Origin: a virus
Direction: 5' to 3' (one strand)
Length of the DNA: 52,003 nt
IMG/VR virus record: IMGVR_UViG_3300015360_000006
Location: 1-52,003 of that record
Below, piece after piece: positions 1 through 52,003 of the stretch (the stretch's first letter is position 1; each line of letters starts with the position of its first letter). The notes beneath the pieces were generated by a model. It was given only the letters and a program-made list of their open reading frames with translations. It ran no database searches and was not told where the DNA came from. Both the position numbers and the translations under genes were made by a program.

Positions 1-123
1 ATGTTCGCCGCTTGTACGCTTGCATTCAACTTCGCGAACTCGGCCTTCAATGGGATGAGATCGCCGAACAATGGGACTGGAGTGCTAATGCCTAAGACCA
101 TTCACAAGGCTGCAATGGCAGCA
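1..123. repeat. Terminal direct repeat, first copy
   Basis: Bases 1-123 are identical to bases 51881-52003. The repeat starts inside the sigma-54 activator gene and runs into the next gene, so it interrupts coding sequence arbitrarily. That is what a circular assembly with a leftover end overlap looks like, and gives a unit genome of about 51,880 bp. A true packaged terminal repeat is possible but less likely, because nothing marks its borders. The last 32 codons of the activator gene also appear here, ending at position 95. Confidence 0.95.
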
Positions 124-684
124 CATTCTATCAGCGCCGCCGGACACAACGGCTACAACGCACGCGATGCCGCGGCACTGACGCGACTGGCGGCGCGATG
201 GCGCGCGAACAAGCAGAAGCCAATGCTTATCTCGGGTGAGACCTTTATGGTTACGCCTAGGTCCATGCAGATTTATTTGTACCGTGCGCGGTCGTACGTT
301 CGAGACAACCTGAATAACTATCCAGCGGATCTCATCACACTTACTGAGATGATGACATTCAAATTGGTGAAAGGTGATGTCATTATCTATGTTGCACCGC
401 GCAACAGATTGTCAGTCATTGCGGACACCACTGTGAGTGCCTTGGGCAAGGCAACAGGTCACGACTACAACGCCAAGCAATTGTTTGTGCACTGGATCAC
501 AAAGCCACACGATGCCGGCGAGTACCTAGACATCCCGGGCGATTACTCGCCCGACGATTTCACTTGGTTCGCCGATCAGGCGAGAGAGTACCGCGGCATT
601 ATCCACATCGTACAAGATGCTCAGAACCTTAGGGTTATCTGGGATAGCGAAAGAGTAGGAGGGTCAGATGAAAGTCCTTGGTAA
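88..684 (+). CDS. Hypothetical protein downstream of the sigma-54 activator
   Basis: This 198-residue protein is not recognised. The start at 88 is preferred because it overlaps the activator stop (at 95, equivalent to 51975) in an ATGCCTAA arrangement, which suggests translational coupling. An open frame upstream of it merely reads the activator gene in another frame. Residues about 20-65 are rich in Arg, Ala and Leu (for example ALTRLAARWRANKQK) and could form a small helical or HTH-like unit, followed by a mixed alpha/beta region with hydrophobic strands such as DVIIYVAP. Because the activator ATPase lacks a DNA-binding domain and this gene is coupled to it, it is a candidate partner, but that is only inference from position. 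Confidence 0.8.
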   Translation: MPKTIHKAAMAAHSISAAGHNGYNARDAAALTRLAARWRANKQKPMLISGETFMVTPRSMQIYLYRARSYVRDNLNNYPADLITLTEMMTFKLVKGDVIIYVAPRNRLSVIADTTVSALGKATGHDYNAKQLFVHWITKPHDAGEYLDIPGDYSPDDFTWFADQAREYRGIIHIVQDAQNLRVIWDSERVGGSDESPW

Positions 685-934
685 AATCCCATCCACTATA
701 GAGGAGTTGCTAGAGTATCCGGCCGACGCAGCGCAGCTGTCGGATGCGGATCTTCGCAAGATCCTCGCACCATATTTCCCACATACACGACCGACAGTAA
801 CCGCCAGTGCCGTTGAAGCTTTGATCGAACGCGCAGATAAAGTGATATCGGACGAAGCACTGTTGGCATTAGTACGTGCGCGTCAGAAAACTAGGTTGGA
901 AGCAGAAGCAAAAGCAGAGAAAGAAAAACTATGA
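668..934 (+). CDS. Small hypothetical helical protein
   Basis: This 88-residue protein is predicted to be mostly helical with a highly charged Lys/Glu/Ala-rich C-terminus. It has a good Shine-Dalgarno sequence (AGGAGG at about 657-662) inside the end of the preceding gene, which it overlaps by 17 bp, and its own TGA overlaps the next ATG (ATGA at 931). The tight packing argues that it is translated as part of the recombination/transcription operon. No family is recognised. Confidence 0.8.
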   Translation: MKVLGKIPSTIEELLEYPADAAQLSDADLRKILAPYFPHTRPTVTASAVEALIERADKVISDEALLALVRARQKTRLEAEAKAEKEKL

Positions 935-1833
935 CATTCGAATACGAGCCACAGATCTTACCCGGTTCACGATTCTTACTCGTGAACGCGTCGTCACTCA
1001 AGCTACTGGATTGCGATCTCAAGTATTCGCTAACAGTGCGAGGGTATCACGGTGACAAGGGTGACACCTCCATTCCGGACATCGGGTCTGCGCTGCACAA
1101 ATATGCAGAGACTTACACACGCAACGCCGGCGACCACCTTGAGGCGCTCATGGCCGCGCGTAAAGATTACCCGAACGTGCCCGTCAAGACTCTCGTCGCC
1201 GCCACCGCGCGCCGAACTTCTGTCGTGCTGCCGCCGGCCATCGAAGTGGACGGCGAAATGCTGCTGGAGGCTAAGTTCTCGCAGCCTTGGCTGCGCACTG
1301 TAATCAATGGCGAAGTGATTCAGATCGTATTGTGCGGTACGATGGATCACGTAGGCTACGGCGAGGGAGGCGTGCGCATCATTGACTATAAGTCGACGCA
1401 CTACGTTGCGATGAAGTCGGCACTGGATAAGTACGCGCACGAGTCGCAGTTCAAGTTCTACATGTGGGTCTTGTGGAAGTTTGGCGCAGCGATGCTACCG
1501 CTGAACCTGTACAACGACGTGCGGGAAGGTAAGTTCTCATCTCAGGTGTGCATCATTCAAGTCAATGGTACCGATCCTAGGTGGTACCTTGACAAGAAGC
1601 GGTACATGACTGACTACCAATTCGGGACGTACGAAAAAGCGCTGGCAGCTATGCTGCCTCGCATGGTAGAGAGCTTCACCTTAGACAGGCCTAACGCTAA
1701 CGGCATGCTATGCAATGCGTGTCAGTACTGCGAGTACAAGAAGGTCTGCTTTGCCGAGTCAGTCATGGAACGGACGGCAGAATTTGACCTGCTAACCCAA
1801 GGCAGGTACGATCCTTTGAACAGAACAAATTAA
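931..1833 (+). CDS. Cas4/RecB-like PD-(D/E)XK nuclease with Fe-S-type cysteines
   Basis: This 300-residue protein has the motif order of RecB/Cas4-family nucleases: an ALHKYAE helix with His near residue 56, Asp139 in GTMDHVG, Asp152-x-Lys154 in IIDYKS, and a QFKFYMW motif. One cysteine near the N-terminus (residue 28) and a C-terminal group at residues 261, 264, 267 and 273 match the 4Fe-4S arrangement of Cas4/AddB-type enzymes. Such nucleases resect double-strand ends to give 3' single strands. It sits directly before a Sak4-like ATPase, a pairing expected for phage recombination. Start by ATGA overlap with the preceding gene. Catalytic assignment is by motif only. Confidence 0.88.
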   Translation: MTFEYEPQILPGSRFLLVNASSLKLLDCDLKYSLTVRGYHGDKGDTSIPDIGSALHKYAETYTRNAGDHLEALMAARKDYPNVPVKTLVAATARRTSVVLPPAIEVDGEMLLEAKFSQPWLRTVINGEVIQIVLCGTMDHVGYGEGGVRIIDYKSTHYVAMKSALDKYAHESQFKFYMWVLWKFGAAMLPLNLYNDVREGKFSSQVCIIQVNGTDPRWYLDKKRYMTDYQFGTYEKALAAMLPRMVESFTLDRPNANGMLCNACQYCEYKKVCFAESVMERTAEFDLLTQGRYDPLNRTN

Positions 1834-1840
1834 TATTGAT

Positions 1841-2671
1841 ATGTCATTCTTATCTAGAAAAACAACGGGGCCCGCTGACACGGAATTGTCGGCGGCCGGC
1901 GCCAACATGATGGCGACCGCGATGCCAGCCGTCGCCGCCTCACCACAACCTGCCTCGCACGGAATCTTTCTGCTGCCACTCAGTGCAAAGACTGGTGCAA
2001 GGCCAGTGGCAAACATCATTGTCGTGGCCGAGAGCGGCCATGGCAAAACCACATCGCTTGAGAATCTTGACTGGGCCAGCGGCAAGATTGCGTTCATCGA
2101 TACTGAGCTTAAGGGATTTGATTGGCAGCACAAGATCCCCGAAGACTGTTACTTCAAGGCAACGTCCGGCGAGAACTGCTTGGCCATCATGCGCCACGTG
2201 GAGAGCAATCCGAAGTTTGAGATTGCAGTCGTTGACTCGTTCACGGACTACGGCATCACTGCAAATGAGGATTGCAAGTCTAAGGCTGCGGGTTACGAAG
2301 CGTATAAGCTGAACACGACTGCCATTGTCAAGTTCCTCAAAGCCGCGCGCTCTTCACGTGTGCGCTGGATTGTGCTGGCAGTGCCGGAGTTGCTTACGAT
2401 GGAGTCGACGGGCAACACATCAGGCGTGGTGATCAAGCGCGCATCTGTGATGGGTCGCGAGATGGAGGGCAAGGTCGAGGCAGCATTTGCCTACGCGGTC
2501 TACATCAAGATTGTTTCCGAGCCCGGCAAGCGGAACCAATACTTCTTCGTGCTGCAATCGGATGGGAAGTCGCAGGCTAAGATCCCGCGCGGTGTGACGG
2601 AGGCGCTTCAAATTCCGTCCGATATGAACGGGCTTCTCAAGCTCATTGAAAAGTCTGAGGCTAAGGTTTAG
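1841..2671 (+). CDS. Sak4-like P-loop ATPase (single-strand annealing/recombination)
   Basis: This 276-residue RecA-fold ATPase has a Walker A motif AESGHGKTTS at about residues 66-75, a short Walker B strand IAVVDSF at about 130-136, and a following hydrophobic strand WIVLAVPE. Size, motifs and position between a Cas4-like nuclease and an SSB-like gene fit the phage Sak4/AAA-ATPase family, which binds single-stranded DNA and promotes annealing. The first 55 residues are Ala/Pro-rich and low in complexity. The start is preceded by an A/T-rich leader (AACAAATTAATATTGAT) rather than a clear Shine-Dalgarno. A generic phage AAA ATPase is the alternative. Confidence 0.82.
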   Translation: MSFLSRKTTGPADTELSAAGANMMATAMPAVAASPQPASHGIFLLPLSAKTGARPVANIIVVAESGHGKTTSLENLDWASGKIAFIDTELKGFDWQHKIPEDCYFKATSGENCLAIMRHVESNPKFEIAVVDSFTDYGITANEDCKSKAAGYEAYKLNTTAIVKFLKAARSSRVRWIVLAVPELLTMESTGNTSGVVIKRASVMGREMEGKVEAAFAYAVYIKIVSEPGKRNQYFFVLQSDGKSQAKIPRGVTEALQIPSDMNGLLKLIEKSEAKV

Positions 2672-2682
2672 TTACAGACATG

Positions 2683-2704
2683 CAGCCTATCTGCGGGTAG
2701 GCTG
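2683..2704 (+). other. Hairpin between the Sak4-like gene and rpoN
   Basis: A 7-bp perfect stem (CAGCCTA / TAGGCTG) with an 8-nt loop lies in the 58-nt gap between the ATPase stop and the rpoN start and is followed by TAGTTTG. The short T run makes it at best a leaky terminator; it may act as an attenuator or mRNA-stability element setting RpoN dosage relative to the recombination genes. Confidence 0.45.
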
Positions 2705-2729
2705 TAGTTTGCAACTAAGAAAGTAAATT

Positions 2730-4196
2730 ATGAATACAGCATTGACACAAAAATTAGGGCAGACGTTAGTCTTGTCGCCGCAACTTCAACAGTCGCTGGC
2801 GGTCCTTGCGGCACCCGTACTGGAGTTGCGCGCGTTAGTCTCGAAAGAGTTAGAAAGCAATCCACTGCTCGAGTCGGTCAGCGATGTCGAGGAATCTGTG
2901 GAGGCGCGCGAGACTCGCGAAGATATGGAGGCCGCCATGGCCGATCCGCACGAGCCGCCGTTGGATGTGCAGTACGACCCGGCGAAGGAACCTGCGGCCG
3001 AAGACTCTGACTTCGACAAGGAGTTGCGCAGCTTATTAGAACTTGACCGCGACCTGTACGATTCACAATCGCTAGGCTCACTGAACACTTCATCGGATGC
3101 CGACGAGGAGCGCAGGCAATTCATGCTTGACTCGGCCAAGGCACCGCACACTTTGCAAGAGGAACTTGAGCAGCAGGTTCAAGGTATGCTCAATCTGACA
3201 TACGACGCTCGAGACGAGGCAATGGTATTTACACAGAACATTGATGAGCGCGGGTACTTGAATGTCCCATCAGATTTGTTCACTGAACATTTCATCGTGA
3301 GCATGCAGATGGTGCTTGAACCGCCGGGCATTGGCGCACGTAGCTTGCGCGAATCATTGAGGATTCAAACGATGCGCCATGCAAATCCCAACACGTTAGC
3401 GCTGTCTATCTTGGATTGGCACTTTGAGTTATTAAGTAAGCGCAAGTTTAATACAATTGCGGAGATTCTTGGTCTGGATTATGACGAGGTGTGCGATGCG
3501 TGCGCGTGGATTGCCAAGTTAAATCCCTATCCGGCGGCGCAATTCTACAACGCTGACAGCTCAGTTGTGACGCCAGAGCTTGATGTCGTTGCCGTCGCTG
3601 GTGTCATGGAAGTTCACCAACGCTCGGATTACTTACCCAATCTGCGCATAAGCAGTGGCGTCGCGCGCTTGGTAACTCATGCGGCGACCGACGCGACGAC
3701 GCGTGACTACATTCGCGAGAAGATCAGAGCGGGTAAGTTCTTCATCCGTAGTATTCATCAGCGACAGAATACAATTCTCCGCGTGGCAACTGAAATTGTA
3801 CGGCGGCAACATAATTTCTTTGCAAGTGGCAACGTCCTTGAATTACTACCGCTGACCATGTCGCAAGTTGCCGATGCCGTCGGCGTGCACGAGACCACCG
3901 TGAGCCGTGCGGTTTCCGGTAAGTACATGAGCACACCGCATGGAGTTCTTGAGTTGCGTTACTTCTTCTCATGCGGTGTGGCGAACGCGAGCGGAGTCGA
4001 CACGTCGAATCGCTCAGTCAAGTTGATGCTGGTGGAGATCATCGCGGGCGAGGACAAGAAGAATCCTTACTCGGATGAAGCCTTGGTTGCAGTATTGAAC
4101 TCCCGCGGCATGTGCATCGCCCGGCGCACGGCGGCCAAGTATCGCGCAGAGCATAACATTCTGCCGCGTCACTTGCGTGTAATTCATGGCACGTAG
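2730..4196 (+). CDS. rpoN: RNA polymerase sigma-54 factor (RpoN), phage-encoded
   Basis: This 488-residue protein is a full-length sigma-54. Region I is at residues 1-50 (LSPQLQQSLAVL, ending LESNPLLE), followed by an acidic region II, then the core-binding region with NIDERGYLNVP and LEPPGIGARSLRESL, an HTH (about 375-400, VADAVGVHETTVSRAVSGKY), the GVLELRYFFS segment, and an RpoN box ARRTAAKYRA at about 464-473 (family consensus ARRTVAKYRE). Sigma-54 directs host core polymerase to -24/-12 promoters and needs an AAA+ activator to open them. A cognate activator gene lies in the same operon about 3.5 kb upstream across the circle junction. No domain is missing, so function is likely. An A-rich leader, not a Shine-Dalgarno, precedes the ATG. 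Confidence 0.97.
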   Translation: MNTALTQKLGQTLVLSPQLQQSLAVLAAPVLELRALVSKELESNPLLESVSDVEESVEARETREDMEAAMADPHEPPLDVQYDPAKEPAAEDSDFDKELRSLLELDRDLYDSQSLGSLNTSSDADEERRQFMLDSAKAPHTLQEELEQQVQGMLNLTYDARDEAMVFTQNIDERGYLNVPSDLFTEHFIVSMQMVLEPPGIGARSLRESLRIQTMRHANPNTLALSILDWHFELLSKRKFNTIAEILGLDYDEVCDACAWIAKLNPYPAAQFYNADSSVVTPELDVVAVAGVMEVHQRSDYLPNLRISSGVARLVTHAATDATTRDYIREKIRAGKFFIRSIHQRQNTILRVATEIVRRQHNFFASGNVLELLPLTMSQVADAVGVHETTVSRAVSGKYMSTPHGVLELRYFFSCGVANASGVDTSNRSVKLMLVEIIAGEDKKNPYSDEALVAVLNSRGMCIARRTAAKYRAEHNILPRHLRVIHGT

Positions 4197-4202
4197 GCAG
4201 CT
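4187..4202 (+). promoter_or_regulatory. Candidate sigma-54 promoter after rpoN, driving the SSB gene
   Basis: The element TGGCACGTAGGCAGCT has a perfect TGGCACG -24 box and GC exactly 10 bases after GG (consensus TGGCACG-N4-TTGCW). It overlaps the last codons of rpoN and points at the SSB-like gene, giving a predicted start near 4213 and a leader of about 280 nt. The -12 box reads CAGCT rather than TTGCA, as in two other candidates in this genome. Confidence 0.7.
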
Positions 4203-4491
4203 TACCTATTTTGCGAGCGGTCGGATGGGCCGTTAGCTCTGTATCTTGTGATACGGATAACAGTACATTACATAAATAGGGATCAGTAATGTACTGCCAA
4301 TTTTGCTGAGCCCTGAAAGCCAGCGACTAGTGAGCTATGATTTCGTAGGAGATCTACGAATGGGGTACGCCAGAACGGGAGTGGCGGAGGTTGCAAGGCC
4401 TTGTGTTTTCCTCCATGAAACACTCACTAGGTAATTTCCAAGCACGTTAAGTGACTGGAATTCAAAACAAAACAAAACAAAACAAAACAAA
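4203..4491 (+). other. Structured 5' leader upstream of the SSB-like gene
   Basis: This 290-nt gene-free stretch contains an 11-bp perfect stem (4261-4271 with 4286-4296, 14-nt loop), a 7-bp stem (4342-4348 with 4354-4360) and several shorter ones. It ends in the A-rich repeat that precedes the SSB start. It would be the 5' leader of a transcript from the candidate sigma-54 promoter at 4187. A sigma-70-like pair (TTGTGA, 17 bp, TACATA, around 4247-4275) is also present but weak. The leader may hold a regulatory RNA; no known riboswitch class was recognised. Confidence 0.5.
4464..4491 (+). repeat. (AAAAC)5 repeat directly before the SSB start codon
   Basis: Five AAAAC units followed by AAA run straight into the ATG at 4492, where a Shine-Dalgarno should be. 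Shorter AACAAA-type leaders precede many other genes here (for example 7202, 8182, 43878, 44756, 48663), so this probably acts as an unstructured A-rich translation enhancer. Confidence 0.75.
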
Positions 4492-4995
4492 ATGGGACTC
4501 ATCCGTAAAGCAGCACTGCCTGACAATAGCTGCGGTATTCCGCAGGAGTATTACAACGTGGCTATTGTGGAAGCCAAAGCCCAGAAGTCCAAGCGCACGG
4601 GCGCAGACATGATCGTTCTGAAGCTGGAGATCCTCTCTCCCAAAGAGGTTCCTGTCGAGGGAAAGCTCGTCCGCACTCAAGGACGCAAGTTCGACCACTA
4701 CATCGTGGCTTCGGAGAACGACAACCGATGGGTCAAGGAGATCGAGACCCTGCTGGGCGATGAGCTGCCGGCAGAAGTTGACAGCACCGAGCTGGCCATT
4801 GGGGCCGCTGCTGACTTGCAAGGTATGGTTCTGATGAACGTCTCGCTCAAAGCCGAGGAGCGTTACAAGAACCAGCCCGGGACCTACGAGCCGGAGATCG
4901 TCAACGGCCAGAAGATCGTCATCGGGTATGGCATTAGGTTCGCCGATGCCAACCGCCCGCGTGCGATCTCCGCCGAGGCCGCCGGTCTGGCCTAA
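4492..4995 (+). CDS. SSB-like single-stranded DNA-binding protein (DUF669-like)
   Basis: This 167-residue protein resembles the phage DUF669 group, which act as single-strand binding proteins: an N-terminal strand YYNVAIVEAKAQKSKRTGADMIVLKLEI followed by a conserved Lys-rich, aromatic middle and a C-terminal strand. Codon use is more G/C-biased at third positions than in neighbours, as for the capsid gene, which suggests high expression. It has its own candidate sigma-54 promoter (4187), a structured leader and a terminator right after it (5020), so it is an independent high-output unit. Assignment by pattern and context, not by alignment. Confidence 0.68.
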   Translation: MGLIRKAALPDNSCGIPQEYYNVAIVEAKAQKSKRTGADMIVLKLEILSPKEVPVEGKLVRTQGRKFDHYIVASENDNRWVKEIETLLGDELPAEVDSTELAIGAAADLQGMVLMNVSLKAEERYKNQPGTYEPEIVNGQKIVIGYGIRFADANRPRAISAEAAGLA

Positions 4996-5018
4996 GCCAG
5001 CAAGACACAGACAGTATG

Positions 5019-5056
5019 AGGCGCGAGCTCCACAAGGGCTCGCGCCTTTCTCTTTT
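5019..5056 (+). terminator. Intrinsic terminator after the SSB-like gene
   Basis: A perfect 9-bp GC-rich stem (GGCGCGAGC 5020-5028 with GCTCGCGCC 5038-5046) is followed by TTTCTCTTTT. It lies 25 nt after the SSB stop and just before the polymerase gene. An ATG at 5016 in frame with the polymerase gene falls in this hairpin and is unlikely to be its start. Confidence 0.85.
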
Positions 5057-5060
5057 CAAT

Positions 5061-6416
5061 ATGAATGTACATTATGTTTTAGGACATAGGTCGCGTTATG
5101 ATTTAGTTAACAAGGCATTCTCAGGACCTGCTCAAGTCTTTCTTGAAGACATATCGCTAGAGCTTAGCATTACGCACACTGTGTCTTGGTCCGACATGCC
5201 TATACCGCAGGTTAGTCATTGTGTTCTGGCCGGACCCAAAGCTTGGGCGCTGTGCGGATTCACTGAACGCGATGTGGGTGTGGTGATTGAGCGTGGCAAT
5301 GTAACTTACGTGTGCTCTTACCATCCGCAAGACGCCGTAGACGTGCGCAAGATTGACGAGTTGTTCACCGGGGTTGAAGACAGCGAACCCGACGAGGACG
5401 ATGCAGGTTCGGCCAAAGATGGCGCAACCACTCAGCGTATTAATTATCGCTTCTGGATACAGATCCACACTGAGAAACTGATTGCGCCCATACAGAAGCA
5501 TCGTCCGTTTAGCATGCGGATGGAGTCGTTGGTAAATTGTGGGTTTCCAAACTCAACGTATCTTTACCTAGACATTGAGACACACCCGCCTACCAATACA
5601 TTGCAGTGCATTACTGTAGGGTTTGACGAAGGCGCGGTGTTCTCCATTACGATCTACAATTACAAAGGAGAGTTGCAACCCGACGCACTGGACAGCATGG
5701 TCTGGCTGGTGCGAGCGCTCAAACGCTACACAGTTGTGATCCACAACGCCGCGTTCGACTTGCCATTCTTGGCAATGTTCCATGGCTTGGCGCACGGAGA
5801 TAAGATACACGATACCATGCTTATCTGGCATCGCATGTTTCCCGAGGCTGACAAGTCTTTGGCCCATGTGATTCAAGCGCTTACCAATCTACCTTATCAC
5901 AAGGATGAGGCTGGCACATTCTGTCCTCACAACCACAAGCAGCAGCAGACTTTGCTGGTGTACAATGCGCGTGATGTGTACGCATTGCGCGAGGTTCACA
6001 AGATGATGTTGCCCTTGAGTGCCAGCGCCCAATCAGTTTGCGATAGCATCCCTGATTATCTTTTCACTGGCTTGCTCGGGTTCTACATCAATGATCGCAG
6101 GTTGGCGCATCATCGGAAGCGCTTGTCTGTCGCCGCCCAGCAGCTTGAACGCATCATGCGCTTGCTAGTTGGTGTCAGTGATTTCAATCCTAACTCCGGC
6201 AAGCAGGTACAGATTTGGTTGTACGACAAACTCAAATACAAACCTCCTACGCTTACCGACAGCGGCGCGCCGGCGACGGATGCTACTACGTTGTACAAGT
6301 TACTGATCACACATCCTAAGAATGTGGCTTTGCAAGTGCTGCTTGAGATCAAGGAAAATTCCAAGCGACTATCGTCCATCAATTATAAACCATACACTCA
6401 ACTCAACGAGCGATGA
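5061..6416 (+). CDS. Family A DNA polymerase, N-terminal half: 3'-5' exonuclease plus thumb
   Basis: This 451-residue protein carries a DnaQ-like proofreading domain: Exo I LYLDIETH near residue 171, Exo II VIHNAAFDLPFL near 228 and Exo III YNARDVYAL near 301. After it, FNPNSGKQVQIWLYDKL near residue 375 matches the start of the family A polymerase domain, and the protein stops just after SKRLSSINY, the usual KLxSTY position. The palm and fingers are encoded separately at 11066-12052. The start at 5061 is chosen because the upstream in-frame ATG lies in a terminator stem. Residues 1-160 are unlike known domains. Its TGA overlaps the ligase ATG. Confidence 0.9.
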   Translation: MNVHYVLGHRSRYDLVNKAFSGPAQVFLEDISLELSITHTVSWSDMPIPQVSHCVLAGPKAWALCGFTERDVGVVIERGNVTYVCSYHPQDAVDVRKIDELFTGVEDSEPDEDDAGSAKDGATTQRINYRFWIQIHTEKLIAPIQKHRPFSMRMESLVNCGFPNSTYLYLDIETHPPTNTLQCITVGFDEGAVFSITIYNYKGELQPDALDSMVWLVRALKRYTVVIHNAAFDLPFLAMFHGLAHGDKIHDTMLIWHRMFPEADKSLAHVIQALTNLPYHKDEAGTFCPHNHKQQQTLLVYNARDVYALREVHKMMLPLSASAQSVCDSIPDYLFTGLLGFYINDRRLAHHRKRLSVAAQQLERIMRLLVGVSDFNPNSGKQVQIWLYDKLKYKPPTLTDSGAPATDATTLYKLLITHPKNVALQVLLEIKENSKRLSSINYKPYTQLNER

Positions 6417-7183
6417 AACAAACACGCAATGCAGCCATTGCTGCGTCTATCTCGCGGCCGTGCGAGGTCTTCGCCGAGCCTGTCACTTCCGGTTGGGAGT
6501 GCCGCCCCAAACTTAACGGTGTCTTCGCACGCTGGGATTCGGCGTCGCAGACACTGTACTCTAAGCGTGGGATTGCATTCAAGCAGCACCTGATTCCGCT
6601 TATCTATGCCGCACTGGAGAAAACGCGCCTCGATCTAGATGGTGAGATCTGGGCTGACGATATTCCGTTGCAAGTTATTTGCGGCATGTTGAACCATGAG
6701 CGCGACGAGATGGCGCCCGATGCGCTCAAGTTAAACTACGTTGCCTTCGACGCACCCGACAAGAGTAGGATGATTCCCTACAAGTTTCGGTACAGTCAGG
6801 TGAGGGAGTCGGGCGTGTACAATTTAGATGATCTAGACAATGTCACGACAGGCAACACCGACGGTTACATCTACCGTTTCTTGAATGGTGTCTACATACC
6901 CGGCGTCAATGGCAACATCAGGAAGCTGAAATCGTGGCGCGACATGGAAGTGGATGTCATTGGCGCGGAGCTTGCGGATCCTAATTCCCTGATGCACGGT
7001 ATGCTGGGCGGATTGTTGTGCCGCATGGAGAACGGTGTTAAGTTCTCTGTAGGTTCAGGCTTCAATATCCCGGAGCGACAGGAGTTCATCAAGGATTACC
7101 CTATGCGCATCAAGGTTAAATATCTTTCACTATCAACCGCAGGTGTTCCTTTGAATCCTGTGTACATCGGTCTCGACTTGTGA
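6413..7183 (+). CDS. ATP-dependent DNA ligase
   Basis: This 256-residue protein shows the nucleotidyltransferase motifs of ATP-dependent ligases in order: motif I KLNGVFARW (Lys as the adenylated residue, consensus KxDGxR with Asn for Asp), motif III LDGEIW, motif IIIa LNYVAFDA, motif IV TDGYIYR and motif V RKLKSW. The C-terminal 90 residues would form a short OB domain. It seals nicks during phage replication and repair. It overlaps the polymerase half by ATGA, so the two are translationally coupled. The Asn in motif I and Thr in motif IV are variants to note. Confidence 0.87.
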   Translation: MKQTRNAAIAASISRPCEVFAEPVTSGWECRPKLNGVFARWDSASQTLYSKRGIAFKQHLIPLIYAALEKTRLDLDGEIWADDIPLQVICGMLNHERDEMAPDALKLNYVAFDAPDKSRMIPYKFRYSQVRESGVYNLDDLDNVTTGNTDGYIYRFLNGVYIPGVNGNIRKLKSWRDMEVDVIGAELADPNSLMHGMLGGLLCRMENGVKFSVGSGFNIPERQEFIKDYPMRIKVKYLSLSTAGVPLNPVYIGLDL

Positions 7184-7201
7184 ACCAGAAGGAAAAAACA
7201 A

Positions 7202-7846
7202 ATGATAACAGTTAAAGCAAGTGACATCCTGAATGTTATTGCTCTCGAAGGTGTGGTAATCCGTCATGACGGATGTTCCGATACTGACACAGCCCTCAGC
7301 ATCAACAGATCGGGCCGTATAATGTACATGGCATCCAAGCTGTCCGATCGTGGAGTGTGCTCAATCATTACAACCAGGCAGTGGGGGGTCTTTATGATCG
7401 AACTCCATGATGAGTACGTACAAGCTGATAACAACAGGATGCTTGTGTGGGATGAAGAGGCAATTACGAGGTTGGAAAACTGGAAATACATTGTCAAGGA
7501 GGAAGACATCGACGGGTTTGCATCCAAAATTAAGAAGCCCAAAGCAGCTGTGGCTAACCTGAAACCCACGGAGGTTAACATCTGCGAAGCTGCACGCTTG
7601 GCACTCAACGCTCAGTACAATCTTAACATCCCAGAGCTTGGAGATCATGAAGACTGCGATGGAGGGATTGATGTATACGGATTCGATGGCGGTCAGCTTT
7701 CAGTCTGCCTTGATAAGTGCCAGATTGAGTTGTACCTCTTCACCCCGGGCGAAGGTGATGTCGTCCACAATTACACCTTCGCACTGGGCGATATCGTCAA
7801 GACCTACGACAACCGAAAGCATTTGATCTCTCCGGGTCAGGAGTAG
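7202..7846 (+). CDS. Hypothetical protein
   Basis: This 214-residue protein is not recognised. It is a mixed alpha/beta sequence with an acidic C-terminal half (for example LGDHEDCDGGIDVYGFDGG). An AAGGAAAAAACAA leader precedes the ATG. It follows the ligase by 18 nt and is followed by a weak hairpin. Confidence 0.75.
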   Translation: MITVKASDILNVIALEGVVIRHDGCSDTDTALSINRSGRIMYMASKLSDRGVCSIITTRQWGVFMIELHDEYVQADNNRMLVWDEEAITRLENWKYIVKEEDIDGFASKIKKPKAAVANLKPTEVNICEAARLALNAQYNLNIPELGDHEDCDGGIDVYGFDGGQLSVCLDKCQIELYLFTPGEGDVVHNYTFALGDIVKTYDNRKHLISPGQE

Positions 7847-7863
7847 ATCTCACAATAGGCGAA

Positions 7864-7887
7864 CCCGCTGCGGCGGGCCTTCCGCTT
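7864..7887 (+). terminator. Weak terminator-like hairpin
   Basis: A 5-bp CCCGC/GCGGG stem with a TGCG loop (7864-7877) is followed by CCTTCCGCTT. The tail is only partly T-rich, so termination would be inefficient. Confidence 0.3.
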
Positions 7888-7922
7888 AGCTACCACAAGT
7901 TGGTGGTTAAGGAGAAGGCAAC

Positions 7923-8171
7923 ATGAATTACGAATACATAGACACAAATGATCCTGTCTTGCAGTTGACCGAAGCTCAAAAAGCTAGCTGGCGAAAGAAC
8001 GACAGTTACAATGAGAAGATGGTTGTAGTATACCAGTACATCAGGTTTCTTGGTTACAGGAATAATGATTATAAGGACGAATGGTTCAATTGCGACAAAG
8101 ATCCGGTTGACATTGATGCCGTTGAGGTAGAGATCGAACATCACTTCGACAACGTATCCAAGGAAAGTTAA
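7923..8171 (+). CDS. Small acidic hypothetical protein
   Basis: This 82-residue acidic protein is rich in Asp, Asn and Tyr (for example YRNNDYKDEWFNCDKD). A good Shine-Dalgarno (AAGGAG, about 7909-7914) precedes the ATG. It sits directly before thyX. No family recognised. Confidence 0.7.
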   Translation: MNYEYIDTNDPVLQLTEAQKASWRKNDSYNEKMVVVYQYIRFLGYRNNDYKDEWFNCDKDPVDIDAVEVEIEHHFDNVSKES

Positions 8172-8181
8172 CAAACAAATT

Positions 8182-8895
8182 ATGAACGTAAGACTTATCT
8201 CGGTAACGCAACCTTGCCCGTCGGACACAGGGCCAAAGACGGCGGAAGAACTTATCGTGCACATTGCGCGAGTGTCTAATCCGGCCAACCAAAACAACTT
8301 TGAAACCTCGGCGCGCCTGCTTGGTTACTGCATTCGCAAAGGCCATTGGTCAATCTTCGAGTCAGTCTCAATGACTGTCGAGATTGAAACCTCACGCGCC
8401 ATCGGTACGCAAATCTTGCGGCACCGTAGCTTCACGTTCCAAGAGTTCAGCCAAAGGTACAGCAGTAGTGATAAGCTGTGGGAAGGCTACTATGGCAAGA
8501 CCAATGATGACTTCTTCGAAAAGGTTCAGTTGCGTGAGAAGGGCTCAACCAACAGGCAAGGTAGCCTTGACAGGCAGCACGCCGACGCCATGGAACTTAA
8601 CGCTAAAGTTCGCGAACAACTGGCTAGTTGCTTTAGCTTGTACGCATCCCTTTTGCGAGATGGTGTTGCGCTAGAGTGCGCTCGAATGGTGCTGCCTTTG
8701 TGCACCTCTACTCGCATTTACATGACAGGCTCAGTGAGATCGTGGATCCACTATCTTGCACAGCGTCTGGCCGAAGGTACGCAGCTGGAACATCGCGAAG
8801 TGGCAACGCGAGTTGCCTCCATTTTCAAGGCTCAGTTTCCGCTGGTGGGCGAAGCTTGCCGCACTGAAGTCATCCCGGCGCACACTACGTTGTAA
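8182..8895 (+). CDS. thyX: Flavin-dependent thymidylate synthase ThyX
   Basis: This 237-residue protein contains the ThyX signature in the form RHRSFTFQEFSQRY (consensus RHRxxSxNExSxR), preceded by HWSIFESVSMTVEIE and followed by CARMVLPLCTSTRIYMTGSVRSW, both typical of the family. ThyX methylates dUMP to dTMP using FAD, NADPH and methylenetetrahydrofolate, supplying thymidine for phage DNA. Length is normal. It is followed after one base by the macrodomain gene, a neighbour that also concerns thymidine in DNA if the DarG relationship holds. Confidence 0.95.
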   Translation: MNVRLISVTQPCPSDTGPKTAEELIVHIARVSNPANQNNFETSARLLGYCIRKGHWSIFESVSMTVEIETSRAIGTQILRHRSFTFQEFSQRYSSSDKLWEGYYGKTNDDFFEKVQLREKGSTNRQGSLDRQHADAMELNAKVREQLASCFSLYASLLRDGVALECARMVLPLCTSTRIYMTGSVRSWIHYLAQRLAEGTQLEHREVATRVASIFKAQFPLVGEACRTEVIPAHTTL

Positions 8896-8896
8896 T

Positions 8897-9364
8897 ATGA
8901 TTGAACTAACTAAAGGTAACTTACTGGAGGCGCGTGTGGATGCGCAAGTAAACGCAGTGAACTGCGTGGGCGTCATGGGCGCAGGCATCGCACTGCAATT
9001 CAAGCAGGCTTACCCTCAGATGTTCCACGCCTACAAGATGGTGTGCAAAGCAGGCGAGGTGAAGCTTGGCAAGATGCAGGTGTTTTACCTAGGTGGGCCA
9101 CTGTTCGGCTACCCGCACTGGATAATCAATTTCCCGACCAAGCGTCACTGGCGCGCGGTTAGTCGGTTGGATGAAATTGAGGCTGGACTCAAGGATTTGG
9201 TGGCAACCGTGAAGCAGTTGAACATCCGCTCCATCGCCATTCCGGCACTCGGTTGTGGCAACGGCGGATTGGATTGGGGCGACGTGCTTCCTCGCATTGA
9301 GTGGGCGTTTGTGGAATTGCCTGATGTTCGAGTGATGCTGTTCTCACCGGAGGCAAAGCGATGA
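8897..9364 (+). CDS. Macrodomain protein, DarG-like ADP-ribosylglycohydrolase
   Basis: This 155-residue protein is a stand-alone macrodomain. The ADP-ribose-binding loop VNAVNCVGVMGAGIALQF at about residues 18-35, IINFPTKRHWR and SIAIPALGCGNGGLDW match the DarG branch, whose members remove ADP-ribose from thymidine in single-stranded DNA and so counter the DarT toxin. The C-terminal DarT-binding domain of chromosomal DarG is absent, leaving the catalytic unit only. Phage proteins of this kind can defeat DarTG defence; this use here is inference. Start is at the first ATG after thyX; the TGA overlaps the next ATG. Confidence 0.88.
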   Translation: MIELTKGNLLEARVDAQVNAVNCVGVMGAGIALQFKQAYPQMFHAYKMVCKAGEVKLGKMQVFYLGGPLFGYPHWIINFPTKRHWRAVSRLDEIEAGLKDLVATVKQLNIRSIAIPALGCGNGGLDWGDVLPRIEWAFVELPDVRVMLFSPEAKR

Positions 9365-9618
9365 GTAAACTTGAGCGATGGCAGAAGCCATTCAAAAACC
9401 TACCGAAGCAGGCTAGATTCATCGCCGTGGACATCCTTTACGGCAGATGTTACTGGTACGCTCGTCGGCCTAAACCGCTTGGGTATTGCTGGGGATTTAC
9501 TAAGCCCAGCACCTTGAAGTATTCACGTCTTGGCTTTATTAAACATCTCAAAGAACCGCGTGACTGGCGAACTGCCATCCGGGCGGTGCAACCCAGTGAA
9601 CGTGTTAAAACCAAATAA
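9361..9618 (+). CDS. Small basic hypothetical protein
   Basis: This 85-residue protein is strongly basic and aromatic (Lys/Arg, Tyr, Trp). It overlaps the macrodomain gene by ATGA, so it is likely co-translated. No motif recognised; the charge would suit nucleic-acid binding, which is conjecture. Confidence 0.72.
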   Translation: MSKLERWQKPFKNLPKQARFIAVDILYGRCYWYARRPKPLGYCWGFTKPSTLKYSRLGFIKHLKEPRDWRTAIRAVQPSERVKTK

Positions 9619-9633
9619 ACTTACTAACTCCCT

Positions 9634-9852
9634 ATGACAATCGAACAAGAGTTTCTCCCAGGCATTCGCACTTGGCTGATGTCAAACAATGTCCCGGTAG
9701 AGTGCAAACTATATCAAGTGTGCATTGTACTCACACAAGACAAAGCCACAAGTGTGCGCTACACACAACGCCAAGTAGCTTTTCCGTCACTTGATTTCCA
9801 TGTAACCGATATTGTTTACCTCACCAAACAGGAACTCCTAAACTCCCTATGA
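9634..9852 (+). CDS. Small hypothetical protein
   Basis: This 72-residue protein has alternating hydrophobic strands (for example YQVCIVLTQDKA). Its start context AACTCCCTATGACA is repeated almost exactly at the start of the next gene (9849), which suggests a duplicated translation-initiation region. It overlaps the next gene by ATGA. Confidence 0.68.
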   Translation: MTIEQEFLPGIRTWLMSNNVPVECKLYQVCIVLTQDKATSVRYTQRQVAFPSLDFHVTDIVYLTKQELLNSL

Positions 9853-9950
9853 CATCCATGACACCTGACCCAATGTGGTACTGCGGCCTCGCCCTCCTAA
9901 CTATGATCTGCGTCATCCTCTGGCGACGCATCGCTAGGAGGGGCAAATGA
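9849..9950 (+). CDS. 33-residue single-span membrane protein
   Basis: This short frame reads MTSMTPDPMWYCGLALLTMI and continues through CVILWRR to a basic end. One hydrophobic helix (about residues 10-25) is followed by a positively charged C-terminus, so the tail would face the cytoplasm. It is joined to both neighbours by ATGA overlaps, and its last codons carry the Shine-Dalgarno (AGGAGG) of the next gene. Function unknown. Confidence 0.65.
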   Translation: MTSMTPDPMWYCGLALLTMICVILWRRIARRGK

Positions 9951-10360
9951 AATGCCCTGAGTGTGGAAGCGCCGGAATGAGTATTGTGGGTCAAATTCTC
10001 TTCAGTTGCGGGTCGACCATGCGCAAGGGAGCGACCGTTATAGATGTCTACGGAACTAGGTGCCACCTAGGGGCTATGCAAAAGCTGCGGACGAAACTTG
10101 TCAAGTTGTCCGATTACAGCCGCAACCTGAGAATAAGCAATGAAACTGCCACTAGGGCTATAGCGTCATTGGAAGCTGAGCTAAACACACACCCCACAGA
10201 CCTTGTTTCAATGGTCCGAATCGCTAACGAACGACATGAGGAAATTATGGAACTAAAAGCCAAACTCACCAACGCCGGTTCACACGCAGTCTCAATGGGC
10301 CAACGCATCCATGCACTCAAAGCAGAGGTAGTCAAGTTAAAGCAATCCAAAGAAATCTAA
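9947..10360 (+). CDS. Zinc-ribbon and coiled-coil protein
   Basis: This 137-residue protein begins with a zinc-finger-like segment (CPECGSAG, then Cys at about 21 and 39) and continues as a long heptad-rich helix (about residues 45-135). A strong Shine-Dalgarno (AGGAGG) precedes the start. The next gene follows with no gap. Possibly a DNA- or protein-binding adaptor; no family recognised. Confidence 0.72.
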   Translation: MKCPECGSAGMSIVGQILFSCGSTMRKGATVIDVYGTRCHLGAMQKLRTKLVKLSDYSRNLRISNETATRAIASLEAELNTHPTDLVSMVRIANERHEEIMELKAKLTNAGSHAVSMGQRIHALKAEVVKLKQSKEI

Positions 10361-10891
10361 ATGAAATTCAACGAATACATTAAACTCGCACTGCGCACTG
10401 AGATCAAACTCAAAGACAATAAGGAGCGCAGGTTGCACGCGGTGCTGGGTCTCGCATCCGAGATCAACGAAGTACTCCACAGTATCACGAAATCAAATCG
10501 TATTGAGGAGATTGGTGATGTTGCGTGGTTCACCGCACTGTTGTGCGACTCGATCAACTACCCTGAGAGCTCAATGGATCAGCCAATCAGCGAACACTTT
10601 ACAGTGGACGAAGGTAATCTGACGTACATTGTCAGCCATTTGTGTGACGCAGTAAAGCGTGAATACATTTACGGTAAGGTACACGATAGGTGTCCTTACT
10701 CCATTGGCTGCTCAGATCTTCTTGGCTGGTTGCGAGTTTATGCAGCATTGGCAAACACTTCGCTTGAGGCCATCTGCGATCTCAACATCGAAAAGCTCCA
10801 ACTTCGCTACCCAACTCACTTCACAAACAAGGCATCAGACCTGCGCGACACGGAAGCTGAGGGAGCAATCTTCACTAAGCATTATGAATGA
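10361..10891 (+). CDS. MazG-like nucleotide pyrophosphohydrolase
   Basis: This 176-residue protein has the all-alpha NTP pyrophosphatase pattern: GLASEINEVLHSI (ExxE) at about residues 30-42 and EEIGDVAWFTALL (ExxD) at about 48-60, with the family's C-terminal NIEKLQLRYPTHFTNKAS. Such enzymes hydrolyse NTPs or dNTPs to monophosphates and in phages may adjust nucleotide pools or counter (p)ppGpp signalling. The two acidic helices retain the metal-binding residues. A central insertion (about 70-125) is specific to this protein. It overlaps the next gene. Confidence 0.82.
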   Translation: MKFNEYIKLALRTEIKLKDNKERRLHAVLGLASEINEVLHSITKSNRIEEIGDVAWFTALLCDSINYPESSMDQPISEHFTVDEGNLTYIVSHLCDAVKREYIYGKVHDRCPYSIGCSDLLGWLRVYAALANTSLEAICDLNIEKLQLRYPTHFTNKASDLRDTEAEGAIFTKHYE

Positions 10892-11066
10892 GCAAATGAG
10901 TTTGTTCGGAGGAGATGACAATCTACCTCCGGGTGTAACGCAGAAGGATCTGGACAACCACGGCGACGGGAAGGTTACCTGCACAGGTTGTCTTCGCTCG
11001 CGCTATCAGCACGATATGTTCGACGGACTGTGCCGCTGGTGTATCCCAATGTCAGAAAGGGACTAA
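10884..11066 (+). CDS. 60-residue zinc-ribbon protein
   Basis: This small protein starts with MNEQMSLFGGDDNLPPG and has two Cys pairs, CTGC near residue 34 and CRWC near residue 51, typical of a treble-clef or zinc ribbon. An N-terminal SLFGG-type motif resembles sliding-clamp-binding peptides, though none is proven. It overlaps the MazG gene at its start, and its TAA overlaps the ATG of the polymerase C-half (TAATG), linking it to polymerase expression. Confidence 0.72.
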   Translation: MNEQMSLFGGDDNLPPGVTQKDLDNHGDGKVTCTGCLRSRYQHDMFDGLCRWCIPMSERD

Positions 11067-12052
11067 TGCACACTAATAGATTAAGGGCCATCACATGTTA
11101 CAAGCAAGCTGGCACACGCAGCTTCCGCCTCAGCGCGACGCAGTACTTCAATACCTACGGACTTAATCTACAAAATCCGGACAAAGAAACTCTGGATCAT
11201 CTGGAAGCCCCGGCCGGCCACGTCATAGTGCAAGCAGATCAAAGCGGCGCCGAAGCTTTGATTGTAGCTTATGACTCCGCGCCGGGGCGTTATCGTGCTC
11301 TGTTTGAAAACGGAGTCAAGCCGCACACTTACCTAGCGATGCAAATCTTTGCATCCTATTTTGGTCTGGCCGCCGACTCTCCGTTCTTGAACGAAGAAGT
11401 GGCAGAGTTTACTAAGCTGCCAAACTGGGCCGAGTTGCACAAGCGCATCAAAAAGTCGGGCAAGCCTTACGACATTGGCAAGCGGACGGCACACGGATCT
11501 TCTTACAAGATGGGTCCAATCACATTCCGTAATGCAAACATAAAGCAATCAAAGGGCAAGCTTGTATTGTCCATTGCAGAATGTCGTGCATTTCTGGATA
11601 TGTTCAAGCGTTTGTTTCCGGAAGTAGTTGCTTGGCAGGACAGTGTTGAAACTACACTTAGACGCGAGCGAAAGCTTGTCAACCACTTCGGCTACACAAG
11701 ATTGTTTACACGCGAGCTTACTGATTCTTATGTTCGCGAGGCAATCTCTTGGCGCCCGCAGTCCACGGTGGGTTGCATAACCCATCAAGCCATTCGTCGC
11801 GCACGCGTAGCGGGATATGCCACGTGCTCCAACAAGCATGATTCGGCCGCCGTAATGGTAACTTGCGAAGATGCAAGCACGGCAGCTGCTTTCATGCAGA
11901 ACGCTATGAGGGTAAAACTTCAAGGCCACGATTGCGAATTCACCATGAACTCAGAAGTACAGATTGGCTCGAATTGGGGAGCATACGATGCTGACACCAA
12001 TCCAACTGGTATGAGGGACTCTAATGAGTGGATCAAGGCATCCAATGAGTAA
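11066..12052 (+). CDS. Family A DNA polymerase, C-terminal half: palm and fingers
   Basis: This 328-residue protein contains the catalytic core of a family A polymerase: the template-contact segment ending GLNLQN (near residue 35), motif A VQADQSGAEALIVAY (near 55), motif B KRTAHGSSYKMG (about 138-150) and motif C KHDSAAV (near 257). Motif C has Ser where most enzymes have Glu. The protein starts where a family A polymerase would continue after the KLxSTY element that ends the 5061-6416 gene, so the two together make one normal polymerase. The start is set by the TAATG overlap with the preceding gene. It overlaps the next gene by ATGAGTAA. Confidence 0.9.
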   Translation: MHTNRLRAITCYKQAGTRSFRLSATQYFNTYGLNLQNPDKETLDHLEAPAGHVIVQADQSGAEALIVAYDSAPGRYRALFENGVKPHTYLAMQIFASYFGLAADSPFLNEEVAEFTKLPNWAELHKRIKKSGKPYDIGKRTAHGSSYKMGPITFRNANIKQSKGKLVLSIAECRAFLDMFKRLFPEVVAWQDSVETTLRRERKLVNHFGYTRLFTRELTDSYVREAISWRPQSTVGCITHQAIRRARVAGYATCSNKHDSAAVMVTCEDASTAAAFMQNAMRVKLQGHDCEFTMNSEVQIGSNWGAYDADTNPTGMRDSNEWIKASNE

Positions 12053-12269
12053 CCAACGAATTAAGCTGTCCATCACTACCGACTACTACGCCTTCATTGC
12101 GCGTTACGGATTGAAGCCCAATGGACTCTTAGTTTCCAGCAACGCCGAGCTAGCTCTCAATTCATTGGGACTAAAGCCCGGTGACATTTACATCGGCATG
12201 CGCATCGTCTCTGCGGAATTCGCAGAGGGTGATACAATCGTGGCTCTCCTTTCTACGAGTAATGAGTAA
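12045..12269 (+). CDS. Small hypothetical protein
   Basis: This 74-residue protein is predicted to be a compact alpha/beta fold. It is flanked on both sides by identical ATGAGTAA stop/start overlaps, which strongly supports this start and translational coupling between the polymerase half and the following P-loop gene. No family recognised. Confidence 0.72.
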   Translation: MSNQRIKLSITTDYYAFIARYGLKPNGLLVSSNAELALNSLGLKPGDIYIGMRIVSAEFAEGDTIVALLSTSNE

Positions 12270-13449
12270 CTTGGATCTATGGAAACTCTACACAAAACGA
12301 CTTCATGCACCGCGGCAATTTCTTGATGCAGCATTTTACTACACGATAGGCGCCGCACTTGAGCGCCGTGTATGGCTGGGCGCCGGCGGTGGCACAGTGT
12401 ATCCGAATCAATACATACTATTTTGCGCAGACGCGGGCGTCGGCAAAGGCTTGGCAACCGGTGCCGCCGAGCATGTCCTAGATTCTCTTGTCGATCCAAA
12501 GAATCCAACGCGTCCATTCATTACCAAAGGTCCGGACTCTGGATCTTATGAGGCACTGATTCATCGTCTGGCAGATTCGACCAGAAGCACTCGCTACATG
12601 AATGGCACTGTTGTAATGCCCTACATGTATGCGAGTTTGCGTTTGGAGCTAGACGAGCTAATGAGCTTCTTCCATGTAGAAGCTAACAACGCTGTTAAGT
12701 TCTTCTGCTCGATGTGGAGTGGCGTAGATTTTGACCGCGACACATTAAGCCGCGGCCACAAGCCACTCAGCCATCCGCTGCTTAACTTTCTGGCGGGCAC
12801 AACGCCGCAAGATATGAAGAAGCTACAACGATGCGACATCATGGGCACAGGCTTCGATCGTCGCATCATAATCATTTACGCAGACAAGAACGAGTTCGAG
12901 CAATTCTTGGTTCGAGACTTCTTGCCTGAGGAATTAGAAGCCGGATTGAAACTATGCAATCATGTGGAAAGGTTGAGCAAGGTATGCGGTAAACTAACAT
13001 TCTCCAGCGAAGCCAAGATTCTCGGCGAGCAGACTTGGATGAACTTGGCCAAGCGCAACGTGAATAATCACAAGTCGCTGCAATCATACAATGCCAACAA
13101 ATCACCTCAGTGGCAGAAGTATGCGATTGCAATGCACTTTGCAGAAGGTGATCCGGAAGAGCGGTTGCGCACGCCGATCGCAGCCAGCACATTAGAGCAA
13201 GCCATTACCAAGCTTCAATCGTACGAGCTATTCCGGCACTTCGCGTACGACCAGACGGACATCAATGAGTTGGCTATCGTGGCCCGCGAACTTAATAAGT
13301 GGTTGTCACGTGAAGGATCAAAAACACAGGCAGAGATTGCAAAAGCGTACTACGGTGCAGTAACACTGAAGCAACTCGACGAGGTGCTTCAATACTTGAT
13401 ACTGTCAGGCGGGATCAGTCAAAAGGAAGAAACATTCACAGCAATATAA
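12262..13449 (+). CDS. DUF3987-like P-loop NTPase, probable replicative helicase or primase partner
   Basis: This 395-residue protein resembles DUF3987-type phage proteins. It has a P-loop FCADAGVGKGLATG (about residues 56-69; the Ser/Thr after GK is Gly), an acidic Walker B-like LRLELDELMSFF (about 129-140), and then the FFCSMWSG and LNFLAGTTPQD segments typical of the family. Its place after the polymerase half suits a replication helicase role. The C-terminal 90 residues look like a winged helix. No separate primase is recognised elsewhere. Start set by the ATGAGTAA overlap. Confidence 0.72.
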   Translation: MSNLDLWKLYTKRLHAPRQFLDAAFYYTIGAALERRVWLGAGGGTVYPNQYILFCADAGVGKGLATGAAEHVLDSLVDPKNPTRPFITKGPDSGSYEALIHRLADSTRSTRYMNGTVVMPYMYASLRLELDELMSFFHVEANNAVKFFCSMWSGVDFDRDTLSRGHKPLSHPLLNFLAGTTPQDMKKLQRCDIMGTGFDRRIIIIYADKNEFEQFLVRDFLPEELEAGLKLCNHVERLSKVCGKLTFSSEAKILGEQTWMNLAKRNVNNHKSLQSYNANKSPQWQKYAIAMHFAEGDPEERLRTPIAASTLEQAITKLQSYELFRHFAYDQTDINELAIVARELNKWLSREGSKTQAEIAKAYYGAVTLKQLDEVLQYLILSGGISQKEETFTAI

Positions 13450-13452
13450 ATC

Positions 13453-13908
13453 ATGAGTAAAGTACTATCAAATAACAACGCGCAAAGGCGTAAGGAGCTC
13501 TTACGTCAAGCTGAGCAGTGCGTGTGCACTGATCGCAATTTAACTTACGGCGACGCGGAAGATAACTTCACAAGCATCGCCAAGTATTGGTCAGTGTATC
13601 TTGGCGTGCCAGTTACTGCCTTGGATGTAGGATCGTTGATGATCCTGTTCAAACTTGCACGCACTCAAAATATCCCAACACATCAAGACAGTTGGGTAGA
13701 CTTGATCGGTTATGCAACTTGTGCGGCAGGGATTGTTTTGAAACCTGTAATTTCTACAACGGGCCTTTTACATCAAGAGCCGCCGGGGCCGTCGTCGCCA
13801 GGCAGTTCAGGTACAACCAATCCCTTTTTAAATACACCCGGTTCAACGGGACTTTGGGGGCACGGCTCAATGCTAAATCAAGATCCGCGCCTTTTGCCCA
13901 CAAAATGA
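13453..13908 (+). CDS. DUF6378-like phage protein
   Basis: This 151-residue protein has an N-terminal domain (about residues 12-95) of the type often seen in phage nucleotide-metabolism clusters: RKELLRQAEQCVCTDRN, LTYGDAEDNF, and then FKLARTQ and DSWVDLIGYA. The last 50 residues are Pro/Gly/Ser/Thr-rich and probably disordered. It overlaps the next small gene by ATGA. Biochemical role unknown. Confidence 0.75.
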   Translation: MSKVLSNNNAQRRKELLRQAEQCVCTDRNLTYGDAEDNFTSIAKYWSVYLGVPVTALDVGSLMILFKLARTQNIPTHQDSWVDLIGYATCAAGIVLKPVISTTGLLHQEPPGPSSPGSSGTTNPFLNTPGSTGLWGHGSMLNQDPRLLPTK

Positions 13909-14024
13909 CTGAACTATCATTGTCCGTCACACTGCGCTACGCAGTGATTGCACTGCTTCCACTGATCGGAGTGGTCATTGGAGCTTGGGTAGTTTTGGTA
14001 GCAAGCAAACGAAACAAGGAATAG
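13905..14024 (+). CDS. 39-residue single-span membrane protein
   Basis: This frame begins MTELSLSVTLRYAVIALLP and has one hydrophobic helix (about residues 10-33) followed by a basic ASKRNKE end. It is coupled to the preceding gene by ATGA and is the last gene of the rightward arm. A small accessory or holin-like role cannot be told from sequence. Confidence 0.65.
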   Translation: MTELSLSVTLRYAVIALLPLIGVVIGAWVVLVASKRNKE

Positions 14025-14037
14025 AGTAGATAAAACG

Positions 14038-14065
14038 AAGCCCACCTTATGGTGGGCTTTTTTTT
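14038..14065. terminator. Bidirectional terminator between convergent arms
   Basis: A perfect 9-bp stem (AAGCCCACC / GGTGGGCTT) with a TTAT loop is followed by eight Ts on the plus strand. On the minus strand it is followed by CGTTTTATC. It sits exactly between the ends of the rightward arm (14024) and the leftward arm (14078). Confidence 0.95.
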
Positions 14066-14077
14066 ATGTCGATTTAC

Positions 14078-17000
14078 TTATTGTTTGAAGTACGCTCGGC
14101 GTCTCTCGGCCAACACCAGATCGCGCAAGTAGCGCTCACGCAAAGCTTTCACACTATCTTTGCCTTGCGTAGCTTCTACAAACTTCATGTGATCCCTGAA
14201 CTCCTTAGGATCATTATCCTTGGATGGCACATAGCTTATCCGGCTTGCGGCCGCGCTTGCAAATGCCTTTGTGCGATCACCACTGTTAGGCATCTTGCGG
14301 ATCTTGGACTTCAACTCACTAGCCTTTTCCATCATCTCAGGCTTTTTGCGTGTGCGCTCCATGTCGCGCTCCTCTGCCTTGCTGTAATCAATAGGCATGT
14401 CAGGCGCCTCACGAATATCCTGATCGCGCAAACGCTTGCTAACACGCAGGTCACGGCGCGAGTTGGCGTCTTTCAGATCCTCGCCAGCACCTTCGAGTAA
14501 ACCTGTACGACCTCCCACACCCTTCACGAAACGTGCGAAGCTAACCTGCCCGTCAGCCAGATCATTGGCAAATGCCGAAACCACAGTCAGCGGATCTTGG
14601 CCCTCTGCGATAGCTCTGGCCGCCGCGATTGCGCGCGGAATAACCTCGGACCCAAGCTCATAGGCTGGCATCGTAGGCGTTTGCGGTTTGTCCTTGGCTG
14701 CAACTTGAAGGGCCATGTTACCAATCTCCATCATGATGCCGCCCGTACCTGTGAGTTGCGCAAGATTACCGAGATAGCGCACACCTTCTTGATACTTAGC
14801 CGAACCTTCCGGCGCGGCGAGCATCTCGTCAATGTTAGCAATCCGAGACTTGCGACCGCTCATCGATTCGCGAATCTCTTTCACGGCAACGCCGCCAATC
14901 ATGCCCGACACAATCATCGTGATCAGCGGTGCGTAGTTTCCGGTGCGCGCAGGCTTAATTGCGAACTCTCGGAAGTTATTCCACTGCTCAATGTTCCAAC
15001 GCGACAGCGAGAAGAACGGCGCCGCCGGCGAATCGCTGAGCCATTTAGGCAAGTTGGTCGCATCATACTTACCCTGAAACAGCTGACCGATGCGTGTTCC
15101 CATTTCAGCCTCGGGCAACTTGCGCCAATTAGATGCAACGCGATCGAGGAAAGCCGTGGACTTCACGTCGCCCGCAAGAGCCAACGCATTGTTAACACGG
15201 AAGATATACTCTCCGCTGTTCTGCGCCAGCCCGCGCCCAAGATGCTCAAGCTTCTCGGAGCCGGTGTACTTGGTAATCGTGCGGGAAGTTTTGTCCAGCC
15301 AATTTGTAAATGACTCGCCCGCGCCAAGGACTTCGCCAACAACAGTGTTGCCGCCAGACTTAACCCAACCAGTGTCGTGCGCGCGACTGATTGACGAATT
15401 AAGGTTCCTAAGATTGCCGATCAATCCGGCAATCTGCGTAGGCTTAACATAACCAAGAGCCTTGAAAGGGCTAGTGGCAACGTCAACCATACGTGTGATA
15501 GGATTGGCCAGCCACAACGTGGAAGCCAATCGGCCAACAGATCTCGTAATAGTATCCTGCTTCTGCGCACCGACGCCAGAAGCCTCGTTCAACAAGAACT
15601 TGATATTGTCATCACCTGCGACTGGAACATCCTTGAATGTCACGGGTGTGGATTTGCCCTTGGTGAAATACTCCGACTGGCCCAGAGCAGTCATGGCGCG
15701 ATCGTCAGAGCGGATCGTATCAAAGAACGTGCGCGACTTAGACCAACTGCGCACATACTGATTCATCGCCGCCACAACGTCAGAGTGCATCCAGTGTCCG
15801 GGCAACTTGGATCCGGAGGGCAATCCAACTGAGCCGAAGTTGAACTTGTCGTCAACTGCCGTGCGCCCGATGTCCGTCACATAGCGCTCAAACAATTGCG
15901 TCGCCTCACCTTCAGCAACAGTTTTGGTCAGCTTGCGCGAACGCATGAGCGAACGCGTGTTGTAATCAATGAACTCATCGCGCAATGCCTTATAGCGTGG
16001 CGAGTCGATCTCACTGTTAAGCGTCTTGCGCACAGAAGGATCGATCACATTGGGGAAGTAAAACGGATCCATCCTGGGCATGGAGCCATCTTCGCGAGGA
16101 TGATTGGCGGCAAGCTGATCGACGCGCATTTGCTTCAACGTAACGCGTACATCATTGTACGCCCCACGCAAACGCGCCGGAACGGTGGCCGCTCCAGAGA
16201 CTGAATTGAAATCCTCGTCGACCATGATTCGATTCAGGACATCACGATCCTTGGTGTTGAGCTTCTCAAATGTGTCAGGCAACGTGCGGTACTTACCTTG
16301 CATTGCGCGCTGCGCAGGGAAAAGCTCGGAAAGCTTATCGCCGACGTAGCGCACGGTAGGATTAGAAGAACGCGCAGCAGCTTGAGTGGCCGATTCAAAC
16401 ACAGAAGTGCTGATACGCGAAGGTGCTTCAGGCAAATCGCCATAGGTTTTGTCAGAGCGATTGGGTCCAAACTCTTGGTATTTGGGGCGCTCTTCGCCGG
16501 CGAGCTTTGCCTCAATGCGGCGATTCTCCAAGTCTGCCGGAGATTCGGCTGCGGCAGCTTTGTTAGCCTTGGCAATACGTGCATTGGCAGGAATTGACTC
16601 ACCACTATACTTAAGCAGATCATCGCGCTCACGTTTAACTTGAGCAAGCTCTTCACGAGCACGCTGCAAGTCACCACCGCGATCGGGCTCGCTGCGATTC
16701 AGTGGCTCATGGCCAAGCAACTTGCGCTCTGCGGCGGCGGGCTTGGCTAACTTTTTGCCCACACTGAATGGCTCCACATCAGGGTAAAAGTATGGATCTG
16801 GCTCCCCTACTCTAACTGGAGCTTCCTCTTCCGCAACGGATGGAGCTTTCTCTTCTGCAATAGGCAAAGCTTTTCGCTCTGGCGGCTCCGCCGCGGGGAC
16901 AGCCTCGGGAACGATAGTATCCGCCTGTGCGGGTTGCTCTGGCGTCGTGGCTTCGAGGCGAGTCGAACCGTCCGGTGCCGCTGGCACCGGATCGTCGGTT

Positions 17001-18853
17001 CGCTCTTCTCCCTGTTCCGGCCGCGCGGGCGGGCGCGCGTTAAACTTGTCGACAATCTTGCTGGATCCACCGCCGCGCAACATGACGTTTGACATGATGC
17101 GCCGAGCATCCTGTGCCGACGCCCGGCCCATCTTATAGCGCATGAACGAGCCGAAGTCATCTCGCCAAGAATCAGTGGTCTTGTCCAAGAAACGCTTGAC
17201 TACATCCTCGCCAACTCCCTGCACAAACTGCTCTTCCGGCACATTTGCAGCCTGCAACAGCGAGCGCATCTTGCGCTGCTCACCATAGTTTCCGTGATCC
17301 AGAACATCCAGGATCAGTGCGTGCGTCAGCTCGTGCGGCGCAGTATCGGTGTACGCATCGGTTGCCACATCAATGTTGCGTGCATTATTGCCAACACGTT
17401 TGACATCCGTGCGACCCGCGACCTGCGCGCCACTCTCATTGCGCGGCGTGCCGAAGCGCATCAGCGAACGAAAGTTCTCGCTAGCGTTGTCAGCCCACCA
17501 CTTATTCCAATTGCTGGAAGACTTCAAATTGCGGGTTGCATCCAGATGCCCCGGAGAGCTTTCGTCAGGAATCACAGGAGGCCGCTCAACTGAGGGAGCC
17601 TCTTGCGGCGGGCGCAGATTTTGCGCAGGCCGCTGATCTGGCGTATTGTCAAACGGTCTAGTGCCGGCAACACGTTGCTCAACTGTGCGCAGATCCCTAG
17701 GAATTCTGGAACCATCTGCGGCAAAGCCAGACTGCGTAGGAACTCCGCGTTCGAAAGTTCCAGTGGGTTCAAACGCACCGTGCATGGGCGCGCCCGATTG
17801 ATCCGCAAAAGGTTGCTCGCCGCGAATGGTGAATTGCTCGCCAGACTCGGCACTTTCAACCAAATTCTCAACCACGCGCGCACGAGGCGGCATGTTGTTA
17901 ACTTGATCAAAGGCAGGCGGCATTGTGCCTTCGGGCATAACTTCGCCAGTCGGCCCGCGCTTAGCCATACCTTCCATTACACCAAGCCTGCGCGCTTCTG
18001 CAAGATCGTTCTCGGTCCGACGTGCGATATCTTCACGCAGCTTGGCCGCCTGCTTGTCAAGCACAAATCGCCTAAGCAATGCCTCATTGGCGGCAGTTGC
18101 TTCCGGAGAAATACCAGCAGGTTCCGCAGGCGCCTGAGGAGGCGGTGCATTTAGATCGGCAGGATTGACTGCGCTATCCAGCGGAGTGTCCCTGACATGC
18201 CGTGTAATTCCGGGCAACCGCGCGCCCAGCCGCGTGGGCTGGTGCTGCGCTGCGCCAAGAAGCGCCGAGGTCAAAACAGACTGCACGTCGCCACCGCGCG
18301 CCATGTCGGTGCCGGCGCCAAGACCTCCGCCAATGACGATATTGTTAAACGCGGCCGACTGCGCCGGGCGCATGCCGAACGTACCGGCGCCAGAAGTAAG
18401 TGAGCGCAAACCAGCGAGCGCATCTTTGGTGACTCCAACGCTGGGGCGCATAAGCGCAAGCGACGAACCAACCTCGCCAACGGTTGACGCCGTTGGATTG
18501 CGAACCTGCCGCGCCTCTTGCCCAAGCTGCCACGACTTAGGATACAAAGCCTCTTCGATCTTATCTCCAATCCAACCGCCACCTGCACCGCCTGCAACAG
18601 AGCCAGTGATGGCACCCGCCACAGCTCCGGGTCCGCTAGGCGCCGTCACCAAGCCAGCGCCAAGTGCGCCGAGTCCTGCGCCCGCGACACCCATGACAGT
18701 GCTGGGAATATTGTACGCGGCAGCTTTGATTCCCGCCATCGTACTGCCATCCTGCGGCGAGTCGATGACATTGCCCTCGTCGTCGATCCAGTTCTTCGAT
18801 GGATCGTAGCCGTTGTCAACAAGGATCTTATACTTTTGTTGTGGTGTAATCAT
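14078..18853 (-). CDS. Giant internal virion (ejection) protein with HExxH motif
   Basis: This 1591-residue protein is the last gene of the late arm, the position of the large ejection protein in podoviruses. After a short N-terminal segment, residues about 40-110 are Gly/Ala-rich and membrane-active looking. A long Pro/Gln/Glu-rich stretch follows, with a HELTH motif near residue 507 (PHELTHALILDVLDHG) that resembles the zinc site of metallopeptidases. Residues about 600-790 are low-complexity and the C-terminal 800 are helical, like large internal virion proteins that form the DNA-ejection channel. The metallopeptidase idea rests on one motif. Separation of an N-terminal lysis or protease domain from a C-terminal channel domain is plausible. 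Confidence 0.85.
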   Translation of the reverse strand: MITPQQKYKILVDNGYDPSKNWIDDEGNVIDSPQDGSTMAGIKAAAYNIPSTVMGVAGAGLGALGAGLVTAPSGPGAVAGAITGSVAGGAGGGWIGDKIEEALYPKSWQLGQEARQVRNPTASTVGEVGSSLALMRPSVGVTKDALAGLRSLTSGAGTFGMRPAQSAAFNNIVIGGGLGAGTDMARGGDVQSVLTSALLGAAQHQPTRLGARLPGITRHVRDTPLDSAVNPADLNAPPPQAPAEPAGISPEATAANEALLRRFVLDKQAAKLREDIARRTENDLAEARRLGVMEGMAKRGPTGEVMPEGTMPPAFDQVNNMPPRARVVENLVESAESGEQFTIRGEQPFADQSGAPMHGAFEPTGTFERGVPTQSGFAADGSRIPRDLRTVEQRVAGTRPFDNTPDQRPAQNLRPPQEAPSVERPPVIPDESSPGHLDATRNLKSSSNWNKWWADNASENFRSLMRFGTPRNESGAQVAGRTDVKRVGNNARNIDVATDAYTDTAPHELTHALILDVLDHGNYGEQRKMRSLLQAANVPEEQFVQGVGEDVVKRFLDKTTDSWRDDFGSFMRYKMGRASAQDARRIMSNVMLRGGGSSKIVDKFNARPPARPEQGEERTDDPVPAAPDGSTRLEATTPEQPAQADTIVPEAVPAAEPPERKALPIAEEKAPSVAEEEAPVRVGEPDPYFYPDVEPFSVGKKLAKPAAAERKLLGHEPLNRSEPDRGGDLQRAREELAQVKRERDDLLKYSGESIPANARIAKANKAAAAESPADLENRRIEAKLAGEERPKYQEFGPNRSDKTYGDLPEAPSRISTSVFESATQAAARSSNPTVRYVGDKLSELFPAQRAMQGKYRTLPDTFEKLNTKDRDVLNRIMVDEDFNSVSGAATVPARLRGAYNDVRVTLKQMRVDQLAANHPREDGSMPRMDPFYFPNVIDPSVRKTLNSEIDSPRYKALRDEFIDYNTRSLMRSRKLTKTVAEGEATQLFERYVTDIGRTAVDDKFNFGSVGLPSGSKLPGHWMHSDVVAAMNQYVRSWSKSRTFFDTIRSDDRAMTALGQSEYFTKGKSTPVTFKDVPVAGDDNIKFLLNEASGVGAQKQDTITRSVGRLASTLWLANPITRMVDVATSPFKALGYVKPTQIAGLIGNLRNLNSSISRAHDTGWVKSGGNTVVGEVLGAGESFTNWLDKTSRTITKYTGSEKLEHLGRGLAQNSGEYIFRVNNALALAGDVKSTAFLDRVASNWRKLPEAEMGTRIGQLFQGKYDATNLPKWLSDSPAAPFFSLSRWNIEQWNNFREFAIKPARTGNYAPLITMIVSGMIGGVAVKEIRESMSGRKSRIANIDEMLAAPEGSAKYQEGVRYLGNLAQLTGTGGIMMEIGNMALQVAAKDKPQTPTMPAYELGSEVIPRAIAAARAIAEGQDPLTVVSAFANDLADGQVSFARFVKGVGGRTGLLEGAGEDLKDANSRRDLRVSKRLRDQDIREAPDMPIDYSKAEERDMERTRKKPEMMEKASELKSKIRKMPNSGDRTKAFASAAASRISYVPSKDNDPKEFRDHMKFVEATQGKDSVKALRERYLRDLVLAERRRAYFKQ

Positions 18854-18867
18854 GATTATTTGTGAGG

Positions 18868-20136
18868 TTAGTTGGCACTAGCCTTCTTCTTCTTCGATCG
18901 CTTATTCAGAATGTACTTCTCACGCAACTCATGGTTTTCCGACATCTTTGCATTCTGATCATCAAGCTTCAACTGGTCTACAAATGGCTGTACGTTCTTG
19001 TCGTATACCTTTCGGATGCTGTTAACAGGGCCTCCGAATTGCTGTTCAGCCATGGCAGAGATCAAACTTTTAATGCCCCTAACACCTCCCTGAAAGGCAT
19101 TACCTTCGGGCTCTTGTGTAAGTCCAGCTTGTGTAGCTGCCTCAACGTCTCTCCTGACTCCGTCAGGATCTCCGGCCGCGGCAGGATTTGCAGGTTGCGT
19201 GAGATCCGTGATATGTTCGGTAGTCACCGCGCCCGTGTCAGGATTCACCCGTGTGATAGTGCCATTAGGATTAAACCTTACACCTGGGATATTTCCAATA
19301 CTGCCATCACCACTAGCCGCGCCACGGCCACCACCACGGCCACTTGTACCATTAATAGGCAGGCCATAAATGTCAAGCCTCCCCTGTTCAAAATCGCGTT
19401 GATCATCAATACGTTGGCCCTGATCATCAATACGTCGGCCTTGATTGTCATTCCTCTCTTGACCAAGCTTATTAAGAAACTCATTGCGTTGCCTGTTCGT
19501 CGCATCGGTCTGAGTGGCAATATTCAATGCCTGCGTTCGGTCAAGATCAGCTGTGTCCACGCGACCTTTAACTTCTTCACGCACTTGTGCCAATCGAGCA
19601 GCATTATTGCTTGTAGCAAGCTCCATTGCTCTGCCATGATCGGCAGCTTGAAGACCTTGCTGCATCATATTACTCTCCCGGGCTCCAGATCGCGCATTGT
19701 TCAGCGCATTGGACTGGTCACCCAGAAACGTGCGCCACCAACCGGCAGTCTTGTACTTGTCAACATTGGCCATAGGATCGCTGGCAAGGGTTGCCAACGA
19801 AGCCTCATTCACACGAGGCCTAAGAAACGATGGGACATCGATGTTGCCCCTTGCAGGGTTACCGATCTTAATACGTGAAGCTCCATCGACAACACCTTCG
19901 GCTTGCTGCATGGTGCGCGGGCCAGCGGCCGCCGCCGGACTACCCATCGCCAACGATGCAAGGCCGCCCATGTCCGCACGCTGCTGGGGCTTTGAATCAA
20001 ACGCAATCTTTTGCGCTTGGGCAAGAGTTTGCGCCGACTGCTGGCCACCATTGGTCGACATCCAGTTAAAAATTTGCTCCCAGCTAGGCTGATTTTCAAC
20101 TGGAGCCTGTTTTCGTTTTGAATACTGAGCACTCAT
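18868..20136 (-). CDS. Internal virion protein (ejection protein candidate)
   Basis: This 422-residue protein is Gln/Ala/Asn-rich and largely helical, with a heptad-like repeat RRIDDQGQRIDDQ at about residues 235-247 and a Gly-rich linker (SGRGGGRGAASGDG) near 270. The C-terminus is strongly basic (NKRSKKKKASAN). It lies between other internal virion protein candidates and the giant ejection protein. Low-complexity composition and gene order support a role inside the capsid, but no specific family is recognised. Confidence 0.72.
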   Translation of the reverse strand: MSAQYSKRKQAPVENQPSWEQIFNWMSTNGGQQSAQTLAQAQKIAFDSKPQQRADMGGLASLAMGSPAAAAGPRTMQQAEGVVDGASRIKIGNPARGNIDVPSFLRPRVNEASLATLASDPMANVDKYKTAGWWRTFLGDQSNALNNARSGARESNMMQQGLQAADHGRAMELATSNNAARLAQVREEVKGRVDTADLDRTQALNIATQTDATNRQRNEFLNKLGQERNDNQGRRIDDQGQRIDDQRDFEQGRLDIYGLPINGTSGRGGGRGAASGDGSIGNIPGVRFNPNGTITRVNPDTGAVTTEHITDLTQPANPAAAGDPDGVRRDVEAATQAGLTQEPEGNAFQGGVRGIKSLISAMAEQQFGGPVNSIRKVYDKNVQPFVDQLKLDDQNAKMSENHELREKYILNKRSKKKKASAN

Positions 20137-20378
20137 ACGTGAATAAAGTCTTCCGATGCACTAACAGGTGTATCATCATGTGACTGAAATGATACGAAAA
20201 TCAAAGGTTTAACCGTGCTTAACCAATGCGGAGCATGTGCCGGCACTTTGTGCACGCGGAACATGCGCCAAGAAATGGTTTTACCGGCACAGTGCACAGT
20301 GGCACCGTAGCCGGCAAGCAACACAAACCAACTGGAAAATCCGTGAGTGTGTGCCGGCACTTCAGTGCGCGCCGGCAT
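20133..20378 (-). CDS. Small cupin-like protein
   Basis: From the ATG at 20378 this is an 81-residue beta-rich protein with PAHTHGFSSWFVLLAGYG and KVPAHAPHWLS, which match the two His-containing cupin motifs (metal-binding barrel). The frame is open upstream to 20531, overlapping the end of the preceding gene by 118 bp. An ATG further up (about 20474) or a non-ATG start just after that gene's stop could lengthen it. Its end overlaps the next gene's start. Role in a virion cluster is unknown; a small assembly or fibre-capping protein is possible. Confidence 0.55.
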   Translation of the reverse strand: MPARTEVPAHTHGFSSWFVLLAGYGATVHCAGKTISWRMFRVHKVPAHAPHWLSTVKPLIFVSFQSHDDTPVSASEDFIHV

Positions 20379-20413
20379 ATACCAGAACTCTAGGGATTTA
20401 CCGAAGCCCAACC

Positions 20414-21577
20414 TTAATTGAGCCCCTCGACAGGTTCGCCATTGCGTGAACCTAGCAAACTGAAAAAGCCAAGCCATAATTTTTGTAGCGGATGGAACAC
20501 CCATCCGTATGTGTTGAGCTTTGCAAGCCAAGCCGCGTGACGCGTCATGGGATCTACGAATGTAAGATCTACAAGCTTTCTAATGACTCTTGACTTCTGC
20601 ATCAAGGGTACCATAACGCAGGAAAACTGTCGATACCCTTCGTAGCGCGCAGGCGTGTAGTGCGCATCGCGTGACGCACGAATGTACCAAGGCAAACCGT
20701 CCGGGAACTTTTCAGTGAACTCACGGAAAGTCCAACAGCAACTTGGCAGAGATCCCATGACCTGACTAAAGTTATCAATGAAGCTCTTCTTCGTAGCCAG
20801 ATTGTTCTGCTTGTTGCCTGCAAAAGTACCAGCTTGCTGCAAGAGCTGGCCACCCATTCCCATGGTCTTATCGCCCACTCCGGTCACGCCGCCAAACTGC
20901 CCAAGCCCTGCGTTGGGCTGCGAGGCGCGGCCAGTGGTCAATTGTAACGCATCGATCCCAGTGCGGAATGCAGGCATCGCTCCGGCCGCACTGCCTACGG
21001 CTTGGCCAATTGCGTTCTGCTTCTGTTGCTTGCGCGCTTGGCCTGCGCTGCCCATTTTCATCGCAGCCTCAAGTGTGGACTGCTGCGTGGCGTCGGCATT
21101 GCCGCGCGAGAAATTGTCGCGCGCCAGCGAGCGCGTAGTCTCTTCGCGTTCGGCGCCAGACAAGCCAGTGGTTGGACTATCGAGTGACGCAAACAACTTG
21201 GTGAGCGCATCGCCTGACTGCTCACGCGATTTGAAGAACTCAGGATCAAGTTCCTTTTGAGTAAGCAGAGTCTCGCGCGCAAGATCCCGCCCAGTGCCCG
21301 ACATGAGACTGAGATCGCTCTCAGCTTGCCCTTGCGCTTGCTGCCTATTTTGATCGATGCCAAGTCTAGTAAACTTGGGCATGAACTCATCGGAGAGATC
21401 ATAGCTAAGCTTCGCCTGACCGGGCGCAATCTCTCGCTGAGCATCCAACTGCGAACGCTCCATAGGCAGAATGTTCTGTCCCATGATACGAGTTAGCTCA
21501 GGCATGTGCTTAGCCCACGCCTGCATCATATCGTCCGTTGTCTCCCCTGAGCCCTTGTATTCTGGTCCTCCTCCCAT
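20414..21577 (-). CDS. Internal virion protein with conserved C-terminal CCxxFREF domain
   Basis: This 387-residue protein has an Ala/Gln-rich helical N-terminal part (about 1-260), like other ejection-type proteins. The C-terminal domain (about 285-380) is more ordered: CCWTFREFTEKFPDGLPWY, then RDAHYTPARYEGYRQFS, MVPLMQKSRVIRKLVDL and DPMTRHAAWLAKL. This type of C-terminal Cys-plus-FR domain is found at the end of various phage structural proteins, where it may be a cleavable or membrane-contacting end; that is family knowledge recalled, not verified here. Confidence 0.72.
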   Translation of the reverse strand: MGGGPEYKGSGETTDDMMQAWAKHMPELTRIMGQNILPMERSQLDAQREIAPGQAKLSYDLSDEFMPKFTRLGIDQNRQQAQGQAESDLSLMSGTGRDLARETLLTQKELDPEFFKSREQSGDALTKLFASLDSPTTGLSGAEREETTRSLARDNFSRGNADATQQSTLEAAMKMGSAGQARKQQKQNAIGQAVGSAAGAMPAFRTGIDALQLTTGRASQPNAGLGQFGGVTGVGDKTMGMGGQLLQQAGTFAGNKQNNLATKKSFIDNFSQVMGSLPSCCWTFREFTEKFPDGLPWYIRASRDAHYTPARYEGYRQFSCVMVPLMQKSRVIRKLVDLTFVDPMTRHAAWLAKLNTYGWVFHPLQKLWLGFFSLLGSRNGEPVEGLN

Positions 21578-21578
21578 A

Positions 21579-22013
21579 TTAGTTCTGGTTAAAATTTTGT
21601 TGGTTGTGCCTACGCTTTAGAACTCCATTACGATAATAGCTCAACGCATAGAACGGATACTTATCCTTCCACTCATTAAGCATTATGTACATAAAATCTT
21701 TTGTTCCGACAATTCCAATTAGATGAACTGCCCGATCTTCGTGCCTGACTTCCCACGTTGCGACACTTGTTATCGCAAACGGAGGTGCACTGTAAATGAA
21801 TCTGATCTGCCCTGAAAAAGATGCCTCTATCAGGTGCGCTTTAAGTTGTACATCGTTGAGCTGATTGTAAGCTTTCTTATCATTAGCTTTGATAAACGCC
21901 ACACAACCTTCGATCAGCGCCTTAGGTGAGGTAACGATCTCGTACTGTACCTCCTGAATTAACGAATTCCCATGTACACCGAAGGGGTCCAGCAGCGACT
22001 CTGAGATAGCCAT
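21579..22013 (-). CDS. Hypothetical protein, GNAT-like in context
   Basis: This 144-residue protein has alternating strands and helices (RFIYSAPPFAITSVATWEV, then HLIGIVGTKDFMYIMLNEW, ending YPFYALSYYRNGVLKRR) that recall the small acetyltransferase-fold virion proteins placed next to internal virion genes in T7-like phages. No catalytic signature is certain. The ATG at 22013 is used; a TTG lies three codons upstream. It overlaps the tail-phosphoesterase gene by 92 bp, unusually long, so the true start may be internal. Confidence 0.6.
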   Translation of the reverse strand: MAISESLLDPFGVHGNSLIQEVQYEIVTSPKALIEGCVAFIKANDKKAYNQLNDVQLKAHLIEASFSGQIRFIYSAPPFAITSVATWEVRHEDRAVHLIGIVGTKDFMYIMLNEWKDKYPFYALSYYRNGVLKRRHNQQNFNQN

Positions 22014-24354
22014 ATTCAGCAATTTGTTTCATTGATCCATCTGCTAGGACCGTGCTAATGGAGTGTAATGCTTGACCGCCAGATCCCACAATAAAGATTG
22101 GCAGATGCTTGTTAAGTCGTTCGTACAGGTGCGCGTGACCGCAAACCAGCGCAGACGCTCCGGCGTCGGCAATCGCTTCAGTAAGCGGTTGCATTGTGGT
22201 AATGCCCGGATAATAGGCCGCCGATGAAGTATAGGGCGGATGATGCCAGACTACAATCTTGTTGCGTGCGGTAGAGGCGCGCAGATCGGCCAACAATTCC
22301 CTAGCTTGGGATGACTCAAGATATGTCGCACCGTCCGAATTGCGCGGATCTGTCTGGGCGCCACTGGTTTTAATACCCGTGTTGAACAGAAAGATCTCCG
22401 TGTGCGCATCAAGCATTACAGTTGAATAACGCTCTGGCGTTTGGCGGACATACTGAAAGAATGGCGCACCATCACTGGTATCTAGGTCATGATTACCCGG
22501 TGCGGCATACAACTTACCGGCAAGCTTCTCTGTATTCCAGTAAGCTTTGAATCGCAAGTCAAGTTCGGCCTGCGTGCCCGAGTTGTAAATGTGATCGCCT
22601 GCGCCCACGTAAGCGTCTACATTACGTTCGGCGCGCATCGCCATATTCACAAGTGTGCGATTTGTATTCACCACACCGTCATCTGCGAAGAACAAAATCT
22701 TCAATGGATCGATAGTCTCGCCTGAACCGTAGGACGATCCTTCATTGCTTACGCCGGGGTAAGTTTCCACTTCAAATCTGATTGTCGAAAGTCTAGCGGA
22801 ACCCGACCAACGAATGACAGGCGTGGTGCGATATGCGCGTTCGGGAACACCGAAAGTAAAGTTCAGCGTCGTAGCGTCGGGAACCAAAGTGCCCGGAGTA
22901 ATTGGCCGCGCAGACGGATCCTCGACGACGTTGGCGGCCTTGAGTAATTCGGTTTGCGACGAGATCAATTTGCGATCTGCATAGATGTCTACCGTGATGT
23001 GACCTGCCGTGTCGCCATTCAACATTGCGATCGACACGCCGCGCACACTGGTCAAGACATCGGCATCTGTAAGTGTTACATCCTGTAAAGTTATCTGCTG
23101 CTCACCATAGTCGCCAGCAAAAGCCTTGAACAGGAAGCCATCGTCTGTGCGGAAGTAGAGTTCGTTGACAGTTGCGGAGATAACTGTGGCAAACTCTACG
23201 ATTTTGCTCACACCGGGCCAGATGTCCACTGCGACAAACACTTCAAGTGTTTGATCCCACCAAACAACACCGGGTCCATACTTGGTGTCTACCGCAAATC
23301 CGGTGTAGTTGTCAAATTGACAGGTCGCACCAGTGGTTTGCAGTCCATTGGTTGTAAGATTCTGGATCTGCTTGTTGAGTGGTGAGTTGCGGCCTTGAAA
23401 CTTCAACTGCTGCACACCATTGTAGGTGCGAATACCGCCGGGATACACCACGGCCGTGTCACCGTTGATGTCAGTGATAGATTCGGGACCAAAGGCGCCC
23501 ACGTCAAACAAAGGTTGACGAGTGTGCACAGGTTCACCTGCGATCAGGATGTCAAAGACAGGAATAACTAGCGTGGAAGCTTTGGCAGAAGTAACCAAAA
23601 ATGCTCCGTCGGCCGCGGCAGGTTGCACGATCGCAGTGATTGGATCATAGCCTGTGTGGAACCGGAGCGCGGGCGCCCCAAATTCAGGTTCAGTGCTGCC
23701 TGCCTTGTCGCCGGCATCATTTACCAGCAGGACAAAATCCAGCGGCCGACCGGACACCGAATGCGCAATCTGAGTAAGCCTGCCATCTGAATCCTTAATG
23801 GCAACATACAGCTTACTGCCAATCATCTTAGGCAGATCGCAAACCGGAACATACTCACGATTAGTTGGCGTCCACTCAGACCAATTATTCGTGGCACGCA
23901 CCGAGCCATCAGGAAAGATAACAAGCGGCTGAGAGATGCCGTCTGTACAGATAACCGCCGACCGGGTCGAGCCGACAGGTGAACTGAAATTCAAAGATGC
24001 GTTTGACAGGACACGCTTGAAATTTACAGAACTTCCCGGAATTGCTTCAACCCTTACACGCTCTGCGGTAGGAGAGAGGCTTCCACCGACGGCGCGTGTC
24101 CAAGATGTTCCGGACGCGGGACGATACCAAGGTTCGCCTTCGACAAAGATTAGGAGATTTGAATCGAATGCTGACAAGTTTTGGATCGTCCCGGCCGGAA
24201 AAGTTAGACGCAGAGGCGAGCGCACAGGCTCAACTACATTCAATCGCACACGAGCATTCGTCAGCAATTGAAACGTGTTATCAAAATCAGACTTCTCCGA
24301 AGAGAACTGAGTTTGAATGCCTCCGAGAAAGTTAGTCTTCGATTTGATTACCAT
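21922..24354 (-). CDS. Tail (nozzle/tubular B-like) protein fused to a metallophosphoesterase
   Basis: This 810-residue protein has two parts. Residues 1 to about 540 look like a podoviral tail nozzle/tubular protein: MVIKSKTNFLGGIQTQFSS and beta-rich propeller-like repeats, with GGIRTYNGVQQLKFQGRN. From about 548 to 800 all metallophosphoesterase motifs occur in order: FFADDGVV (metal ligand Asp), GAGDHIY (near 585), APGNHDLD (near 619), VVWHHPPY (near 705) and CGHAHLYERL (near 738), the last closest to purple-acid-phosphatase-like enzymes. The active-site residues are intact. The enzyme domain would be displayed at the tail tip, perhaps acting on a phosphorylated surface polymer. That use is inferred. 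Confidence 0.87.
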   Translation of the reverse strand: MVIKSKTNFLGGIQTQFSSEKSDFDNTFQLLTNARVRLNVVEPVRSPLRLTFPAGTIQNLSAFDSNLLIFVEGEPWYRPASGTSWTRAVGGSLSPTAERVRVEAIPGSSVNFKRVLSNASLNFSSPVGSTRSAVICTDGISQPLVIFPDGSVRATNNWSEWTPTNREYVPVCDLPKMIGSKLYVAIKDSDGRLTQIAHSVSGRPLDFVLLVNDAGDKAGSTEPEFGAPALRFHTGYDPITAIVQPAAADGAFLVTSAKASTLVIPVFDILIAGEPVHTRQPLFDVGAFGPESITDINGDTAVVYPGGIRTYNGVQQLKFQGRNSPLNKQIQNLTTNGLQTTGATCQFDNYTGFAVDTKYGPGVVWWDQTLEVFVAVDIWPGVSKIVEFATVISATVNELYFRTDDGFLFKAFAGDYGEQQITLQDVTLTDADVLTSVRGVSIAMLNGDTAGHITVDIYADRKLISSQTELLKAANVVEDPSARPITPGTLVPDATTLNFTFGVPERAYRTTPVIRWSGSARLSTIRFEVETYPGVSNEGSSYGSGETIDPLKILFFADDGVVNTNRTLVNMAMRAERNVDAYVGAGDHIYNSGTQAELDLRFKAYWNTEKLAGKLYAAPGNHDLDTSDGAPFFQYVRQTPERYSTVMLDAHTEIFLFNTGIKTSGAQTDPRNSDGATYLESSQARELLADLRASTARNKIVVWHHPPYTSSAAYYPGITTMQPLTEAIADAGASALVCGHAHLYERLNKHLPIFIVGSGGQALHSISTVLADGSMKQIAEYGYLRVAAGPLRCTWEFVNSGGTVRDRYLT

Positions 24355-25337
24355 ACACGTGAGTTCTCGAAGTTTTCTTTGTAACCGCTTGACAGGAATG
24401 CATACTCGCCCGGCATCTTATCCAGGGTCATAATAGTTATCACTTCGGCCGCAGCGTTCGCCAATACGTCGGCCGCCACGCTGTTCGCTTTCGCCTCGGC
24501 AGCCATCGATTGGAGTCGCGCCTCCTCGTCCTTCGCCATCGAGTGCCCGTAGGCGCGAGCCTTCCAAAGAATTGCTGTTTCGAGCGCAGGGAAGCAAAAC
24601 TCATCTGTGTCATAAAACATTGGCGTGAACACACGCTTGTACAAAACCTCAATCTCGCTGTCAGTGTTGATATAGGTACCAATCGAATAGTCATTGGCCA
24701 TGAGCACAATGTGACTCGCACGCATGAGGCGCGCGGGAATCAAAGACACTTCAGTGCCAGAACCATCTGTCACGGATACATCACACGTAGTAATGGCATC
24801 CTTGGAAATTGCCTCTACGCCGATCGGCTCATCTTTGGCAAACTGTGCAACGGTAGTTTTAGTCAACTCACCTGCAAGAAACGTAAGCGTCTCAGAAATA
24901 CTGGACGCCGACGGCGTTTGCCCCGTGATTGTAACAGAGAATGGAACCACTTGCGCGACGGCAATGGTAGCGGTAAGCTGGGATTCGAGCGCAAGCGGCG
25001 TGTGCAACGCACGGCGCGCAGTGATGCGCAAGGTATTGTAGGGCTGCTGCCAGCGATCGGTGTGATACCTTACGGCCAAACTCTCCATCTTACTGCGCGA
25101 GCGCGAATCTGCACGCCTGACGGCGCGCACCTGATCAATGTACCAAGGCAAAGAGATCTGCTGCTGCTGTTCGTGAATCTCAAAAGATTGCTCCCAAAGC
25201 GACGAAGGAAGATCGGCAGTCGAATAGAACTCATACGCCGCGCGATTGATATAACGCAGCAGCTGAGCACGATTGCCGGCGGAGCTACTCGAAATTGAAG
25301 TAGCCTCTGAAAGTTCTGCTAGTAGATCGCGGAGCAT
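24348..25337 (-). CDS. Tail tubular A-like / head-to-tail adaptor
   Basis: This 329-residue protein precedes the tail nozzle gene as tail tubular protein A does in T7-like phages. The N-terminal helices MLRDLLAELSEAT and QLLRYINRAAYEFYST fit adaptor proteins (the gp11/gp4 type). The middle (about 110-200) is a Thr/Ser-rich beta insertion, and the C-terminal part FCFPALETAILWKARAYGHSM is an adaptor-like helical end. It overlaps the nozzle gene by 7 bp. Assignment is by order and weak similarity. Confidence 0.68.
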   Translation of the reverse strand: MLRDLLAELSEATSISSSSAGNRAQLLRYINRAAYEFYSTADLPSSLWEQSFEIHEQQQQISLPWYIDQVRAVRRADSRSRSKMESLAVRYHTDRWQQPYNTLRITARRALHTPLALESQLTATIAVAQVVPFSVTITGQTPSASSISETLTFLAGELTKTTVAQFAKDEPIGVEAISKDAITTCDVSVTDGSGTEVSLIPARLMRASHIVLMANDYSIGTYINTDSEIEVLYKRVFTPMFYDTDEFCFPALETAILWKARAYGHSMAKDEEARLQSMAAEAKANSVAADVLANAAAEVITIMTLDKMPGEYAFLSSGYKENFENSRVW

Positions 25338-25338
25338 A

Positions 25339-26502
25339 TTAAATGATTATGACGTTGAAATCCCAAGGCCCTGTAGATCCCGAGCTGGTTGCGTATATGT
25401 CCACATACGTTGTAGTTTTGGTCACGATAGGCTCAGTTACAATAGAACCTCCGGCTCCTACATGAGGCAAACAAGCATAGGTAGCTGTCAGCATAGCAGT
25501 AGTAAATGTCAAGCGAGCAGCATTACCAACAACCGACACTGACGCGATATTAAATCCAGCCGTAAGTGTCGCTATGGTAACGCCGCTGACATTGACATTA
25601 ATTGCAACACTGGCCGACGCTTTGACCAAACCTGCGATACTGCGAACATTAGCCGGAGCAATAGCTTTTGCCGTCTCAGTTCCAGCCTCAACCTCACTCG
25701 CATTTGCAAACGATGTCCCAACAGGTGTCGGAATAGCCAACGTCACAGCTTTCAACTCACCCGTTGCATCATACTGCAAGTACTTCCCGGTATCTCCGAC
25801 TACTTTGGCAACCTTTTGCAGGGCCAAACTATAATCCGCAATCGCACTAGTCGGCGCGGCCCAAATGACAGCAGTCCCGGCAGCATTAGTGGTAAGGACC
25901 TGATTAGCTGAACCCCTCGTGAGATAGTCAGGAGGAATCTCGTTAGTGCCGAACAGCGCAAGAAGCGTGGCAGAGTCAAGAATTTCCCACGTAACCGTAG
26001 TACCATTCGACGCGAGATACTTACTACCAACCAAACCACTGATCAGCTTGTTCGTGGCAACGGAAGCATTGGCCAGAGCATTGGCCAGCGTGGCAAACTG
26101 AAATCCAGTACCCGGTGTGTTAACCTGCAAAACTTGCAGCGGAGTGCTGCCTGCCGTGGAAAGCTTGGCAATCTGAATCGTGCCGTCAGCAATCATCGCG
26201 TTGATAATTGTGCCAGTGCCGGGCTTGGCAACACCAAGCGCCCAAGTAGTGCCATTGAATTGAAAGATCTCGCCAGTGGAAGGCTTAAACCACAGACAGC
26301 GCCGGTGCCACTGGTACCAGTTAGTGGCATAACCAGAAGGCTGTCCAGTCGAGGCGGGTGTGGTCTCGGAGTAGATCACCATTCCGCGATACGAACTCGG
26401 AAGTGCAAGCTCAATGGCTTGCTCAATTAGCGCCGCATGTGCGCCAAGCGTGGGCGTCAAATCGGCACCCGTATCGAAAGATTTTTCTTCAGCTGTAGGC
26501 AT
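25339..26502 (-). CDS. Tail fibre protein
   Basis: This 387-residue protein is rich in Ala, Thr and Asn with repeated short beta segments. It contains SEVEAGTETAKAIAPANVRS near residue 275, a motif widely found in phage fibre shafts and tips, and FKPSTGEIFQFNGTTW near 75. The C-terminus is a strand-rich domain likely to contact the receptor. It follows an upstream structural gene by one base. Confidence 0.75.
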   Translation of the reverse strand: MPTAEEKSFDTGADLTPTLGAHAALIEQAIELALPSSYRGMVIYSETTPASTGQPSGYATNWYQWHRRCLWFKPSTGEIFQFNGTTWALGVAKPGTGTIINAMIADGTIQIAKLSTAGSTPLQVLQVNTPGTGFQFATLANALANASVATNKLISGLVGSKYLASNGTTVTWEILDSATLLALFGTNEIPPDYLTRGSANQVLTTNAAGTAVIWAAPTSAIADYSLALQKVAKVVGDTGKYLQYDATGELKAVTLAIPTPVGTSFANASEVEAGTETAKAIAPANVRSIAGLVKASASVAINVNVSGVTIATLTAGFNIASVSVVGNAARLTFTTAMLTATYACLPHVGAGGSIVTEPIVTKTTTYVDIYATSSGSTGPWDFNVIII

Positions 26503-26503
26503 A

Positions 26504-27037
26504 TTAAGAGGCGCAGGTAGTTATCATCGTTGCGAAGTCTGTGTAAACAAATGGAGGCACACAAACTACAGGGGAAATCTGAGAGCCAGTTACGTCGCAC
26601 GACGTAGTCGGCTGTTCCATGATACCGATTGGAATTGTCCAATCGGAGGAAAGTGTAGAGGGATTAGAAGCGTTGGTCCAGATTTCAATTACAGTTCCAG
26701 CCGGAACTGTCTCGCCAACATAGACAGGCAAAGGCAAGATTTCCGTGGTGCCCTGCCAAAGCTTTACGCGAAACGTAACACCACTGACTACCCAGCGCAA
26801 TACGGCTGCAAATGTGCTGTAAGATCTAGCCAAAGGATAACGAATAGTCCAATGCGTTGCGATGGGCACAGTGTAAATTGCCACGATCTGCGAAGCACCC
26901 GCACCAGAGGGATAGGCATAAGAGAAAGCCGGAATAAGCAGCGTCTGATTCTTACGCTTGGCCGCGCAAGCCTTAATAGCCCCACGAGGCGCGAGCATCG
27001 TGGAGCTTTTGAATAGTAGTCCGTAAGGCTTAGCCAT
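26504..27037 (-). CDS. Beta-rich virion protein candidate
   Basis: This 177-residue protein has a predicted jelly-roll-like run of strands (TFRVKLWQGTTEILPLPVYV, PAGTVIEIWT) resembling small fibre or decoration proteins. Its start overlaps the end of the methyltransferase-glycosyltransferase gene by 8 bp, so the two are co-translated. Family not recognised. Confidence 0.62.
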   Translation of the reverse strand: MAKPYGLLFKSSTMLAPRGAIKACAAKRKNQTLLIPAFSYAYPSGAGASQIVAIYTVPIATHWTIRYPLARSYSTFAAVLRWVVSGVTFRVKLWQGTTEILPLPVYVGETVPAGTVIEIWTNASNPSTLSSDWTIPIGIMEQPTTSCDVTGSQISPVVCVPPFVYTDFATMITTCAS

Positions 27038-28529
27038 ATTTATCTACGATTTGTCGAAGTCTTGCAGCAAATCTTGCCTCAGTGTAACTTTGCGCGTTAC
27101 GCGCAGAAGCCGCAGCTTTCTCAGCCAAGAGAATCTGATCCGAATATGCCTCACGCATTGCTTGAATCGTACCGCGTTTGCATGGAAAAGCTACCTTACC
27201 CACACCATTATAAACTTCCTTTGGCGACTGTATAAGCTTATGAGGTAGAAGCCAGGATGTTTGTTGACTAGTAAAGTCCGCCGGACCGCCGTAGGGAATG
27301 CAAATGGAGGGGCGACCAGCAGCCATGAGTTCACACAGTGGAAAGTTCCAAGCTTCCGCGCCCGAAAGAAAAATGCCGCAATGATGCTCAGCAAGTAACG
27401 CAAAGTACTTTGCACGATCGAAGTCTTCGTGAATGATAGTAATGCGCTTGTCATAGGTGTAACGCCTTACACAGTGAATAGATTGTTTAATCGTAAGGCT
27501 AACATCGGATTCAGTTGGAAAAGCTTCCGTGAACCACTTGATTAGTTCACCAATTCCTTTTCGCGTCGGAACACCGTTGTCTCTAGCCACGCAAATAAAC
27601 TTGAACGGCCTAGCTGCCGGCATGTGACTGTATGAACCGCTGCCCCATTGCGGCAACACTTCGATTGGTTTGAACCATCCAGCGCGTCTGAACACATCCG
27701 CATTGTGTTCACACGGAACAACTAAGACTGAGGAAGGTTCAACATTGACCAAGCTAGAAATCTCGGAAGATTCCCATGTGGTTAACCTGATGTGTGCACC
27801 GAGCCTAATATTGGCCGGAGCCAAACCTAGTGTAGCATTACCTTTAACAAGCCTTGGCGTTAAAGAGGCATTAACTCCGCGTGCGACGTAGGCATAACCT
27901 GAAGCATCTGTTACATAATCAAATGGATAATCAAAGGTAACACAAGGTTTTGCCTCATACAAAAAATAACCTTGTACGGGTTCGTGAGCTATCGTAATCA
28001 AACGAAATCCAGCCAGCGTAGGAAGCGGGGTAGTACCATGATACTCACCGTAGATTGATAATGCTTTCAGTGCTGAAGGTTCACGCAAGATTTCGTGCTC
28101 CGCACCTTCGCAGTCCAGCTTAAGCAGGAAATTCTTATGTTCTGCGAACACGGACTTAGCTGAAACGATTTTGACCTTCCCAAAATCCCTGATTACGACA
28201 CCGCCACCAGTGTTAGATTTACACGAACTTGCAATGAACTTGCCCTTACCAGAGGTCAGGCCCACGGCCACATTGTGTAGAATAGCTCTGCCAGATTTAA
28301 CAAAAGAATCTAGATTCCTTTGGAGAACTTTGAAGTTTTCAACCTCAGGCTCATAACAGATAACCAAAGGTGCCCCGCGCTTTAGAACTGCAAGCGCGAA
28401 GCTGCCTATATGTGATCCAACGTCAATTACAGTAGACCCTACGTAATCTGGCAAGTTGTACTCATTCTGGGTAAAGACTGATCCAAAGACTTCTTGATCA
28501 ACTGTACCGGGCCTACAGTAAACTCTCAT
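27030..28529 (-). CDS. FkbM-type methyltransferase fused to a glycosyltransferase
   Basis: This 499-residue protein joins two enzymes. Residues about 25-185 are an FkbM-family SAM-dependent methyltransferase: STVIDVGSHIGSFALAVLKR (SAM-binding glycine loop) followed by an acidic CYEPEVENF and LLKLDCEGAEHEIL. Residues about 215-495 resemble a GT-B glycosyltransferase of the GT4 type: FICVARDNGVPTRKGIGEL, HHCGIFLSGAEAWNFPLCELMAAGRP and a donor-site Glu, then CIPYGGPADF. It lies between fibre genes in the late arm, so a role in modifying virion proteins or the host surface is possible. The SAM-motif glycine is replaced by Ser-His (GSHIG), as seen in several FkbM members. Confidence 0.85.
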   Translation of the reverse strand: MRVYCRPGTVDQEVFGSVFTQNEYNLPDYVGSTVIDVGSHIGSFALAVLKRGAPLVICYEPEVENFKVLQRNLDSFVKSGRAILHNVAVGLTSGKGKFIASSCKSNTGGGVVIRDFGKVKIVSAKSVFAEHKNFLLKLDCEGAEHEILREPSALKALSIYGEYHGTTPLPTLAGFRLITIAHEPVQGYFLYEAKPCVTFDYPFDYVTDASGYAYVARGVNASLTPRLVKGNATLGLAPANIRLGAHIRLTTWESSEISSLVNVEPSSVLVVPCEHNADVFRRAGWFKPIEVLPQWGSGSYSHMPAARPFKFICVARDNGVPTRKGIGELIKWFTEAFPTESDVSLTIKQSIHCVRRYTYDKRITIIHEDFDRAKYFALLAEHHCGIFLSGAEAWNFPLCELMAAGRPSICIPYGGPADFTSQQTSWLLPHKLIQSPKEVYNGVGKVAFPCKRGTIQAMREAYSDQILLAEKAAASARNAQSYTEARFAARLRQIVDKYG

Positions 28530-28813
28530 CGCACTTTGCCGAGGATGTTGTCGATGGCTTGGAGGGCTTGGACAATGTTGGTTCCGGTGGCGCTTTGACC
28601 AAGGTTTCCGACGCTGGCGGACTGGGAGCCTTCGGTTTGGATTGCTTTGAACTTCGCGAGATCCGACTTACTCGAGAAGAACGTGCGACTCGTGGCAATC
28701 GTGGAGATCTTGGTGTACGATCCGTCATCTAACTTCCTTTCGTCTACCTGCTTGGTGTTGAATGAAGCGCATCCAGCTAACAGCGCAATAACAAGGAGTA
28801 AAGATTTGTGCAT
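28526..28813 (-). CDS. Small lipoprotein, candidate outer-membrane spanin
   Basis: From the ATG at 28813 this is a 95-residue protein with a type II signal peptide: MHKSLLLVIALLAGC with the lipobox LLAGC, so Cys15 would be lipidated and the protein anchored in a membrane facing the periplasm. The mature part is Ser/Thr/Gln-rich. Its place after a small two-span membrane protein suggests a lysis cassette, with this as an outer-membrane spanin; this is inference. A longer start at 28870 would read through the hairpin just upstream and is less likely. Confidence 0.72.
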   Translation of the reverse strand: MHKSLLLVIALLAGCASFNTKQVDERKLDDGSYTKISTIATSRTFFSSKSDLAKFKAIQTEGSQSASVGNLGQSATGTNIVQALQAIDNILGKVR

Positions 28814-28818
28814 AAAAT

Positions 28819-28841
28819 AAGGCGACTTGTTAGGTCGCCTT
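28819..28841 (-). promoter_or_regulatory. Terminator-like hairpin directly upstream of the lipoprotein start
   Basis: On the minus strand a perfect 8-bp stem (AAGGCGAC / GTCGCCTT, 7-nt loop) is followed by ATTTT and then, within a few bases, the lipoprotein ATG. It could stop most transcripts from upstream structural genes, or fold away the AAGG that would serve as a ribosome-binding site, so it may meter lysis-gene expression. Confidence 0.6.
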
Positions 28842-28862
28842 GTTCGTAGCATTGATTGTACC

Positions 28863-29084
28863 TTATCCACCCTTCTTTTGGCCGAAGTACAAACCTATGG
28901 CCATAGTAGACAGGGTGTAGAGCGGTTCTTTCACTTCGATGCTGTACAGGTGCATGAAACAAACCGTAAGCGTGAGCATAATGGCGAGCAACGCTCTGAC
29001 TGAGACATCAATGTTAAACAGCTTAACAGATGAATCAGCAGGTTTCTCGTCGGCTTCTGGTTTGTTCTCGTCTTGTATGCTCAT
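28863..29084 (-). CDS. Small two-span membrane protein, holin-like
   Basis: From the ATG at 29084 this is a 73-residue protein with a charged N-terminus (MSIQDENKPEADEKPADSS), a first hydrophobic span (about 30-47, VRALLAIMLTLTVCFMHLY) and a second (about 54-67) before a basic QKKGG end. Size and topology fit a class II holin, and a lipoprotein gene follows. A longer start at 29135 is possible. I did not find a recognisable endolysin next to it. Confidence 0.62.
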   Translation of the reverse strand: MSIQDENKPEADEKPADSSVKLFNIDVSVRALLAIMLTLTVCFMHLYSIEVKEPLYTLSTMAIGLYFGQKKGG

Positions 29085-29097
29085 GATCTTGTGAGTA

Positions 29098-29601
29098 TTA
29101 GATAACTTGTACGTTGTCGATGTACACTGTAACATCCATGAGGGTGTTTGGATTCGTAAAGATGATCCAGATCGCGCCCTTGGCCGTCACCGTGAGCGGG
29201 CCAGTGGTGACCGTCACCCACCCGGCGCTTGAAGACGCGGTGACGATGACGTCGGACGCAATCCCGATGCGCTGATTTCGGGTTACCCGCATGATTGGAG
29301 GCAATCTCGCGACGTTTGTCTGAAGCAGTCGGGCCGAGACAAACTTGGTTCCGTTGTCGATCTTGAGCCGGAACGCTTTGCTGCCGCCGGCTGGCAATCG
29401 AAAGCTTGGCGTCGGATCGCCAACGGCAAAGTCCACGGTGCCGGAGCACATACCGGCAAGCGGTCCGTCCATCGAAGACATAACACGAATCCCGCCGAAT
29501 GGCGTGGTTGGTCGGCGGAACGATCCGCCTGTGCCTGACTGCGTGTTGAACGGAGTCCGGAACCTGCCCAATGGCCCGACTGCATTGTAGGCGATGGACA
29601 T
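29098..29601 (-). CDS. Virion-associated protein candidate
   Basis: This 167-residue protein is beta-rich with hydrophobic strands (for example GAIWIIFTNPNTLMDVTVYIDNV, a carbohydrate-binding-module-like ending). It belongs to the cassette of fibre and tail genes with higher G/C content. Likely a small tail or fibre component; family not recognised. Confidence 0.6.
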   Translation of the reverse strand: MSIAYNAVGPLGRFRTPFNTQSGTGGSFRRPTTPFGGIRVMSSMDGPLAGMCSGTVDFAVGDPTPSFRLPAGGSKAFRLKIDNGTKFVSARLLQTNVARLPPIMRVTRNQRIGIASDVIVTASSSAGWVTVTTGPLTVTAKGAIWIIFTNPNTLMDVTVYIDNVQVI

Positions 29602-29604
29602 AGG

Positions 29605-30585
29605 CTAGACGGAGAAAGGGACAGCCGAGGTTTCAAACGCGCCAAGCCCAGTGCTAGCTACGGTGCCCGTGTTGATGTTGGTAACCCTGTGGCAAATGAA
29701 GGTTTTACCCGACAAGTCGCCAGTGCCGTTGACTTGGTCGAACTCTGCGTATGTTGGAATCGAAGCCGTATTGACGGGGATTGTGTTGATACCCCTCAGA
29801 TGTCCGCGCAATACATTCCCTGTGTCCCTCAGTACGTGAGGGCCGAGGACCCAGATCATGCCGTCCGTTGGGTTAGGGTATGCCATTGGTCCACTGAACA
29901 CAGTCTGCGATGAAGTGGCCAGCCCTGGAATGATTGCATTCAACGCTCGTGGGTCATAGACGCCTAGATGCGTCCCGCTAATGTAACCGCTACTCCAAGA
30001 CCCAGGAAGTACAGTGGAGAAATTGAACAGCCTTTCAGCGGTTTGCACAGAGTTCTCGACCTCCCGCGCCGAGATGAACGCACCCATGGCGTCGGCCGTC
30101 AGATAGCTAAAGATGTCTCCGAAGTAACATGCTGATCCGTAAGTCACACCCGCAACGAGGTCCCCGGTTTGAATGACGATGATGCACGTCTTGTCGTCGG
30201 CCAAGATCATCCACGGGCGCGCAGTAGAGTCCGCAGTGGTAGACTTGCGAATGAACAGTCCGTTCGCAAACTGGGCAACGGTCGGCACCGGCAACGTGCC
30301 AGTGTCCACATCCGTCATAGTTTTATAAAGGACGACGCGTGACTCACGGGCACCTCCAGCACCCGGACCGTCATCTTGGACGCGAAGGTACGTGCGGGCG
30401 ATAGACGCTGCACCATTACGGTACGCGGCCTTGCTTGCTCCACTGAACGCCTTGGTCCATCCAGCGGCGGCCTTGGCTCCGTATCCGTTCACCAATACGG
30501 CGTCGAGCACCGTGATTGAAGATGCCGCCGTCCCGTTCCATACCGGCGCGCTCGCGTCTGTCGATCTGTAAACATCCCAAGCCAT
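29605..30585 (-). CDS. Phage tail/virion structural protein
   Basis: This 326-residue protein starts MAWDVYRSTDASAPVWNG and continues LDAVLVNGYGAKAAAGWTK, a pattern I know from phage structural proteins in many proteobacterial phages and prophages that carry RSTDASAPVL-type starts with a following GLFIRKSTTADSTARPWMIL. Function within the virion is not established. Local G/C content is higher than in the left part of the late arm, which could reflect modular exchange. Confidence 0.75.
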   Translation of the reverse strand: MAWDVYRSTDASAPVWNGTAASSITVLDAVLVNGYGAKAAAGWTKAFSGASKAAYRNGAASIARTYLRVQDDGPGAGGARESRVVLYKTMTDVDTGTLPVPTVAQFANGLFIRKSTTADSTARPWMILADDKTCIIVIQTGDLVAGVTYGSACYFGDIFSYLTADAMGAFISAREVENSVQTAERLFNFSTVLPGSWSSGYISGTHLGVYDPRALNAIIPGLATSSQTVFSGPMAYPNPTDGMIWVLGPHVLRDTGNVLRGHLRGINTIPVNTASIPTYAEFDQVNGTGDLSGKTFICHRVTNINTGTVASTGLGAFETSAVPFSV

Positions 30586-30597
30586 AAATAATAATTG

Positions 30598-30789
30598 TTA
30601 AACGATGTCTGGAACCGGACCCCCGGTTTCATCTGCGTAAGTGAATGTGAAAAATGATCCCGTGGTCGGGCCGCCTGATTCATCCGAGTAGTCGAACGTA
30701 AGCTGACCATCAGGCCCCGTCGGAATGGTCGTTCCGGCAATCCGCGGGCCTGCCAAAATTCCCATCAACGGCGGAAGGAGTGCAATCAT
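30598..30789 (-). CDS. Small repeat-containing virion protein
   Basis: This 63-residue protein contains two copies of a short motif, TFDYSDESGGP and TFTYADETGGP. The N-terminus is hydrophobic (MIALLPPLMGILAGPRIAG). It overlaps the preceding gene by 4 bp. No family recognised. Confidence 0.6.
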   Translation of the reverse strand: MIALLPPLMGILAGPRIAGTTIPTGPDGQLTFDYSDESGGPTTGSFFTFTYADETGGPVPDIV

Positions 30790-31391
30790 TGGACGTCTCC
30801 TGCCAGCACGTAGTCGGATGTCAATCCAATACGTTTGATGGTTGCGACGGCATATGCGCCTGTGGTTTTCGTCGCGCCCTGTCGGTTCACCACCGTCGCT
30901 CCACCGATACCCACAACGGTGATCTTGCCAGCGCCCATCTGATAGAGAGCAAAACTGAATCCCACCGGAAGCCCTGAGCCCGGGATTGTAATCGTGAAAT
31001 CGGAGATCTTATCACCGTTGATCCACTTGGCATTGTCACTGGATGTAACGGTGACTGCATCAGTAACGGTGCGCTCCGATGCAGCGAAGTTAAAGATAAG
31101 ACCACCAAGGAAATCGGATGGAATTCCGATAGCCAGTGTCACTGGCACCCAAGCAGTTCCATCCCATTGCGCAATTTGACCAATCGTCGCACCACTTTGC
31201 GTAAGCGTAGAAAGAGTCTGAGTTACCGCGCCAAGGGCTGTGATGGTAACAGCGCCAGTGTCCTGATCGATGGTAATGCCACTGCCGGCGACGATCGATG
31301 TGACGCCACCGAGATCAACGCCGACACTGCGCTGTTCAAGCGCAGTGATCCGCGAGTCGACTGAAACTTTTGTGAATGTGTAAGCCGTCAC
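30786..31391 (-). CDS. Fibre-like structural protein
   Basis: This 201-residue protein is Thr/Val/Gly-rich with repeated strands (for example GSGITIDQDTGAVTITALG), typical of phage fibre or baseplate appendages. The C-terminal half carries GLPVGFSFALYQMGAGKITV, which resembles a fibre-tip domain. It overlaps both neighbours by 4 to 6 bp. Confidence 0.68.
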   Translation of the reverse strand: MTAYTFTKVSVDSRITALEQRSVGVDLGGVTSIVAGSGITIDQDTGAVTITALGAVTQTLSTLTQSGATIGQIAQWDGTAWVPVTLAIGIPSDFLGGLIFNFAASERTVTDAVTVTSSDNAKWINGDKISDFTITIPGSGLPVGFSFALYQMGAGKITVVGIGGATVVNRQGATKTTGAYAVATIKRIGLTSDYVLAGDVQ

Positions 31392-31795
31392 AACGCCTTG
31401 CTAAGTTCTGCCGCCTGCCGAAACACACCATCCAACTCAATGTCGTTCAATCTAACAGATCCAGACAGCTCATGTTTTCGACCGATGATTTGGCCGTGCG
31501 CCCAGTACACTTTCAGATGCGTTCGCTTTGGTTGATCGAGCAGCGCAATGTATTGGTCCACTCCCTCATCAAGACCCATGGCAGTAAGCACGGCGCGGAA
31601 CGTCCAAAGTGGGACCTCACTCGGCACAGGCTCCGGAGGTACCTTGACCGGAGGGACAAGCGCAGGGTTTAACGCCTTCCACTTGTCCATGTCGGCGATG
31701 TCAACAAACGTGATGAATCCGTCCGGGACGGATCCAACGTGATCCTTGGACGTGATACGGTCAGGCCATCCGTTTAGCAGTTTCGCGAGAATCAT
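31388..31795 (-). CDS. XkdW/tail-fibre-assembly-like protein
   Basis: From the ATG at 31795, which shares an ATGA overlap with the fibre gene stop, this is a 135-residue protein. The C-terminal part VPLWTFRAVLTAMGLDEGVD and the final FRQAAELSKAL resemble phage tail-protein endings of the XkdW type. The open frame continues upstream to 32122 inside the fibre gene, but those residues are Cys/Trp/Arg-rich and look like a shadow of the fibre frame. Confidence 0.68.
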   Translation of the reverse strand: MILAKLLNGWPDRITSKDHVGSVPDGFITFVDIADMDKWKALNPALVPPVKVPPEPVPSEVPLWTFRAVLTAMGLDEGVDQYIALLDQPKRTHLKVYWAHGQIIGRKHELSGSVRLNDIELDGVFRQAAELSKAL

Positions 31796-32985
31796 GATAC
31801 TGATTGGGTTCCGGCAGTGTCGGTTGTGGTGAAGGTAACGCCTCGGAACCATTTTCGGTTCGCCACCCTGGTCGCTGTCCCAAGGTTTTTCACACCGCAA
31901 TGCACTGGCTGCAATTGCGACGTTCCCGAGAGTGTGACCAGTTCGTTTACATGGGTCACTAAGCTTGCCCCGTAATTGCCCGCAGTAGCCACGCGAGCGC
32001 GCCCATAACCAGCGGCGGCACCAAGCGGCTCCCATGTAGCAATCATGAAACCATGGCCAGTCGCAGCAGTGCCGGTGTCGACTGCCGAAATCAAAGTCGA
32101 ACTGGCTCGGACAACTGCCCACAGGTTGGAGTTATTGATTCCAAGCCCAAGGGAATTGTAGTCGTCCATGACTAGGCTGATCATGTCAGCCTGAAGATTC
32201 GCAACGGCAGTGGCTTGATAACTTTCGATCCCGACTCTCCACTGCCATTGATCGGTTGCTGTTGAATTTGCCGCTGAATTGGAGACTCGAGACAGCACAG
32301 TACCCATAGCGCGCTGCTGGGCCGTGCCAAATGACGCATTTGACCGGAAGAACGGAACCGCCCTCGCTGCCGAGTTAAGCGCAGTTACTTGCATGTTCCT
32401 AGTATTCATGGGCTCCGCTGCGCTGGCCAGACTGTCCAGCAAAGCACCGCCCGTAACCCAACCAGTCAGCCCGCTGACGTTCTGCGACGTCTCGCCAGTA
32501 GTCGTAATGAACGGACTGGTTAGCGCGCCGTAATTCCTTCGGCAGATTTCAAGCGTGTACAGCAAGAAGTCCGTTGTGATTAAAACACTGTCAGTGAGTG
32601 TGATCCATTGATTCCTGCGCGGATTCCATGTGACATAATCACCAAATCCGTACACCGCGTTCAGGTTGCTCGTGATGCAATCAGAGCACCATATCATGGC
32701 CAATCCAGCCGAATCCGAATTGGAAAGCGCTGCCAATCCCGCAACGGTCCATTGCCGGCTATGTCCAATGTTTCTGCGCACTACTATTTCCTGCGCAGAT
32801 GTCGGAGACTGAGCGGCATCAAATCGTGGAAATGCTGCGGCTTGCGCCGTAGACACCGGCTTATCTGCGTCCGCCGTGTTGTCCACGTTGCCGAGCCCTA
32901 CCTCTGACGGGATATGCGTGTGCGGGCCGCCTCCGCCACCTCCGCCGCCTGAAACTTGTGGGACCGCAAATGTTGTACGACTCAT
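31792..32985 (-). CDS. Tail fibre protein with GLGNVDNT repeat motif
   Basis: This 397-residue protein has a Gly8 run (residues 13-20) followed by HTHIPSEVGLGNVDNTADAD and KPVSTAQAAAF, the widely shared fibre motif for trimer formation. The remainder is a Thr/Ser/Ala-rich beta-structured shaft and tip. The His-rich entry (GPHTHIP) may bind metal, as in long fibres. Local G/C is higher than around it. Overlaps its neighbours by 4 bp on each side. Confidence 0.85.
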   Translation of the reverse strand: MSRTTFAVPQVSGGGGGGGGPHTHIPSEVGLGNVDNTADADKPVSTAQAAAFPRFDAAQSPTSAQEIVVRRNIGHSRQWTVAGLAALSNSDSAGLAMIWCSDCITSNLNAVYGFGDYVTWNPRRNQWITLTDSVLITTDFLLYTLEICRRNYGALTSPFITTTGETSQNVSGLTGWVTGGALLDSLASAAEPMNTRNMQVTALNSAARAVPFFRSNASFGTAQQRAMGTVLSRVSNSAANSTATDQWQWRVGIESYQATAVANLQADMISLVMDDYNSLGLGINNSNLWAVVRASSTLISAVDTGTAATGHGFMIATWEPLGAAAGYGRARVATAGNYGASLVTHVNELVTLSGTSQLQPVHCGVKNLGTATRVANRKWFRGVTFTTTDTAGTQSVS

Positions 32986-33293
32986 TTTGAAAATTTGTCC
33001 AGCGTCTCTTGACTACGCTTTAGTTGATATCTACTCTCGGAAAGCACCTCTGAGTTATGGCGCATGGCGGAAGTGTTAGCTTCCACAACCTCACTCAAAT
33101 GTTGCATAGACTGTTCTCGCTTAGCTGATTGCTCCCTGATTTCCTTACGCAACTCAATAGAGTCCTCTCTAACCATTTTCAGGAAATAGCAACCAACCAG
33201 AAAGACGACCAACCCTAGAAACCAAACCTGTGTAGCAATAGAAGACGCTGCTATATTTGCAGCAGCATCAAGAGGATCTGATGCAGCAAGCAT
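32982..33293 (-). CDS. Membrane protein with coiled coil, holin-like
   Basis: This 103-residue protein has one hydrophobic span (about residues 23-40, VWFLGLVVFLVGCYFLK) followed by a long charged coiled coil (about 42-100). This is the layout of BhlA/UviB-type holins and of inner-membrane spanins. It overlaps the fibre gene by 4 bp. With the two small membrane/lipoprotein genes at 28.5-29.1 kb it makes up the candidate lysis set. Confidence 0.6.
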   Translation of the reverse strand: MLAASDPLDAAANIAASSIATQVWFLGLVVFLVGCYFLKMVREDSIELRKEIREQSAKREQSMQHLSEVVEANTSAMRHNSEVLSESRYQLKRSQETLDKFSK

Positions 33294-33299
33294 AATGGT

Positions 33300-33626
33300 T
33301 TAGCGGATTACATGGATGTGGAAAACACCGGACAAAGTGACAGAATTGCTAGCATGAGCGTTGGAAACAATAACAGTTGCATTTCCTGCACTAGAAAAAC
33401 CAATGGCAGTCAGAATTGGGGTGGCAAAAACAGGACGCGACAACACCATGCAATCGCCGGTCACGAGACCGGGGACAGTCACACCGATGGTGACCTCTTC
33501 GCCGGCGGCAATAACATCAGTCGGACTAAATGCCACACGACTCTTGTTGTTTGGAGCGCGCTGCTCAAGGGACAAGATCCTGGAAGCCAGAGCCTTGGCG
33601 ATCTGTAGAAATTTATAGCCAGTCAT
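33300..33626 (-). CDS. Small beta-rich virion protein candidate
   Basis: This 108-residue protein begins with a helical segment MTGYKFLQIAKALASRILSL and continues as a strand-rich domain (GEEVTIGVTVPGLVTGD). Position after the capsid-associated gene and its terminator suggests a virion component or fibre cap; nothing specific recognised. Confidence 0.58.
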   Translation of the reverse strand: MTGYKFLQIAKALASRILSLEQRAPNNKSRVAFSPTDVIAAGEEVTIGVTVPGLVTGDCMVLSRPVFATPILTAIGFSSAGNATVIVSNAHASNSVTLSGVFHIHVIR

Positions 33627-33653
33627 ATGATTAAGTATTAATGAACCAAGAAA

Positions 33654-33683
33654 CCAAAGGAAGCTTACAGTTGCCTGTAAGCT
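33654..33683 (-). terminator. Intrinsic terminator after the signal-peptide gene
   Basis: On the minus strand a 9-bp perfect stem (AGCTTACAG / CTGTAAGCT, loop GCAA) is followed by TCCTTTGGTTTC. It separates the capsid region from the fibre/tail genes downstream. Confidence 0.7.
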
Positions 33684-33696
33684 CTTGTTTGATCGC

Positions 33697-34191
33697 TTAG
33701 TTATTGGGGATGTAGGTAGCGTTATAACTACCAGTACCGAGTGCCCTGATCACAAAGCCGAAGGTATAGCCAGCCGAGCGAGTAGGTTCCCACACAACAG
33801 TGGAGTTCGCCGGAACGGTGACAGTGTATAGACGTTTCATCTCCAAGGTGGCAGATGCAACAGTCGTGACGACAGAAGCGCGAACCGTGTTAGTAATGGA
33901 CTCAATGCGACCCAAAGCGTTGGTGACGCTGGAGACTTCATTGGTCGTGTAGAACGTGCGCCGCTGGAAAGAGGGCTTAACTCGATTGGTCGTCGAACTC
34001 GAATCCGAATCGTACACGATAAACGTGTTAGCCGCACCAGAGGTGTCAGTGAGCTGCAAATAAACCAGCTGCCCAGGGTCGGAACTGATGACGTTATTCG
34101 TAACGGCGAGATTCGCACTCGCCATGGTCTGGGCAACGGCGGTCGAAGTGAGCGCAAACAGCGCGAGAAACAATACAAAGAAGTACTTCAT
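33697..34191 (-). CDS. Exported protein with Sec signal peptide, next to the capsid gene
   Basis: From the ATG at 34191 this is a 164-residue protein with a clear signal peptide: MKYFFVLFLALFALTSTAVA followed by Q, giving a probable cleavage after AVA. The mature part is Thr/Ser/Val-rich and beta-like (PANSTVVWEPTRSAGYTFG). An upstream extension to 34335 lies inside the capsid gene and is unlikely. Late timing with export is unusual; the protein could act at the cell surface or periplasm (for example superinfection exclusion) rather than in the virion. It has its own terminator. Confidence 0.75.
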   Translation of the reverse strand: MKYFFVLFLALFALTSTAVAQTMASANLAVTNNVISSDPGQLVYLQLTDTSGAANTFIVYDSDSSSTTNRVKPSFQRRTFYTTNEVSSVTNALGRIESITNTVRASVVTTVASATLEMKRLYTVTVPANSTVVWEPTRSAGYTFGFVIRALGTGSYNATYIPNN

Positions 34192-34217
34192 AGAATTAAG
34201 TTGATTGACTTGGAGGA

Positions 34218-35510
34218 TTACCAGCTGAGCGCGGAGTTCGGATCGCGGCGATAGATGATAGGAATCACGTTGTAAGGGTTCGCAGGCATAACGCCGTGAA
34301 CGGTGGAAGCGATCAACTTGATCAGCTCGTCCCACGTGTTGGCTTCCACATTGCCAGCGGAATCCTTGATCAGGAAATTCCGCGTAGCCTGAACCTGACC
34401 ATTCCAGTTCAACGCATTGAATTTGTTTGCCGTGGAGCCTTGGCCGGTGAAGCTGGCAGGAGGAGGTCCAACGTCAATGGTCTGAATCGGATTCCAACCA
34501 ATCAGGTAAGCAACACTGACAGGAGCCTTGCGGTACGCTTCAGTGAAACGGGTGATGTAACCCTTATCACCGGAGTAGTTCGCGGCATTGTACTCCTGCT
34601 CGACCTGAATGTCAGGCATCGTACCATCTTCGTTGTAACGCTCGGGGTACGGCGTAGAGCGGAAGACGATGTTATCCGAGATGGCTCCAGAGAATCGGCT
34701 GTTGAGCAGATTCATCGCAAGGGGCCGAACGGCATTGACCGTCGGATCGTAGGTCAGGCGAGTGAGCAACTCATTGTCGCCCGCGAGAATCCACTTACCT
34801 TTGACCAACTCATTGTCGCCTGGGTTGCCCTTCTTCCAGCCGTCGCTGGGCGCAATACCCAGACTGTTCTGGGCAAGATCACGAATCGCACAGATGGTGC
34901 GAAAGTCCAGCGTACCCGTGCCGAGCTCCTGGATCTTGGCTGCCATCCAGTTAGTATCCTTGACACTGGCGGTGGGATCGCTGGGATCACCAAACGGCAC
35001 AGACTCATCATATGCCGAATCGGCGGAACCGCCGCGGCCCACGATGTAGACGTGGCGAGCAAGATTGAACAACTGATCGCGAATGAAGAAGTCGTTGCAG
35101 ATGGCAATCTGCGTAGCGAGATCCTTCATCTGGAACATGATGTTCTTGCGGAAGTCCCGGAAATCAGGCAGCCAGTGAATCTGCTGAGACATGTACTTGT
35201 GCCGCTTGACACGCGCCTGATTCTGCAGCTCACGATTGCGGTACGTGTTGATCTTCGCAACCTCAGTGATGTTGTTGGGGCGATGGGTCTGCGAAGTGAC
35301 AGGCGAGGACTGGGGCATCACACCGATGATGATGTCGCCATTGTTCTGCTTGAACTTGAGGGAGGAGAACATAGTCCCCCAGGTGGAGACATACTCGTAG
35401 GTGCTCTTCTCCTGATAAGCCATCTGAACAGGAAGCCGAGCAAACGCTGCGGTGTCCTGAACAGAATAGTTGACGTCCGTTGGAGGCGTGAGTCCGATCG
35501 TAGTAGGCAT
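34218..35510 (-). CDS. Major capsid protein
   Basis: This 430-residue protein sits where the major capsid protein is expected, after portal and scaffold. It has the length and composition of podoviral HK97-fold capsids, with an N-arm PTTIGLTPPTDVNYSVQDTA and a conserved DGTMPDIQVEQEYNAANYSG stretch. Codon use is biased to C/G third positions as in highly expressed genes. It has a long structured leader and a candidate sigma-54 promoter (35656-35671). Assignment is by gene order, size and codon use, not a single motif. Confidence 0.85.
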   Translation of the reverse strand: MPTTIGLTPPTDVNYSVQDTAAFARLPVQMAYQEKSTYEYVSTWGTMFSSLKFKQNNGDIIIGVMPQSSPVTSQTHRPNNITEVAKINTYRNRELQNQARVKRHKYMSQQIHWLPDFRDFRKNIMFQMKDLATQIAICNDFFIRDQLFNLARHVYIVGRGGSADSAYDESVPFGDPSDPTASVKDTNWMAAKIQELGTGTLDFRTICAIRDLAQNSLGIAPSDGWKKGNPGDNELVKGKWILAGDNELLTRLTYDPTVNAVRPLAMNLLNSRFSGAISDNIVFRSTPYPERYNEDGTMPDIQVEQEYNAANYSGDKGYITRFTEAYRKAPVSVAYLIGWNPIQTIDVGPPPASFTGQGSTANKFNALNWNGQVQATRNFLIKDSAGNVEANTWDELIKLIASTVHGVMPANPYNVIPIIYRRDPNSALSW

Positions 35511-35655
35511 ATTAGTTGAAACTTATCGGTGGAAATAAAAAAAAAACCACCGATGGATTAATTACGGGAACTTTTGAGGTTCACCGCAATATCACCATAG
35601 GTGGCTATTGCTGGTCTGCGAGAGACTCGCAGAATACTTACTCTAGGACTATTTT
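35511..35655 (-). other. Structured 5' leader of the capsid gene
   Basis: Three stem-loops lie between the candidate promoter and the capsid ATG: a 7-bp stem (35616-35622 with 35626-35632, 3-nt loop), a compound stem (35586-35591 with 35606-35611, and CACC/GGTG inside), and an 8-bp stem (35525-35532 with 35547-35554) whose 14-nt loop is almost all A on the plus strand, T on the minus. Such leaders often stabilise highly expressed capsid mRNA. Confidence 0.6.
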
Positions 35656-35671
35656 TGCTGGAAGTATGCCA
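35656..35671 (-). promoter_or_regulatory. Candidate sigma-54 promoter of the capsid gene
   Basis: Read on the minus strand: TGGCATACTTCCAGCA. TGGCA and the GG-N10-GC spacing match the -24/-12 consensus; the -12 box is CAGCA. It overlaps the end of the scaffold gene, and the predicted start near 35645 leaves a leader of about 135 nt before the capsid ATG. Confidence 0.6.
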
Positions 35672-35672
35672 A

Positions 35673-36962
35673 TCAATCGTCGTCGTCTTCCTGAAACTTA
35701 ATAAGCTCATCACCCGCGGTCGTCGGTTTGGCCACGCGCAGTGCAGGGGCGCCGGGCTTTGTGGTCAGTGCCGCAAGCTTGGACTTCAATGCGTTGATCT
35801 CCACTTGGCTTGCAGCAGCAAGTTTAAAATACTCCAAACGAGCTTTGGACAACATGCGAGTCTGTTGCGTATGGCGCAACACTTCAGGAGCTAGCGAGAA
35901 TGACTGCTCATAGATCTGACGCTCAGCCTCCGTAAGAGTCTTCTCATCGAACGTGGGAAAGAACTTCTTCTCAGCTTCGTCGAGCTGCGTATGGACCGCA
36001 CTGGTGGCTGCCTGATGTTCGGCTTGAAACTGACGGGTCATATGATTGACCTGCTGACCTTCGGATACAGCACTGTTGTACTGCTTCTGCAAATACAACT
36101 GAGCTTGAACATTGACGCGACCATCCTCATTCTTCAACGTCTGGATATTGTTATTGCTGTCAAGGAATTGGATGTCGTTGGCTTCGGCGGCGGCCAGAAT
36201 CTGGCGCTCATAGAAGGCTTCGAGTTGCCGGCACTCTTCAGACTTGGCTAGAAGTTGGCCAAACTTAGGATGCAGCACATAGCTTTCAGGATGCTCATAC
36301 AAATGCTCAGGACCTGTTGGCCGAGCCTTGAGTTCTGCAATCTCAGCAGTCTTAGCTTTGCGGTCGAGCGCAATAGCTTTAACTTTGTCGAACTGTGCAT
36401 TGGGAAGCTTCTTAAGAACTTCAACATCCTCCGGATCAAACACGGAGTAGTCGCGCCCGGCCGGCTGTCCGAACGCTGGGTTTGGTGCCTCGACTTCAGG
36501 TACAACATCAGGTGCGACCTCGGCCTCAACAGGTTCGTCGGCAGCCTTCTTCGCAATGTCGTCATGCGTGTCAGGAAAGTCATCATCCGACTCATCAAAC
36601 TTGATCTCCTCATTTCCCGGATCTGGCTCCTTGGCGACAGGCTCCTTGGCAACAGGCTTGGGCTGGGAGAATGGATCAGCTGGGGTAAGCTTACCATCCG
36701 GCCCAACCTTCATTGAAGTTGACTGAGCTTGTTGCTTAGGCGCCTGCGGCGCGGGCGCCTTCGGCGCCGGGACAACAACTTGGGACGTGAGGTTCGTCGG
36801 GGCAGGGACGGCAGGGGACGCGGCGGGTGGCGCGGGCGTCACGGCAGGCGCCTGCGGCGCTGCCGCTTGCGCGCCGGGAGATGATCTGCGGCCGGCGGAA
36901 TTAATACCTACCGGTCCGCTTGTTTCGACCGGGAGCGGAATCCTAATTGTATCATTAGACAT
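35673..36962 (-). CDS. Scaffold protein
   Basis: This 429-residue protein lies between portal and capsid. Residues about 25-90 are Ala/Pro-rich and repetitive (VVVPAPKAPAPQAPK), 110-165 are acidic, and 195-400 are helical with coiled-coil stretches ending in an acidic DDDD tail. This acidic, elongated make-up is usual for head scaffolds. The coding stretch near 36745-36775 contains repeated GGCGCC palindromes. A sigma-54-like promoter overlaps its stop codon. Confidence 0.82.
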   Translation of the reverse strand: MSNDTIRIPLPVETSGPVGINSAGRRSSPGAQAAAPQAPAVTPAPPAASPAVPAPTNLTSQVVVPAPKAPAPQAPKQQAQSTSMKVGPDGKLTPADPFSQPKPVAKEPVAKEPDPGNEEIKFDESDDDFPDTHDDIAKKAADEPVEAEVAPDVVPEVEAPNPAFGQPAGRDYSVFDPEDVEVLKKLPNAQFDKVKAIALDRKAKTAEIAELKARPTGPEHLYEHPESYVLHPKFGQLLAKSEECRQLEAFYERQILAAAEANDIQFLDSNNNIQTLKNEDGRVNVQAQLYLQKQYNSAVSEGQQVNHMTRQFQAEHQAATSAVHTQLDEAEKKFFPTFDEKTLTEAERQIYEQSFSLAPEVLRHTQQTRMLSKARLEYFKLAAASQVEINALKSKLAALTTKPGAPALRVAKPTTAGDELIKFQEDDDD

Positions 36963-37200
36963 GACTGATGCTTTCTATCGCTTTAGTTAGTGTTGCTTGT
37001 TGGATTGATAAAACTCTTACGAAGCGATCGTCCTTTGACGGATCGATCGCCGCGGTCTGCAAAGCTTGAAGTAAGCCTGCGTTCTGCTCACTGAGGCGTT
37101 GGAGGATTTGCTGCGTCTCCGGGCGCTGGAGCCACGCCTCCTTGAGCGGCCGCGATACGCTGATCGACGGCCTGCTTGAGCTGTCCAAGTTGTTGCTCAT
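36955..37200 (-). CDS. Small helical protein overlapping the portal gene
   Basis: This 81-residue frame overlaps the last 113 bp of the portal gene and the first 8 bp of the scaffold gene. It is Gln/Leu-rich and probably helical (LQRLSEQNAGLLQALQTAA). The junction with the scaffold start supports translation; the long overlap with portal is unusual, and a later non-ATG start could shorten it. Confidence 0.5.
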   Translation of the reverse strand: MSNNLDSSSRPSISVSRPLKEAWLQRPETQQILQRLSEQNAGLLQALQTAAIDPSKDDRFVRVLSIQQATLTKAIESISHV

Positions 37201-38854
37201 GTGGTTGCCATTCAGGTCTCAGTTGTCCAGTTTCATCAGTAACGGACTGCGCAACAACTGCGCCAAGTTGCTGAATCAGTTGCAAGTCAGGAGTCTGCAT
37301 CATCGCCGCAATGTACCTGTCAGAGTGCGCCGGATAGCGTTCGCGCAGATAGTCTGCCAAGAACACTTGGGCGGCCGGCGTAGTAGAAATGATTGCCCAA
37401 TCTTGTTGCATTGCGGCAATGCGTTCTTGGCGCTGCACATAATCTACGGCGCCGGCCGATTGGATAATGTACGTGGCGTCAAGCAGCGCCGGGTTGATGT
37501 CCAGCTTCAATGTTCCGCGCCACACGGCGGACTTAATAATCTCGTAAGCTTTGGTTACGATCTTACGCATTGGGATAGACAAATACAATACGGAGACGCT
37601 ATTGATTTGCGACATCGTCTGGTTAGCCGAGTTGACCTCGGTTGCCGTCTTGCGCGAATCCTGTCGATTGTTGACTGCCCAGGAGATCTGATTGTTTGCC
37701 GCAGAGTTTCCGGTGTCAAGATGATCCAATGCGCGGAACAACATGGCATCGGGCCACGGCGCCGCCCAAGCTTTCATAGGACGATCCCAAACTTTATTGG
37801 GCGAGATCGTCATGTCAGTTTGCTTGGCGACGCCGCCGGCAGTGTACGAACCTTCGGCCGGCGCCCATTGGGTCATCGACGCGGCGTAAGATCCATTGAT
37901 GCCGGCGGAAGTCAGAACGCTCAGGGCATCTTGAATGTAGAATGCCTTTGCAGCGTGTCCAGTTTGCTCGGACATCTTGCGCTCTTCGGTAATCGAAGGC
38001 GAGAACTGAACATAAGGATACTCAAACTCATGCTGCTCTTCGAATTCTACCTGCTCGACAAGTCCCATTCCGCCAGCAGGATCCACTACTTGTGAAGTAA
38101 CTTTCTTTCCGCGACCGTTGACAAATCCGATGGGCTGCGACAAAGGTTCGTTGACATCCTTTGAATACCACACCGCTTGGACAACTCCTGCAACCTTGAA
38201 CAAGCAGTGATGTATGGTGGCGAACGCCGCCGACCCGCCGCTGCACATAGACGCGACGTGAGCTTTGAGTGCCTCGATAGCTTCAATCTCAGTAAACGTC
38301 TGCGCAGCAACATAGCCATCAATGTCCACGATCGACATTGAGTATGCGCGCGCCACGATGGGTGATTGCTCAATTGATTCGCCATTTCGCGAGTAGAGCA
38401 AATTGTCGGCGCCGATGTGATTTACCGCAACGTGCCCGGGTTTCGTGGTATCGTATACGACTTCCACAAAGTCGGCACCGTGCAACAAACCGCCGTCGAC
38501 CCACCGGATGTAGTCAACTTCCCAATCTGGATACTTGAGAACTGTCGTGACAGCTTCTTCCAGAATATCAACAGGAAGATCAGATTTCACCACAGGCTGA
38601 AAAAGCCCCATGCGGCGCGAACCTGAAATGAACTGCAAGTAAGTGGGTACTTCGCGCGAGATGTTCTGGTCAATAACTCGCACGCCCACGAAAGTCTGGC
38701 CCGGCTGCAGTTTGCCAGACTTGCGCATTGCTTCGACATCAATGTCGTTCTTGCGCACGCGGCGATTGCTTTCAACCAAGCTTACGAAAGTCGTGTGATC
38801 GGCGTGCAGCTTGTTGAACTCTGTCTGGAAAGTTGACTTGTGGAGTAGATTCAT
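37088..38854 (-). CDS. Portal protein
   Basis: This 588-residue protein has the expected position and size for a podoviral head-tail portal. A portal-like segment SREVPTYLQFISGSRRMGLF lies near residues 68-87, then VDYIRWVDGGLLHGADFVEV near 113-132 and VNHIGADNLLYSRNGE near 144-160. The C-terminus is helical, Gln-rich and ends in a Pro/Ala tail, as in portal crowns. Its start overlaps the stop of the acidic small gene before it (TAATG). Confidence 0.85.
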   Translation of the reverse strand: MNLLHKSTFQTEFNKLHADHTTFVSLVESNRRVRKNDIDVEAMRKSGKLQPGQTFVGVRVIDQNISREVPTYLQFISGSRRMGLFQPVVKSDLPVDILEEAVTTVLKYPDWEVDYIRWVDGGLLHGADFVEVVYDTTKPGHVAVNHIGADNLLYSRNGESIEQSPIVARAYSMSIVDIDGYVAAQTFTEIEAIEALKAHVASMCSGGSAAFATIHHCLFKVAGVVQAVWYSKDVNEPLSQPIGFVNGRGKKVTSQVVDPAGGMGLVEQVEFEEQHEFEYPYVQFSPSITEERKMSEQTGHAAKAFYIQDALSVLTSAGINGSYAASMTQWAPAEGSYTAGGVAKQTDMTISPNKVWDRPMKAWAAPWPDAMLFRALDHLDTGNSAANNQISWAVNNRQDSRKTATEVNSANQTMSQINSVSVLYLSIPMRKIVTKAYEIIKSAVWRGTLKLDINPALLDATYIIQSAGAVDYVQRQERIAAMQQDWAIISTTPAAQVFLADYLRERYPAHSDRYIAAMMQTPDLQLIQQLGAVVAQSVTDETGQLRPEWQPHEQQLGQLKQAVDQRIAAAQGGVAPAPGDAANPPTPQ

Positions 38855-39033
38855 TAGTCTTCCTCTGTTTCGAACGGAATCATCTCATATCCGGGTGCTT
38901 TGGTTTCCGTAGTTTCGTCATCGGAAACTTCTCGCTCGTCGTCGATGGCGATTAAATCCGTGACGATTTCGTTTACTTCTTTCAGCTCTTCGGTGTTGAG
39001 ACCTTCAAGCATGGACTTAAGTTCAGCAATCAT
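38854..39033 (-). CDS. Small acidic protein between terminase and portal
   Basis: This 59-residue protein starts MIAELKSMLEGLNTEEL and is strongly acidic, mostly helical. It overlaps the terminase stop (39030) and shares a TAATG with the portal start, so it is clearly part of the translated chain even though it is short. It may be a packaging or head-completion factor; no family recognised. Confidence 0.72.
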   Translation of the reverse strand: MIAELKSMLEGLNTEELKEVNEIVTDLIAIDDEREVSDDETTETKAPGYEMIPFETEED

Positions 39034-40856
39034 TTGTAAATCAGGTTGTAAAATCCACTAACGATTAGTTTGCGCTCGACCATCGGATCAAAGTGTTCGG
39101 GCTCTTTGTAATTATCGAAAGCTCGATTCTCGTAATCTTGCACGAAGTGCGCCATACGTTCCTCCTTTGAGCCTTCGCTTACATTGTTTTCGGCGAGCAT
39201 TTCGGAAAGATCGTAGATAGAGTAAGCCAGAACGTAAGCGTCGGCGCAGTCTGGTGAAAATCCTAGGCGACCTTTCGCCTTCTTTTTGTCTTCCAGTTGA
39301 AGCTTCTGCTTCTCATTGGTGAAGAACTTACGCGTGGTAATTTGCTTCTTCCAGCGATCGTAGCATTCAAACTTGTGTGGCGGAATAATTTTACCCAGCT
39401 CAATCATTCGGCCAACTCGGAAGTACATCTCAGCGCCTATGTTCGCGTAATTCTCAGTGTTGAAAGCCGCCGATTGGTTGTTAACTCCGCGTATAGGATA
39501 GCCAGCTTCTTGCACGCGCCGCAAAATTGGCGCACCGATTCCGCCCATATCACCTGAGACATCTTCGTACTCGCACTTGAAATTTGACTTGCCGATCAAG
39601 AGTTGCTTGACAATCCAAGCGTGCAACTTGTTAGGAGAAGATGTAGTAATGACTGCGTGGTACAAGGGCTCATTGCCATGAACAATCCAGAACTCGGATA
39701 GATCAACGCCCAATCCAACGTCGAGCCCACCGGCCGGGCGCTGTCCCATTGTTTTCGCCGGCGGCGGAATGTAATCCAATCTCTCACCCGGAATGATGAC
39801 CTCTTCTGCGGATTCGTAGAACTCCGCCAAAATGCCTGTGCGATAGGGCGCAGAGTTCTCGCCGTGGTTCAGCCTAGTTTGCTCGATCGCCGCGGGCGAA
39901 ATGTTGGGACACTCAAACGCAGTGACACGGCGCGAGAAAGGAGTGCCCAGTTCGCACTTGGTAAACGAAGAACGCTCTACAGACTTGTAGAACTGACCGC
40001 ACCGCGCGCCGGGAGAAGATACCTGCAACCAATGAGAGTAACCATAGAAGCGCGAGAAAGCTTCGTACAGCGTATCTTTAATAGACTTAGCTTCACCGAT
40101 TACCACCATCATCTTCGATTCAGGGACTTCATAGAATGGGTGATAGCCTTCAACCTTTGATGGCTCGTCCGTACAGAATGCCCGCAATTCACTGCCCGTG
40201 TAATTGCACTTGATTGAGAATTCTTTTATGTCAAATACATCATCCTCGTGCAACGCATTGATTGTTTCGCACAGAGTTGAGATAGGCTTGAAGGTGTGCT
40301 CCTTAAGCTGGATATGCGACTCCGACGTGATGACTACGCGCGAACGCAGGTAGCGCATCATGAACCAAACTACTGTCGGCGTAATGATGTAAGTATCCTT
40401 ACCCGAAGAGTTGGCCGCCACCAGATTGTAAATGAATGGATTCTCTTTCGTCGGATCCTGCCACTCGCTGCGCGGCAGGCCTTCCAAATTCAAATCACCG
40501 CCCATGCGATGCTGTTCCTCTTGCTGCCATTCGTAGGGCTTAAGATGTGGATTGTAAGTTTTGAACAACACCAAAGGTGTCGGAAAGTCAAAGGTCTTAG
40601 GATTCGCGGGCCATGAGAATTTAGAGGACCGCGACGGCGCCGGGCGGTCCGCCCCCTCGGGTTCCCTGTCTTCCGGCGCGGCAGCGCCGGCCCGCGTCTT
40701 AAGCCCTGGAGAAGCGGGTACAGATTTGGGAAACTCGGCACCAAAGCCAGTGTCCACGCCATCGAACGCCGGATCGATTGCCGCCGAAGCGTGGGTAGAT
40801 TCCAGCGCCGCGCGCACCCGCAAAGCATTGAGCTGCTCTTCAGTAAGTTTAGGCAT
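39030..40856 (-). CDS. terL: Terminase large subunit
   Basis: This 608-residue protein has an ATPase domain with Walker A-like AANSSGKD near residue 146, a YVVITSES-like strand (SRVVITSESHIQLKE) and a VIGEAKS stretch, followed by a nuclease domain starting GLDVGLGVDLSEFWIVHG near residue 375 and ending FSPDCADAYVLA, both typical of TerL nucleases. The first 90 residues are Ala/Pro-rich. TerL cuts and pumps concatemeric DNA into proheads. It overlaps the small terminase by 8 bp. Confidence 0.93.
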   Translation of the reverse strand: MPKLTEEQLNALRVRAALESTHASAAIDPAFDGVDTGFGAEFPKSVPASPGLKTRAGAAAPEDREPEGADRPAPSRSSKFSWPANPKTFDFPTPLVLFKTYNPHLKPYEWQQEEQHRMGGDLNLEGLPRSEWQDPTKENPFIYNLVAANSSGKDTYIITPTVVWFMMRYLRSRVVITSESHIQLKEHTFKPISTLCETINALHEDDVFDIKEFSIKCNYTGSELRAFCTDEPSKVEGYHPFYEVPESKMMVVIGEAKSIKDTLYEAFSRFYGYSHWLQVSSPGARCGQFYKSVERSSFTKCELGTPFSRRVTAFECPNISPAAIEQTRLNHGENSAPYRTGILAEFYESAEEVIIPGERLDYIPPPAKTMGQRPAGGLDVGLGVDLSEFWIVHGNEPLYHAVITTSSPNKLHAWIVKQLLIGKSNFKCEYEDVSGDMGGIGAPILRRVQEAGYPIRGVNNQSAAFNTENYANIGAEMYFRVGRMIELGKIIPPHKFECYDRWKKQITTRKFFTNEKQKLQLEDKKKAKGRLGFSPDCADAYVLAYSIYDLSEMLAENNVSEGSKEERMAHFVQDYENRAFDNYKEPEHFDPMVERKLIVSGFYNLIYK

Positions 40857-41235
40857 CGGTCGAAGGAGTTACATTCAGTGCAAGCTTGTGGCGAATGATT
40901 TTGGGCACCGCATTTTGCGCACATTCCAGCGCCGCAATTAATTGCAAAGACGCCAGCGCATTGATTTCGCGCGTCCGCGCCCGCGCATCATTGCGACCTT
41001 TTACTTCGTCCACCAACCACGTAAGGGCACTCATGCGCGTTTTGACCGCATTCTCTTTCCCAAAAGCGATGTGCTTCATTTCGAGAAGAATGGCCGGCAA
41101 GTCTTCAACGCCCGGCACGCCCAGCATCACGCGCACAGATTGCACTGATAAGTCTAAACCCGCCGCAATGTCCTCCGCCGAAAGAGAAGGGTCGCTCCGA
41201 GATAGTGCCAGAACTTGATCGTAGCCTGATGACAT
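40849..41235 (-). CDS. terS: Terminase small subunit
   Basis: From the ATG at 41235 this is a 128-residue protein beginning MSSGYDQVLALS with a helix-turn-helix LSAEDIAAGLDLSVQSVRVML near residues 17-38, then an Arg-rich helix. Such proteins recognise the packaging site. A longer start at 41277 is possible, but then the sigma-54-like promoter would fall inside the coding part; the predicted start site (about 41236) lies next to the ATG at 41235, suggesting a leaderless mRNA. Overlaps terL by 8 bp. Confidence 0.8.
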   Translation of the reverse strand: MSSGYDQVLALSRSDPSLSAEDIAAGLDLSVQSVRVMLGVPGVEDLPAILLEMKHIAFGKENAVKTRMSALTWLVDEVKGRNDARARTREINALASLQLIAALECAQNAVPKIIRHKLALNVTPSTDA

Positions 41236-41246
41236 GATTCGTTGGT

Positions 41247-41262
41247 TGCAGAGAGTGTGCCT
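41247..41262 (-). promoter_or_regulatory. Candidate sigma-54 promoter of the terminase (late) operon
   Basis: Read on the minus strand: AGGCACACTCTCTGCA. GGCAC and TGCA match the -24/-12 consensus with exact GG-N10-GC spacing. The predicted start is about 41236, next to the terS ATG. It would drive the whole leftward late arm. Candidate activator sites lie about 140-180 bp upstream. Confidence 0.7.
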
Positions 41263-41377
41263 TTGGATGGTTGTCAATTAGTTTATAGAGTTTCTAAAAT
41301 TTCAAAAATTTAAAAATTTAAGAGAATGTCTAGTTGTATTTCGCACTTCGTTTCTGGGGCTCCGTCATCACAAGCCT

Positions 41378-41414
41378 CTCGCCAAGCCTACCCTCGCCAT
41401 CCCATCCCTCGCCA
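41378..41414. repeat. Three CTCGCCA direct repeats at 15-bp spacing
   Basis: CTCGCCA occurs at 41378, 41393 and 41408, exactly 15 bp apart, with C-rich spacers. Relative to the terS promoter these lie about 140-180 bp upstream, where sigma-54 activators usually bind. They could equally be replication iterons. Confidence 0.75.
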
Positions 41415-41454
41415 CCCTTGTTCTCTCCCGACAGAAATGACAGGAATGATTCAA

Positions 41455-41468
41455 ATTGAACGTTCAAT
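41455..41468. promoter_or_regulatory. 14-bp perfect palindrome in the divergence region
   Basis: ATTGAACGTTCAAT is a perfect 14-bp palindrome between the C-rich repeats and the AT-rich tract. A dimeric regulator binding here could control both arms. No matching second copy was noted. Confidence 0.5.
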
Positions 41469-41715
41469 AGGGACTTAACGACTTAGGTTATATAGAATTG
41501 AATTATATATAGGTATAAGTGTGTTTATATATAAGTATAGGTATGTTATATTTATATAGGTATGTTTATATAAGTAAATAAATATATATATATAGGCATA
41601 TTAGTATACATTAATATATCAATTGGAAACGACATATAGATTAAAAAATACTTATATAATTCAACCTATATCCAAACTTTGAACCTATACCCTAGAATCT
41701 TCGACCAAGCGGCAA

Positions 41716-41752
41716 ACCAAGGGAAAAAATCTTTTCCCCTTAAACCCTTGGT
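41716..41752 (+). promoter_or_regulatory. Overlapping, mutually exclusive hairpins before the first rightward gene
   Basis: GGGAAAA (41721-41727) can pair with TTTTCCC (41732-41738), or ACCAAGGG (41716-41723) can pair with CCCTTGGT (41745-41752). Both cannot fold at once, an arrangement typical of attenuators. Whether the RNA starts upstream of this is unknown. Confidence 0.45.
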
Positions 41753-41847
41753 AATCAATAGCTTGGGGTGCCCAAAGGAGTGCCTTCTGAAAATAGTTCA
41801 AAGAAAGGGTTGCGTCCCTTGGCAGGATCTGCTAACCTATAGGTGCA

Positions 41848-42033
41848 ATGAAGATCAACACTAACGAAACGGTAACGGCCAACGTGGCCGAAGATGTAAA
41901 GGAGACCCTGCGTCTCCTAAACGAAGCCATTGCGTTGCTAGACAAGGCAAAGTGTTACATGGTGACGGAAGAATCCGACCAACTGGAAGACGTGATTGAC
42001 GCACTTCGGAAAACCATTCACGAAATCAGGTAA
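41848..42033 (+). CDS. First rightward small protein
   Basis: This 61-residue protein is acidic and helical (LLNEAIALLDKAKCYMV). AGGTG directly before the ATG is a weak ribosome site. As the first gene rightward of the divergence region it is probably expressed early. No family recognised. Confidence 0.65.
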   Translation: MKINTNETVTANVAEDVKETLRLLNEAIALLDKAKCYMVTEESDQLEDVIDALRKTIHEIR

Positions 42034-42341
42034 ACAAAGGGGACTGGCCCCTTCTCAAGGTCCCCATGCGGGACTTTGAGAAGGTACCAGAAGGTACCTA
42101 GTGCCGTGACTCCCACGGACAAGATCGGAGGTTAGCAATCAAAGGATGCTGACTTCTACGAGCCGCAATAACGGCTCGCAACCGATCATTGAAATCTAGG
42201 AATCGGAAGTCGGAAATGATGCCTTGCTTTCGTAGCAAGATACTTTTCGGCCGAACAATTCCGAAGTAGGTGAATGGATTTCCTTCTATGCCTAGCGTTC
42301 CCATGTCGGGAGCGCGGACATAGAACAAGGAAAAAAAAATC
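42034..42341 (+). other. Structured gene-free segment with serial hairpins
   Basis: These 308 nt hold no evident gene. Hairpins follow one another: a 15-bp stem with one G-T wobble near 42050-42085 (loop CATGC), GGTACC-AGAA-GGTACC near 42084-42099, CCGTG/CACGG, a 7-bp CGAGCCG/CGGCTCG near 42158-42179, and CTTGC/GCAAG. The left arm of a long inverted repeat is at 42270-42292. It reads like a folded RNA or leader of the next gene. Confidence 0.6.
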
Positions 42342-42838
42342 ATGAGCAAAAACACGGAAGAAACCACGGCAGAAGAAACCACGGCCGCGGCAGAAGTTCT
42401 GGCGAGCGCGGAAGTCCGTGCCCGGCAGGCTCTGCCCCGTTTCCAAACGGAAACGGCTCTGCTAGTTGGACAGAAAGATGACGCAACCAGTGTTCAAGTG
42501 GTGAAGGCAATCGATGCCTTGCGTAGTACACTGGCAAAGGCTGCTAGTCGGTGCGCAGAGTCGGGAACGCTTTCTACAAGCCAGAAAAGCAAAGCAGGAG
42601 AGCGGAAATCGTCCCTGAAAGGGGCGAAGAGCTCCGGAGAAGATTCGGTCCCGATGGCCATTCAGGCCACAGTCACCCTCTTTGGCAAGGTTGCCAAAGA
42701 GACCGGCGGAGAGATCGACCGGATTCGGTTAGACTCCGAGTCAGCGTTGGCAATTCGGATTCAAGATTGGATCCGCGGGTTTTAAACCCAACATTCTAAC
42801 CCGCCTGAAAGGGCGGGCATAGAAGGAAATCCATTCAC
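42270..42838. repeat. 23-bp perfect inverted repeat flanking a gene
   Basis: Bases 42270-42292 are the exact reverse complement of 42816-42838. They enclose one gene (42342-42785). No target-site duplication is visible outside the arms. It may be a long-range RNA stem that encloses the mRNA, or the ends of a small mobile cassette. Confidence 0.8.
42342..42785 (+). CDS. Low-complexity protein enclosed by inverted repeats
   Basis: This 147-residue protein begins MSKNTEETTAEETTAAAEV, is Ala/Thr/Glu-rich at the N-terminus, Ser/Lys-rich in the middle and ends in an ordered helix (IRLDSESALAIRIQDWIRGF). AAGGA upstream is a plausible ribosome site. The coding sequence itself contains hairpins, for example CCGTTTCC/GGAAACGG and an 11-bp stem CTCTTTGGCAA/TTGCCAAAGAG with a 2-nt loop near 42690-42713. 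Function unknown. Confidence 0.65.
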   Translation: MSKNTEETTAEETTAAAEVLASAEVRARQALPRFQTETALLVGQKDDATSVQVVKAIDALRSTLAKAASRCAESGTLSTSQKSKAGERKSSLKGAKSSGEDSVPMAIQATVTLFGKVAKETGGEIDRIRLDSESALAIRIQDWIRGF

Positions 42839-43105
42839 GGCGCGACAACGCAAAGTCTCCGGTTCTAGTCGCGCTTTAGAAATTCACCCTGACAAGGTGC
42901 AAGCGGAAACTCTGGGCAACGCGCCAAGAGGAAAAGCCGAAGTACTTCGGGCAACGCAGACAATATGCTATTCGCCCGGATGAAATCAGAAATGCAAGCT
43001 AAGGCTTGCAAGACTGGCTTTCCCCTTTAAGCGCATCAAATCTACCCCAGCGCGTTCTTTCTCAAGCACTTAGCCATATGCTAAGTGCTTGGGAAAGGAT
43101 ACGAA
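42786..43105 (+). ncRNA. Possible structured RNA: chain of hairpins between two genes
   Basis: This 320-nt gene-free segment has CCCGCC/GGCGGG (42800-42817), the right arm of the long inverted repeat (42816-42838), CACC/GGTG, palindromic CGAAGTACTTCG, GCAAGC/GCTTGC and a 12-bp stem CAAGCACTTAGC/GCTAAGTGCTTG (loop CATAT) just before the next gene's ribosome site. It is compatible with an ornate RNA or structured untranslated region. No known RNA family was recognised. Confidence 0.4.
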
Positions 43106-43312
43106 ATGACAGGCCATGAAGTGCTTGCCCGTCTTAGGGCAAGCGCGTCAATCGGCCGTCACGCTACGTTCAACCTTGAACGTAGCGTGACGGTCAGGGG
43201 CTTCGTACAGATTACGAAGCCTGTCAGTCGGCGAGCCGCCAAGTCGGTTGGCTCGCGCACCTTGACTCTCAAAGTCAAGAACTGGCAAATCACAGCCGCG
43301 CACTTTAACTAA
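43106..43312 (+). CDS. Small basic protein whose gene is full of hairpins
   Basis: This 68-residue basic protein begins MTGHEVLARLRAS. A good ribosome site (AAAGGA) lies about 7 nt before the ATG; a GTG seven codons upstream is less likely. The coding DNA contains five hairpins, including GCTTGCCC/GGGCAAGC and a perfect 18-bp stem with a 2-nt loop (about 43159-43196). The stop codon TAA lies in the loop of the terminator that follows. No family recognised. The structure density makes it uncertain whether RNA or protein is the main product. Confidence 0.6.
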   Translation: MTGHEVLARLRASASIGRHATFNLERSVTVRGFVQITKPVSRRAAKSVGSRTLTLKVKNWQITAAHFN

Positions 43313-43327
43313 GTGCGCGGTCTTTTT
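43296..43327 (+). terminator. Intrinsic terminator
   Basis: A perfect 10-bp stem (CCGCGCACTT / AAGTGCGCGG, loop TAACT) is followed by TCTTTTT. It overlaps the end of the small gene before it. Confidence 0.92.
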
Positions 43328-43379
43328 GCGTCCTTTCAAGTCTGCTCTCAAGTTTGAGGGCAGATAGGAAAGGAACAAA

Positions 43380-43856
43380 ATGCCCTCAAAAATCAGCACG
43401 TGGAACAATCAGCAAGGAAGCCGTGGGCGCTCGGCGCTCGCGGTGTTGGTGACTCCTGATGGAAATGTCCATCAGTTTCGTGGGGAATCGATTCCCCAAG
43501 TGTGTCACTCAGTGGTGACGGATCGCGAGAAGAAGGGCGCGTGGAGTAACTGCACGTTCGCCATCACGCATAATGACCAGACGAAATTTGTGTCGTGGCG
43601 GCAGGATTGGGACACCGGGCGCGACTGGCCCGGCTTGAGCTGGGAAACCAACATTGCGTGGCTTCAGGCGCTTGCACCGCAGGCAACCGAGGTCGGATTC
43701 CGGGCGTACATCGCACGGGAGCATCCCAAGGTTAGAACACGCTTGGACGAGTTCTATATCGCTGTAGGAGAGTTTGATCTTCCGGCGGTTCCGGTGATCC
43801 CAGAGATTCCCATGGAGATTCCGGCGGTCTCAGGATTCCGGAACACCGTCATGTAA
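43380..43856 (+). CDS. Hypothetical protein
   Basis: This 158-residue protein is Trp-rich (STWNNQQ, GAWSNC, DWPGLSWETNIAWL) with a Pro/Ile-repeat C-terminus (VPVIPEIPMEIPAV). AAAGGA precedes the ATG and a 10-bp hairpin with one wobble pair (about 43340-43361) lies just before it. Inside are CTGATGGA/TCCATCAG and the 16-bp palindrome GGGGAATCGATTCCCC. No family recognised. Confidence 0.68.
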   Translation: MPSKISTWNNQQGSRGRSALAVLVTPDGNVHQFRGESIPQVCHSVVTDREKKGAWSNCTFAITHNDQTKFVSWRQDWDTGRDWPGLSWETNIAWLQALAPQATEVGFRAYIAREHPKVRTRLDEFYIAVGEFDLPAVPVIPEIPMEIPAVSGFRNTVM

Positions 43857-43877
43857 AAAAAACAAACCAACAAACCA

Positions 43878-44076
43878 ATGACAGAACGGGAAGTAGTCCA
43901 AGCACTTGTCATCATGGGACGCGGCTTATAAGTCTATCGCCCGCAAAGCACCGCCTTTGCGAGCGGATGTTTTCAATGCATTCATCCACACGTACTATCC
44001 GGAACATGCTGAAAAGTTGGACTGGTACGACAATGCGGTCGCAGAGTTCGAAAACCCACTGAAAAGAAAGGAATAA
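43878..44076 (+). pseudogene. Small gene with apparent +1 frameshift
   Basis: From ATG 43878 a frame reads MTEREVVQALVIMGRGL and stops at 43929. The +1 frame, open from after a TAG at 43894, continues with DAAYKSIARKAPPLRADVFN and ends ENPLKRKE at 44076. Together they would make one protein of about 65 residues. Either a single G was inserted near 43915-43921, or the gene uses a programmed +1 shift, or the second part starts at TTG 43906. The A-rich AACAAACC leader before 43878 is like that of intact genes. Confidence 0.5.
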
Positions 44077-44077
44077 A

Positions 44078-44398
44078 ATGACAGATCAATGGACGCAGGA
44101 AGAAGCGGTGCAACTTTGCACCGAAATCGAGAAAATCTGCACCAAGTATGGGTGCCACGTGGCACTGACCGGTGGACTGCTGTACAAGGCCGGTCCACGG
44201 AAGGATTGCGACCTGCTATTCTACAGGATCAGGCAATGGGATGAAATTGACATGGAAGGTCTGTGGGCTGGACTGTCAATAATTAGAATCAAACAAACAA
44301 GCGGATTTGGTTGGTGCTACAAGGCAACGTACAGAGGGAAGAAGATTGACTTCTTCTTCCCAGAGGAAGAAGGAGAAGAATATGTCAAACATGAATGA
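44078..44398 (+). CDS. Nucleotidyltransferase-like small protein
   Basis: This 106-residue protein has VALTGGLLYKAGPRKDCDLLFYR at about residues 28-50, resembling the GG/GS and DxD core of minimal nucleotidyltransferases, and a later IDFFFPEE acidic strand. Such proteins transfer nucleotides to small molecules, RNA or proteins. The gene begins one base after the frameshifted gene. Assignment is weak because the fold is judged from one short motif. Confidence 0.5.
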   Translation: MTDQWTQEEAVQLCTEIEKICTKYGCHVALTGGLLYKAGPRKDCDLLFYRIRQWDEIDMEGLWAGLSIIRIKQTSGFGWCYKATYRGKKIDFFFPEEEGEEYVKHE

Positions 44399-44759
44399 AC
44401 AAAAAGAAAGCGTAGAATACCTGCGCGTCTACGCCCTCTTAGTCAACGCTCGCGAAAACTCACGAGAGGCCAACATCGCGCTCGCCAATTCCAATTGGAT
44501 GAGAAACGATTTGCAGAAAAGAATTGCCGAGCTCAAAACTTGTGCCGACAGTCTGCTGTCGGAATACCTACGCCTCTGTGAAATGTTAACCATGACTGAG
44601 GAACAGGTGAAAAAGGATAACAGCGCACACGTCGCCGCTCGAGCGATTGAAAACGATCTTCAAAAGAGAATTGCTGAGCTCACATCTTGTGATGAGAACG
44701 GCGAAAGCAACTACAACGACCACGAAGTGGAAAACGACAACAACAACAACAAAACATGA
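44382..44759 (+). CDS. Coiled-coil protein with internal repeat
   Basis: This 125-residue protein has two copies of NDLQKRIAEL (about residues 37-46 and 92-101) in a largely helical sequence and ends in an Asn-rich tail. AGGAGAAG precedes the ATG, inside the end of the preceding gene. A 7-bp hairpin (CCGACAG/CTGTCGG) lies in its coding part. It overlaps the next gene by ATGA. Confidence 0.65.
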   Translation: MSNMNEQKESVEYLRVYALLVNARENSREANIALANSNWMRNDLQKRIAELKTCADSLLSEYLRLCEMLTMTEEQVKKDNSAHVAARAIENDLQKRIAELTSCDENGESNYNDHEVENDNNNNKT

Positions 44760-45160
44760 GTAACGTAAACAACAAAGCGGAACGCGCCCATTGGGTGGCG
44801 CGTGAACTATTGACCGGTATTGAGAATGACGGTGACTTCGCAGGAATGGATGTCGCCACGGCGCTGGCAGGGCGCGAATGCCCTCCAAAGGAACACATCG
44901 TCGAACGCTTGATTTGGAACGCCGATTGGCGGGCCAAGCTCAAGGTCATCCGCGCCGACGCCCAAATGAGGGCACTGAATGCCGTGGATTACGCGTATAC
45001 TGCCCACGCTTCGCAACCTGCTGCGCAAATTTACGACGCGCTTGCGCTCGCGGTCAGAGAGGCTAATGACCTGCGTACGCAGGTTAGTAAGCTGCATTAT
45101 GCAGCAGCCCGACTTCCACCAAAAGAGAATACTCTTTTTTGGATCAACGCAAGAAAGTAA
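44756..45160 (+). CDS. Hypothetical protein
   Basis: This 134-residue protein is Ala-rich and helical (AERAHWVARELLTGI). Its start overlaps the preceding stop by ATGA and follows a CAACAACAACAACAAAAC leader. No motif recognised. Confidence 0.65.
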   Translation: MSNVNNKAERAHWVARELLTGIENDGDFAGMDVATALAGRECPPKEHIVERLIWNADWRAKLKVIRADAQMRALNAVDYAYTAHASQPAAQIYDALALAVREANDLRTQVSKLHYAAARLPPKENTLFWINARK

Positions 45161-45163
45161 CAC

Positions 45164-45580
45164 ATGAAATACAAAAATGTGGATATCCGAGACTTACTCC
45201 CAGACGAACGTCCAAGGCTGCCGGAGTGGATTAAGGTCAAGTGGATTGCAGCTTTAAGGAGTGGCACCTACGAGCAAGGCATGAAGTCATTGCGCAAAGA
45301 CACCGCTTATTGTTGCCTCGGAGTGTTATCCGAGTTGCAGGGGAGGTTATTGTGCCATAGAAACGGATGGATTGACGGAGATAACGCGCTCCGCGATGGG
45401 TCGTTGGCGACAGACAACCCGCTGAATGAAATCTTGAATTACTCTGGTATACTGGCGGTGACGGTTTACCTAACAGTAGAAGGCTCTGAGTTTGTGTCGC
45501 ATTGCACAAGTTTGGCAGCACTCAACGACGCAGGTGCAACCTTTGATGAGATCGCATGGGTGATCGACAACGTATTCTGA
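45164..45580 (+). CDS. Conserved phage hypothetical protein
   Basis: This 138-residue protein has a pattern common in many phages but without known role: VKWIAALRSGTYEQGMKSLR followed by CCLGVLSEL and a C-terminal LNDAGATFDEIAWVIDNV. It follows the previous gene by 3 nt. Confidence 0.75.
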   Translation: MKYKNVDIRDLLPDERPRLPEWIKVKWIAALRSGTYEQGMKSLRKDTAYCCLGVLSELQGRLLCHRNGWIDGDNALRDGSLATDNPLNEILNYSGILAVTVYLTVEGSEFVSHCTSLAALNDAGATFDEIAWVIDNVF

Positions 45581-45581
45581 T

Positions 45582-45923
45582 ATGAACAAAGAACAAGCAA
45601 TCATGCTCATAGCGCATGAAGACTCGGTGGAAATCGATGAGCTTACCACCAACTGGCAGGATTACGGTGACAATGTTGCCACGACGCATGTCAAAGGACG
45701 CGCGTGGGTACTGGTCAACGGAGCTGTCTCACGACTCGGTCACGGCTTCTACAAGAAGGCGTTCAAATGGGTTGAGCATCCTCTGAGTTTCGAGGATTGG
45801 TGTGTCGAATCGGATGTAGCGGATAACTGTGGATACAAGCGTCAGGCATTCATCGAATACCTGACCAGGTGCAACAACCCACCTAACAGAAAATGTGTTG
45901 ACATCTGGCGTGACCAACAATAA
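45582..45923 (+). CDS. Hypothetical protein
   Basis: This 113-residue protein has Trp and Cys residues spread along the C-terminal half (WVEHPLSFEDWCVESD). It begins one base after the preceding stop (TGA-T-ATG). No family recognised. Confidence 0.65.
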   Translation: MNKEQAIMLIAHEDSVEIDELTTNWQDYGDNVATTHVKGRAWVLVNGAVSRLGHGFYKKAFKWVEHPLSFEDWCVESDVADNCGYKRQAFIEYLTRCNNPPNRKCVDIWRDQQ

Positions 45924-45927
45924 CAAT

Positions 45928-46035
45928 ATGAACAACAACGACCACGACGACAACGACAATATTCGCATTGCATTAGACTGTATTGGGGTGATCCTTTTAT
46001 TCTGCGCCGCAATCATGTTCTTTGCTGTACCCTGA
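45928..46035 (+). CDS. 35-residue membrane protein (first of three)
   Basis: This frame begins MNNNDHDDNDNIRIALDCIG with an acidic N-terminus and one hydrophobic helix (about residues 15-34). An A-rich AATAACAAT leader precedes the ATG. It ends one base before the next ATG. Confidence 0.55.
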   Translation: MNNNDHDDNDNIRIALDCIGVILLFCAAIMFFAVP

Positions 46036-46036
46036 T

Positions 46037-46174
46037 ATGAAAAACTTTAACAAGGATCCAATATGGATCATCACTTTGATCATCATGCTTATGGGATGGG
46101 GCATTAGCATTCTCACTGTCATCGCTTGCGTAGGCGGTGCGGTTTATCTAATCAGGGAATTTATCCTCAAATGA
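46037..46174 (+). CDS. 45-residue membrane protein (second of three)
   Basis: This frame begins MKNFNKDPIWIITLIIMLMG and has a hydrophobic segment at about residues 9-38 that could span the membrane once or as a hairpin. It overlaps the next gene by ATGA. Confidence 0.58.
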   Translation: MKNFNKDPIWIITLIIMLMGWGISILTVIACVGGAVYLIREFILK

Positions 46175-46299
46175 AAGACGATCTCAACGACCCAATGAAT
46201 ATTTTTACAATCTTTGTCATGTTCATGGCAGGTGTCTCCATAGTTTTAGGAACCGTACTTGGTGTGCTCCTTCTAGTCATTGAAATTGTCAAAGGCTAG
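46171..46299 (+). CDS. 42-residue membrane protein (third of three)
   Basis: This frame begins MKDDLNDPMNIFTIFVMFMA, with a short acidic N-terminus and a hydrophobic helix (about residues 11-39), ending VKG. It is coupled to the second gene by ATGA. Confidence 0.58.
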   Translation: MKDDLNDPMNIFTIFVMFMAGVSIVLGTVLGVLLLVIEIVKG

Positions 46300-46463
46300 G
46301 CTTGTGGACTTGGGACGCGCTTCGCGCGACAACTGGAAAGTAAAGTTCGTGTGGTCTGGGCTGCGTGCGTGAGTCGTGGTGCGGCTTGCTTCGCGCTGTC
46401 GCGCTCGCGCCGCATGGAACTTATCAAGTAGCACTTATCAATGGAACTTAGCAGAAAGGAAAC
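46300..46463 (+). other. Gene-free segment with GC hairpins and short direct repeats
   Basis: Two GC-rich fold-backs occur (CGCG-CTT-CGCG near 46316, and TGCGGC/GCCGCA near 46380-46415 with GCGC pairs inside). Before the next gene, ACTTATCAA and ATGGAACTTA are each repeated twice (46413-46452), suggesting a small operator. No promoter was clear. Confidence 0.45.
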
Positions 46464-46763
46464 ATGACAAAAGAATATGTGTTAGTCATACTGGCTGGGC
46501 TGGTCAGAAATTATGCTCACCAAAAACTTCTCAATGGTAAATATACCGATGGCCGGACTCTACGTTACGCCGTGATCGGATCCTGCATCATTCTGGAGCA
46601 GGCACAGGCCCAGACGGTTCCAAAAACCGGTATCGCGGTCCGCAGCATGTACTTGATCGCTATGGTCACAGTATTCAGCGAGGAAATCGTGAACAAAGTG
46701 TCACAGGAGTTCGCACTTATCGTCGTGAGTATGGGATTGTTCGCTTTGAAAGAAAGTAAATGA
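46464..46763 (+). CDS. Hypothetical, possibly membrane-associated protein
   Basis: This 99-residue protein has hydrophobic segments at the N-terminus (YVLVILAGLV) and C-terminus (EFALIVVSMGLFAL). AAAGGAAAC precedes the ATG. No family recognised. Confidence 0.65.
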   Translation: MTKEYVLVILAGLVRNYAHQKLLNGKYTDGRTLRYAVIGSCIILEQAQAQTVPKTGIAVRSMYLIAMVTVFSEEIVNKVSQEFALIVVSMGLFALKESK

Positions 46764-46764
46764 G

Positions 46765-46941
46765 ATGAAGTACTTAGATCCAAGGGTGGGCGAGGAGCCC
46801 AAAGTCCGCACAGATGCGCATCAAATGGTCGCCAAGGCCATGCGCTCGTGGGCCGCACGGCGCGCCGCCGCCGGCCGACCACTCACAACCGATGGCCCGC
46901 GCCGCTCGCGCGGTGTCAACTATAGGAGAAGCTCCAAATGA
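46765..46941 (+). CDS. 58-residue basic protein
   Basis: This Arg/Ala-rich protein begins MKYLDPRVGEEPKVRTDAHQ and ends GVNYRRSSK. It begins one base after the preceding TGA and overlaps the next gene by ATGA, with that gene's ribosome site (AGGAG, 46924) inside it. The basic charge could suit DNA or RNA contact. Confidence 0.62.
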   Translation: MKYLDPRVGEEPKVRTDAHQMVAKAMRSWAARRAAAGRPLTTDGPRRSRGVNYRRSSK

Positions 46942-47150
46942 GTGACGAATGGAGTCCACGCGTAGGTGCAGCGCAGGCCGCCGCACTGGGTGCAATGCAC
47001 TCGGCACTGCGCATTGCCGCAACCACGGGCCGCACCACCGGCCCGGAGTTCGATCGTGTCAGCGCACTGGTGCGTGAGCGAGACGACATTATACTGGATG
47101 AAAGTGAGTTGACACCCGAATGTCTCGGGCAATTGGCTGGCGGTAATTGA
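46938..47150 (+). CDS. Small Ala-rich hypothetical protein
   Basis: This 70-residue protein is Ala-rich and helical (AAQAAALGAMHSALRIAA). AGGAG lies 10 nt before the ATG. It is the last gene before the sigma-54-like promoter at 47177. Confidence 0.65.
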   Translation: MSDEWSPRVGAAQAAALGAMHSALRIAATTGRTTGPEFDRVSALVRERDDIILDESELTPECLGQLAGGN

Positions 47151-47176
47151 TAGAGTAGTCTGCTCCCATACAGGCT

Positions 47177-47192
47177 TGGCACGCACATAGCT
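47177..47192 (+). promoter_or_regulatory. Candidate sigma-54 promoter of the gene at 47266
   Basis: TGGCACGCACATAGCT has a perfect TGGCACG -24 box and GC exactly 10 bases after GG; the -12 box is TAGCT. Predicted start about 47203, giving a 63-nt leader that holds the 12-bp palindrome TTCAAGCTTGAA and an ACAAC/GTTGT stem. Confidence 0.75.
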
Positions 47193-47265
47193 CAGCGTGT
47201 GTTCAAGCTTGAAGGGGTTAGACAACACGACGTTGTATTCCCGACAAACACTAAAAGATAAATAA

Positions 47266-48000
47266 ATGAGTAACAAGGTTAAAGACAAGGTTCAGACGAC
47301 GGTCAGCCCCGTCCTTGACGACAACGGGCAGCCGTTGTTCATCAGCATCGGCGCGGCGCGGCTCCCCATGCTGGAGTACCACACGCCCGAGCACACCACG
47401 GTGTCGGGCGGCGTGACGAAGACGGCCGCCGCAAAGACCCTGTTCCGTGCGTCCATTCCAACGGTCGACTCGGTCCTCGCGCTCGTGGTGGCGGCGATCG
47501 CTGCTTGCGAAAACGATTCTGACCGTCTCGTTTTGACGGAGCGGATCTTTGGTCCGTGGCTCGCCACGGCCAGCGACCGGGCCTACGTGCCCGACCCCGT
47601 CAACATTGGCGAGACCCAGTGGTCCGAAGAGGCGATGGCGAAGGACCTGTCTTCGCCGCGCACCACCCGGAAGGCCGGGACCAGCATCGAAGACCTGCGC
47701 GCTGCGCACAACGATCTGAACAACCAGATCATCCCGTTGCTGGAGTTCCGTCTCCAGATGGGTGCCGGCGAGCCCATCGACTGGGACGCGGTGAGTTCCG
47801 CGGTTGGTCGTCACATTCGCGAGGAAGATGCACTCGTCGAGTATCTCATCACCCTCCGCGGCCAGCTGAAGGCCGTGAAGTGGGCCATCGCGGCTCGCGA
47901 GGAGACCCTCCAGAAGGCGGCCAAGACTCGCAGTGCGAAGGCCAAGCGCGCACCGGTCGAGGCCGTCGCCGACGCGACTGCCGAAGCAGTCCAAGCGTAA
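47266..48000 (+). CDS. Probably highly expressed protein of unknown function
   Basis: This 244-residue protein is unrecognised. Codon use is strongly biased to C/G at third positions, unlike its neighbours but like the capsid and SSB genes, pointing to high expression. Residues 1-60 are strand-rich, the centre is helical, and the last 30 are a Lys/Ala-rich tail (AKAKRAPVEAVADATAEAVQA) reminiscent of histone-like or DNA-binding tails. It has its own candidate sigma-54 promoter and terminator, so it is a single-gene unit. Confidence 0.8.
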   Translation: MSNKVKDKVQTTVSPVLDDNGQPLFISIGAARLPMLEYHTPEHTTVSGGVTKTAAAKTLFRASIPTVDSVLALVVAAIAACENDSDRLVLTERIFGPWLATASDRAYVPDPVNIGETQWSEEAMAKDLSSPRTTRKAGTSIEDLRAAHNDLNNQIIPLLEFRLQMGAGEPIDWDAVSSAVGRHIREEDALVEYLITLRGQLKAVKWAIAAREETLQKAAKTRSAKAKRAPVEAVADATAEAVQA

Positions 48001-48016
48001 GGCGTAGTCAAACGGA

Positions 48017-48050
48017 GCCCGTTGCTCACAAGGCAGCGGGCTTAACTTTG
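48017..48050 (+). terminator. Terminator after the 47266 gene
   Basis: A 9-bp stem with one G-U pair (GCCCGTTGC 48017-48025 with GCAGCGGGC 48033-48041) is followed by TTAACTTTG. The tail is moderately T-rich. Confidence 0.7.
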
Positions 48051-48091
48051 CCTATGACAAAACCGTTTAAACTGTAACGACCATTACAGAT

Positions 48092-48670
48092 ATGATCTCC
48101 TTAACACCCCATGAATTAGGCGACCTGTTATTCTTCACCGACGACATGTCGCTGGACGAGCCGCGCGCATGGGCAATGCGCCACATCACGGACTTTCACA
48201 GCAGTGAGTGCCGTGTAATATCAGCGGCGCTTGCGCTGGCAGTCAAAGATGCGGATCCAAATGCTGACATCTTGTATGTGCAGGTAGCGGGGCCGGAGAA
48301 TAAGTTCTACATTCTCTGGCGCGCGCCGGACTGGAAGCGCTCGCGGCACCGCGCGTTCATGTTGCGCACTAGATTGGGCGCAGATCGCGCGGCATCTAAT
48401 GCGTTGCGTGAGTACACGCAGGAAGAGCTGGCCTATCGCAAGATTTGCGCAGACTGGTTGGCGCGTGTTGCCTCGGAGTTCTGCACTCTGGCGCCCGGTT
48501 ACAAGATCTCATGGACGCGCGACTCCATGCTAAAGCTGGCCTCGAAAGCCAACTATGATCTGACGCGTCTCTTCGACGTGCTAATCGACATGCTGGATGA
48601 AGACCTTCTGCGACAAGTGTGGGTCGCAGCACCTTACAGAAAAACAAACAAAGATAAATCAAATGAATAA
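48092..48670 (+). CDS. Hypothetical protein
   Basis: This 192-residue protein has an aromatic and charged middle (NKFYILWRAPDWKRSRHRAF) and a helical C-terminus. It overlaps the next gene by 8 bp (ATGAATAA). No family recognised. Confidence 0.7.
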   Translation: MISLTPHELGDLLFFTDDMSLDEPRAWAMRHITDFHSSECRVISAALALAVKDADPNADILYVQVAGPENKFYILWRAPDWKRSRHRAFMLRTRLGADRAASNALREYTQEELAYRKICADWLARVASEFCTLAPGYKISWTRDSMLKLASKANYDLTRLFDVLIDMLDEDLLRQVWVAAPYRKTNKDKSNE

Positions 48671-48971
48671 GAAAACAAAGAAAATGTTGGCAGCATACTC
48701 AAAGTCTTGCGCCAAGCTCGAAGCACTGAGTGTCAGGTGTGCTAAGTTTATGGAGTTATACAACTCTAAGAATACCGAACATGAAGCCATGGTCGAGAAG
48801 TTCCGCGCACAACTTAGCAAGAAGCGCGCGCCGCTGAACTTGAAAGTCTCGAATGCAGGCCGAGTCTGCAAAGTGATGGAGGAGGAATGCCGCGCCATGC
48901 GTGTTGTCATGTTCCATACAGTGGATCCAGTTGACAAGGCATGCCTCTACGAACACCTGATGAAGGACTAA
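48663..48971 (+). CDS. Basic helical protein
   Basis: This 102-residue protein is Lys/Arg-rich and mostly helical, starting MNKKTKKMLAAYSKSCAKLE. The start is set by its ATGAATAA overlap and an AAACAAACAAAG leader. It lies just before the helicase. Confidence 0.68.
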   Translation: MNKKTKKMLAAYSKSCAKLEALSVRCAKFMELYNSKNTEHEAMVEKFRAQLSKKRAPLNLKVSNAGRVCKVMEEECRAMRVVMFHTVDPVDKACLYEHLMKD

Positions 48972-48972
48972 C

Positions 48973-51117
48973 ATGCCCATCACGTTAACGAAGAAGGCAC
49001 TGGGCCTACAAGAAATGGAGAAGACACGGATTGCAAATAGCACCCGTGCAACCGCACTAGCTCAGTGCACTAGCGCCAAGGGGCGCATTGCTCTGGGAAA
49101 GGTTAAGGATTGGGCCGGACTTAGCGTCCAACTCAACTACGAAATCTCAGCGGGACTAACCTCCCTGCCATGGGAGCGTGAGAACTGGGAGATGTGCCTC
49201 GACTGGTTCGTGTCTAGCGCCGTCGCGCGCAGCACGGCGCTGTTCGACAGCAAGGCCATCGAGTCGGCCGCAGTTCTCGAAACTGTGGTGAAGAACAATG
49301 TCGCCTTTGCTAAAGTTCAACTGCGCCCGCAGCAGAAGAAAGCGCTGGACCAAATCATCGCAGCATACGAGGCCGGCAAGCGGGCCGTGCTGGTGGCAAT
49401 GGGCACTGGCCGCGGCAAGACTGTGGTCTTCGGCGCGTTCATCGAGTGGCTCAAGCGGCGCGGCACGGTCGACGGGGATAACTTCCTCTTGCCCAAGGCG
49501 TGCATCTTTACCAAGAAGCCTGCCGTCTGGTCGACGCGGTGGAAGATTGAAAACTTCTTCGACCTACATTGCACGGGTGACGTGCAAGATAAGATGGACG
49601 CAGAGGTTGGCGTGTTCCATTACAATGCACTCTCCGCCAAGAAGCACGCGTCCAAGTGGAAGCGTGATCCGAAGACTGGCGAGCTACTGCTTAACTCAGT
49701 AGAGATGTTCGGGAATGCATTCACATTCCCTGTGTCGGCACTCGTCGAGCCACTGAATCTTGTGGTGTTCGACGAATGTCACATGCTCAAGAAGCGCAGT
49801 GCCAAATGCACCAAGCGTGCGCGCGGCATCATGGCTAGCATAGCTGCCAAGAAGTGCTTCTATATTTTCACGTCTGCCACGCCGGCCGTGTGTCTGAATG
49901 ACACGATGCTGTTCAACATCGCTGCCGAATTGGCAACCGATGAGAACATGGCTACGTTTCTTGGCCGCTTCGGTGGCGATTCAAGTCAGGCAGATCCTAT
50001 TGCAATGCGCAAGTACAATGATTACTTGGGCATCCATATGGTCAAGCCGCCCGAAGACAAGCTGCCTTATAAGGTTACCAATCGCGTAGACTTGGTAGAC
50101 TTTCCATGCGCTGCCACCAAGGAGAAGTACATGGCGGCGGAGGCGGATTACATCCGTGCGGTTGAATCCTCTGGCGGCGTGGCTGGCGACACGTCTATGT
50201 CGCAGTTCATTATCTACCGACGATGCGCGGAGGTCTTGATGGCGCCTGTCTACGCAGACTACATGTGCCGCGCACGTGCTCGAGGCATCGCGCCCGTACT
50301 CGCCGTGTGCTTCATCGACACGGTCACTTCGGTGAGCGCCATCCTTGCGAAGCGTGGATGGAAACGCGAAGAGCTGTCCTATATCTGGGGCGGCGAGAAG
50401 ATCATCGAGCAGTCGGAGTGCTACACTACTGCCGAGATGGCTAAGATTCTTAGCCGTGCCGACGAGGAGATCCTCAAGTATACGGAGGCATTCGGTGAGC
50501 CTCCCGAAGATGACTACTTCTTCCTGACCCGCAAGGAGAAAGCGAAGTTCACGCGCACTAGGGCATACAACAAGGCTCGCTTGCGGCGCGGCGAGACTAA
50601 GCTTGAGCAGATCGAGCGCACGGAGATGCTCAAGGACTACAAGCTTGACAAGCAGACTGACCTCGAGCGTGAGGTGGAACTCGACAAGTTCCTTAAAGAT
50701 GTAACACTGGGTTGCATCTTCACGTTCGCCAGCGGTGGCACTGGCATCGATCTGGACAATCAGATCAAGGGTGGCCGGCCGCGCGAGTTGATCGCCACTG
50801 TCTGCTACTGGGCAGAGGAGTTCTTGCAGGCGTTCGGGCGGTGCGCCCGTGTCATGACGCAGTCAGATGTGTCGCACATCATCCTCATGTTCAAGGATAC
50901 ACTGCCTGTGCAGCATGTCCTTCCGCGATTGCTGCCCAAGTTGCGCAGCATCAAGATTCTTACGGGCATCGAGGGAGATCTCGAAGATGTTATGGCTACC
51001 GGGATTCGCAAGGGCCACAAGGCTGAGATCATCAAGGAATCCAAGGAGGTAGTGCAAGATGGTATCATCACCGACGAGGACGACGGCGATGACGACGATG
51101 ACGAAGACGAGAAATAA
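48973..51117 (+). CDS. SF2 DEAH-type helicase
   Basis: This 714-residue protein has the SF2 helicase motifs in order: motif I MGTGRGKT near residue 143, motif II VVFDECHM near 267, motif III FTSATP near 301, and motif V-VI ASGGTGIDLDN and QAFGRCARV near residues 585-625. Homologues unwind DNA or restructure branched intermediates in phage replication and recombination. The N-terminal 110 residues are a separate domain and the C-terminus is a long acidic tail (DDGDDDDDEDEK). It is directly followed by the sigma-54 activator gene. Confidence 0.92.
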   Translation: MPITLTKKALGLQEMEKTRIANSTRATALAQCTSAKGRIALGKVKDWAGLSVQLNYEISAGLTSLPWERENWEMCLDWFVSSAVARSTALFDSKAIESAAVLETVVKNNVAFAKVQLRPQQKKALDQIIAAYEAGKRAVLVAMGTGRGKTVVFGAFIEWLKRRGTVDGDNFLLPKACIFTKKPAVWSTRWKIENFFDLHCTGDVQDKMDAEVGVFHYNALSAKKHASKWKRDPKTGELLLNSVEMFGNAFTFPVSALVEPLNLVVFDECHMLKKRSAKCTKRARGIMASIAAKKCFYIFTSATPAVCLNDTMLFNIAAELATDENMATFLGRFGGDSSQADPIAMRKYNDYLGIHMVKPPEDKLPYKVTNRVDLVDFPCAATKEKYMAAEADYIRAVESSGGVAGDTSMSQFIIYRRCAEVLMAPVYADYMCRARARGIAPVLAVCFIDTVTSVSAILAKRGWKREELSYIWGGEKIIEQSECYTTAEMAKILSRADEEILKYTEAFGEPPEDDYFFLTRKEKAKFTRTRAYNKARLRRGETKLEQIERTEMLKDYKLDKQTDLEREVELDKFLKDVTLGCIFTFASGGTGIDLDNQIKGGRPRELIATVCYWAEEFLQAFGRCARVMTQSDVSHIILMFKDTLPVQHVLPRLLPKLRSIKILTGIEGDLEDVMATGIRKGHKAEIIKESKEVVQDGIITDEDDGDDDDDEDEK

Positions 51118-51126
51118 ACATATCAT

Positions 51127-51975
51127 ATGCCCGTAACAATTAAGACTGGACACAAGCTGCCCTATGCAGTAGCAAGCGAGGCGTTCAAGACACGAGCGCG
51201 CATGACACGGGACGGCAGACTCGTTGAAAACAGTTACATCACGGACGATCCGTTCACGCTCAGCCAGCTTAGCTTGATTGATCAGGTGCGTGATCTCAAC
51301 ATGTCGGTCCTGATAACAGGTGAGTCGGGCACCGGCAAAGATATTATGGCCAAGCGACTCGGCCATCGGCACACGCTGGATGCTAGCGGGTTGCACACTA
51401 TGGCCAAGTACATCTCCGTCAACTGCGCAGGCATCACGGATTCACTGTTCGAGTCCGAGATGTTTGGCCACATCAAGGGATCATTCACCGGTGCACTGCG
51501 CGATCGCGCTGGATTCTTTCAAGCGGCGCACGGCGGCACGTTATTCCTTGACGAGATCGGCGATCTGCCTTTGCACCAGCAAGCTAAGTTGCTGCGTGTG
51601 CTAGAGAACAAAACGGTTACGCCAGTCGGCAGCACCGAGGAGATTCATGTGTCGCCTCGCATTGTGTGTGCTACCAACAAGAACTTAAGGCAAGCTATTA
51701 TTGCCGGAGAGTTTCGAGAGGACCTCTATTACCGCATCGCACAAGTTGTGGTATCAACCATCCCGTTACGCATGAGGTCGACGGATGTTGTGCTCATTGC
51801 CAACGAGATCATTGCGACGAATGACTGGACGCCGTTGGCTTCCAACGAGACCATTCCTACATGGGCCTACTCGCGCGGCAATGTTCGCCGCTTGTACGCT
51901 TGCATTCAACTTCGCGAACTCGGCCTTCAATGGGATGAGATCGCCGAACAATGGGACTGGAGTGCTAATGCCTAA
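51127..51975 (+). CDS. Minimal sigma-54 activator (bEBP AAA+ ATPase), phage-encoded
   Basis: This 282-residue protein is essentially just the AAA+ domain of a sigma-54 activator. It has Walker A GESGTGKD at residues 65-72, the sigma-54-contacting loop as GSFTGA at 118-123 (usual GAFTGA), Walker B LFLDEIGD near 139-146, sensor I ATNKNL near 183, the arginine-finger segment FREDLYYR near 198 and sensor II RGNVRRL near 250. There is no N-terminal regulatory domain and almost no C-terminal domain, so no HTH: activation would be constitutive and may not need an enhancer, or a partner supplies DNA binding. The cognate RpoN is in the same operon. The last 95 bases are repeated at the window start. 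Confidence 0.93.
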   Translation: MPVTIKTGHKLPYAVASEAFKTRARMTRDGRLVENSYITDDPFTLSQLSLIDQVRDLNMSVLITGESGTGKDIMAKRLGHRHTLDASGLHTMAKYISVNCAGITDSLFESEMFGHIKGSFTGALRDRAGFFQAAHGGTLFLDEIGDLPLHQQAKLLRVLENKTVTPVGSTEEIHVSPRIVCATNKNLRQAIIAGEFREDLYYRIAQVVVSTIPLRMRSTDVVLIANEIIATNDWTPLASNETIPTWAYSRGNVRRLYACIQLRELGLQWDEIAEQWDWSANA

Positions 51976-52003
51976 GACCATTCACAAGGCTGCAATGGCA
52001 GCA
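51881..52003. repeat. Terminal direct repeat, second copy
   Basis: Identical to bases 1-123. It contains the end of the sigma-54 activator gene and the first 36 bases of the following gene (start at 51968, equivalent to 88). See the first copy. Confidence 0.95.

Follow-up and report, generated by a model that had tools for sequence, protein, structure and literature searches.

Phages redirect host polymerase by sigma-70-class factors, anti-sigma proteins, or polymerases of their own. A gene at positions 2730 to 4196 (plus strand) of the viral record IMGVR_UViG_3300015360_000006 from IMG/VR (analyzed over its whole 52,003 nucleotides, here called the window) raises the question of whether a phage can also own a sigma-54 (RpoN) and what it would use it for. 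The reading frame is uninterrupted, and its 488-amino-acid product is, near certainly, the complete sigma-54 that a preliminary description had claimed. All three Pfam domains are found, in the order AID (region I; PF00309, residues 5 to 48, 4.5e-13), CBD (PF04963, residues 136 to 309, 4e-32), and DBD (PF04552, residues 326 to 479, 9.4e-51). The product scores 322 bits with NCBIfam TIGR02395 (rpoN_sigma; cut-off, 277) and matches solved sigma-54 chains in the PDB at 3e-55. Its predicted structure (mean pLDDT, 75) has sigma-54 within RNA polymerase complexes as the top Foldseek match (1.8e-28), with the extra-long helix (residues 322 to 359) and the HTH both modeled. The motifs quoted earlier (LSPQLQQSL, LESNPLLE, GYLNVP, PPGIGARSL, and ARRTAAKYRA) are all present. 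Likewise, comparison with bacterial RpoN revealed no loss of region I or the RpoN box, and S392 R393 and ARRT..KYR are invariant in all 32 sigma-54 sequences aligned. Homology to sigma-70 regions 2 and 4 is absent from the product, the matching families being sigma-54 only.

A dN/dS of 0.21 to 0.27 among the window and its close relatives indicates purifying selection on the phage sigma-54. Compared with the nearest cellular RpoN (L025), the CBD is about 9 residues shorter, the loss lying before the PPGIGAR motif, and residues 154 to 188 vary fast. Amino acid changes among three close variants are concentrated in this same stretch (positions 3189 to 3293, at the start of the CBD), in a pattern as if produced by diversifying selection or recombination. 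Right after the gene lies a 295-bp gap (4197 to 4491) with AAAAC repeats at its end, in which no sense-strand gene was called and an Rfam search gave no match.

The sigma-54 gene might be bacterial DNA that was misassembled into a phage contig or packaged by accident, the more so as many rpoN-bearing database records labeled as phage, three of which were checked, appear to be host DNA. For the window, we consider this practically negligible. Perfect copies of a 123-bp direct repeat form its ends (1 to 123 and 51881 to 52003). As a virus record with such a repeat, the window most likely represents the complete genome, roughly 51.9 kb long and either circularly closed or terminally redundant, of an unclassified phage. 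Two contigs from other samples (L001 and L002) encode the sigma-54 at 95% amino acid identity with the gene order of the window, and its gene neighborhood was found in three contigs from other samples. The contig L004 bridges the end-to-start junction, running from the activator gene discussed below into the first part of the sigma-54 gene. Misassembly, which the preliminary description had named as a concern, can be rejected, because independent contigs keep the gene and its neighbors and L004 spans the junction. No bacterial housekeeping genes were recognized around the sigma-54 gene, and 22 viral contigs carry a sigma-54 of this kind. The viral content of the window itself comprises, besides the repeat, a terminase large subunit and replication genes, both found as had been described; the portal and capsid genes described alongside them gave no family match and are assigned by position.

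Some further features of these genomes may be recorded here. The ThyX gene stretch (8176 to 8893) is a cassette recently gained or lost, being missing from the near-identical L001 and L002; ThyX is present in L005. The Sak4-like gene that directly precedes sigma-54 has some 130 additional bp at its 3' end in L001 (505 to 636) and in the terminal part of L004; the added sequence consists of near-repeats of the final segment of this gene. Two separate ORFs encode DNA polymerase A (its parts and DNA ligase are covered by 5016 to 6416, 6413 to 7183, and 10988 to 12052), with the ligase gene and, in the window, further genes between the parts. The arrangement N-part, ligase, C-part is also found in L006, G019, and G021; for G071 and G052, the C-part match is contained in a single long ORF of about 800 amino acids. 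A very AT-rich, TATATA-rich region between two divergent gene arms (41480 to 41740) is a possible origin or early promoter region.

The window also encodes a sigma-54 activator (bEBP) that consists of the AAA+ core alone (51127 to 51975, plus strand; 282 amino acids). It matches PF00158 at 3.3e-58 and shows Walker A (GESGTGK), a GAFTGA-type loop that reads GSFTGA, Walker B (FLDEIGD), FREDLYYR, and sensor II (GNVRRL), its nearest PDB neighbors being FleQ/NtrC-type AAA+ domains. A receiver or GAF domain N-terminal of the core is absent, as is a C-terminal DNA-binding (Fis-type) domain, the protein stopping about 30 residues past sensor II; the activators of the window, L020, and L006 had no HTH family matches. 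We regard this protein as activator-like in its mechanism and, with respect to membership, as a DBD-less variant, since the DNA-binding domain is also naturally absent from some known activators. Its dN/dS between the window and L004 is 0.04. The helicase gene directly 5' of it (48973 to 51117, plus strand) stays close to the activator gene in L005, L020, G019, and G021. Both the window activator (8e-40) and that of L020 match phrog_7998, a PHROG phage family of unknown function, for which sigma-54 activation can now be proposed as a function.

How widespread are the two genes? The preliminary description had proposed a search for viral homologues, and a profile search of IMG/VR, using a profile that included Verrucomicrobiota sequences, yielded 22 contigs with this kind of sigma-54. 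The activator is co-present in 20 of these; the remaining two are fragmentary contigs from the species of the window, for which the activator is found on the window and L004. Conversely, sigma-54 occurs in only 1 of 42 other activator contigs, and those that lack it include contigs complete by terminal repeats (L006, G034, G038, G039, and G063). Genes for terminase, a portal-like protein, a putative capsid protein, polymerase, primase, helicase, and the activator are common to the window and the relatives examined, a shared set that argues for one deep phage family. Four further IMG/VR matches (L021, L022, L023, and L024), none of which carries the activator gene, were set aside; L021 and L022 cluster with bacterial RpoN. 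No PHROG matched the phage sigma-54 at the threshold used. Among named phages, the rpoN records MT840004, CAKLQF020000038, and PQ159901 were checked and not accepted as phage sigma-54: they are labeled phage and look like bacterial chromosome, with 5S rRNA, lptB, or flagellar-type neighbors. OR846593, a record without annotation, also has an rpoN match. Such mislabeled records would mislead searches for phage sigma-54. Within the open-access literature, we found neither a report of a phage sigma-54 nor a description of a sigma-54 route for switching on late phage genes.

The best cellular match of the window's sigma-54 is the chromosomal verrucomicrobial RpoN of L025, at 49% identity, and in trees both phage sigma-54 groups fall in or beside Verrucomicrobiota RpoN, with the reservation that outgroups were few and the position of the second lineage was unstable. 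At least two phage lineages thus carry a Verrucomicrobiota-type sigma-54. Both are long-branched, which implies that the acquisition was not recent in either. In the window, the gene follows the Sak4-like gene, and in the second lineage it precedes the helicase gene, a difference that fits separate gains or a move; a single origin of all phage sigma-54s has an AU p of 0.19. Taken together with the terminase large subunit (39030 to 40856, minus strand), whose nearest named relatives are those of Akkermansia phages, the RpoN affinity points to, without proving, a verrucomicrobial host, so that a host phylum can be suggested for phages without a cultured relative.

If sigma-54 and activator serve the phage itself, its genome might be expected to carry -24/-12 promoters. 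We scored sites with a weight matrix for canonical sigma-54, the frequencies of which approximate the published consensus; this consensus is given as TGGCAC-N5-7-TTGCT (PMC12316311). In the window alone, scores were not above chance (10 sites of at least 11 bits versus 10.4 expected), and its three candidate sites either deviate from the consensus at -12 or have no T preceding GG. The activator-only virus L006 has five sites of at least 16 bits versus 0.23 expected, all five intergenic and gene-facing. In a stronger, matrix-free test, we compared [CT]TGGCA plus GC[AT] at GG-N10-GC with twelve other spacings. Across 12 activator-phage contigs, the count was 56 versus 11 to 21 at the other spacings, an approximately fourfold enrichment, and that of intergenic, gene-facing sites was 30 (20 different sequences) versus 0 to 3; these sites are not all independent, as the contig sets include close relatives. 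Seven further contigs replicated this (39 versus 2 to 16, and 18 versus 0 to 2 for intergenic, gene-facing sites). Four control phages without the system gave 11 sites at GG-N10-GC, one of them intergenic and gene-facing. The -12 element varies among sites from the consensus TTGC to AGC. We considered the AGC form as a mark of sigma-54-owning phages and discarded it, as G034 and G038, which lack sigma-54, also have it. For 16 Verrucomicrobiota genomes, the counts were 43 versus 31 in the control for the canonical -12 form and 60 versus 99 for the AGC form.

The sites are also conserved in position. In a placement search with somewhat more relaxed criteria than those of the spacing test (GGCA could be preceded by any base or by AA or TA), the putative capsid gene had an upstream -24/-12 site in all 15 phages, mostly at 145 to 161 bp (range, 106 to 249) and with many different sequences, versus none of 15 terminase genes and 1 of 16 activator genes (Fisher p 3e-11, in a calculation that ignores relatedness). 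In the window, this putative late promoter, TTGGCATACTTCCAGCA (35656 to 35672, minus strand), lies 145 bp upstream of the candidate for the major capsid protein (34218 to 35510, minus strand; 430 amino acids). The candidate is assigned by position and conservation only; a profile search gave no match, none of 50,697 named phage records matched it, and its fold prediction has a pLDDT of 31. Between the promoter and this gene, an inverted repeat with a T run (35527 to 35560, minus strand; ATCGGTGG, a T-rich loop, and CCACCGAT) is possibly a leader structure.

A second putative late promoter, AAGGCACACTCTCTGCA (41247 to 41263, minus strand), precedes the gene ahead of the terminase, which from its position is a probable small terminase subunit (40849 to 41235, minus strand). 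The distance to the ATG is exactly 11 bp in both the window and L005, and in L007 the site is unchanged within a gap full of indels. The TTGGCGAG repeats before the late operon were considered as a conserved element and dropped, as they are not kept in L007. A third putative -24/-12 promoter, TTGGCACGCACATAGCT (47176 to 47192, plus strand), lies in the gap preceding gene 47266. It is identical in L004 and has the counterpart TTGGCACGCTCCCAGCT in L005, and the same-strand gene run downstream of it contains the activator and sigma-54 genes. In the window itself, the placement search found no site immediately before the sigma-54 gene. In the second lineage, a -24/-12 site 19 to 45 bp upstream of the sigma-54 gene suggests that this sigma-54 may be autoregulated.

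These positions also bear on what the two proteins act upon. A DBD-less activator could, like truncated bEBPs, act on any closed sigma-54 complex, the host's included, and the source of the sigma-54 is the likely host phylum. Possibly, then, the pair mainly reprograms host sigma-54 genes, for example those for nitrogen or the envelope, to feed the infection, phage promoters being a minor target. However, the strong, spacing-specific enrichment of -24/-12 sites in phage genomes and, in all 15 family members searched, their conserved position before the putative capsid gene of the phage make this quite improbable.

Since complete relatives without sigma-54 retain the activator and promoters, the activator-driven late switch looks family-wide. 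The same observation, together with the different places of sigma-54 in the two owning lineages, lends some credit to another explanation, namely, that the activator works with host sigma-54, the phage copy only supplementing the dosage or being a dispensable acquisition. Indeed, host sigma-54 could serve the same phage promoters. Yet the phage sigma-54 is under purifying selection, it persists throughout the diverse second lineage, where a -24/-12 site of its own lies upstream, and the long branches of both lineages speak against a recent gain, so that we regard dispensability or mere dosage as rather unlikely.

We consider it very probable that the phage owns a self-contained sigma-54 transcription switch in which the activator gates -24/-12 late promoters. 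The distinct transcription strategy proposed in the preliminary description is favored by the activator and by the conservation of the promoters in relatives. From the components, their co-occurrence, and the statistics and positions of the promoters, we infer how transcription would proceed, in which host, and why sigma-54 is carried. Rightward genes would be started from host sigma-70-type promoters, and activator and sigma-54 would build up at low levels. The phage sigma-54 would join the host core polymerase and wait in closed complexes on the phage -24/-12 promoters, until hexamers of the activator open them with ATP, presumably acting from solution, as they have no DNA-binding domain. 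Late genes would be turned on via the putative small terminase and capsid promoters, with feedback onto the gene run that includes the genes for these two proteins, activator and sigma-54. Owning sigma-54 would free the switch from the host supply; relatives with activator and promoters and without this gene presumably use host sigma-54, the window lineage and the second lineage having taken their own from Verrucomicrobiota. More broadly, we lean toward a large family of tailed phages, as yet unclassified, that express late genes via ATP-dependent sigma-54 promoters, some members having freed themselves from the host regulon through possession of both sigma-54 and activator, possibly with altered promoter preference. 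A widespread family of uncultured phages would then offer a late switch that can be put to the test.

Among known systems, the phage sigma-54 belongs with the Verrucomicrobiota branch of bacterial RpoN, with which it shares the three Pfam domains, the HTH, the RpoN box, and the overall fold; the HTH, HETTVSRAVSGKY, is even identical to that of L025. It differs in being phage-borne, at most 49% identical, shortened in the CBD, and diverged in region II, and the second-lineage protein has just about 430 amino acids. The activator resembles bEBPs of the NtrC/PspF/FleQ group in its AAA+ core, Walker A and B motifs, GAFTGA-type loop, arginine finger, and sensor II but lacks both a regulatory and a DNA-binding domain. 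Natural DBD-less activators are FlgR of Helicobacter and CtcC of Chlamydia, and truncated PspF is also known. The phage pair would thus offer a natural minimal sigma-54 system of sigma factor plus bare ATPase core. With the sigma-70-class phage sigmas, such as T4 gp55 and SPO1 gp28, it has in common that a phage protein redirects the host core polymerase; sporulation-like sigmas found in phages are also of the sigma-70 class (PMC9429907). In contrast to these, sigma-54 is of an unrelated family and requires -24/-12 promoters and ATP hydrolysis by an activator. If our reading is true, the control logic would differ as well, with polymerase pre-loaded on silent promoters until an ATP-driven machine opens them.

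Follow-up and report, generated by a model that had tools for sequence, protein, structure and literature searches.

Phages of the family represented by the window, the whole 52,003-nucleotide stretch of DNA analysed here (IMG/VR record IMGVR_UViG_3300015360_000006), very probably drive a sigma-54 middle and late programme with a natural sigma-54 activator (bEBP) that is reduced to its AAA+ domain and would act from solution without host signals or enhancers. For their late transcription, phages are known to use small phage sigma factors, co-activators, antitermination or RNA polymerases of their own, and in T4 (gp55/gp45) and lambda (Q) an earlier-made phage protein redirects the host RNA polymerase to the late genes. 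In contrast to these systems, the mechanism predicted here is ATP-driven and uses sigma-54. A review divides the bEBPs into five groups, of which group 4 (PspF, HrpR/S) has no regulatory domain and group 5 (FlgR, CtcC) has no DNA-binding domain, and no group is without both (PMC7175178); the phage proteins would form a sixth. A full-text search turned up no account of bEBPs encoded by phages or of late promoters of the sigma-54 type and, since it covered open-licence papers only, is weak evidence of novelty; sigma-54 timing of phage late genes is apparently undescribed so far. If true, a family-wide sigma-54 programme would be a new strategy for phage late transcription, a bEBP stripped to its motor would prove able to work as a regulator in nature, and the evolution of sigma-54 specificity could be studied with small activators and the promoters that match them.

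Protein architecture

51127..51975, + strand: AAA+-only sigma-54 activator (bEBP), 282 aa, with neither a regulatory domain nor an HTH (Pfam, motifs and structural model)

The original prediction held that this protein has the full set of bEBP motifs including a GSFTGA loop, starts close to the AAA+ domain and stops just after sensor II, and it proposed profile searches for Sigma54_activat and HTH domains. In the Pfam search, Sigma54_activat (PF00158) covers residues 44-208 with E = 3e-58, far above the curated cut-off, and no HTH family was reported. All catalytic motifs were found: Walker A GESGTGK (65-71), the switch asparagine N99, the L1 loop GSFTGA (118-123), Walker B LFLDEIGD (D142, E143), sensor I CATN, the R fingers in FREDLYYR (R197, R203) and sensor II GNVR (R254). 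The ORF is thus as the prediction described it. In an AlphaFold2 model built on a 29-sequence alignment (pLDDT 87.7), residues 1-33 are mostly of low confidence and the AAA+ core is followed by the sensor-II helix (253-264) and thereafter just by short helices at 269-276 and 278-281. The best PDB matches of the model are the AAA+ domains of FleQ, FlrC, NtrC4, NtrC1 and PspF (best 3e-24, 42% identity). No close match was found in a viral protein structure library (best 2e-8, 18% identity), and the protein matches PHROG 7998, a family without assigned function.

The phage protein belongs with the bEBPs by its Sigma54_activat AAA+ domain, recognised by Pfam and by fold, by its GAFTGA-type L1 loop, Walker A and B motifs, R fingers and sensors I and II, and by the candidate sigma-54 promoters available as its targets. 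It has no C-terminal HTH of the kind that marks group 4 (PspF-like), as judged by Pfam, model and relatives, and no N-terminal response-regulator domain as in group 5 (FlgR/CtcC-like), the AAA+ domain beginning near residue 44. A mis-called C-terminus with an HTH beyond it had been named as the finding that would overturn the prediction. The same C-terminal stop is present in two relatives, L002 (99% identical) and L003 (57%), which indicates that the stop is real and that no HTH was missed, and in the next gene (88-684) Pfam recognises no HTH.

Compared with known systems, the phage activator shares with PspF and HrpR/S the absence of an N-terminal regulatory domain and an AAA+ core with a GAFTGA-type loop, and its fold matches PspF, but those proteins have a C-terminal enhancer-binding HTH that it does not have. 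With FlgR of Helicobacter, described as enhancer-independent in the title of a paper listed among the references of PMC9449129, and CtcC of Chlamydia it shares the absence of a DNA-binding domain, whereas both carry a response-regulator domain under a histidine kinase and the phage activator has none. The CtcC ATPase domain alone, without a signal, induces a sigma-54 regulon in Chlamydia (PMC7482065). Closest in domain content is DctD250, an AAA+-only fragment of DctD that activates sigma-54 promoters from solution without signal or enhancer (PMC3844500); DctD250 was engineered in the laboratory, whereas the phage activators are natural and family-wide.

Genomic setting and phage RpoN

1..123, no strand: left copy of the terminal direct repeat, identical to 51881-52003
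51881..52003, no strand: right copy of the terminal direct repeat, identical to 1-123
48973..51117, + strand: helicase gene directly upstream of the activator (PF04851, 6e-12)
88..684, + strand: 198-aa ORF directly downstream of the activator over the circular junction; a homologue follows the activator in L003
931..1833, + strand: PD-(D/E)XK nuclease between activator and rpoN (PF12705, 4e-18)
1841..2671, + strand: Sak4-like annealing protein adjoining rpoN (phrog_2872, 2e-14)
2730..4196, + strand: phage-encoded sigma-54 (RpoN), 488 aa (PF00309, 5e-13; PF04963, 4e-32; PF04552, 9e-51)
34218..35510, - strand: putative major capsid protein gene at the start of the structural block (gene order)

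The 123-bp terminal direct repeat closes the record to a circle of 51,880 bp, on which the rightward gene order is helicase, activator, 198-aa ORF, 88-aa ORF, PD-(D/E)XK nuclease, Sak4-like gene and rpoN. Activator and rpoN had been placed in the same rightward operon; they do share a rightward run, but only across the circular junction, that is, because the record is circular. The 198-aa ORF has no Pfam match, HTH included.

The RpoN is full-length by Pfam, with the activator-interacting, core-binding and DNA-binding domains all present, and carries the RpoN box ARRTAAKYR and the HTH HETTVSRAV. Region I, the core-binding domain and the DNA-binding domain with its RpoN box place it in the sigma-54 family. 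It shares the three Pfam domains and the RpoN box with bacterial RpoN, from which it differs in being phage-encoded and in that the promoters of its clade favour NAGC over TTGC. It is approximately 32% identical to its best plasmid-borne bacterial homologues, and PHROGs returned no RpoN family match. Among the relatives examined, rpoN is restricted to the window's part of the tree, one 14-row clade. Twelve further contigs with rpoN were examined, and 11 of them also encode the activator; the remaining one is just 20 kb long. Across the family, however, the activator is not tied to a phage rpoN: in most relatives it occurs together with sigma-54 sites and without rpoN, which suggests that host sigma-54 is its usual partner.

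The window encodes DNA polymerase A as two ORFs approximately 4.5 kb apart, 5016-6416 (exonuclease/N-terminal part) and 10988-12052 (polymerase part); it is likewise in two pieces in G003, G007, G008 and G012, and in one in G013, G015, G018 and G023. The structural-block protein at 21922-24354 has a C-terminal calcineurin-like phosphoesterase domain.

Distribution in the phage family

A profile search of IMG/VR with the activator gave 49 loci, many of them HTH-less activators of 245-306 aa in divergent phages. Helicase and activator are common to all 11 compared contigs, and nuclease, terminase, portal, scaffold-like and putative capsid genes to 10 of the 11; this shared gene content argues for one broad phage family. 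The order terminase, portal, scaffold-like gene and putative capsid gene is conserved in 10 contigs, and it is this order by which 34218-35510 is putatively the capsid gene, no Pfam or PHROG match having been obtained for it.

Searching with the capsid protein gave 80 loci. The HTH-less activator is present in every tested family contig longer than 37 kb (48/48). It is missing from 18 of 72 contigs, every one of which is shorter than 37 kb and may be a fragment. Across the capsid-derived set the activator open frames span 230-332 aa, too short for an HTH-bearing bEBP. The GSFTGA/GAFTGA loop is kept in nearly all family members, with odd or degenerate L1 loops in a few relatives (L021, L058).

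The relatives are metagenomic contigs, and a host search in a genome collection gave a single match, in an archaeal MAG, which is probably mis-binned. One contig binned as a Methanoregulaceae archaeon (L083, JACTVG010000014.1) carries the family's capsid gene and sigma-54-like sites and is probably a mis-binned phage contig; a control set that contained it was left out of the evidence. Matches of 30-45% identity in a phage collection were dropped as relatives, many being named glnG, atoC, prpR or zraR in bacterial-looking records and others being without the annotation needed to judge them. The human gut phage MT121960 (L082) has an HTH-less sigma-54-activator-like ORF at 11776-12687, possibly a separate case, and no convincing sigma-54 site within the 24 kb read.

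Sigma-54 sites

47177..47192, + strand: sigma-54 promoter-like TGGCACG-N4-TAGCT before the operon through helicase and activator (16.6 bits)
4187..4202, + strand: sigma-54 promoter-like TGGCACG-N4-CAGCT at the rpoN end, ahead of the replication genes (14.8 bits)
35656..35671, - strand: sigma-54 promoter-like TGGCATA-N4-CAGCA upstream of the putative capsid gene (13.4 bits)

The published sigma-54 consensus is TGGCAC-N5-7-TTGCT (PMC12316311), and we scored sites with a weight matrix written from the general consensus. How far the matrix tolerates A before the GC was decided once the first sites of the window were known, a choice that does not affect the spacing test. The window has 24 relaxed matches, three of them intergenic (47177, 4187 and 35671) and each oriented like the genes that follow it. 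A fourth flagged site, at 1643, was rejected as it lies inside the nuclease gene. The number of sites in the window is not above chance (3 good intergenic sites versus 2.4 expected), so the case for the window rests on where the sites lie. L003 has a site (3645) at the place matching 47177, the 4187 site is kept in L005 and L006 (95% identical), and all 10 phages compared have a site of correct spacing ahead of the homologous capsid gene. In the sister contig G002, sites precede the same helicase/activator operon and the capsid gene, and a third comes after ThyX.

In many other family genomes the counts are far over chance (G007, 13 versus 1.5 expected; G012, 10 versus 1.4). The capsid-upstream comparison covered 10 phages with capsid proteins 24-73% identical to that of the window. 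Ahead of the capsid gene the best score has a mean of 16.5 bits, compared with 4.7 when genes are picked at random from the same contigs; 0 of 20,000 random draws reach the capsid mean, and no other gene family shared by these phages has an outstanding upstream score. TGGC-N8-WGC occurs upstream of the capsid gene in 10/10 phages and other spacers, from 4 to 13, in 0-1; the GG-N10-GC spacing of these sites is exact in all 10 studied in detail. Of the 79 capsid loci in the wider set, 70 have a site of at least 13.5 bits, whereas the opposite strand has one at just 3. A second preferred position lies within approximately 70 bp behind the activator stop (22 of 34 loci), and the other 12 loci are without a sigma-54 site right behind the activator. 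A nested derived subclade (L130, L136, L140, L141, L143, L157, L159 and L160) has no site at the capsid gene; the two of its genomes that were read from end to end (G066, G069) retain the activator, with a site shortly after the gene.

The -12 element in the window's clade is mostly NAGC rather than TTGC, and the base before its GC is A:T 15:1 in RpoN-bearing phages versus 18:56 elsewhere. The sites concerned include 4187, 35671 and 47177 of the window and those of G027, G028 and G085. Two RpoN-less genomes with terminal repeats, G033 and G007, also show NAGC. As rpoN is confined to a single clade and NAGC also occurs in these two genomes, the link between RpoN and NAGC, strong by count, is confounded by phylogeny and is put forward tentatively.

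Mechanism and alternative explanations

The architecture of the activator and its conservation, together with the sequence, spacing and position of the promoters, point to the following mechanism. Once made, the activator would assemble as a ring and meet sigma-54-RNA polymerase closed complexes from solution, without an enhancer. ATP hydrolysis, acting through the GSFTGA loop, would then remodel these complexes and open the phage sigma-54 promoters. The window promoters appear to head the replication block, the capsid/structural block and the helicase/activator operon, the last of which would give feedback; sigma-54 would thereby be a middle/late switch that the phage controls by making the activator, whose production would itself be the signal. 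Members without RpoN would rely on host sigma-54, and the window's clade would also bring its own. The earlier reading of a free, unregulated activator for phage sigma-54 promoters gains support from sites at conserved positions and from the HTH-less activator throughout the family.

Without an HTH, an activator is expected to work on whatever sigma-54 closed complex it meets, and in Salmonella DctD250 turned on the greater part of the sigma-54 regulon (PMC3844500); the main role of the phage activator could thus be to hijack host sigma-54 promoters (nitrogen, motility, envelope and stress genes) and reshape host physiology, with the phage sites secondary. We consider this quite unlikely, given that the phage promoters are kept at fixed places, chiefly the capsid gene, which argues for selection for phage targets, and that the window's clade has its own RpoN. 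As a side effect, such hijacking could still occur, by analogy with the promiscuous AAA+-only DctD250. We judge it just as improbable that the activator, neither free nor unregulated, depends on a second phage protein, supplied in trans, for DNA binding or regulation. PspF, which is also without a regulatory domain, is under the control of PspA, and PMC7175178 lists it among the bEBPs regulated through protein binding in trans; the 198-aa ORF follows the activator in the window and in L003. This ORF, however, has no recognised DNA-binding domain and did not cluster with the genes found after the activator elsewhere in the family.

Helicase and replication genes adjoin the activator, and the L1 loops of two relatives are degenerate, as might be expected of a replication or remodelling ATPase merely descended from a bEBP. 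That explanation is hardly credible in view of the sigma-54-contacting GSFTGA/GAFTGA loop kept in nearly all members and of the consensus sigma-54 promoters that co-occur with the activator. Building on the preferred reading of an AAA+-only bEBP acting from solution, a broader one, to which we would give somewhat less than an even chance, is that a sigma-54 middle/late switch evolved in this phage family with the AAA+-only activator as a sixth natural bEBP architecture, and that the window's clade added a phage sigma-54 with NAGC-favouring promoters, giving a partly orthogonal system that needs neither sigma-54 nor a signal from the host, only its core RNA polymerase.

Capsid-gene leader hairpins

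The capsid-gene leaders of relatives contain small hairpins, singly or in pairs, in which the loop AAGGGCAU is invariant and the stems covary (GTTG/CAAC, GACG/CGTC, TCTA/TAGA and others). Examples are found in L120, L112, L107 and L103, within 420 bp before position 1501, and in G058 at 26580 and 26608; the window has none, and no Rfam match was obtained in the sources tried. By the stem rule the hairpin is present in 54 of 79 leaders versus 0 of 79 coding controls. When copies are selected by the loop alone, 47 of the 52 distinct ones form at least 3 of 4 inner pairs; G-C, C-G, T-A and A-T all occur among the three innermost pairs. The hairpin is possibly an undescribed phage late-leader RNA element.
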